Shown: one piece after another, positions 1 to 28,172 of the stretch
How the letters are laid out: every line of letters begins with the position of its first letter
Numbering within the stretch: the first letter of the stretch is position 1
DNA from: a virus
Reading direction: 5' to 3' (one strand)
DNA: 28,172 nucleotides
IMG/VR virus record: IMGVR_UViG_3300042862_000570
Location: 1 to 28,172 of that record
The notes under the pieces: model-generated
Database searches by the model: none
What the model was told of the DNA's origin: nothing
What the model saw: the letters and a program-made list of their open reading frames with translations, nothing else
Translations under genes and position numbers: made by a program

Positions 1-1449
1 ACGACGCACGTTGATACGATCTAAAGATGATCTTTTCTTTTGTAATGTTTTTTGTCCAAATATTACTACTCCTGTATTAGGGTAAGTTGTAAGTGGGTTA
101 ATATTTGCTTGATATAATGTATCTCTATTACCTTGAGTTAATACACGTTCTGCTTGTGTAGCAGTAGTTAAAACACCTCTATTAATACCTGCAGGTGCAA
201 ACCAAGGAGCAGTTACATTATCATTAAATGCATATATTCCTGGGATTAATGTTGAAGCTGGTACCCATACTTGATTAGCTGTACTTGGGTCAATTGTTTT
301 AACCCAAGGCCAATATGTTGCAGCGTAAGAAGTATCATATACTGATGTATCTGTTAATACTTGGGAAATTTGAGCTCCATATTTTGAAGAATCAAATACT
401 ACCATCATATCTCCTCTATTTTGAGCAATAGAAACCATAGAAGTAATTGCAGATGTAGCTACACCTCCTGTGTTAGATATTAAACCAGGAGCAACTAATA
501 AATTGTAACTAAATGCATCTTTATTTGCTAATAATGAAATAGATTCAGTATAAGCACTAGCCGATATACCTTGAATATTTGTTGAGGTAGTAATATTTTC
601 GTAGTAATTTGCTATTACACCTGTTGGTACATTTTTTCCTACAGCACTTCCAAAAGAACCACTTGCATTAATTGGAATTGAACCTGTGTATATAGATTTT
701 GGATTACCTACGTTATCGAAATAGTTAGGTGTTGATTGATTGACTTGTTTAACGCGTACACACGTTGAATTATTTGGATAATTTCCAGATAATTGAACAT
801 AATATTCACCATTATCACTTGCTACACTTTCAACTTGATTACCAATTACTTTTTCAATATAATTTGAAGAGAATGGATCTAAAGATAATGGACCCCAGGT
901 TTCAACTACTGAAGGAGAAGTTGAAGTATCATTACCTTGACGGATTAATAGGTTAAATGTACCTAAATCTGTATTAGAGTTTGCAATCTGCCATCTAAAA
1001 TTATTTGATGAACCACTTAATAATGTTCCTAATGACCCTGTTGGGCCTGTACTATTCATTATTTCACCTTTAGAAATAGTTTCTAATATAAAAGGTGCTG
1101 TATTATATGGAGAACCTGCAGAATGTGCTGAAGAAGATATAAATGATGAAGTTGCTGAGGTAAATGTTTCACCTACTACTCTGGTTACAAGTAATGAAGG
1201 ACCTCCATTATTAAAATAGTTATACGCTGCAATAGAGGTAAAATAAGTGTAGGTGTTACTCCCACTAAGGAAAGTATCACCAAACTTATTTAAATAATCT
1301 GTATATGTTGTTACTATTGTAGGGATACCTACTTTACCTTTTACGGTTGGTCCTATAATAGCGGCACCTGCTTGTACAGGGGCTTGAGTTATAAATGATT
1401 GATCATTCTCTATAGCTAATACACCAGGTGATACAATTGTTTCTGCCAT
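1..1449 (-). CDS. Tail sheath protein, gp18-like (C-terminus cut by window edge)
   Basis: Contractile tail sheath subunit, which forms the outer cylinder that shortens during DNA injection. Reading from the ATG at 1449, 483 codons stay open to the window edge. The N-terminus MAETIVSPGVLAIEND and the following GAAIIGPTVKGKVGIPTIV are typical of sheath proteins. The later stretches SIAAYNYFNNGGPSLLVTRV, VWVPASTLIPGIYAFNDN, PWFAPAGINRGVL and the final VVIFGQKTLQKKRSSLDRIN match the conserved sheath C-terminal core (P-W-APAG-RG and FGQ-T). The protein continues beyond base 1, but the preserved part already includes most of the conserved domain. It is the last gene of the window in transcription order. 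An ATATTTATAA element lies 17 nt before the start. The start has no Shine-Dalgarno sequence. The family call is secure; the exact length is unknown. Confidence 0.93.
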   Translation of the reverse strand, partial: MAETIVSPGVLAIENDQSFITQAPVQAGAAIIGPTVKGKVGIPTIVTTYTDYLNKFGDTFLSGSNTYTYFTSIAAYNYFNNGGPSLLVTRVVGETFTSATSSFISSSAHSAGSPYNTAPFILETISKGEIMNSTGPTGSLGTLLSGSSNNFRWQIANSNTDLGTFNLLIRQGNDTSTSPSVVETWGPLSLDPFSSNYIEKVIGNQVESVASDNGEYYVQLSGNYPNNSTCVRVKQVNQSTPNYFDNVGNPKSIYTGSIPINASGSFGSAVGKNVPTGVIANYYENITTSTNIQGISASAYTESISLLANKDAFSYNLLVAPGLISNTGGVATSAITSMVSIAQNRGDMMVVFDSSKYGAQISQVLTDTSVYDTSYAATYWPWVKTIDPSTANQVWVPASTLIPGIYAFNDNVTAPWFAPAGINRGVLTTATQAERVLTQGNRDTLYQANINPLTTYPNTGVVIFGQKTLQKKRSSLDRINVRR

Positions 1450-1466
1450 TGTAATAAATTATTTTG

Positions 1467-1476
1467 TTATAAATAT
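1467..1476 (-). promoter_or_regulatory. ATATTTATAA element before the tail sheath gene
   Basis: Exact copy of the intergenic decamer, 17 nt upstream of the sheath ATG. It is followed on the coding strand by CAAAATAA. A promoter role is inferred from its recurrence in gaps across the window. Confidence 0.5.
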
Positions 1477-1494
1477 GGTGTATTTCAACCCAGA

Positions 1495-1758
1495 TTAACC
1501 TATCAACGTAATTTCACCTGTTTCCGGATCAATATTTGATTTTCCGTATTTTTCAAAGATTGTTTTTGTAAAATCTTGTTCTTGACTAGATAAATCTTTC
1601 AAAGCACTTTTAACTGATTCGTGGCGCATGTCTAGTTGGGTTCTAATCATTTCGATTTCACCAAATTCCATTACTAATGATTGTGTTTTTTGTTGAAGTG
1701 CTGTTAATAAAGCTTTTTCTTCGTCTGTTAAGAACTTTTTGTCTGTAACTGTTTCCAT
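1495..1758 (-). CDS. Small coiled-coil protein of unknown function
   Basis: 87-residue protein without a family assignment from me. It is mostly charged and helical, with heptad-like spacing around residues 12-70 (TALQQKTQSLVMEFGEIEMI, then QLDMRHESVKSALKDLSSQE), and ends in a conserved-looking KYGKSNIDPETGEITLIG tail. Small phage proteins of this shape (glutamate/lysine-rich helix plus KYG-x-G-x-I-x-x-x-TGE end) are familiar to me from other marine phage genomes, where they are also uncharacterised. It sits between the three paralogous structural proteins and the sheath, so it may be a virion or assembly helper, but nothing in the sequence shows this directly. The start at 1758 is preceded by an A/T-only tract and no Shine-Dalgarno sequence. 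Confidence 0.8.
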   Translation of the reverse strand: METVTDKKFLTDEEKALLTALQQKTQSLVMEFGEIEMIRTQLDMRHESVKSALKDLSSQEQDFTKTIFEKYGKSNIDPETGEITLIG

Positions 1759-1780
1759 ATTTATTTATTTTTATTTGTTT

Positions 1781-2473
1781 TTATGTAATTGGGTCAAAAT
1801 TTCTAGTGCAATATAAAACTACATTATGTGCTATATTATTTGCTAATCCATATCCTGTTAAAGTTCTCCATTGTATATATATTGGTGTTAATACATCAAC
1901 GGTTATATTTACTCCTTCTACAAATGAATCAAAAGTATCATCATGAGTTAAAGTTTGAGAAAAATTATATATGTTATTACCATAACCTAAACTATATGAA
2001 GAAGTTGAATTAGTTCCAAGGGTTCCATTACAAGTTGTTGAAATACTTGCACTTAATATTTTAATTCTTGTTGGAAGAGATGTTCCCGCTTGATTTGAAC
2101 TTGTTGGTAAAGATGGGATTTGTTGTGTACTTGGATTACAATCAAAATAGTAATAAGTACTATCATTTATTGTTGTAACTTGCCCATGATGTAATTGAAT
2201 AACTAATGTATCATAAGAAATATTAGCATAATCTGTGTTACTTGATGATCGTGCAGTATGGGAATATGATGATGATAAAGCGTAAGATGCATTAGTTATT
2301 AAATTACCTGTTACTGGTGAGTCTAAATTTAATGGACCTATAATATTTAATGAGCCTGATAAGGTTATGTCATATGCGCTTATTCCTGCAAATGCATCAA
2401 TTGATTGAGTAACGTGCCATACTCTAATAGTACTGTTATCTACTATACCTGTTTTTGAAAGTGTATTAGCCAT
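1781..2473 (-). CDS. Structural-type protein, third member of a tandem paralogous trio
   Basis: 230 residues. The first ~55 residues (MANTLSKTGIVDNSTIRVWH, then VTQSIDAFAGISAYDITLSG) are nearly the same as in the two genes upstream. The shared plan is a VTQSIDAF motif, an AYDIT-SGSL-x-x-G stretch, a short ASYALSSSYSHTA module, then a ~120-residue domain ending in AHNVVLYCTRNF. The paralogues end in THNVNLYIKR and SHNITLFLYP, so the HN-x-x-L-x-strand is conserved and is probably the core of the C-terminal beta domain. The middle domains have diverged strongly. The gene overlaps the upstream paralogue by 8 nt, indicating translational coupling. A tail-fibre or baseplate decoration role is inferred from the ASYA modules, which also occur in the fibre genes here. 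No enzymatic motif is visible. Confidence 0.8.
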   Translation of the reverse strand: MANTLSKTGIVDNSTIRVWHVTQSIDAFAGISAYDITLSGSLNIIGPLNLDSPVTGNLITNASYALSSSYSHTARSSSNTDYANISYDTLVIQLHHGQVTTINDSTYYYFDCNPSTQQIPSLPTSSNQAGTSLPTRIKILSASISTTCNGTLGTNSTSSYSLGYGNNIYNFSQTLTHDDTFDSFVEGVNITVDVLTPIYIQWRTLTGYGLANNIAHNVVLYCTRNFDPIT

Positions 2474-3143
2474 TAGTTCTTTTAATATATAAATTTACAT
2501 TATGTGTAACCTTTGTTGGTTCTGCATACCCAGTTGTTCCTGTTTCTACAAGGACATATATTTTATCACCTTGTGTTACTGGTAATTGTTGGTTATCTCC
2601 GGATGTTATTGTATTTGATCCTGTAAGATACCTTAATGGATTTGTTTGAAAAGAAAAATTTGTAGAATTTACATATAATCTTACATTAGAAGTTAAAGAA
2701 CCCGTTATACCTGCTACTACAGAAGTAACAGTGGTTCTATATATTATCCCATCACCTTTAGGGTATATAATCCCTACAAGATCTGCAGATGAGGTTGATT
2801 GGTTTCCTGCTCCTATATTATAATTATATGATTGGGAAATATCGGTTCTTGGACTATATAATTGAAGTATTATAGTTTCATTATCAGCAAATGATGTAGT
2901 TAAAGCATATGAAGATATAGAACCTGTTGAAGCATAAGATGAGGTAATAACGTAAGATGCAGTACCATGAAAATTTTTATTTATGATTGTATCTAATATT
3001 ACACTACCTGTTACAACTAAAGAACCAGATAAAGTAATATCATATGCTTGTGTACCTGTAAAAGCATCAATTGATTGAGTAACATGTCCTGGTTGGACTA
3101 TACTACCCGATAATATTCCATTTTTTGTTAAAATTTGTGCCAT
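2466..3143 (-). CDS. Structural-type protein, second member of a tandem paralogous trio
   Basis: 225 residues. It shares the N-terminal module of its neighbours (MAQILTKNGILSGSIV, then GHVTQSIDAFTGTQAYDITL), followed by GSLVVTGSVILD, the repeat-like ASYVITSSYASTGSISSYAL and a C-terminal domain. That domain contains LQLYSP, YNIGAGNQS, a VTQGDKIYVLVETG strand and the terminal THNVNLYIKRTNG. The matching YYIGAG and VTKGERIYFELRT in the upstream copy show that the C-terminal domains are also homologous despite low identity. The start overlaps the stop of the upstream gene (TAATG) and the stop overlaps the next start, so the three are very likely translated as a coupled set. The function is unknown; a multi-copy virion appendage protein is the most economical reading. 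Confidence 0.8.
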   Translation of the reverse strand: MAQILTKNGILSGSIVQPGHVTQSIDAFTGTQAYDITLSGSLVVTGSVILDTIINKNFHGTASYVITSSYASTGSISSYALTTSFADNETIILQLYSPRTDISQSYNYNIGAGNQSTSSADLVGIIYPKGDGIIYRTTVTSVVAGITGSLTSNVRLYVNSTNFSFQTNPLRYLTGSNTITSGDNQQLPVTQGDKIYVLVETGTTGYAEPTKVTHNVNLYIKRTNG

Positions 3144-3796
3144 TATACAGGGTATAAAAATAAGGTAATATTATGTGAGGTAAATAATGGGGGTTGGGTT
3201 GGATCTGTTCGAAGTTCAAAATAAATTCGTTCACCTTTAGTAACAAGAATATCTCCAATATCTTCTAAAAAATAATTAAAAGAATTATCATATAGTACTG
3301 GGGTTTCAAATGCAAAGATTACACCTGAGCTATCATATATAGAAAGATCATTCCCCCATGAAGAAGTGGTTTGGCAAGTAGAAACTACAGAAGCACAAGA
3401 AACTCTAGAATCAACAGGTATAGTTATTCCACAAGTATCAGATCCTATAATTTCTCCTGCTCCTATATAATAAATAGTACTAGGAACCATGTATTCTATA
3501 GTGGGTGCATAAAATTGTAAAGAATACCCATTTGATAAATTATATTCTGCTTTTGATGCACTTACTACATTTGGTGTATAATTTGTATATGAAGAGGTTA
3601 TAGCTATAGAAGCTGATTCTGATGTTGTGCCTAAAACACTTCCACTAACTTTTAAACTACCTGTTAAAGTAAAAGATCCGGATACAGTTATATCATATGC
3701 ACTTACTTTTGTAAAAGCATCAATGGATTGAGTAACATGCCACGCATCTACTTCATGTCCTAAAACTATTCCGGATTTAGATAGTATATTCGCCAT
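3143..3796 (-). CDS. Structural-type protein, first member of a tandem paralogous trio
   Basis: 217 residues. The N-terminal module is MANILSKSGIVLGHEVDAWH then VTQSIDAFTKVSAYDITVSG, followed by GSFTLTGSLKVSGSV and a short SIAITSSYTNY segment. The C-terminal domain has LQFYAPT, YYIGAGEIIGSD, LVTKGERIYFELRTDP and a final SHNITLFLYPV, each with a counterpart in the two downstream paralogues. It is the first gene of the trio: an ATATTTATAA element lies only 4 nt before its ATG, directly after the glycosyltransferase stop, so a transcription unit may restart here. I do not recognise a named family. The shared SGSL/ASYA style of the N-terminal half resembles the fibre proteins further right in the window. 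Confidence 0.8.
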   Translation of the reverse strand: MANILSKSGIVLGHEVDAWHVTQSIDAFTKVSAYDITVSGSFTLTGSLKVSGSVLGTTSESASIAITSSYTNYTPNVVSASKAEYNLSNGYSLQFYAPTIEYMVPSTIYYIGAGEIIGSDTCGITIPVDSRVSCASVVSTCQTTSSWGNDLSIYDSSGVIFAFETPVLYDNSFNYFLEDIGDILVTKGERIYFELRTDPTQPPLFTSHNITLFLYPV

Positions 3797-3800
3797 TTAG

Positions 3801-3810
3801 TTATAAATAT
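3801..3810 (-). promoter_or_regulatory. ATATTTATAA element before the paralogous trio
   Basis: Exact intergenic decamer in the 19-nt gap between the glycosyltransferase stop and the first paralogue, 4 nt from the ATG. If it is a -10 element, the mRNA would be leaderless or nearly so. Confidence 0.45.
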
Positions 3811-3815
3811 GTGAC

Positions 3816-4694
3816 TTAGATATTCTTAACTATTTGATCTACATCAAACATTTCCTCTAAATCCATATAAGGGCATTCATATTGTAATCCTTCAAATGAG
3901 TAATTAAATAAATATGAACCGATTAATTTTGGATTTGCAGTAGGTTCATTTGCTGTTATATTGTTATGCAATGCATACCCGAAATTCTTAGGGGATGTAC
4001 CGATCCAAAATACAGTTGATTCTAAACCAAAAGCAGCAGCAGCATGTTGTAAACAAGAATCAATTAATATACGTTTATCACTATTTGCTACTAAAGAAAA
4101 TAAATCAACAGCTAACATACTTTGATCAAGTACTTCAGCATTCGGTATTTTTAATGAATTTGGTTTACATACCTGGATTATATGGTGAGATTCTTGGTAT
4201 TTTTCAGCAATTGCGGATGCTAATTTAAATGGTAAATCTCTAGTCCAAGCATATTCAGAGTTATTGTCTAATGGACCTCCATTTGTTTGGATCAATAGAA
4301 TTGGTTTTTCTCTATTCCATCTAGAAGAATTACGTTTTTGAGGAAAGTTGAAATAAAAAGATGGTACTTGAGATGTATATTCTATATCCATTAATTTACA
4401 CCAATTAGCAATTAAGTGTTTTTGATTTAATATATGATGGGTTTCATCATATGGTTCATGTTTGAATATTAAAGTATCCTTGTCTTTTACATAATCATCA
4501 TAAAAGTATTGTGTGTTACCTATTTTATAAACGCGGTATATGCTAGGGTGTGTTAAAAACACCTCAGGCCATGAAGCAACAACAATAATTTTTCTATCGT
4601 TGTATTTTTCTTTTAGACTATCAATTAAAGAAGTAGCAGCTATGTTTTTACCTAAGCCCCCTTCAATATGCCATATTATATATTTTTCTTCCAT
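3816..4694 (-). CDS. Glycosyltransferase family 9-like (heptosyltransferase-type) protein
   Basis: 292 residues with a GT-B, ADP-heptose-LPS-heptosyltransferase-like layout. The N-terminus YIIWHIEGGLGKNIAATSL (residues 5-23) is the glycine-rich first loop. A second Rossmann-like half begins at PILLIQTNGGPLD (residues 131-143). IDSCLQHAAAAFGLESTVFW (residues 211-230) is the family-9 nucleotide-sugar site, where bacterial enzymes have D-S/T-G-x-x-H-x-A-A-A-x-G. The usual glycine of this motif is replaced by Cys214, but the Asp and His are kept. It is the last gene of the sulfation cassette, 1 nt after the DUF2061 gene. The family is clear in outline. Donor and acceptor sugars cannot be read from the sequence; a surface polysaccharide or a virion glycan are both possible. 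Confidence 0.75.
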   Translation of the reverse strand: MEEKYIIWHIEGGLGKNIAATSLIDSLKEKYNDRKIIVVASWPEVFLTHPSIYRVYKIGNTQYFYDDYVKDKDTLIFKHEPYDETHHILNQKHLIANWCKLMDIEYTSQVPSFYFNFPQKRNSSRWNREKPILLIQTNGGPLDNNSEYAWTRDLPFKLASAIAEKYQESHHIIQVCKPNSLKIPNAEVLDQSMLAVDLFSLVANSDKRILIDSCLQHAAAAFGLESTVFWIGTSPKNFGYALHNNITANEPTANPKLIGSYLFNYSFEGLQYECPYMDLEEMFDVDQIVKNI

Positions 4695-4695
4695 A

Positions 4696-5142
4696 TTATT
4701 TTTTTGATCCTATTCTAATGTATTTGTACCAAATGCGTTCGTGAAAAAAGTAAATTATCGGTTTAAATATTAATTCACCTACCCCCAATAATGAGGATAT
4801 CTCAAATGACATTCCTAAAGAATATGCTGTAATCACTGTAATAAGAGTACCTATGATTCTATATGATAATGTTTTTAGGATATGTCGAGTCATTACTGAC
4901 TCCTCTTTAATGGTAATGATGTAAGCTACATTATTTTTAATACTAACGTATCCTTCACAGCTAATATGCCATTTATAATCTTGGATATCTTCCATCCAAT
5001 CTTTTGATGTATAAGTATGACCATCTATTACAATATCCGATACTAAAATTTCTTCACCGTCAGTGATTAAACGCCAACGATCTTCTTCACAAGTAGATAC
5101 TGTATTGAATCGAATTTGGAATTGTTGAGATTTTGCATTCAT
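4696..5142 (-). CDS. DUF2061 membrane protein with an N-terminal soluble domain
   Basis: 148 residues in two parts. Residues ~7-77 form a soluble beta-rich region (QFQIRFNTVSTCEEDRWRLI and KWHISCEGYVSIKNNVAYII) that I do not recognise as a named domain but have the impression of from other phages. Residues ~85-145 match the DUF2061 pattern: RHILKTLSYRIIGTLITVIT, a second hydrophobic segment around EISSLLGVGELIFKPIIYFF, then HERIWYKYI. The R-H-x-x-K-x-x-S-Y-R-x-x-G-T start and the HERIW end are the hallmarks. Two membrane segments (about 93-110 and 115-132) are predicted by eye. Its ATG overlaps the stop of the nucleotidyltransferase (ATGA). As I recall, DUF2061 proteins often sit beside or are fused to APS kinases, which fits this neighbourhood. 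The molecular function is unknown; a role in sulfate or sulfated-product handling at the membrane is inference. Confidence 0.8.
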   Translation of the reverse strand: MNAKSQQFQIRFNTVSTCEEDRWRLITDGEEILVSDIVIDGHTYTSKDWMEDIQDYKWHISCEGYVSIKNNVAYIITIKEESVMTRHILKTLSYRIIGTLITVITAYSLGMSFEISSLLGVGELIFKPIIYFFHERIWYKYIRIGSKK

Positions 5143-5543
5143 AATTTTCCTTCTTTACGCATTTGTTCTCTAACTTTTGTTGCAGATATTTCTGCTATCT
5201 GTATAGGGGGTATATGCTCAATAATATCATAACCCACTCCTCTACCAAACTCAACGGAACATATGTCAGGAACAATACTAACTTTAACTCGACCTTGTAA
5301 ACAAAGTTCTTTATATTCATTTTCAATGGTTTTAAGTACTTCTTTAGCATCGAATGGATTTGATTCAGTTGTTTCAACATCTCTAATTGCAATCCAAACA
5401 TTTTTTCCTTCGTCTAAAGTTTGTTGAAATAATGCTTTATGCCCATCGTGTAGAGGTTGCCATCTACCAATAAACATAGCATATTGGTTTGGTTTAGATT
5501 CAAGAGATGACTGTACGTGTACTTTTTTGCTCCAATTTTGCAT
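5139..5543 (-). CDS. Small HxGH-type nucleotidyltransferase (adenylyl/cytidylyltransferase-like)
   Basis: 134 residues, a single-domain HUP-superfamily nucleotidyltransferase. The nucleotide-binding motif is YAMFIGRWQPLHDGHKAL at residues 21-38 (G-R-x-Q-P-x-H-x-G-H, with His32 and His35). The C-terminal ISATKVREQMRKEGKL has the I-S-x-T-x-x-R motif at residues 119-125. The same two motifs occur in NadM-type adenylyltransferases, glycerol-3-phosphate cytidylyltransferases and, in altered form, ATP sulfurylases, so the substrate is not decided by sequence. The next gene upstream is an APS kinase, so an ATP-sulfurylase-like job (making APS) is an attractive but unproven idea. The annotated ATG at 5543 overlaps the APS kinase by 44 nt. 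The next ATG (Met23, 5477) would leave only two residues before the motif, so I prefer the longer form. Confidence 0.8.
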   Translation of the reverse strand: MQNWSKKVHVQSSLESKPNQYAMFIGRWQPLHDGHKALFQQTLDEGKNVWIAIRDVETTESNPFDAKEVLKTIENEYKELCLQGRVKVSIVPDICSVEFGRGVGYDIIEHIPPIQIAEISATKVREQMRKEGKL

Positions 5544-5964
5544 AACTTTTTATTTTATTTAAACATTCCTCAACTGAAATATTTGTTGTATCAATGTCAA
5601 GATAATTTTCTGTTGGTTGTTGATAGTTTTCAACATGGAAATTTTCTCTACCTCGTATTTCAGTAGTGTGAATATAATACTCCTTTATAGATTCTCCAAG
5701 TTTGCTTTTAAAATCTTCTCGTTGATCTTTATAAGGGGAAACTAACGATACAACTACATTACATTCTTTGTTGTGTAAAAAATGAGCTAAATGTTGAGCT
5801 AACTCAATATTTTTGCGGCGACCTGCTTCACTATAGTCTTTATTATCAAATATAGCGCGCAGGTCATCTCCGTCAATATGAAATGTGTTGTCTAGTTCTT
5901 GCTTTAAAGCAGTTGCCAAAACCGTTTTACCATGTCCAGGTTGCCCTGTAAACCAATATATCAT
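5500..5964 (-). CDS. cysC: Adenylylsulfate (APS) kinase, CysC-like
   Basis: 154 residues. Phosphorylates adenosine 5'-phosphosulfate at the 3' position to give PAPS, the universal sulfuryl donor. Evidence is the P-loop FTGQPGHGKTVLATAL (GQPGHGKT, residues 7-14), HIDGDDLRAIFD (residues 29-40, the D-G-D-x-x-R motif that contacts substrate), GRRKNIELAQHLAHFL, and VVVSLVSPYKDQREDF, which corresponds to the CysC V-S-x-I-S-P-Y-x-x-x-R signature. The C-terminal third (YIHTTEIRGRENFHVENYQQ, then LDIDTTN) is of the short phage-type variety, and the protein is ~40 residues shorter than typical bacterial CysC (about 200). It lies two genes after the sulfotransferase, which would use its product. Assignment as an APS kinase is strong; activity is inferred. 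Confidence 0.88.
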   Translation of the reverse strand: MIYWFTGQPGHGKTVLATALKQELDNTFHIDGDDLRAIFDNKDYSEAGRRKNIELAQHLAHFLHNKECNVVVSLVSPYKDQREDFKSKLGESIKEYYIHTTEIRGRENFHVENYQQPTENYLDIDTTNISVEECLNKIKSYAKLEQKSTRTVIS

Positions 5965-5980
5965 AACTTTTTTAAATATT

Positions 5981-6220
5981 TTATACTATGTATGCTTTTC
6001 CAGCAGTTATAGCAGCATTGATGTCTGTTACTTGTTGTGTTGTACAACCAGCTTCAAACCAATCTTTACCTAACATCAATTCAAGATGTTGAAAATTGCG
6101 TTCTACATTATCTTTTCTGTTGTCTGTTGCTTCTTTTTCAATTTCATTGTTAATTAAATTAACTGAATCGAATGCAGCTTTAATGTGGTTTTGTACTTGT
6201 TCTGGTGTTTGAGTTTCCAT
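5981..6220 (-). CDS. Small unidentified protein in the sulfation cassette
   Basis: 79 residues, not recognised. It is acidic and apparently all-helical (PEQVQNHIKAAFDSVNLINN, NVERNFQHLELMLGKDWFEA), ending in TTQQVTDINAAITAGKAYIV. A single Cys (position 59) sits in the EAGCTTQQV segment. It lies between the sulfotransferase and the APS kinase on the same strand, with 16 nt to the kinase start. An ATATTTATAA element is located 8 nt upstream of its ATG, so it may be the first gene of a unit running through to the glycosyltransferase. A cassette-specific helper is possible, but nothing in its sequence shows a function. Confidence 0.75.
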   Translation of the reverse strand: METQTPEQVQNHIKAAFDSVNLINNEIEKEATDNRKDNVERNFQHLELMLGKDWFEAGCTTQQVTDINAAITAGKAYIV

Positions 6221-6228
6221 AATTTTTA

Positions 6229-6238
6229 TTATAAATAT
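6229..6238 (-). promoter_or_regulatory. ATATTTATAA element before the 79-residue protein/APS kinase unit
   Basis: Exact decamer lying directly against the sulfotransferase stop codon (read as TAATATTTATAA) and 8 nt from the next ATG. It may separate expression of the activation genes from that of the sulfotransferase. Confidence 0.45.
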
Positions 6239-7059
6239 TAAATGTAATTGAATTTTTTAAAATACCAATCATAATGTTGGCGTAAACGATCGCATTGTTC
6301 TTTTCCTAAAATTTCAACAAAATTATCTTTTACAGGTTTGATTTGTGGTTGGATTTTGTGGTCTCCAAATATACCATGGATAACATCATTTTCATGTGTT
6401 AACTGTTCAACATTATTAAAATCGTGTTTAAAGTATGGCAATTCTAAATAATTGTATACTTTTTTCATTTCGGTTTCAGGATCTACAGTTAAATCCTCAA
6501 ATCGTATAAACAAAATGTCTTTATCTATTCCTTGGTGAATTGTTTCAGATAACCATTCCATTGAAGGCCCAATTGGTGGTGCTACAGAAAAATGATCTAC
6601 TCTAGCTCCTGTGGTCATGTTTTTTAACTCAACACCATTGATAATCATTGGGTCTTTATCAGGGTGTTTGCGGAAGTTTTTTTCCATGGAGGCAAATATA
6701 GCACGTAAATCACGAACCATAACAATCATTTTAGGTTTTTCGTCCATGAAAAATTCAATAAAATTGAAATGACCTAACCATCCTCTACTTTTTTCCATTA
6801 CATAAGGACGATCTGTAATTCCATCAAAGAAACCATGGATTCCAGTTTTACAGAAATTTTTAAATCCTGTTTTCATTACATCTTGGTCTTGTGCTTTAAA
6901 AGCATCACCTGAAGAGTATACAGCTCTTGCATTTAATAGAAATTCAATTACACCAGATGTAGGTGTTGAATAAATTTCAGGATTTTGCATTAATATGTTT
7001 TGAATTAATGTTGATCCAGCTCGGGGCATTGACGCGTTATAGAATATTTTTTTTACCAT
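6238..7059 (-). CDS. PAPS-dependent sulfotransferase
   Basis: 273 residues, a sulfotransferase-superfamily enzyme that moves a sulfuryl group from PAPS to a hydroxyl. The 5'-phosphosulfate-binding loop is MPRAGSTLIQNIL (PRAGSTL, residues 12-18). The 3'-phosphate-binding site is MVRDLRAIFASM (residues 114-125, with Arg116 and Ser124 in the expected R-x(7)-S spacing). The later ILFIRFEDLTVDPETEMKKV segment is the usual F/Y-E-D/x-L-x-x-D/N-P conserved block. Overall order and the PR-G-S/T-T-L loop resemble sulfotransfer_3/tyrosylprotein-sulfotransferase-like families. No signal peptide is visible, so it should act in the cytoplasm. It starts 41 nt after the giant fibre gene and is followed by the APS kinase. 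The acceptor is unknown: fibre tyrosine or threonine, a lipid or a glycan are all open. Confidence 0.88.
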   Translation of the reverse strand: MVKKIFYNASMPRAGSTLIQNILMQNPEIYSTPTSGVIEFLLNARAVYSSGDAFKAQDQDVMKTGFKNFCKTGIHGFFDGITDRPYVMEKSRGWLGHFNFIEFFMDEKPKMIVMVRDLRAIFASMEKNFRKHPDKDPMIINGVELKNMTTGARVDHFSVAPPIGPSMEWLSETIHQGIDKDILFIRFEDLTVDPETEMKKVYNYLELPYFKHDFNNVEQLTHENDVIHGIFGDHKIQPQIKPVKDNFVEILGKEQCDRLRQHYDWYFKKFNYI

Positions 7060-7100
7060 ATTATCAATATAATAACTATTTTTCTAATATCCAAGGAATA

Positions 7101-10100
7101 TTATGGAACAAGAGCAATTTTACGTAAAACTCCATTAATATATACAGGCCAATATGAGTTAGAATACTGTGTAGCATAACCAATAGTTCCTAACGGTACT
7201 GCGGTGCTTCCTATGTGGAAATAGTTATTATCTTGAAATTGAACTTGATTTCCTATAGCTACAGAGCAGTTATAATTGGATGGATTACTATTTTCACGTC
7301 CTATAGAGATATTATTACAAGAAGAAGAGGAATTATCCATTGATCTAAATCCTATAGCAATATTATAATCACCACCTGATAAACCATATAAAGCATTTTT
7401 ACCTAGAGCAATATTTGCGGATCCATCTATATTATTATATAAAGCATAATAACCTATTGCAACTGTTGGATTTTGTGTTCCAACTTGATTACGTGCTGCT
7501 TGAAAACCTATTGCTATATTACCAGGATTTTTGTTAGAACCAGTACATCCATGTTTTCTTAAAGCTTCAAAACCTATTGCTATATTTACGTCATTACATT
7601 GGTTGAAATAAAGTGCATTATGTCCTATAGCTACATTATTAGCTCCTGTTGTATTATTAAGTAAAGCAAAATATCCTATTGCTGTATTATAACATCCGGT
7701 TGTGTTAGCACATAAAGCTCTATTACCTATTGCTGTATTATATGCTCCTGTTGTATTATAGCGTAAAGCATTAAGTCCTATAGCTACATTATTATTTCCT
7801 TCTGTGTTATATCGCAATGCAGCTTGACCTATTGCTGTGTTGTTATTTCCTGTTGTATTATTAAGTAAAGCACGTTGACCTATTGCTGTATTATTAGCTC
7901 CTGTTGTATTAGAGTGTAGTGAATATTGGCCTATTGCTGCATTATGTGCTCCTGTGGTGTTTGCTTTTAAAGCTTCCCAACCTATTGCTGTATTACTATA
8001 TCCTGTTGTATTTGTAAATAAAGCACATAAACCTATTGCTGTATTACTATATCCTGTTGTGTTATATCTTAAAGAATTAAAACCTATTGATGTGTTATTA
8101 TTTCCAGTTGTATTTTCACGTAAAGCAGATCTACCTATTGCTGTATTATTACACCCTGTTGTATTGCAAAATAAAGTAGTATTACCTAATGCTGTATTAT
8201 AAGATCCATAGGTATTGCTCTTTAAAGCAGCATAACCTATTGCTGTATTATTATATCCTGTTATATTATTACGTAAAGAATATTTACCTATTGCTGTATT
8301 ATGTTGTCCTGTTGTATTGGAATTTAAAGCTGAAGATCCAATACCTGTATTATTATCTCCTGTTGTATTGCAACGCAGTGATCGGAAACCTATTGCTAGG
8401 TTGTTATTTCCTGTTGTATTTGCATTTAAAGCTGATAGTCCAAATGCTGTGTTATAATTTCCTGTTGTATTATAACGTAAAGATTCACAACCTATTGCTG
8501 TATTATTAACTCCTGTTGTATTATTAAGTAAAGCAAAATATCCTATTGCTGTATTATTAGTTCCGGTTGTATTTGCTATTAAAGCTGATAGCCCAAATGC
8601 TGTGTTATTAGCTCCTGTTGTATTTGCTTTTAAAGCTTGATTACCTATTGCTGTATTAAAAGTTCCGGTTGTGTTATTATGTAAAGTATATTTTCCTATT
8701 GCTGTGTTGTTATTTCCTGTTGTATTATTAAGTAAAGCAAAATATCCTATTGCTGTGTTATCACATCCTGAGGTATTGCAACGCATTGATCGGAGACCTA
8801 TTGCTGTGTTGTTATTTCCTGTTGTATTTACTTGTAAAGTAGCTTGACCTATTGCTGTATTATGAACTCCTGTTGTATTTGCTTTTAAAGCTTGGTTACC
8901 TATTGCTGTATTATTACACCCTGTTGTATTTGTAAATAAAGCACATAAACCTATTGCTGTGTTATTACATGCGGTTGTATTATTAGATAAAGCAGATCTA
9001 CCTATTGCTGTATTATATGTTCCTGTTGTATTAGTACATAAAGAACCACTACCTATTGCTGTATTATTAGTTCCGGTTGTATTACACGCTAAAGATAAAA
9101 CACCTATTGCTGTATTATTACATCCTGTTGTATTATTACGTAAAGAATATTTACCTATTGCTGTATTATATTGTCCTGTTGTATTGGAACGTAGTGAACA
9201 TTGACCTATTGCTGTATTATCATTTGCTGTTGTATTAAATCTTAAGGCTTGATAACCTATTGCTGTATTATGACATCCTGTTGTATTGGAAAATAAAGCT
9301 TGTCTACCTATTGCTGTATTATTATTTCCGATTGTGTTAAGGCGTAATGATTGGTAACCTATTGATGTGTTGTTTATTCCTAAGGTATTACAAAATGATG
9401 ATTGGAGACCTATTGCTGTATTATGATTTCCTGTTGTATTATTATATAAAGACCGACACCCTATTGATGTATTATTAGTTCCTGTTGTATTGGATTTTAA
9501 TGAATAATTACCTATTGCTGTATTATTAGATCCTGTTGTATTGTATCGTAGTGAACATTGACCTATTGCTGTGTTATTATTTCCTGTTGTATTTGCAATC
9601 AAAGCAAATCTACCTATTGCTGTATTATGGTACCCTGTTGTGTTTACATATAAAGCGTTATTACCTATTGCTATATTATAAGCTCCTGTTGTATTAGAAC
9701 CTAAAGAGTATGAGCCTATTGCTGTGTTATTATTTCCTGTTGTATTTCTTCTTAAAGCTCTATTACCTATTGCTGTATTATTATTTCCTGTTGTATTACA
9801 ATATAAAGCTTGTCTACCTATTGAAGTATTGGAAGTTCCTGTTGTATTAAATTGTAAAGATCGATATCCTATTGCTGTGTTATGAAATCCGCTGACATTA
9901 TTGCATAAGGTGTTTCTACCCATTGCAACATTATTAGTTCCTGAAGTGTTATTAAATAGAGAATATCTTCCTATTGAGATGTTACTAACCCCTGTTGTGT
10001 TTTTACTTAAAGCATTGGTATTAATTGCTGTATTGTATCCTCCAGTAGCAGATCCACTAAAAGCAGTTGTTGAACCAATTGAAACGTTTGTTGAAACATT

Positions 10101-11117
10101 TCCATTTCCTCTATTAATAAATAGATCATTTATAGTTCCATTTGAACCTGAAGTGGAAATACTACCTGTTACCCCTAATGAGCCTGTAATTAAAGCAGAG
10201 CCTGTAAATGGGAAAGGTGGTGTTGATGGTGCATATGAAGCACTTAATGCATATGACGATGATAAAGCATATGAACTTGATAATGCTTGAGTTGCATATG
10301 AAGCGGTTCCTGTTAATGTTCCTGTAAATGAACCACTAAATGATCCTGTATTGGATAAAAATTGATCTACTCGGTTTGCTGTTACAATAAGAGAAGGAAT
10401 ACCTGGTACTACTCCGAATGCTGGTTCTGCATGTAAACGAACATTTGCATCGGGTGAATACCACATTAATTGGAAATAGTCACCTGCAGCTGCATTTACA
10501 AAGAAATTCCAGGCTGCAACATAATGAGCTCCATTTCCCACTAATTGTACTGATGTTGCTGAATCTGATAGATCAGTTCCATTTTTTCTAATCCATATCC
10601 ATATTTCATCGGTTCCACTATCTGTTTTATCTATTTGAGCAGAAAATTGAATATCATATACCCCAGCATTTGCTACTTTAATATATGTGTTGAATGGACT
10701 TGTTGAACCAGAAATAGATACACCATTTGTAATATCGGTTGTATTAAGAGACATTGATCTGGCGGTTCCTGCTACGTTTGTTTGGGTTGTAGTGTCATAA
10801 AAACTCCCATACGAACCAGTTGCTGTATTAAAAGAAGGTCCTCCTCCACCAGTTGAAGAAATTGTAACTTGACCTTGACCATTTGTTGGAGATAAAGTAA
10901 CATTAGGTCCTGCTAACAATTGTGTTACACCACCATTTAAAGCATAAGATGCTGTTAAAACACTATTTGAACCATAGGGTCCATATACGTTTGATCCTGT
11001 TACAAAAGAAGCTGTTGAAGCGGTTCCTAAAAGTGAACCGGTAATACCGTTTGTGACTAGAAGAGAATTCAGGGCAGCGTCAGAGCCCGAGGTAATGACT
11101 TTTTTCCAATTTGGCAT
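7101..11117 (-). CDS. Giant repeat-containing fibre/adhesin protein
   Basis: 1338 residues. Order of parts: residues 1-25, MPNWKKVITSGSDAALNSLL, a likely virion-attachment module shared with the 372-residue fibre protein; ~35-60, TGTASYAL-type modules; ~95-255, a probable C1q/TNF-like jelly roll (TYIKVANAGVYDIQFSAQID, DEIWIWIRKNGT, HYVAAWNFFVNAAAGDYFQL); ~260-300, ASYAL-type heptads; ~360-1160, 47 consecutive 17-residue repeats with consensus NTAIG-x-x-S/A-L-x-x-NTTG-x-x; then ~7 degenerate repeats and a short tip, NYFHIGSTAVPLGTIGYATQ to the end. The repeats look like the YadA-head type of left-handed beta-roll found in trimeric adhesins. No S74 chaperone or lyase motif is present at the C-terminus. 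It is probably a long receptor-contacting fibre. The ~26 cysteines in the repeats are unusual. Confidence 0.85.
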   Translation of the reverse strand: MPNWKKVITSGSDAALNSLLVTNGITGSLLGTASTASFVTGSNVYGPYGSNSVLTASYALNGGVTQLLAGPNVTLSPTNGQGQVTISSTGGGGPSFNTATGSYGSFYDTTTQTNVAGTARSMSLNTTDITNGVSISGSTSPFNTYIKVANAGVYDIQFSAQIDKTDSGTDEIWIWIRKNGTDLSDSATSVQLVGNGAHYVAAWNFFVNAAAGDYFQLMWYSPDANVRLHAEPAFGVVPGIPSLIVTANRVDQFLSNTGSFSGSFTGTLTGTASYATQALSSSYALSSSYALSASYAPSTPPFPFTGSALITGSLGVTGSISTSGSNGTINDLFINRGNGNVSTNVSIGSTTAFSGSATGGYNTAINTNALSKNTTGVSNISIGRYSLFNNTSGTNNVAMGRNTLCNNVSGFHNTAIGYRSLQFNTTGTSNTSIGRQALYCNTTGNNNTAIGNRALRRNTTGNNNTAIGSYSLGSNTTGAYNIAIGNNALYVNTTGYHNTAIGRFALIANTTGNNNTAIGQCSLRYNTTGSNNTAIGNYSLKSNTTGTNNTSIGCRSLYNNTTGNHNTAIGLQSSFCNTLGINNTSIGYQSLRLNTIGNNNTAIGRQALFSNTTGCHNTAIGYQALRFNTTANDNTAIGQCSLRSNTTGQYNTAIGKYSLRNNTTGCNNTAIGVLSLACNTTGTNNTAIGSGSLCTNTTGTYNTAIGRSALSNNTTACNNTAIGLCALFTNTTGCNNTAIGNQALKANTTGVHNTAIGQATLQVNTTGNNNTAIGLRSMRCNTSGCDNTAIGYFALLNNTTGNNNTAIGKYTLHNNTTGTFNTAIGNQALKANTTGANNTAFGLSALIANTTGTNNTAIGYFALLNNTTGVNNTAIGCESLRYNTTGNYNTAFGLSALNANTTGNNNLAIGFRSLRCNTTGDNNTGIGSSALNSNTTGQHNTAIGKYSLRNNITGYNNTAIGYAALKSNTYGSYNTALGNTTLFCNTTGCNNTAIGRSALRENTTGNNNTSIGFNSLRYNTTGYSNTAIGLCALFTNTTGYSNTAIGWEALKANTTGAHNAAIGQYSLHSNTTGANNTAIGQRALLNNTTGNNNTAIGQAALRYNTEGNNNVAIGLNALRYNTTGAYNTAIGNRALCANTTGCYNTAIGYFALLNNTTGANNVAIGHNALYFNQCNDVNIAIGFEALRKHGCTGSNKNPGNIAIGFQAARNQVGTQNPTVAIGYYALYNNIDGSANIALGKNALYGLSGGDYNIAIGFRSMDNSSSSCNNISIGRENSNPSNYNCSVAIGNQVQFQDNNYFHIGSTAVPLGTIGYATQYSNSYWPVYINGVLRKIALVP
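7638..10034 (-). repeat. In-frame tandem array, 47 x 51 bp, inside the giant fibre gene
   Basis: I aligned the units from the first NTAIN (ending at base 10034) to the last NTTGAN (base 7638). The span is 2397 bp, exactly 47 x 51, with no length variation inside. Conserved positions are N1, A3-I4-G5, L9 and N12-T13-T14-G15. Positions 6, 7, 10, 11, 16 and 17 vary freely. At DNA level the invariant part on the plus strand reads cctattgctgtatta. Beyond 7637 about seven further units of 17-22 residues follow with weak conservation. Confidence 0.95.
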
Positions 11118-11197
11118 AATATCTTTTTATCATTGGTTGGTTACACAGAAAATGCTGTGCCCACTTCCCTTACGGGCCTATAATACTGTTATAAATA
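11118..11197 (-). promoter_or_regulatory. 80-nt leader of the giant fibre gene with potential hairpins
   Basis: This is the longest untranslated leader in the fibre block. On the coding strand it holds a GCCC...GGGC pairing (11059-style arms at 11159-11162 and 11174-11177) next to a CACAG/CTGTG hairpin with a 6-nt loop (11144-11159), both between the ATATTTATAA element and the ATG. Neither is followed by a T-run, so these are not terminators. They could be a structured 5' leader. The pairing is seen; any function is inference. Confidence 0.4.
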
Positions 11198-11198
11198 T
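11189..11198 (-). promoter_or_regulatory. ATATTTATAA element upstream of the giant fibre gene
   Basis: Exact decamer abutting the stop of the 78-residue gene. Unlike the other copies it is far (71 nt) from the next ATG, leaving room for a structured leader. Confidence 0.5.
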
Positions 11199-11434
11199 TA
11201 CGATTTTCTGGAACGTGGTTTAGTTTGTTCAGATTCTATGATCTGTTGCAAACCAAGCATTTTGTTTTCTTCCTCTTCTTTGATCATTCGAGTAATTTCC
11301 TCTAACTCGTGTTCAAGTTTTAATTGAAGACTAGCACAAAATTTAGCATCTCTACCTTGAATAGATACTGTTTCCAATGCCTGGCGGATAAAGTTTATTT
11401 CGGGGTGTGATAAATCTATTGAAAATATATTCAT
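11198..11434 (-). CDS. Small helical protein of unknown function
   Basis: 78 residues with no family assigned. The N-terminal part MNIFSIDLSHPEINFIRQAL leads into a charged helix (LQLKLEHELEEITRMIKEEE, then ENKMLGLQQIIESE) and a basic tail KPRSRKS. The segment INFIRQALETVSIQGRDAKF followed by L-x-x-KLE-x-EL looks conserved, and I have the impression of similar short proteins among fibre genes of other marine phages. It is separated by only 7 nt from the 65-residue gene upstream and is followed by the giant fibre, so it may be a fibre assembly or oligomerisation helper. That is context-based inference. Confidence 0.75.
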   Translation of the reverse strand: MNIFSIDLSHPEINFIRQALETVSIQGRDAKFCASLQLKLEHELEEITRMIKEEEENKMLGLQQIIESEQTKPRSRKS

Positions 11435-11441
11435 AACTTAA

Positions 11442-11639
11442 TTATTTAGATTGTTCAGTATGTTGGTTTTGTAATTTGTTGACCAAATTGTACAAAGGCT
11501 CTATATCCTCTCCAAGGAAAGTTGTTCTTTTTACCATAGAAAGTAAAACCTCTATCTCCGTTGCCGTTAACTGGTTTGAAGATAGAGGAGTATTATTTTG
11601 TGGGGATTGACCCTCAACGTGGTTTGCTGTAAAGCCCAT
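11442..11639 (-). CDS. Small protein of unknown function, start moved to an internal ATG
   Basis: 65 residues from MGFTANHVEGQSPQ. The reading frame is open further upstream to 11744, but that longer version would overlap 86 nt of the fibre gene ending at 11659, and its extra residues (MHQFMVVLLMDW and on) are an out-of-frame shadow of that gene. The ATG at 11639 falls just after the fibre stop and is the natural start. The core LTATEIEVLLSMVKRTTFLG, then EDIEPLYNLVNKLQNQH, is helical and resembles short proteins in other phages with an E-x-L-L-S-x-x-K-x-T-F-x-G-E motif, none with a function known to me. It belongs with the following 78-residue gene as a pair of small proteins between two fibre genes. 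Confidence 0.75.
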   Translation of the reverse strand: MGFTANHVEGQSPQNNTPLSSNQLTATEIEVLLSMVKRTTFLGEDIEPLYNLVNKLQNQHTEQSK

Positions 11640-11658
11640 AACTAATTTTTTAATTTTA

Positions 11659-12777
11659 TTAAGCGTAGATGAAAATATCGCTTGTATCTGTTTTAACATA
11701 AATATTACCCAATCCATAAGAAGTACCACCATAAATTGGTGCAACAGATGGAGCTGTTAAACCTACTTCAGTAGTTGTTACAAATGCTGTAGCTGTGAAA
11801 GACGGCGAACCAGCATTGAATGATGATGTGAATCCCCATCTATTGATTGAGTTTTCATATCCAAATAATTCACCTACATTTTGTGTACCTTGTTGAATTA
11901 CGATACCACCATCACCTGCTGTATTTGAACCAGAAGCAAATAATACGAATCTATCTGCTACCTCTAAATTGGTTGTATTTTGGAAAGATGCTGTACCTTG
12001 TACAGTTAAATTACCTGTAACTACTTCATTACCTGTTACAGTTAATGTGGTACCATCAAATTGTAGATTACCTTCACCATTAATTGTCCCCCCACCAGTA
12101 GCTGTTAATACATAATTATTTGTATTATTATCAATAGCATTAGTGATATTATTAACAGAAGCAGCATATGAAGCACTTACTGTTGAAGTAGCGAATGATG
12201 CTGTAGTGGCATGTGAAGCACTTAAGGCGTATGAGGCACTTAAAACACTTCCTCCATAAAAAGATGCAGTTGTAGCAAATGAGGCACTTAATGCTTGAGT
12301 TGCATATGAAGCAGTACCGATTAAAGCTCCAGTCAATGAACCCGTAAATGAAGCAGATACTCCAATTACTGCAATTTGTGATGCAAGTGTTAAACTATCT
12401 GTACCTTCAACTGCTAAGTTAGTACCAGCTAAATCTGTTAATAAATTACCATAAGTAACATATTTGTTAGCACCATCATTGATAAAGAATTGATCAGTAC
12501 TAGCTAAATCAGTTTTAGCTGTAGTAGGGAATATTGGGGTAGCTGTAACTCCTGTTAATCCTGAACCATTACCTATAAATGATCCACTAAATGAACCAGA
12601 CATATTTACAGTAGCATTATTTGTTGCTACAATATTTCCAGTACCATTAATTGCTGTAGTAGATAAATTGGAAGCACCACCACCAATTACTACCTGTCCT
12701 GATGTAAGATTGTCTACTTGTAATGCAGCTAAATTGGCTGTACTACCCGAGACTATTACTTTTTTCCATTCTGCCAT
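11659..12777 (-). CDS. Fibre-like structural protein with WKKVI N-terminal module
   Basis: 372 residues. It begins MAEWKKVIVSGSTANLAALQ, the same attachment-type module as the giant fibre (MPNWKKVITSGSDAALNSLL). Next come a GSFSGSFIGNGSGLTGV segment of the kind common in phage fibre shafts, then DLASTDQFFINDGANKYVTY. A run of ASYA/ASFATTA heptads spans residues ~150-205, then a glycine/threonine-rich shaft, and finally a C-terminal domain with VADRFVLFASGSNTAGDGGI, GELFGYENSINRWGFTSSFN and a tip ending GNIYVKTDTSDIFIYA. The ADRF-x-x-F-x-SGS-x-x-x-GDGGI block recurs, to my knowledge, in many phage tail proteins. It is probably a fibre or a fibre-attachment protein. An ATATTTATAA element lies 18 nt before the ATG. 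Confidence 0.8.
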   Translation of the reverse strand: MAEWKKVIVSGSTANLAALQVDNLTSGQVVIGGGASNLSTTAINGTGNIVATNNATVNMSGSFSGSFIGNGSGLTGVTATPIFPTTAKTDLASTDQFFINDGANKYVTYGNLLTDLAGTNLAVEGTDSLTLASQIAVIGVSASFTGSLTGALIGTASYATQALSASFATTASFYGGSVLSASYALSASHATTASFATSTVSASYAASVNNITNAIDNNTNNYVLTATGGGTINGEGNLQFDGTTLTVTGNEVVTGNLTVQGTASFQNTTNLEVADRFVLFASGSNTAGDGGIVIQQGTQNVGELFGYENSINRWGFTSSFNAGSPSFTATAFVTTTEVGLTAPSVAPIYGGTSYGLGNIYVKTDTSDIFIYA

Positions 12778-12795
12778 GTTTCTTTTTTTATTTTA

Positions 12796-12805
12796 TTATA
12801 AATAT
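12796..12805 (-). promoter_or_regulatory. ATATTTATAA element before the 372-residue fibre gene
   Basis: Exact decamer 18 nt upstream of the ATG. An A-rich stretch (AATAAAAAAAGAAAC) follows it and lacks a Shine-Dalgarno sequence. Confidence 0.5.
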
Positions 12806-12813
12806 GTGTTTTA

Positions 12814-13158
12814 TTAGTCTAGTCCAACAAAAAATGCAGTAGATGTAAAATATATTCCACCATTTGGTGCGGATGTTGTTAATTGGGTTGATTGTGTTGC
12901 TAAAGTAACAATACCTGTATTATTAATAGATAAAATATCTGTACTAGCACTTTTAATTAAAAATATAGTTGAACCAATATTTACACTAGCTGAAATACTC
13001 CCTGTAGATATTCTAAAGGGGTCACCTGTACTTCCTCCACCACCATTCAAAGCATAAGAAGCAGTCAATGCATAATCTGCATATGATGAGGTTCCGAATA
13101 ACGAACCCGTTATATCGTAAAACCCTGATCGTAACTGTTCTGGTTTAATTAATGCCAT
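12814..13158 (-). CDS. Short fibre-like structural protein
   Basis: 114 residues. The N-terminus MALIKPEQLRSGFYDITGSL is followed by GTSSYADYALTASYALNGGG, the ASYA module found in the other fibre genes of the window, then a glycine hinge and a ~65-residue beta-rich tail (STIFLIKSASTDILSINNTG, GGIYFTSTAFFVGLD). In length and design it looks like a small stand-alone version of a fibre segment: an attachment start, one stalk module and a C-terminal tip. It overlaps neither neighbour; the 47-residue gene stops just 1 nt before its ATG. A minor fibre or adaptor is likely but not demonstrable. Confidence 0.75.
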   Translation of the reverse strand: MALIKPEQLRSGFYDITGSLFGTSSYADYALTASYALNGGGGSTGDPFRISTGSISASVNIGSTIFLIKSASTDILSINNTGIVTLATQSTQLTTSAPNGGIYFTSTAFFVGLD

Positions 13159-13159
13159 T

Positions 13160-13303
13160 TTATTTTCCTTGTGCTGCGTATGTTTTTACGTAGTTTTTGC
13201 TGTTTTTGTTTTTGCTAGATTTTGATTTTGCGTGAACCCCTGGTCTTTTTTTAGGAGGTTTACTTAAAAAAGTAGCTACTGATTGTCCTTTTGCTTTTGC
13301 CAT
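13160..13303 (-). CDS. 47-residue lysine-rich basic protein
   Basis: Short gene found by translating the gap between two fibre genes: ATG at 13303, TAA ending at 13160, 47 residues. The sequence starts MAKAKGQSVATFLSKPPKKR, continues with PGVHAKSKSSKNKNSKNYVK and ends TYAAQGK. About a third of the residues are lysine or arginine, with a serine/asparagine-rich middle. An ATATTTATAA element sits 4 nt before the ATG, and its stop is almost joined to the next start, so it is clearly part of the operon. The K-K-R-P-G-V-H-A-K-x-K-x-S-K pattern is familiar to me from tiny unannotated genes in other phages. A DNA/RNA-binding or ribosome-contacting role is suggested by charge only. Confidence 0.8.
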   Translation of the reverse strand: MAKAKGQSVATFLSKPPKKRPGVHAKSKSSKNKNSKNYVKTYAAQGK

Positions 13304-13307
13304 TTTA

Positions 13308-13317
13308 TTATAAATAT
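13308..13317 (-). promoter_or_regulatory. ATATTTATAA element before the 47-residue gene
   Basis: Exact decamer 4 nt from the ATG, read as ATATTTATAATAAAATG. Confidence 0.5.
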
Positions 13318-13334
13318 TAAACGTTAACTATTGA

Positions 13335-14663
13335 TTATGAAAGTGATCCTGATCTCCATGCACCAGCCATCCAAACATAGAAGTAATGATTTCCTGTTAT
13401 GGTTGCAAATATCATTTCTCCATCTGTACCTGTCCAAGATGGAATAGTTGATTGGGTAGTTGGTAATATAATTGAACCTGACATTCTGACTTTAAAGGCA
13501 TCTTGACGAGCACCAAAAACACCATTTCCTATAATCATTAATGAAGTGTCATCACCTTGGGTATTGTATTGACCTTCAACATGTTGATATGAACCTGAGG
13601 CTATAGTTTGGTTTCCCTCGGCATGTGAATAATCTCCTAAAGAAATAGTAGAATTTCCTTCAGCATGGGATGAATATCCGGTAGATTTAGTTAATTCCCC
13701 TTCAGAGTGGGAGTAATTTCCAATAGCTTGTGTATATGAACCCTCAGCATGTGAATAATTACCTGAAGAAATGGTAACTGCACCTTCAGCGTGTGAAGCA
13801 TAACCTGAAGAGTCGGTTTGTTGACCCTCAGCATGTGAAAAATCTGCGGATGAGGTTGTGCGACGGCCTTCAGAATGGGACCAATTACCTGAGGCTGAAG
13901 TTTGGTAGCCTTCAGCATGGGATTGGACTCCAAATGCGAATGTTAATCCACCTTCGGCATGTGAACCGTCACCGAAGGCATTTGTTTGAGAACCTTCAGC
14001 ATGGGAATTTGATCCTGTAGCTGTAGTATTATATCCTTCAGCATGAGAAAAATCACCTAAAGCATTTGTGTTATTTCCTTGAAAAAGACTATTTAATGTG
14101 TAACTATAAACAAAATTGTCATTACCACCAAATGTTCCATTATTATTATACTGGATTTGCATATTTGATCCTCCAGGAGCACCACTACCTCCTGCTGATC
14201 CACTGATTTGGAATGATGTTCCTACTTGATTTATAGTAATATTAGGACCTGCCGTTAGATCAACATATGAAGATGTTTGAGCATTTTGAACATATGAAGC
14301 GGTTTGAGCTGTTCGAATAAATGATGCTGTTGAAGCAAATGAACTAGAAATTGCATTTTGAACATATGAAGCACTTACTGCATTTAAAACATAAGATGAG
14401 GTTTGAGCATTTTGAACATATGAAGCCGTTTGAGCTGTTACAACATATGAAGCCGTAGTTGCGGTTCCTTGTAATGAACCTGTAAAAGATGTTGCTGTTA
14501 AACTCCCGGTAATAGCTTGATTAGTGCTTTCATTAAATAATAAACTATCAGTCATATTAATAAGATTATCTCTTATATCTGCTGCAGAAATATCTCCTGA
14601 AGTATTGTCAGCTAATTGGGTATTAATAGCTGCTTGTAATGTTGTTTTGTTTTGTTGTGACAT
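13335..14663 (-). CDS. SHAEG-repeat fibre/adhesin protein (YadA-head-like)
   Basis: 442 residues. The N-terminus MSQQNKTTLQAAINTQLADN, then NLINMTDSLLFNEST, is a helical start typical of phage structural proteins. Residues ~50-135 hold a series of ASYV/ASFA modules (TASYVVTAQTASYVQNAQTS). GPNITINQVGTSFQISGSAG and GGSNMQIQYNNNGTFGGNDN follow as a beta linker. Residues 203-370 are twelve consecutive 14-residue repeats, G-x-x-SHAEG-x-x-T-x-x-x, the pattern of trimeric autotransporter head beta-rolls. The last ~70 residues (DDTSLMIIGNGVFGARQDAF, MIFATITGNHYFYVWMAGAW) form the tip. It is probably a trimeric receptor-binding or decoration fibre. It sits directly after the gp15-like gene. Confidence 0.82.
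   Translation of the reverse strand: MSQQNKTTLQAAINTQLADNTSGDISAADIRDNLINMTDSLLFNESTNQAITGSLTATSFTGSLQGTATTASYVVTAQTASYVQNAQTSSYVLNAVSASYVQNAISSSFASTASFIRTAQTASYVQNAQTSSYVDLTAGPNITINQVGTSFQISGSAGGSGAPGGSNMQIQYNNNGTFGGNDNFVYSYTLNSLFQGNNTNALGDFSHAEGYNTTATGSNSHAEGSQTNAFGDGSHAEGGLTFAFGVQSHAEGYQTSASGNWSHSEGRRTTSSADFSHAEGQQTDSSGYASHAEGAVTISSGNYSHAEGSYTQAIGNYSHSEGELTKSTGYSSHAEGNSTISLGDYSHAEGNQTIASGSYQHVEGQYNTQGDDTSLMIIGNGVFGARQDAFKVRMSGSIILPTTQSTIPSWTGTDGEMIFATITGNHYFYVWMAGAWRSGSLS
13554..14057 (-). repeat. In-frame tandem array, 12 x 42 bp (SHAEG repeats)
   Basis: Twelve adjoining 14-residue units without indels, 504 bp in all. The S-H-A/S-E-G core is present in eleven; the last is degenerate (QHVEG). 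The following T is conserved in the first eleven units. Positions around the core vary. This is the YadA-head/Hep_Hag style of repeat. Confidence 0.92.
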
Positions 14664-14683
14664 GTTTTGTTTATATTTTATAA

Positions 14684-16024
14684 TTAACTAAAGGCATTAG
14701 AAAAGGCACTAGAAAATGCTCCACTTGGAGTTGGTGGTGTAGGTGTGCTATTTGCAAATTTTCCAATTGCTATAACTTCATCTTGTGAATCAAATCCAAA
14801 TCCTAATTCAGTTTCATTAATTACTAATGTTGTTACACCTCCACTTTCTGTAAAAGAAACAATAGCTGCTAATTCTATTAATTGTCCATTAACAAAAATA
14901 GAGAAATTATTAATAGATGTTGCAGGTACACCAGCAGGAGCAGGTAACCATCCACTAGCAAATGTTATAGTTGTAGTATTAACAAAAGTACCTAGTTGTT
15001 GTATATTAGTGTTTAGGTAAGTTAATGTTGCTGGGTCGATACTTCCACCTCCGGTACCTCCACCACCTCCAGCTATTACTGTTGGGTTAAATTGTTGTTT
15101 TTTCTTATTTGAAGTTGATACAAATTCAGATAGTCCATTTACGGTTTCAATTCCTATAATTACTTGAGCTTTACTATTGTATTTTTTTATAGCTGTTACC
15201 TCTTTTTGTACTGTATCAGGTATAACATATCCAAATAATTTGATAGTAAAAGTACCTTTAACAACACGATTTGAATTATCAGACATTTCTACTACTGTAG
15301 AATATGAATCAATAGATGCTTTAAATTTAAAGCGTTCAGGATCACCCCAGTATGAATCAGAAGCATAATTTACGGCTTCAATTATTTTATTTAGTTGATC
15401 TATATAATACGTTTGAATAGTGCAGCTATATGTTAAAGTAACATAATCCGGTACTACATTTACTACGAATTGATCTACGGGTATACGATTCGTTAATACA
15501 CTGAAATTGGAGTATGAGTTCTTTCCGTTGTATGGTTTTCTCCAAGATGTATATAAATGAGGAGCATTAGCATCTAATTTGTTTGTTAGAGAACGGTTTT
15601 TATCAATTGTATCTCTTTTAAACATAATTAACGGGGCCATAATAGCACCATTTTTATCTTTGTAATATCCATCCTTTTGGACTGATTTCCATTTTTCAGG
15701 GGAACCATATATTATAGGTACCTCTATTCGAACACCATTTTGGTAAACAAATGGACGAATAACATTTTGGAAATAAAACATTATCGACTCATCGATATCT
15801 TGTAAACCTATTGTGAATGGTTTAGTGGTGTCACCTTTGAATGACATCTGCTCAGAACGGTTGAAATCAACTCCGCTTTGTTTATTTGGGGTGAATTGGT
15901 TGAATTCAGAAGGTATATTTGGATTACCGTAAGATTCATCTGTTTCAGGGAATACATAAGGATCCACCTGATCATTTGAGATCTGTTTTTGTGATTTTGG
16001 ATTTGGTTTTCTAGCAGCTGGCAT
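14684..16024 (-). CDS. Tail completion/sheath-stabiliser protein, gp15-like, with C-terminal extension
   Basis: 446 residues. Residues ~75-275 match the T4 gp15 plan: IDESIMFYFQNVIRPFVYQN then GVRIEVPIIYGSPEKWKSVQ, APLIMFKRDTI, RIPVDQFVVNVVPDYVTLTY, SCTIQTYYIDQLNKIIEAVN and GTFTIKLFGYVIPD, corresponding to T4's VPITYAS, PRINLHLVDF, YELSIFTRYEDDMFQIVEQI and EWSLTFEVNGWMYP. In T4 this protein caps the tail tube and sheath and joins the tail to the head. T4 gp15 has 272 residues; here a proline/asparagine-rich start (~1-70) and, after a Gly-rich hinge at ~318-328, an extra ~115-residue beta domain ending SAFSNAFS have been added. It follows gp14 by 2 nt. Confidence 0.78.
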   Translation of the reverse strand: MPAARKPNPKSQKQISNDQVDPYVFPETDESYGNPNIPSEFNQFTPNKQSGVDFNRSEQMSFKGDTTKPFTIGLQDIDESIMFYFQNVIRPFVYQNGVRIEVPIIYGSPEKWKSVQKDGYYKDKNGAIMAPLIMFKRDTIDKNRSLTNKLDANAPHLYTSWRKPYNGKNSYSNFSVLTNRIPVDQFVVNVVPDYVTLTYSCTIQTYYIDQLNKIIEAVNYASDSYWGDPERFKFKASIDSYSTVVEMSDNSNRVVKGTFTIKLFGYVIPDTVQKEVTAIKKYNSKAQVIIGIETVNGLSEFVSTSNKKKQQFNPTVIAGGGGGTGGGSIDPATLTYLNTNIQQLGTFVNTTTITFASGWLPAPAGVPATSINNFSIFVNGQLIELAAIVSFTESGGVTTLVINETELGFGFDSQDEVIAIGKFANSTPTPPTPSGAFSSAFSNAFS

Positions 16025-16026
16025 AC

Positions 16027-16536
16027 TTATAGTCTTTCTCTTGTAATTTGTACTTTATCTGCTGGTACATAATGACCAAAACAAATAACAGCTAAATTTG
16101 TACCAAAATTTTCTAATCCTGGGTTTAATGGGTTTACATCATATGGATAATCAGGGTCTTTACCTACAAATAATTGATTATCATTTACATTATCTATTTC
16201 CCAGTATCCTTCATACCACATTATAATATCTCCAACTTGAGGTACTAAATTAGCATCAACTAAATCATCTCTAAGGAATCTAAATACCATTGGACGTTCA
16301 TAATCAATACCCATATCACTAGTTGGACTTGTAGCATCTCCTCTTTCAACAAGAGTATTTAAAAGAACAGGATCTCTATAATATTTAGCACCTGATGATT
16401 CACCATACATGTTTACTTTAGTATCACCATAATTAAATTGGTAATAAGCACATTCTTGGGAGATAATATCCCACATCAACTCTCGGTTAATATATCTTAA
16501 TAAAGAAACGTCACGTTGTGTACCAAAAAGTGCCAT
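16027..16536 (-). CDS. Neck protein, gp14-like
   Basis: 169 residues. In T4, gp14 with gp13 forms the neck that completes the filled head and receives the tail. The C-terminal two thirds fit the family: MVFRFLRDDLVDANLVPQVG, DIIMWYEGYWEIDNVNDNQL then FVGKDPDYPY match the gp14 pattern of P-x-x-GD-x-I-x-x-x-x-x-x-x-x-F-E-I-x-x-V followed by an aromatic/acidic stretch. The ECAYYQFNY near the N-terminus corresponds to the ECYYVPR segment in T4. It is shorter than T4 gp14 (256 residues), lacking the C-terminal tail. Its position between gp13 and gp15 homologues, with gaps of 1-2 nt, repeats the T4 13-14-15 order and supports the call. Confidence 0.8.
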   Translation of the reverse strand: MALFGTQRDVSLLRYINRELMWDIISQECAYYQFNYGDTKVNMYGESSGAKYYRDPVLLNTLVERGDATSPTSDMGIDYERPMVFRFLRDDLVDANLVPQVGDIIMWYEGYWEIDNVNDNQLFVGKDPDYPYDVNPLNPGLENFGTNLAVICFGHYVPADKVQITRERL

Positions 16537-16537
16537 A

Positions 16538-17686
16538 TTATCCTACAAAAATTACCATGGGAACATCCGCTAATATATTTCTTTGACTAGTTGCTTCAGA
16601 AGCTTTATTTTCAAGTAATGTTTTACGGGATGTTGTATCAAAATATGCTCTTAAACGTTCTATTAACGCTGTTTTATCTGCTGTAGCTGAAGCAATTAAA
16701 TCACTTTGGTTTAAGGTTACTTCTGCTCCGGGGATTGGAATAGAAGAATATTTTCCTCTAACATATCCTAAAATTTCTTTAACTATTGATAATCCTAATT
16801 CAAATATCCATTGACGACCAATCGAGTTTATCGTAGAATAAGTTGGATTATTGAATGGGACATTAGAGGCATTGGTAATAACATTTTGACCGTTTCTAGG
16901 CACGTAAGGATTATTTCTATCTGAGTTTAAAATATACTCAAAGCGCAATTCATGATAATGGGAAATGGGAATTGGGAATAATCTTAATTGATTATTTACT
17001 AATTCAAATGAATATTGAGATTTTCTGATTTGATCGTTAAATTCAATTGCTTGGATTTTTTGCATATCATAACTGATAGGCATTAACATGAAATTAATAG
17101 CTGGTGAATAAGACCCCCAACCAAATGAATCCATCATTTGCATCATTCCTGTACCTGTACCTGCGTATGGATCAAAATATCTTGTAATAGCAGGTGGTGC
17201 TTCATAAAATATACGTTTAATTTCAATTCTACCCTGAATGTTATTGTCAAGGGCCCATTGATTCATATCATAATTTTGTTTACCTGCTGTTAAAGCAATA
17301 GAACCTGTTCTCCAAGTTACTGTACCCCCAACTCCGGCTTCTGTACCATATTGATTTGAAAGTAAAATTACGTTTGATAAATTTTCTTGAACTAGTTCAT
17401 TATTTCCAGGTGCTATAGTTGTTGAAGCTCCTTGAAAAGTAAGTAAATTTTCAGCTACTTGATAAGCATATAATTCATTTCCATAAGTTGTAATAGCTTC
17501 TTCAAATGCAGTATAAAAATTAATATCTTGTAACTCAACTTCAACTAAAGGATAACCTAAACGTTGTGATGCAAATTTTGCAAATTTATCAGCATCTGTT
17601 TGAAATTGAGGATCATAATCATAAAATCCAAAAGGTGTTTCTCCTGGTTGGAATGAACTTGAGCCTGGCCAAATTGGGATATTCAT
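16538..17686 (-). CDS. Neck protein, gp13-like
   Basis: 382 residues. Head-tail connector protein that forms the neck ring in T4-like phages. Recognisable parts: RLGYPLVEVELQDINFYTAF then EEAITTYGNELYAY (T4 has [20 protein letters not shown] and IQRALELYGEYHF), the PISYDMQKIQAIEFNDQIRK region, IPISHYHELRFEYILNSDRN, QWIFELGLSIVKEILGYVRG with IPIPGAEVTLNQSDLIASAT (a T4-like K-x-x-x-x-x-x-R-G-K/x-x-x-x-PG-x-x-x-x-G/N-x-x-L motif) and the terminal VPMVIFVG (T4 PPFGILVG). It is longer than T4 gp13 (309 residues). It starts a new unit: an intrinsic terminator and an ATATTTATAA element lie directly upstream. Confidence 0.85.
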   Translation of the reverse strand: MNIPIWPGSSSFQPGETPFGFYDYDPQFQTDADKFAKFASQRLGYPLVEVELQDINFYTAFEEAITTYGNELYAYQVAENLLTFQGASTTIAPGNNELVQENLSNVILLSNQYGTEAGVGGTVTWRTGSIALTAGKQNYDMNQWALDNNIQGRIEIKRIFYEAPPAITRYFDPYAGTGTGMMQMMDSFGWGSYSPAINFMLMPISYDMQKIQAIEFNDQIRKSQYSFELVNNQLRLFPIPISHYHELRFEYILNSDRNNPYVPRNGQNVITNASNVPFNNPTYSTINSIGRQWIFELGLSIVKEILGYVRGKYSSIPIPGAEVTLNQSDLIASATADKTALIERLRAYFDTTSRKTLLENKASEATSQRNILADVPMVIFVG

Positions 17687-17698
17687 GTTAATATTTTG

Positions 17699-17708
17699 TT
17701 ATAAATAT
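17699..17708 (-). promoter_or_regulatory. ATATTTATAA element between a terminator and gp13
   Basis: Exact decamer starting 1 nt after the T-run of the terminator and 12 nt before the gp13 ATG. This position, where transcription must begin again, is the best argument that the element is a promoter. Confidence 0.6.
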
Positions 17709-17709
17709 G

Positions 17710-17736
17710 AAAAAAAAGGGCCTCATTTAGAGGCCC
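17710..17736 (-). terminator. Intrinsic terminator after the 463-residue fibre gene
   Basis: On the coding strand GGGCCTC-TAAAT-GAGGCCC is a perfect 7-bp stem with a 5-nt loop, followed by eight T. It lies 24 nt after the fibre gene stop. Confidence 0.9.
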
Positions 17737-17759
17737 ATTTTAAAAATATGTTTTTATGT

Positions 17760-19151
17760 TTATATTGGTAATATTGAAACTAATTTCCAACGGAGTTCAC
17801 TACCATCTCCAGCTGTACCATTATCATAATTATTAGCAATACCTTCACTAACAGTAGGGTATGTTACTGATGAAGCAGTCAATGCTTGAGAATAACCAAC
17901 ATTAATTAATTCAAATGTACCTTTATATCCTGATGGGATAGAAGCTGTGGTTGAAAAATTATTAATTGCTTGTCCGTATGAGCCTGAGATTAAACCTGCG
18001 GTATTAGATAATCCGGTAATTTGTTTTGGTGTTGAAGGATCATACGAAGTAATTAATTGAGCAAGTCCATAAACACTAAGTGGTTGGAATGCTGGGTTTG
18101 AATTCATGTTATATACTGTAACCGGTTTTCCAGGGGCATGTCCTGAATTTTTATATGGTGGTAAGTATATAGAACCATATGTTAAATCTGAAGGGGTTCC
18201 TATTATAAAATAAGAGGTATAAGTTCTATCAAATGGTAATACACGTGTACTTCCATAATAATATAAATCAACATTATAAGTTGTACCATTTACTAAACGG
18301 AAATTACATGAAGGATCTTGATTTTGGTAAATTCTTGCAGGTTGTGAAGAAGTAACACTTGTTGGAGTTACTATTAATTGTCCTGAAATATTAGTTCCAC
18401 CTGTAAAAGTTGTCCCACTAGATCCCGCACCTAAAGAAGCTTGTACTTGTCCTGCACTATTTAAGAAATTAATAGTACCATTAGATACCCAAAGATCTTT
18501 CCAAGCATTAGTAGCTGATCCTAAACTAAATGAAGATGTTGTTGAAGAACCACTTACATTAGGTATAAGAGATCCACTAATTAAAATTGAACCTGATATT
18601 GTTTGGGTTCCATTAAATGTATTTGATCCTGTAGAAGCTAATGATCCTGTATTAACTATAAGTGATCCTGTTTGATTGCTTGTAACTACTGTTGAGCCAT
18701 TAACATTAATAGATCCTGTTACATTTATAGATCCAGTAGTTGTTAAACTACCACTTATTGTTTGACTTCCTGTAAAATTATTTGAACCTGTAGTTGCAAA
18801 TGAACCACTGCTTACAAGAAATGATCCTGTTTGATTGCTTGTAACTACTGTTGAGCCATTAACATTAATAGATCCTGTTACATTTACAGATCCAGTAGTT
18901 GTTAAACTACCACTTATTGTTTGACTTCCTGTAAAATTATTTGAACCTGTAGTTGCAAATGAACCACTGCTTACAAGAAATGATCCTGTTTGATTACTTG
19001 TAACTACAGTATATCCATTACTTGTAATAGAACTAGATACAACTAGTGAACCTGTTATTGCGTGTGAGCCAGTAAAATATTCAAAGTTACCATCTAACTC
19101 TGCGTTAGTAAGTGGAGAACCTTTTACTGATCTTAATGTTAAGTTTGCCAT
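17760..19151 (-). CDS. Fibre-like structural protein with duplicated GSL/TGS repeats
   Basis: 463 residues. It starts MANLTLRSVKGSPLTNAELD with GNFEYFTGSHAITGSLVVSS, a form common at the start of phage tail proteins. Residues ~35-205 are low-complexity shaft repeats (TVVTSNQTGSFLVSSGSFAT, TGSNNFTGSQTISGSLTTTG) that include two essentially identical 53-residue copies and flanking diverged copies. A linker with SATNAWKDLWVSNGTINFLN follows, a motif of predicted fibre C-terminal regions. The last ~190 residues (IYQNQDPSCNFRLVNGTTYN through DGSELRWKLVSILPI) form a globular tip. Its position between head genes and the neck genes is unusual for a tail fibre; a neck- or head-bound fibre (whisker-like) is conceivable. 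A strong terminator follows. Confidence 0.8.
   Translation of the reverse strand: MANLTLRSVKGSPLTNAELDGNFEYFTGSHAITGSLVVSSSITSNGYTVVTSNQTGSFLVSSGSFATTGSNNFTGSQTISGSLTTTGSVNVTGSINVNGSTVVTSNQTGSFLVSSGSFATTGSNNFTGSQTISGSLTTTGSINVTGSINVNGSTVVTSNQTGSLIVNTGSLASTGSNTFNGTQTISGSILISGSLIPNVSGSSTTSSFSLGSATNAWKDLWVSNGTINFLNSAGQVQASLGAGSSGTTFTGGTNISGQLIVTPTSVTSSQPARIYQNQDPSCNFRLVNGTTYNVDLYYYGSTRVLPFDRTYTSYFIIGTPSDLTYGSIYLPPYKNSGHAPGKPVTVYNMNSNPAFQPLSVYGLAQLITSYDPSTPKQITGLSNTAGLISGSYGQAINNFSTTASIPSGYKGTFELINVGYSQALTASSVTYPTVSEGIANNYDNGTAGDGSELRWKLVSILPI
18663..18980 (-). repeat. Direct tandem duplication, 2 x 159 bp
   Basis: Copies 18663-18821 and 18822-18980 differ at a single base in my comparison (a t/c change giving Val versus Ile in a TGS-V/I-NVTGS segment). 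A further partial copy continues to the right with lower identity, and a diverged copy lies to the left. The unit encodes 53 residues in frame. Confidence 0.93.
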
Positions 19152-19163
19152 TTTCTTTTTTTA

Positions 19164-19173
19164 TTATAAATAT
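19164..19173 (-). promoter_or_regulatory. ATATTTATAA element before the 463-residue fibre gene
   Basis: Exact decamer touching the stop of the 162-residue gene and 12 nt before the fibre ATG. Confidence 0.5.
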
Positions 19174-19661
19174 TACGTTGATGCTACAAAATATTCCAAT
19201 TGAGTACTACCACTAATTGCTTTTGCTTTAATTGAATTAATATAAGTTAAATTACTATAATATGTTTCGTCTACATACCCACTTATTACAAAATCATTAT
19301 TTGATGGAGTATCTATGTCAGCATTACTTAATGCAATAGTTTTTCCAGGATCTAAAGATAATATAGCACTTTCAGTACCATCATTAGCTATTAAATAGAT
19401 TAATGTATTATATTGAGTAGATAAACTAGTAATTCTAATATATTCAACAGCTGATTTTACAAATGCTCCACCTGTTTGTTCTTCTTCACTATTACAAAAG
19501 CTTAAAATCTCAACACCTGTACCAACAAATGTGGTTGGGATTGTATCTACTCGACGAGCTATCTGATTAATACCAGATATGGTTTTAAATACGTTTGTTC
19601 GTTCAGTAGTTGTATTAGGGAGAGTAATTTCTTCCGTAATGGTTACATATAAATTAGCCAT
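19173..19661 (-). CDS. Probable virion structural protein of unknown function
   Basis: 162 residues, beta-rich, not a family I can name. It runs MANLYVTITEEITLPNTTTE, NVFKTISGINQIARRVDTIP, then FVKSAVEYIRITSLSTQYNT, LSLDPGKTIALSNADIDT and ends STQLEYFVAST. The combination of VTITE-x-x-x-LPN at the start, a VEYIRITNL-like strand in the middle and a GKTI-x-L segment recalls small structural-type proteins in other marine phages. There, too, the role is unknown, and this similarity is from memory. It lies between PhoH and the fibre-like protein, each with its own ATATTTATAA element. The start at 19661 is unambiguous, with no Shine-Dalgarno sequence. Confidence 0.75.
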   Translation of the reverse strand: MANLYVTITEEITLPNTTTERTNVFKTISGINQIARRVDTIPTTFVGTGVEILSFCNSEEEQTGGAFVKSAVEYIRITSLSTQYNTLIYLIANDGTESAILSLDPGKTIALSNADIDTPSNNDFVISGYVDETYYSNLTYINSIKAKAISGSTQLEYFVAST

Positions 19662-19670
19662 TTATTTTAT

Positions 19671-19680
19671 TTATAAATAT
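19671..19680 (-). promoter_or_regulatory. ATATTTATAA element before the 162-residue gene
   Basis: Exact decamer 9 nt before the ATG, read as ATATTTATAAATAAAATAAATG. Confidence 0.5.
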
Positions 19681-19702
19681 AGCAAAAAGATCTCTAATTA
19701 TA

Positions 19703-20401
19703 TTAAGATCTAAGATTCTTATACACATCCAAAATATGCTCAACTATCTCGTGTCTATGATTTTTCTCTAACGTAATTACTTCAAATCCAGGTACTTCTT
19801 TCATATGTTTACATACTACATCAAATCCTGATTGTTTACGGTCTTTTAAGTCAATTTGGGCAGCATCACCACAAAATATCATTTTAGATCCATGACATAT
19901 ACGAGTTAAAAGTAATTCAGTTTGGGTATCAGTTAAGTTTTGAGCCTCATCAATTACAACTAAACAATTAGTAAAATTTCTACCTCGCATAAATGATACA
20001 GGTACAATCTCTATTTCACCTTCCGCTATACATTTTTCGATTTTTTCTTTATTGTATAAACGATGCATATTTTCATATACTGGAGCTGTAAATGGGGCTA
20101 ATTTTTCGTTAACGTCACCTGGTAGGAAACCTATATCTTGTCCTGCTACTACAGTAGGTCTAGAGATAATAATTTTTTCGATTTCTTTACTAAATAATAG
20201 GTCTAATGCTATATTTGCTGCTAATAACGATTTACCCGAACCCGCTTTACCTTTTAATACTGTAACAGTATTGTTAAGAATTTTTTCTTTTGCTCGTTTT
20301 TGTTCTTCATTTAATTGAATTGAAAACTTAATTGGTCCTTTTGGTTTTCTTTTCGCTTTAAAAACTTCTTGCGCCTGCGGCGTTCTATTAAAATCTGTCA
20401 T
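19703..20401 (-). CDS. phoH: PhoH-like P-loop ATPase
   Basis: 232 residues, PhoH family (single ATPase domain). Walker A is VLKGKAGSGKSLLAANIAL (GKAGSGKS, residues 51-58), Walker B is NCLVVIDEAQNLTDTQ (VVIDEAQ, residues 148-154), and the following MIFCGDAAQIDL corresponds to the helicase-like motif III. SRPTVVAGQDIGFLPGDVNE is the conserved PhoH segment. The N-terminal RNA-binding-type extension of bacterial PhoH is missing. PhoH genes are very common in phages of aquatic bacteria. The name comes from phosphate starvation, but the biochemical role in phage infection is not established; RNA/DNA helicase-like or nuclease-associated activity has been discussed. It has its own transcription start context between the capsid terminator and the next gene. 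Confidence 0.93.
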   Translation of the reverse strand: MTDFNRTPQAQEVFKAKRKPKGPIKFSIQLNEEQKRAKEKILNNTVTVLKGKAGSGKSLLAANIALDLLFSKEIEKIIISRPTVVAGQDIGFLPGDVNEKLAPFTAPVYENMHRLYNKEKIEKCIAEGEIEIVPVSFMRGRNFTNCLVVIDEAQNLTDTQTELLLTRICHGSKMIFCGDAAQIDLKDRKQSGFDVVCKHMKEVPGFEVITLEKNHRHEIVEHILDVYKNLRS

Positions 20402-20415
20402 ATAACTATATTTGC

Positions 20416-20425
20416 TAATAAATAT
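20416..20425 (-). promoter_or_regulatory. Variant ATATTTATTA element before PhoH
   Basis: One mismatch to the decamer, located 14 nt before the PhoH ATG and downstream of the capsid terminator, the same arrangement as at gp13. Confidence 0.4.
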
Positions 20426-20437
20426 TATAGGAAAACT

Positions 20438-20462
20438 AAAAAAGCCGGACTTTCGTCCGGCT
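20438..20462 (-). terminator. Intrinsic terminator after the major capsid gene
   Basis: On the coding strand AGCCGGAC-GAAA-GTCCGGCT is a perfect 8-bp stem closed by a GNRA tetraloop and followed by a short T-run. It lies 25 nt after the capsid stop. Confidence 0.92.
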
Positions 20463-20487
20463 CTTTATATTAGGTTTTTATCTAATA

Positions 20488-22176
20488 TTAGATAGTAGCC
20501 AAATCACTGATAAAGATACGACCGTAGAATTCTGGACGGATCATTTTCTTAGCGTAACGAGTCAATAAACCTTTTCTTGGTGTGAAAGTTTCTGGATCGT
20601 AAACTAATGGTGTCATGATTAATGGTACATATGGAGCAAATACAGCACCAGTTTCAAGGAATTGAGCTCCTCTATAACCCATCAAGATAACATTTTCAGT
20701 CATGTAAGGGTTTTTATAAACTGTGTAACGGCTGTTCATTTGACCTGCTTTTTGGATACCAAATGCGTAAGACGCTTTTGTTACATCACCATCAGAAGAT
20801 GAAGCAAATCCTGGGATTGATTCTAAAATCGTTCCTACTGCTGGAGAACATACTAAGAAGTTAGCACCACCACGTAATGTTTTTTGGTGAATTTTGTTAC
20901 TAACTTTTTGCATTTTCGTTCCTAAAGTTTGGAACCACTGACCTTGAGTGTTGAAGAAACCAGCTGTGTTAGTATCCCAAGCTGTTTTAGTAGCATTCAA
21001 GTTAGTGTTATTTTTAGCTGACCAGTACTCATCTGCTGCAGAAGCATCTTGGATCAACATATCTAAGTTCTCTAAATCGATTTCTAATGCGATGTATTCA
21101 GACATAATAGATGTTAATTCTGCTTCAGCATCCAATGATTGGTAAGCGTTTAAATCTTGAGCGAACTCAGGAGTCCATTGTGCTTTCAACTTACGAGTTT
21201 TAGCAACGATAGCCTCTGATTTCATTTTGATATCAATTTGAGGAATAGCTAATTGATCAGCAGTTGTTGATTCAGCATTTGAATAACCTGCATTAGCAGC
21301 ATCTTCGAAATCACCTCTGTAGTTATCAGCAGGTTGTACATTGTAATACAACATAGATAAAGCAGAAAGTGCATTAAATCCTGTTTTATTTCCAGCAAAT
21401 ACAAAAGTAATTTGAGTTTCAGCTGTATTTACTGAAGTATATTGTGGTAATAAATTAGCAGCACCAAATGAACCTGATTCTAATACAAATGCACGAACAC
21501 CTTTTGGATCGAATTTACGTCCATTTTGTGTAGGTCCAGTTACAGTCATATAAGAATAAGTAGATCCTGCTGCAACTGAAGCAGATAACTCATTAGCATA
21601 CTCAACCATATCCCAAGTTGCAGAACCTGAAGCTACTGGAGTTAATGAAGCTGTGAATTGGTTTACAGAGTAAGCAAAACGACCAGCACCATAAAGACCT
21701 TGTGAAGGATCAGCACCTAATGCTGGGTTTGTGTTACCGTACATAGATGAACTAGCAGCATAAACATCTCCTGCAGGTCCGAAGTTACCAACTGGAGCTT
21801 TTTTATCTTGTCCATATTGGAAATCTAAGAAGAAAACTAGACCTGAAGGTAAGTTCATTGGTTGTACAGACATGAATTCTTTAGTTGATAAAGAACCAAA
21901 TACTTTACGTACCAATGGTAAAGCTACACCAGCCCAAGTTTCACCTTGTCCTGCATTGAATCCTGAACCTCCAACTTGTGTGTTAGAAGATTCGATAACC
22001 AATTGTTTAGCTTGGTTTTCAAGGATCATAGCCATGTTGTTTTTAGAAACTTCGCTATCAAGTCCTTCTAATAGACCTGTTTTCCCCCATTTTGACGCCA
22101 TTCTTACGGCATCGCTCTGCATGTTTTTGTAACTTCCTGCAGCGCTTTCTAGTAATGAATTAATACTATTTGACAT
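20488..22176 (-). CDS. Major capsid protein, gp23-like
   Basis: 562 residues. Forms the hexameric shell lattice. Family signatures: GGSGFNAGQGETWAGVALPL then VRKVFGSLSTKEFMSVQPMN (residues 69-108), the strongly conserved KLKAQWTPEFAQDLNAYQSL then DAEAELTSIMSEYIALEID (residues 329-368), NFLVCSPAVGTILESIPGF, and the C-terminal PLVYDPETFTPRKGLLTRYA then PEFYGRIFISDL. T4 gp23 is trimmed after residue 65 by the gp21 protease at an (I/L)-x-E site. Here QLVIE-SSN places a matching cut after Glu62. It has its own terminator and lies 23 nt downstream of the scaffold gene with three TTTAAAA repeats between. Sequence and context agree fully. Confidence 0.96.
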   Translation of the reverse strand: MSNSINSLLESAAGSYKNMQSDAVRMASKWGKTGLLEGLDSEVSKNNMAMILENQAKQLVIESSNTQVGGSGFNAGQGETWAGVALPLVRKVFGSLSTKEFMSVQPMNLPSGLVFFLDFQYGQDKKAPVGNFGPAGDVYAASSSMYGNTNPALGADPSQGLYGAGRFAYSVNQFTASLTPVASGSATWDMVEYANELSASVAAGSTYSYMTVTGPTQNGRKFDPKGVRAFVLESGSFGAANLLPQYTSVNTAETQITFVFAGNKTGFNALSALSMLYYNVQPADNYRGDFEDAANAGYSNAESTTADQLAIPQIDIKMKSEAIVAKTRKLKAQWTPEFAQDLNAYQSLDAEAELTSIMSEYIALEIDLENLDMLIQDASAADEYWSAKNNTNLNATKTAWDTNTAGFFNTQGQWFQTLGTKMQKVSNKIHQKTLRGGANFLVCSPAVGTILESIPGFASSSDGDVTKASYAFGIQKAGQMNSRYTVYKNPYMTENVILMGYRGAQFLETGAVFAPYVPLIMTPLVYDPETFTPRKGLLTRYAKKMIRPEFYGRIFISDLATI

Positions 22177-22199
22177 TGTTTTAAATTTTAAATTTTAAA
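22177..22199 (-). promoter_or_regulatory. Triple TTTAAAA tract before the capsid start
   Basis: The gap between scaffold stop and capsid ATG reads TTTAAAA three times in a row, then CA. It contains no Shine-Dalgarno sequence. It may act as an unstructured, A-rich ribosome loading site for the most strongly translated virion gene; this is inference. Confidence 0.4.
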
Positions 22200-23474
22200 T
22201 TAAATAATTCCAGCCAATTTTTGCATTCTTGTAAATGCTTCGTTTGACTCAACGATTGGTTTTTTAACGCTTGGTGTCATTTGTGATTTTGATGCGCTAC
22301 CTAGGTTTTCTTTAATCGCATTTTTAGAAACTTTAATACCCTCGTTTAATGTTTCAAATACCATTTTCACTTCACCTACGTTTTTAGCTTTATCAAAAGA
22401 ACTTAATACTTTTACTTTTTGGTTTTCATTCAAATTTTTAGCTTTGAATATTTTGTTTGTGTAAAGTAATTTTGCGTTTAATAAATTGATTTCATTCAAT
22501 TCATTTTTAAGAGTTTCGATCGTTTCGTATGCTTCATTCAATTCTTCTTCCATACCTTCACGAGCAATACTAACTGTACCTGCAGAACCTGCAGCTAATT
22601 TTTGTAGTAAAGATCTTGAATCTCCGAAAAGTTCTCTTTTGAACTCATTCATATTATCGATTACTTTCTCAGCTGGGTCTTCTTTCTGAAGTTTTCCAAA
22701 TTCAACGAATGCTTTTCTTAAAAGTGGATCAGCAAGAGCTTTTTTCTTAGCTGGGTCTGTTTCAGCAGCAAGTGATTTAACTACATCATCATTATCTGCT
22801 AATAATTGAGCGATAACAGTTTTGTAATTTCTTCCACCTTTTTTACCCATACCGAAAAGTTCTTCTAACTCTTCTTCACTTTCGTACATTGGTTCTTTTT
22901 CTTCGTCCATGTCCTCGATTTCTCTTAATAATTCTGCTAAGTCGACTTCTTCTTCGTCTTCGATTTCGATTTCTTCTTCGCCTTCAGCTTCTTCTCCACC
23001 TTCTTCACCTTCGTGACCAGCTTCAAGTTCACCTGCTTCGATCATGTCTTTGATAACGTCTTCAATCATTGATTTTAGATCCTCATCAGTCATGTCTTCT
23101 AGTTCGATTGGTTCACCTTCTTCTTCACCTTCTTCAGATTCTTCAGATTCCTCTTCTTCTTCTTCTTCGGCTTCGTTGATAGCTTCATCCATATCTTCCT
23201 CTTCATTTAGCTCCGCTAAAAGTTCTTCCAAATCAATTTCCATCATATCTTTATCTTCTCCTTCTTCCATAGCGTCTTTGTCTTCCATTTCGTACATGTC
23301 TTTGTCTTCCATTTCATCCATTTCTTCCATTTCTTGAAGTTTCATTGATAACATTGATTTTAATTGAGGTGTGAAGGCTTCTTCTAGAGCAGCTTTTGCA
23401 TTTGCTATTGCAGTTTCTTTAACAGCTTTAGCGTCAGCGATTGCTTCTTTAAGCATTTCTCTGTTTGTTGCCAT
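22200..23474 (-). CDS. Prohead scaffold/core protein, gp22-like
   Basis: 424 residues. Internal scaffold around which the capsid assembles and which is later digested by the prohead protease. After a helical start (MATNREMLKEAIADAKAVKE), residues ~45-215 are extremely acidic, with runs of E/D/M (MEEMDEMEDKDMYEMEDKDA and EEEEEEESEESEEGEEEGEP). The C-terminal half is helical and less charged, with the conserved EELNEAYETIETLKNELNEI, NLLNAKLLYTNKIFKAKNLN and SFDKAKNVGEVKMVFETL block and a final FTRMQKLAGII as in other T4-like scaffolds. The position between protease and capsid genes matches T4 21-22-23. The ATG has an AGGA five bases upstream, one of the few Shine-Dalgarno-like sites here. The acidic part may be extended by simple codon repeats. 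Confidence 0.9.
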   Translation of the reverse strand: MATNREMLKEAIADAKAVKETAIANAKAALEEAFTPQLKSMLSMKLQEMEEMDEMEDKDMYEMEDKDAMEEGEDKDMMEIDLEELLAELNEEEDMDEAINEAEEEEEEESEESEEGEEEGEPIELEDMTDEDLKSMIEDVIKDMIEAGELEAGHEGEEGGEEAEGEEEIEIEDEEEVDLAELLREIEDMDEEKEPMYESEEELEELFGMGKKGGRNYKTVIAQLLADNDDVVKSLAAETDPAKKKALADPLLRKAFVEFGKLQKEDPAEKVIDNMNEFKRELFGDSRSLLQKLAAGSAGTVSIAREGMEEELNEAYETIETLKNELNEINLLNAKLLYTNKIFKAKNLNENQKVKVLSSFDKAKNVGEVKMVFETLNEGIKVSKNAIKENLGSASKSQMTPSVKKPIVESNEAFTRMQKLAGII

Positions 23475-23578
23475 TTTTCCTAAATTTTATTTTGTTGGGA
23501 AAGTACGTTTATTTAAAAAACGTAATAGAATTCATTTAATTGATACCACATAATAGATTGAGGGGGTGGTATATTCGT

Positions 23579-23605
23579 GTTATATGTATGTACACATATA
23601 GTCAA
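23579..23605 (-). promoter_or_regulatory. Sigma70-like promoter before the scaffold gene
   Basis: On the coding strand TTGACT (23605-23600) is followed after 15 nt by TATAAC (23584-23579); reading the first box as TTTGAC gives a 16-nt spacer. It starts directly after the terminator of the protease gene, so a promoter is expected here. The spacing is slightly short. Confidence 0.5.
23582..23599. repeat. Inverted repeat ATATGT-N6-ACATAT overlapping the promoter spacer
   Basis: Perfect 6-bp arms separated by ATGTAC on the plus strand. The site fills the gap between the -35- and -10-like boxes, where an operator would block RNA polymerase. Short palindromes in AT-rich DNA arise easily, so significance is uncertain. 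Confidence 0.45.
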
Positions 23606-23617
23606 AGTCGCAGAGAT

Positions 23618-23642
23618 AAAAAAAGGCTCTCAAAAGAGAGCC
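23618..23642 (-). terminator. Intrinsic terminator after the prohead protease gene
   Basis: On the coding strand GGCTCTC-TTTT-GAGAGCC is a perfect 7-bp stem with a 4-nt loop and is followed by seven T. It ends the portal-to-protease unit. Confidence 0.92.
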
Positions 23643-23666
23643 AATCGTATGTTGTGGTTTGTTGTT

Positions 23667-24299
23667 TTAAAATATTGGGCATGTACCTTTAGCACATAAT
23701 ATTTCAGTAATTAATGAATTTGTTTTAGCGTATGGATCTAAAAATGTTGAACGGGATTCGTTTAACGCACCGTTTTTCATCCATGAATCTGGGTTAGATG
23801 GGTTGGAAACTAAATCCCAAGTTAGCAATTCGAAGTCATCTTGTACTTCCATTACACCACTTATTTCTTTTAAGGAACCCATCCCACGAGAAGAAATCCC
23901 AATTAACAAACCATTTTTAACTAATGCACCTGCTATACGGCCAGATGAAGTACCTAAATCACCCATGTCAGAGAAAATTTCTACTTTACCCCATATTTCA
24001 TCACCTTTCCAATACAATTCACGTACCGCATGAGATGCGTTTTTAAGGTTGATTACTTGCGAGTCAGGATGATCCAATTCACCACATGTTTCAGTTGATT
24101 TCATTTGGATTTTACGTGCAAAATTGTCGATTTCACGTTCCCATAATTCTCTAGGATAGTAGCGACCATTACCGTTTTTAACTTCGACAGTAGCCAATAT
24201 CCCTTCAACGAAAACATTTCCGTTGTTTTTCATTCCTTCCAATAATGAAAGTGGTTTAGGACTGAAGTGTCTAGTTTCTATTAATAGTTGCTTATTCAT
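23667..24299 (-). CDS. Prohead core protease, gp21-like
   Basis: 210 residues. Serine protease that digests the scaffold and trims capsid proteins in the maturing prohead. Like T4 gp21 it begins with QLLIET. FVEGILATVEVKNGNGRYYP (residues 30-49) equals T4's YIEGIFMQAEVVNRNKRLYP. The catalytic His lies in GELDHPDS (His77), and the catalytic Ser is in GISSRGMGSL (Ser136/Ser137, T4 GVSSRGLGSL). ELYWKGDEIWGKVEIF and VSNPSNPDSWM complete the family pattern. The C-terminal tail (NESRSTFLDPYAK onward) may be removed by self-processing. It starts 1 nt after the stop of the 388-residue gene and is followed by a strong terminator. Confidence 0.93.
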   Translation of the reverse strand: MNKQLLIETRHFSPKPLSLLEGMKNNGNVFVEGILATVEVKNGNGRYYPRELWEREIDNFARKIQMKSTETCGELDHPDSQVINLKNASHAVRELYWKGDEIWGKVEIFSDMGDLGTSSGRIAGALVKNGLLIGISSRGMGSLKEISGVMEVQDDFELLTWDLVSNPSNPDSWMKNGALNESRSTFLDPYAKTNSLITEILCAKGTCPIF

Positions 24300-24300
24300 C

Positions 24301-25467
24301 TTAGTAATCCATTCCGTTCATTTTACCTTCTAGATCTTGGTATAATCTTTCTTGGTCATCATCTGATAAATTTGGGTAATTGGGCATAATTGAGTCAATT
24401 TCTTCACCTTCATCATATCTTTGTTCAGCATCTGCTTTAGCCTCTAAATATTCTGCAGTTGGTTCAACTTCAATTTCACCTAATACTTCAGTTTTTTTAG
24501 CTTTACCTTTACCTTTACCCATCATTTTCTCTAATTTAGCTTTTGCTTTTTCTAGAGATTTAATGTCTTTTTCAATTTCTTTTACTTTTTTCTTGTCAGT
24601 AAGGTCTTTCATATCCTCATCCTCATCAAGTTTAGTAAGTTGAGATTGTTTTTTATCAATTAGGGCTTGTACTTTTTCTAATTTAGAAGCAATAATTTCA
24701 TGTTCTGCTTCTTTGTTGATAGCAGCTAATTCTTTTTCAACACCTTCTTTTAATGATGTTTTTGATGTTGTTGCTAATTCTTCAGCAATCATCTCACGAA
24801 TTGCTTTACGTAATTTATTTTCTTCTTCGTTAATTGGTTGGATTGATTCTTTTAAATCACCATATCCTGATGCTTTGTATTTCCCTTTAGCCTCTTTTGG
24901 AGTACCTAAACCAGGAGCTTCAGTTACATATCCTAAACTTTTTTCTCCAAATTGACCTTCTTTTGTATAGAAAATAGGATCTTTTTGTAAATTTTTCATT
25001 ACTATATCCTTTAATTCTTGCATTGTTTTATCTGCATTTTTAGGATCTTTCATTTCAGCATAATATCCAGTCATTACCTGATCAAAAATCAAGTTATCTA
25101 GGTTTTTATCATCTTTACGATCAAAATTATGGGAAGCATCTTCTTCAACCTTTTTAGATGGTTTCTTTTCTTCAGCTTTTACTTTCTCGTCTTCATTTTC
25201 TTTTTTCTTAGCTTCAGCCAAAAATGCCTCATATGCTAATTCATATGATTCTTTTTTCTTTGGTTCAAATATAGAATTAACAGAATTTAAACCAATTACA
25301 TTTTCTGTAATGATTTTTTTAGTTTGTAACGATGCTACAGCTTCTTCAAACGTAGCTGCATTACGAACGATATTAGGGAATTGACGTTTTGCTTCTGTTA
25401 AGAAAACACCTTTGTGTCCTTTACCTTCTTTGATTAACAAATATTGATCTTGTAGTGTTTTTTTCAT
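24301..25467 (-). CDS. Lysine/glutamate-rich probable prohead core protein
   Basis: 388 residues. Not a T4 homologue I can name. The first ~75 residues are a defined motif region (QDQYLLIKEGKGHKGVFLTE, AKRQFPNIVRNAATFEEAVA, SLQTKKIITEN), which I recall at the start of similar proteins in other marine phages. After it come a charged linker (EDEKVKAEEKKPSKKVEED), a conserved-looking NLIFDQVMTGYYAEMKDPKN, then coiled-coil-like K/E segments (KEIEKDIKSLEKAKAKLEKM) and an acidic end (EQRYDEGEEIDSIMPNYPNL). Such composition and the place just before the protease suit an internal core protein that is degraded in maturation; EVE and IEVE sequences could be gp21-type cut sites. The role is inferred from context. 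Confidence 0.7.
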   Translation of the reverse strand: MKKTLQDQYLLIKEGKGHKGVFLTEAKRQFPNIVRNAATFEEAVASLQTKKIITENVIGLNSVNSIFEPKKKESYELAYEAFLAEAKKKENEDEKVKAEEKKPSKKVEEDASHNFDRKDDKNLDNLIFDQVMTGYYAEMKDPKNADKTMQELKDIVMKNLQKDPIFYTKEGQFGEKSLGYVTEAPGLGTPKEAKGKYKASGYGDLKESIQPINEEENKLRKAIREMIAEELATTSKTSLKEGVEKELAAINKEAEHEIIASKLEKVQALIDKKQSQLTKLDEDEDMKDLTDKKKVKEIEKDIKSLEKAKAKLEKMMGKGKGKAKKTEVLGEIEVEPTAEYLEAKADAEQRYDEGEEIDSIMPNYPNLSDDDQERLYQDLEGKMNGMDY

Positions 25468-25919
25468 TATTTTTCTGTTAATAGTTGTTTTACCTCTCTT
25501 AAGTAACTTAATACCATTTCAATAGGTTGTGTTATATCATATGAACCGGCGTTTCCGCTATATAATTCAATTGTTTCATTTTTTGCATTAGAAACTAAAG
25601 GTGTAATATCATTTAATAGTTTTTCAATTTCATCTAAACCGTCTAAACGTTTTTGTTGAAATTCATTAACTTCATTTAATGTATCCTCGTTCCAAAGTTT
25701 CGTAACTGGTAATCCAGATCCTTTGATTTTATCAGGAACTGGTTTGAAACCTAATTTATAATAATAAATATTTTTAGTTCCTTTAGAGTTTGTTTTAGAA
25801 GCAAATGCTGCCGGTGTAGCATAACCTTCACCTTGACCAGCAGAAAAAGATGCACCACCTTGTCCGGTAGCGCTCATTTCTTTAATTTTTGCTCTAATTT
25901 TTTCTTTAAGCTTATCCAT
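25467..25919 (-). CDS. Unidentified head-region protein
   Basis: 150 residues, no named family. After a basic start (MDKLKEKIRAKIKEMSATGQ) there is a GGASFSAGQGEGYATPAAFA segment resembling the G-rich GGSGFNAGQGETW stretch in the major capsid protein of this window. The rest is helical, with LNEVNEFQQKRLDGLDEIEK, LLNDITPLVSNAKNETIELY and PIEMVLSYLREVKQLLTEK. The start overlaps the preceding gene by 8 nt and the stop shares a base with the next start, so it is expressed with the two flanking unknown genes. A minor core or decoration protein for the head is plausible from position alone. Confidence 0.7.
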   Translation of the reverse strand: MDKLKEKIRAKIKEMSATGQGGASFSAGQGEGYATPAAFASKTNSKGTKNIYYYKLGFKPVPDKIKGSGLPVTKLWNEDTLNEVNEFQQKRLDGLDEIEKLLNDITPLVSNAKNETIELYSGNAGSYDITQPIEMVLSYLREVKQLLTEK

Positions 25920-26769
25920 TTACTGTTTCTAACTCGTTAATTAAATCATAATATTGTAACAAGTCAACTAAATCATTATCTGTTACCTTAGCATTTTTAG
26001 CAGGTGGGGTAATCATAGAGATAATTTCGTTGATTTTTATTTTTGTTACTTCATTTTTAGTTTTAGTATTTAATGAAGTTAGTTCTTCTTTAATTTCAAT
26101 TATCTTGTTTGTATAAAACTCTTTTAAACGAGGAGTATTATCAACTGACGTAATGAATTCTTTAAGAATTAGTTTTTGATTTTGGTGTAAATCATCATAT
26201 TTTGTATTGAATGATTCTAAAATCATTTTATATGCAATAAAACGTACATCTTTATCTGATTTAGAAAATTCATCCATTACTTCATCATGAATTTTACTTT
26301 CTTTAATTTGAGCAGCAGTTAAATGCTCTAAAATAGTAACTTTATTGTTAATGGTTTGTACGGGATTTACAGCTTGTGGAGTATTAGTAATTTCTAATAA
26401 TGTATAGAACGCCGCAAATACTTTATAGTTAGGAAGTTTATGATTAAAAAATTCGTTTAAATCATAATGTTTTTGAATTTCACTAATCAAGTTATATTTT
26501 TGTCTTTTAATGACACTTCTATTTAATGTAAGTGAAGAATCAGTTAATGTACTAACAACAATATTTGCTTTAGTTTCAGTTAACGATGTTTTTTTTAAAA
26601 GAGTTTCATATAACTTATACTCACGACCCAATTCCGTTTTAACGAAATATTTTTTAAGTATGTCCTTAGCCGGAGAATCCTTACCATCTAATGTATCGGT
26701 AGTAATTTGTCGAACTAATAATTCGAAAAGGATACCAGTATTCTTATACTTTGAATGTTTAACTTGCAT
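25912..26769 (-). CDS. Unidentified helical protein between portal and head-core genes
   Basis: 285 residues, largely alpha-helical, hydrophilic, with no catalytic motif visible. The N-terminus MQVKHSKYKNTGILFELLVR with QITTDTLDGKDSPAKDILKK and YFVKTELGREYKLYETLLKK is distinctive and is familiar to me from similarly placed genes in other aquatic T4-like phages, where it is annotated as hypothetical. The remaining part (FFNHKLPNYKVFAAFYTLLE, LILKEFITSVDNTPRLKEFY, DLVDLLQYYDLINELETVNG) is a series of amphipathic helices. It lies directly after the portal gene, with an ATATTTATAA element 17 nt before its ATG. A morphogenesis role (portal- or core-associated) is an inference from conserved position. 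Confidence 0.72.
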   Translation of the reverse strand: MQVKHSKYKNTGILFELLVRQITTDTLDGKDSPAKDILKKYFVKTELGREYKLYETLLKKTSLTETKANIVVSTLTDSSLTLNRSVIKRQKYNLISEIQKHYDLNEFFNHKLPNYKVFAAFYTLLEITNTPQAVNPVQTINNKVTILEHLTAAQIKESKIHDEVMDEFSKSDKDVRFIAYKMILESFNTKYDDLHQNQKLILKEFITSVDNTPRLKEFYTNKIIEIKEELTSLNTKTKNEVTKIKINEIISMITPPAKNAKVTDNDLVDLLQYYDLINELETVNG

Positions 26770-26786
26770 TCTATTATATTATTTAT

Positions 26787-26796
26787 TTATAAATAT
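26787..26796 (-). promoter_or_regulatory. ATATTTATAA element after the portal gene
   Basis: Exact decamer 17 nt before the ATG of the 285-residue gene and 11 nt after the portal stop. Confidence 0.5.
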
Positions 26797-26807
26797 ATGA
26801 AATTTCC

Positions 26808-28172
26808 TTACTCTCGTATCTGTGATTCATCTAATAATGAATTCCCTTTAATATCTGATTCAAAAATCATTTGTTTTTTCTGATTTTTAATGTCATTAAA
26901 TATTTTTAGGTTAGGGTTTCGTTTATTTTTTGTCTCTAATGCTAATGGAGAACCACCTTGGAATTTAGGTTTAGTAGAATCTGATTCGTCTCCATCTTTT
27001 TTCATGCCTGTAGCTCCAATTCTATCTTTACCTAAAGCATTATCTTGAGTACCTCTATTAGTTACTTTTTCTTCAGGTCTTCCCAATTCAGGATCTTCAT
27101 CATATCCAACAGGTACTTCACCGGCATCATATCTACCTCTACCATATAGCGCGGCTAAATCGTGTGGTGTACCATATGATTTACCTGTTTCAAGTGGATC
27201 ATTACCTTCGTTTTCAATTTGATTAATACGGAATTTGCGTTTAGCATCTTGAGCAATTAAATCTCTATATTCATCATATTGATCTTCACTTAAATGGAAT
27301 ATATTTTCATAGATATAATCAGTTGGTAACAATTTAGCTTCCATCATTTGAGCAGCTAGATCAACTTTTTCTTTCATCAATGCAATTCTTTCTTGATCGT
27401 AAATGATAGAAGGAGTAGTTAAAGATAATTCAAAGTTTGTTAATGATTCATCTGTATAACCTTGAGTATATAAGTGAACTAATGCAATTTTGTTTAATTC
27501 AGATACTACAATACGTTGAATACGTTCAATTGTACGTGCGAATCGGATATCTTCAGCAGCTAATGTAGCTTTACCTGTTAAATCTTTTTCGTAACCCATA
27601 AATGCTTTAGGCACTTTAAGGGCAGCAAATAATTTATCTCTTAAATATTCAACATCCTGGATTCCATCATATTGTAAGCCACCTAAATTGTCAATTTTAG
27701 TTGCTTGATCATTTCCACGAACCGGGATATAGAAATCCTCAAGTAAGTTTTGCATGTTGTACTTCAAGTTATAATCACCTGTTTGTTGATCAATATATGG
27801 AGTACGTTTCATTTTAGAAATTGTTTTTTGCATGAAATTTTCTACCTCAGCAGGAGCAATATTACCAACGTTAATATAGAATATACGTTTTTCAGGCGCA
27901 CGAACAATTCTATGAATTAACATCGCATCCTCCATCATAGTATATTGTTTAAACAATTTACGTCCTGGTTCTAGATAAGATCTACCATAAGGTAAGAAGT
28001 TAGTATCCGTTAATAAACGGAAATGTGACATTTCATAGTTGTCAAAATAAATTGAATTACCTTGCCCACCAGAATTAGGTACGTTGTAATAACCATAATC
28101 TGAAGGGGAAGAAATACCATCTGGATCAAATCTAAATCTTACAGAAGCGGGGTGGTCTTTATCATACCCATC
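26808..28172 (-). CDS. Portal vertex protein, gp20-like (N-terminus beyond window)
   Basis: 454 codons are open from the right edge to the stop at 26808; the ATG at 28031 is internal, because the same frame upstream encodes PASVRFRFDPDGISSPSDYG without interruption. The dodecameric portal nucleates head assembly and is the DNA gate. Conserved parts: MMEDAMLIHRIVRAPEKRIF with YINVGNIAPAEVENFM (T4 YRAMRAPERRVFYIDVGNLP), YNLKYNMQNLLEDFYIPVRG, IDNLGGLQYDGIQDVEYLRD with KLFAALKVPKAFMGYE, and ARTIERIQRIVVSELNKIAL. The C-terminal ~110 residues (NRGTQDNALGKDRIGATGMK to the end) are a hydrophilic tail without structure that I recognise. The next genes downstream are head core and protease genes, as expected. 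Confidence 0.95.
   Translation of the reverse strand, partial: DGYDKDHPASVRFRFDPDGISSPSDYGYYNVPNSGGQGNSIYFDNYEMSHFRLLTDTNFLPYGRSYLEPGRKLFKQYTMMEDAMLIHRIVRAPEKRIFYINVGNIAPAEVENFMQKTISKMKRTPYIDQQTGDYNLKYNMQNLLEDFYIPVRGNDQATKIDNLGGLQYDGIQDVEYLRDKLFAALKVPKAFMGYEKDLTGKATLAAEDIRFARTIERIQRIVVSELNKIALVHLYTQGYTDESLTNFELSLTTPSIIYDQERIALMKEKVDLAAQMMEAKLLPTDYIYENIFHLSEDQYDEYRDLIAQDAKRKFRINQIENEGNDPLETGKSYGTPHDLAALYGRGRYDAGEVPVGYDEDPELGRPEEKVTNRGTQDNALGKDRIGATGMKKDGDESDSTKPKFQGGSPLALETKNKRNPNLKIFNDIKNQKKQMIFESDIKGNSLLDESQIRE

Follow-up and report, generated by a model that had tools for sequence, protein, structure and literature searches.

The window analysed here, the whole 28,172-nucleotide stretch of viral DNA in IMG/VR record IMGVR_UViG_3300042862_000570, encodes, as judged from analysis of its ORFs, a cassette of six consecutive minus-strand genes at 3816-7059, flanked by a repeat fibre and a tail sheath. 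From the sheath to the fibre, the features are as follows:

1..1449, minus strand: tail sheath, cut by the window end (phrog_23 tail sheath, 6.7e-38)
1781-2473, 2466-3143 and 3143-3796, minus strand: three structural/fibre-like genes that overlap or adjoin one another and come immediately after the cassette (ORFs; role assigned from position before the tail sheath)
3801..3809, minus strand: promoter-like motif TATTTATAA before the gene after the cassette (intergenic copy)
3816..4694, minus strand: GT9-fold (heptosyltransferase-like) glycosyltransferase, 292 aa (Foldseek; PF01075 in relatives)
4696..5142, minus strand: DUF2061 gene, a small N-terminal domain fused to a C-terminal DUF2061 membrane protein (PF09834)
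5139..5543, minus strand: NTP, an HxGH nucleotidylyltransferase of 134 aa, predicted to be a minimal ATP sulfurylase (PF01467, AlphaFold, fold, genomic neighbours)
5500..5964, minus strand: KIN, a compact APS-kinase-like P-loop kinase, 154 aa (PF01583, PDB profile search, motifs)
5981..6220, minus strand: small protein of 79 aa (position kept among cassette loci)
6229..6237, minus strand: promoter-like motif TATTTATAA before the 79-aa gene (common to virion genes)
6238..7059, minus strand: SULF, a PAPS-type sulfotransferase, 273 aa (PF13469, PF00685, invariant motif residues)
7101..11117, minus strand: giant repeat fibre, 1338 aa (ORFs, repeat analysis)

The first-pass annotation had named five cassette genes, all of which are intact minus-strand ORFs within this interval, but a sixth, the 79-aa gene, separates SULF from KIN. 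Likewise, its description of the junctions as gaps or overlaps of a few bases holds for most of them (-4 to +17 nt) but not for KIN and NTP, which overlap by 44 nt. The notion that this overlap, with its run of six A, arose from a sequencing indel within a single fused gene was rejected, because dozens of contigs retain a distinct NTP start (M..W.KK.HV.SSL); elsewhere the junction varies from overlaps of up to 80 nt to gaps of up to about 350 nt, and in Stenotrophomonas phages KIN and NTP form a single protein. The 79-aa protein, whose gene is present at a conserved position in 16 of 90 cassette loci, matches nothing in Pfam or PHROG; Pfam returned no match for the three structural/fibre-like genes at 1781-3796, and the window as a whole gave no match in Rfam or tRNA searches.

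Within the giant fibre gene lies a tandem array (7624-9883) of about 44 copies of a 51-nt unit, and a related fibre at another cassette locus (L050) matches UspA1_rep (5e-19). The motif TATTTATAA occurs 12 times in the window, every copy being intergenic, and is common to cassette-flanking genes and virion genes. At only 2 of 90 loci does it stand before a core gene of the cassette; the idea that the core cassette has TATTTATAA promoters of its own was therefore discarded, and transcription of the core genes probably continues from upstream.

Curated models back SULF, KIN, NTP and DUF2061 above their gathering cut-offs. SULF matches both PF13469 (8e-13; 49.6 bits versus a gathering cut-off of 27) and PF00685 (2.8e-12; 47 bits versus 22), and among its relatives P12, R13, S16, T17, R116 and S124 are invariant, so that both PAPS-binding motifs, the PRAGST loop and R116/S124, are kept. 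The nearest solved chains are tyrosylprotein sulfotransferases, but this match is weak (profile E 7e-10) and covers two partial stretches only; SULF was therefore not taken to be a protein-tyrosine sulfotransferase, and no acceptor was deduced from the likeness. Sulfotransferases of the cyanophages S-SCSM1, S-SRM01 and S-SKS1 belong to the same family (25-27% identity), but tblastn found neither KIN nor NTP in those records.

KIN matches PF01583 (4.8e-14; 53.1 bits versus a gathering cut-off of 21.1), and its best PDB profile-search matches are APS kinases (1e-19). It reaches 59.5 bits against the NCBIfam apsK equivalog TIGR00455, below the curated cut-off of 138.7, and is therefore filed as APS-kinase-like rather than as a CysC equivalog. 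Its P-loop, DGD..R, aromatic-S...R..NI and (S/A)P(Y/F) motifs align with those of canonical CysC from two loci (L163 and L317); G12, K13, D31, G32, D33, R36, R49, N52, P77 and R82 are invariant in phage KIN, and the KGLY/FTGI lid segment, about 20 residues, is missing from it. KIN of SAR11 lacks DGD and R..NI. Viral contigs queried with canonical CysC gave no matches.

NTP matches PF01467 (2.5e-5; 24.9 bits versus a gathering cut-off of 21) and belongs to a family of proteins of 112-138 aa that bear the motifs HxGH and IS(A/G)T..R, with H32, H35, S120 and T122 invariant; the 'HDGH' first read at this position is thus of the HxGH type, its second residue being variable. The AlphaFold model (pLDDT 92.9) has a Rossmann-like fold resembling the ATP-using CoaD/NadM adenylyltransferases (Z about 10); Sat is absent from the 50 VIA rows listed, which carries no weight in either direction. 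Weak matches to PF01747 (Sat) occur in 18 of 27 NTP relatives (best 1.3e-4), but the NTP of the window scores 16.4 bits, under the gathering cut-off of 24.3, and hhalign against a four-sequence Sat profile gave a probability of 0.6%, that is, no homology signal. On these two grounds NTP was rejected as a canonical Sat; judged by sequence, it lies outside that family.

The DUF2061 match (PF09834, 2.3e-14; 54 bits versus a gathering cut-off of 23.1) bears out the membrane-protein assignment for residues 88-138 only, the C-terminal half of the gene product; the N-terminal 80 or so residues form a separate small domain, which is a stand-alone gene in many relatives. The last cassette protein, first described as a family-9-like glycosyltransferase, has no match to PF01075 (Pfam GT9) itself, but 7 of 23 relatives do (best 3.1e-5), and Foldseek searches with its predicted structure (pLDDT 85) place GT9 enzymes on top (3tov, 5.8e-11; WaaF, 1.8e-9; WaaC; TibC; 1psw; 2h1h); the assignment to GT9 is based on these relatives and on the predicted fold. 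TibC and other heptosyltransferases of autotransporter adhesins share this fold, although sequence identity to TibC is about 11%. TibC modifies a repeat adhesin.

The set is not unique to this phage: many aquatic phages carry it, and IMG/VR scans started from one cassette gene bring up the others. The cassette genes are also not distributed independently of one another or of fibre genes: co-occurrence, counted within 5 kb at loci flanked by at least 3 kb on each side, is strong and reciprocal. Around NTP (54 loci), KIN is found in 54, DUF2061 in 52, SULF in 43 and GT9 in 40; around SULF (58 loci), GT9 is found in 46 and KIN and NTP in 31 each; around GT9 (53 loci), SULF is found in 49 and KIN and NTP in 34 each. 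In a KIN-seeded scan, NTP accompanies KIN in 78 of 80 loci, a near-obligate pairing. Chance is excluded as the source of the grouping, since well over a hundred other contigs also contain these genes together. Because KIN pairs with NTP, DUF2061 with NTP (52/54) and SULF with GT9 (49/53), the cassette consists of two submodules, one for donor supply (KIN-NTP-DUF2061), to which DUF2061 thus belongs, and one for transfer (SULF-GT9). Of 90 distinct loci, 72 have a repeat-fibre gene nearby, and 39 of the 90 are followed by a tail sheath. Many KIN-NTP contigs, which are short or partial, have no sulfotransferase nearby; among 11 such contigs without adjacent SULF, three encode it elsewhere and three have a more divergent Sulfotransfer_1 match. 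A second sulfotransferase-like family near KIN-NTP in 11 of 73 loci (L398, L402 and others) was not accepted as such, only one of three tested proteins having a Pfam match (0.0011, under the cut-off).

Cellular relatives link the supply genes to APS metabolism. In SAR11, NTP homologues adjoin aprB-aprA, encoding APS reductase, without KIN. Among 147 SAR11-family genomes, NTP is present in 58 of the 65 that encode AprA versus 20 of the 82 others, counts that genome completeness and shared ancestry can inflate; in 31 of those 58, no more than 6 kb separates it from aprA, with which it then invariably shares a strand. Canonical Sat occurs in only 3 of the 65 AprA-encoding genomes, and CysN exceeds its cut-off in none of 15 SAR11-family genomes checked. 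Elsewhere NTP directly follows a canonical CysC (TIGR00455, 255 bits) in a Marinimicrobia-like genome (L163); the TMED217 genome with the CysC-NTP pair also encodes a canonical Sat-CysC fusion, and NTP therefore fills no gap there. KIN-NTP fusions lie in SAR11 polysaccharide loci, in two of which (L326 and L336) sulfotransferases are adjacent, and DUF2061 adjoins cysH-cysD-cysN in 4 of 7 Bacteroidota loci. NTP is thus linked to enzymes that make or use APS in several independent settings: aprBA in SAR11, canonical CysC in L163, and KIN in phages and SAR11.

The metabolite common to the NTP, KIN and DUF2061 contexts is APS, and for this reason NTP is interpreted as an ATP sulfurylase of minimal size, which together with KIN would form a compact PAPS synthase. 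NTP would convert sulfate and ATP to APS and probably supplies it to KIN, so that the supply line would begin at sulfate; KIN would add a 3'-phosphate to APS, yielding PAPS; DUF2061 would act in the membrane within the same pathway, perhaps in sulfate entry; and SULF would move sulfate from PAPS onto a target to which the GT9-like enzyme would add a sugar. A phage with its own donor supply would not depend on the host PAPS pool. That the genes constitute a PAPS-supply and sulfation cassette can be proposed with considerable, though not full, confidence. Gene content, conservation, reciprocal co-occurrence, closeness to fibre genes, folds and the separate ties of NTP, KIN and DUF2061 to APS metabolism in cells are observations, whereas each catalytic step, the direction in which NTP works, the role of DUF2061 and the acceptor are inferred. 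The first-pass proposal of a PAPS supply, an enzyme that uses it and a sugar transferase remains the best reading, but it missed both the probable ATP sulfurylase role of the nucleotidyltransferase and the place of DUF2061 in the supply module. With somewhat less assurance, NTP may be put forward as a new ATP sulfurylase family, separate from Sat and CysDN and built on a minimal HxGH enzyme of about 112-138 aa. In SAR11 it would be the missing partner of AprBA, converting APS to sulfate and ATP, and in phages and polysaccharide loci it would feed a compact APS kinase that provides PAPS to sulfotransferases decorating phage fibres or cell surfaces.

If this is true, aquatic phages would encode, next to their adhesins, all the steps that lead from inorganic sulfate to a sulfated end product, and virions or infected hosts would carry a new kind of post-translational or glycan modification. 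In SAR11, where AprBA is present, mostly without Sat and with no CysN over the cut-off in the 15 genomes checked, the new sulfurylase family would supply what is missing, with consequences for how the ocean's most abundant bacteria oxidise sulfite. A literature search of partial coverage found no description of the cassette or of a sulfurylase role for NTP.

Granted PAPS supply and sulfation, the balance tips slightly toward a fibre or other virion protein bearing a short glycan as the acceptor, since the late virion block holds the cassette, with fibre genes on one side and tail-sheath genes on the other. By the same chemistry, the acceptor could instead be a surface glycan of the infected host, whose late sulfation and glycosylation would hide receptors and so stop superinfection or the re-adsorption of progeny to debris; this is a serious but less probable possibility. 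It would accord with the surface-polysaccharide loci that house KIN-NTP fusions in SAR11, with GT9 enzymes being classic LPS transferases, and with the additional glycosyltransferases near some cassettes. Pelagimyophages, T4-like aquatic phages, likewise carry glycosyltransferases among the tail-fibre genes, and the survey describing them favours host O-chain modification, although sulfo-genes go unmentioned there (PMC7029224). Most loci, however, place the cassette inside the late virion block beside the fibre, and the cassette-flanking genes have the promoter-like motif of virion genes, a timing that fits virion modification better.

It is unlikely that KIN and NTP make some other activated donor. 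Kinase and nucleotidylyltransferase pairs are common donor builders (HldE; Campylobacter Cj1415c/Cj1416c), and for the phosphoramidate capsule of Campylobacter a CysC-annotated kinase works on a CDP-linked group; a comparable 3'-phospho-nucleotide donor, or an HldE-like NDP-sugar for the nearby GT9 enzyme, might be conceived, the more so as KIN scores about equally with the NCBIfam subfamily PRK05541. Yet NTP adjoins aprBA without KIN in SAR11, adjoins canonical CysC, and accompanies DUF2061, itself a neighbour of cysHDN; SULF retains its PAPS-binding motifs; and HldE kinases have a ribokinase fold and Cj1416c a different NTase fold.

Freshwater phage cysC, which is of the same Pfam family as KIN, has been read, along with cysH, as an auxiliary gene for assimilatory sulfate reduction (Chen et al. 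2024, COBRA; PMC10914622), but such a role in host cysteine synthesis is very improbable for KIN, which has NTP as its partner in 78 of 80 loci, and frequently SULF and GT9 as well, and whose SAR11 fusions to NTP sit in polysaccharide loci. No CysH (PAPS/APS reductase) or sulfite reductase was found among the PHROG-scanned ORFs of the window, although the window is a fragment. Were KIN one part of a sulfation cassette, phage cysC would have to be reinterpreted as a gene for sulfation rather than for sulfur assimilation. Hardly credible is a NadR-like NAD salvage pair (ribosylnicotinamide kinase and NMN adenylyltransferase), acting for instance against NAD-depleting defence: the nearest solved sequences to NTP are NadM NMN adenylyltransferases (E 3e-9; folds matching at Z 9.7), but that match spans only the N-terminal half of NTP, the best matches of KIN are APS kinases, and most readable settings have a sulfur context.

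A sulfation cassette of this kind has counterparts in known systems. Bifunctional PAPS synthetases (animal PAPSS and bacterial Sat-CysC fusions) also join an APS kinase to an HxGH-superfamily adenylyltransferase to make PAPS, and PAPSS has the same kinase-first order as KIN-NTP, which is itself fused in some phages and SAR11; NTP, however, is only 112-138 aa and unrecognisable as Sat, KIN lacks the lid, and the window has two overlapping genes. In bacteria, loci for sulfated capsules and Nod factors hold activation genes, a sulfotransferase and glycosyltransferases together. The cassette follows the same logic of local PAPS supply, sulfotransferase and sugar transferases, but lies in a phage tail-fibre block and has NTP in place of CysDN.

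The 28-kb window covers part of a T4-like phage genome. On its minus strand, genes for portal, protease, major capsid protein, PhoH and neck are followed by several structural genes and by that of a giant repeat fibre (7101-11117); next come a putative sulfation and glycosylation cassette, three small structural genes and, last, the tail sheath (1-1449). Besides a small gene of 79 aa, the cassette comprises:

6238-7059, minus strand, PAPS-type sulfotransferase (SULF)
5500-5964, minus strand, compact APS-kinase-like gene (KIN)
5139-5543, minus strand, HxGH nucleotidylyltransferase (NTP)
4696-5142, minus strand, DUF2061 gene
3816-4694, minus strand, GT9-like glycosyltransferase

The fibre contains about 44 tandem copies of a 51-nt unit, and a fibre related to it matches the UspA1 adhesin repeat; upstream of the window's giant fibre, at 13335-14663, is another adhesin-like gene, which encodes two YadA head repeats. 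The closest capsid relative is that of Flavobacterium phage immuto (57% identity), a resemblance by which, on its own, a Bacteroidota host is only suggested. Profiles of the five cassette proteins have no match within the 41.6-kb immuto region compared. Gene order agrees between the two phages over the portal-to-fibre stretch and once more at the sheath, but immuto carries different genes at the cassette position; the cassette is therefore an accessory element, inserted at a variable position between the fibre and sheath genes.

A motif with a core that equals the T4 late box TATAAATA in reverse complement occurs on the window's coding strand at ten sites:

1467, 3801, 6229, 11189, 12796, 13308, 17699, 19164, 19671 and 26787 (lowest plus-strand coordinate of each site), minus strand, motif TATTTATAA

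Eight of these ten copies stop 4-18 nt before a start codon, and all 12 copies on both strands are intergenic (intergenic DNA being 4.2% of the window), as are 10 of 11 in the immuto region (locus L341) and 148 of 219 in cassette loci, versus 15 expected by area. The motif looks like a late-promoter element, one that would give very short leaders.

Curated family models assign SULF to the sulfotransferases, KIN to the APS kinases and NTP to the HxGH cytidylyl/adenylyltransferases; in the protein encoded next, the C-terminal half matches DUF2061. All these matches exceed the gathering thresholds. The window copy of the GT9-like protein has no Pfam GT9 match; 7 of its 23 relatives match GT9, and the top structural matches of its predicted model (pLDDT 85) are GT9 enzymes (3tov at 5.8e-11, WaaF, WaaC), the autotransporter heptosyltransferase TibC also being among the matches. 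SULF relatives keep the PAPS-binding PR.GST loop and R/S pair; KIN relatives keep the P-loop GK, DGD..R, R..NI and SP motifs and lack about 20 lid residues; and NTP relatives keep GRWQPLH.GH, PDI..I.FGRGVGY and ISATK.R. The NTP model (pLDDT 92.9) folds like adenylyltransferases that use ATP (CoaD, Z 10.4; NadM, Z 9.7). The N-terminal domain of the DUF2061 protein (about 80 aa; motifs RWRLI..G.E.LVS and KWHI.CEG), which many relatives encode as a small gene of its own, matches no Pfam family. In three loci (L035 7431-8396, L075 7446-8411, L079 1853-2815) NTP is extended at its N-terminus by an additional domain, about 190 aa long, that begins with DISG..FGKL followed by CxCDCGN; it has no Pfam match and is perhaps an inserted homing-endonuclease-like element.

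Co-occurrence was scored within 5 kb in four independent scans of IMG/VR, seeded with NTP, SULF, GT9 and KIN, each yielding at least about 600 candidate stretches, of which the best 80 loci were kept; all resulting counts are lower bounds. These loci were selected by similarity to the window proteins, the contigs are fragments, and counts include near-identical contigs unless termed distinct. Among the best 80, and considering loci flanked by 3 kb or more on each side, the 54 NTP-seeded loci contain KIN in 54, DUF2061 in 52, SULF in 43 and GT9 in 40; the 58 SULF-seeded loci, GT9 in 46 and KIN and NTP in 31 each; and the 53 GT9-seeded loci, SULF in 49 and KIN and NTP in 34 each. Of all 80 best KIN-seeded loci, 78 contain NTP. 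Since just 10 of 50,697 phage records contain a tblastn match to SULF, this co-occurrence is far above background. Where GT9 and SULF stand with respect to the KIN-NTP-DUF2061 core varies among loci, as would be expected of recombining modules. Eleven KIN-NTP contigs lack an adjacent SULF; three of these carry it elsewhere and a further three contain a more divergent Sulfotransfer_1 match. One contig (L429) has SULF-KIN-GT9 without NTP, and the SULF-GT9 pair also exists without supply genes (e.g., in the cyanophage-like record AG-345-L05). The cassette is thus conserved and modular, and is taken as two submodules, one for donor supply and one for transfer. KIN and NTP form a single protein in PHROG 10255 and in Stenotrophomonas phages DLP_6 and Bhz60. 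On some large-phage contigs (L398 3800-5399, L402 5337-5945 and others) KIN-NTP lies beside short proteins with a sulfotransferase-like R-N-P(Y/F) motif, of which one of three tested has Pfam support, at only 0.0011.

NTP also occurs in cellular genomes: 109 relatives were found in genome contigs (80 of them kept), the majority from SAR11. In SAR11 strain HIMB058, NTP (L190 3710-4090) stands ahead of genes for a QmoC-like membrane protein and for AprB and AprA, all within 3710-7334; the last two score above the TIGR02060 and TIGR02061 cut-offs. Among 147 genomes of the SAR11 GTDB family, NTP is present in 78, AprA in 65 and both in 58 (Fisher odds ratio 26, p ~5e-16, uncorrected for relatedness or completeness); 31 of those 58 have NTP no more than 6 kb from aprA, and in every one of these the two genes share a strand. 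AprBA run toward sulfate releases APS, for which a sulfurylase is then needed (PMC2211403). Canonical Sat is present in 5 of the 147 genomes and in 3 of the 65 AprA-positive ones, and CysN exceeds its cut-off in none of 15 family genomes checked. Carried in the SAR11 aprBA operon, in genomes that nearly always lack Sat, NTP is a candidate enzyme for the sulfate-forming step that is missing from SAR11 sulfite oxidation.

In AprA-negative genomes of this family 13 of 20 NTP matches fall in ORFs of 258-289 aa, and all nine of those read are KIN-NTP fusions; their neighbours mostly read as sugar and polysaccharide genes, and L326 and L336 have sulfotransferases directly adjoining the fusion, L327 having them close by. 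In larger genomes of the family (L333, L335, L338, L339, L340) NTP, mostly with KIN, is distant from aprBA, in some beside genes reading as Rieske oxygenase, methylenetetrahydrofolate-reductase-like and aminomethyltransferase-like. A Marinimicrobia-like genome has NTP directly 3' of a full-length canonical CysC (TIGR00455, 255 bits), and in Bacteroidota four of seven loci have DUF2061, which comes after NTP in phages, beside cysH, cysD and cysN (families checked for L350).

APS is the sole metabolite common to the cellular and phage settings of NTP, KIN and DUF2061, and for this reason NTP is read as probably functioning as an ATP sulfurylase, KIN and NTP together as a presumed compact PAPS synthase, and DUF2061 as an accessory of sulfate activation. 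Membership of NTP in the Sat family was considered and rejected: it scores below the PF01747 cut-off, and profile-profile comparison gave no signal. Because its nearest sequence relatives are NMN adenylyltransferases, the sulfurylase assignment is founded on context plus fold rather than on Sat homology. This role is the main new point of the analysis; a literature search that excluded most subscription journals returned no account of the cassette, or of this nucleotidyltransferase as a sulfurylase. Phage cysC reported from freshwater has been interpreted as serving assimilatory sulfate reduction (Chen et al. 2024, PMC10914622), whereas the phage kinase in the loci examined here is linked to NTP and, in many cases, to SULF and GT9 as well.

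In the proposed pathway NTP would convert sulfate and ATP to APS, KIN would convert APS and ATP to PAPS, and SULF would transfer the sulfate from PAPS to an acceptor, to which the GT9-like enzyme may add a sugar before or after. The late virion location of the cassette favours the fibre or another virion protein as acceptor. A repeat-rich fibre ORF lies within the retrieved stretch, mostly upstream (median 1.4 kb), in 72 of 90 distinct cassette loci; downstream, 39 of the 90 have a tail sheath and 28 a tail-tube-like gene. The main rival acceptor is a host surface glycan: a pelagimyophage survey (PMC7029224), which described glycosyltransferases in a fibre-bearing variable region, argued for host O-chain modification, though it makes no mention of sulfo-genes. 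Further glycosyltransferase-like genes occur in 15-18 of the 90 distinct loci (families checked for some members), and proteins of about 700 aa that unite GT4-type and GT9-type domains adjoin some cassettes (L077 5374-7482, L429 8353-10476).
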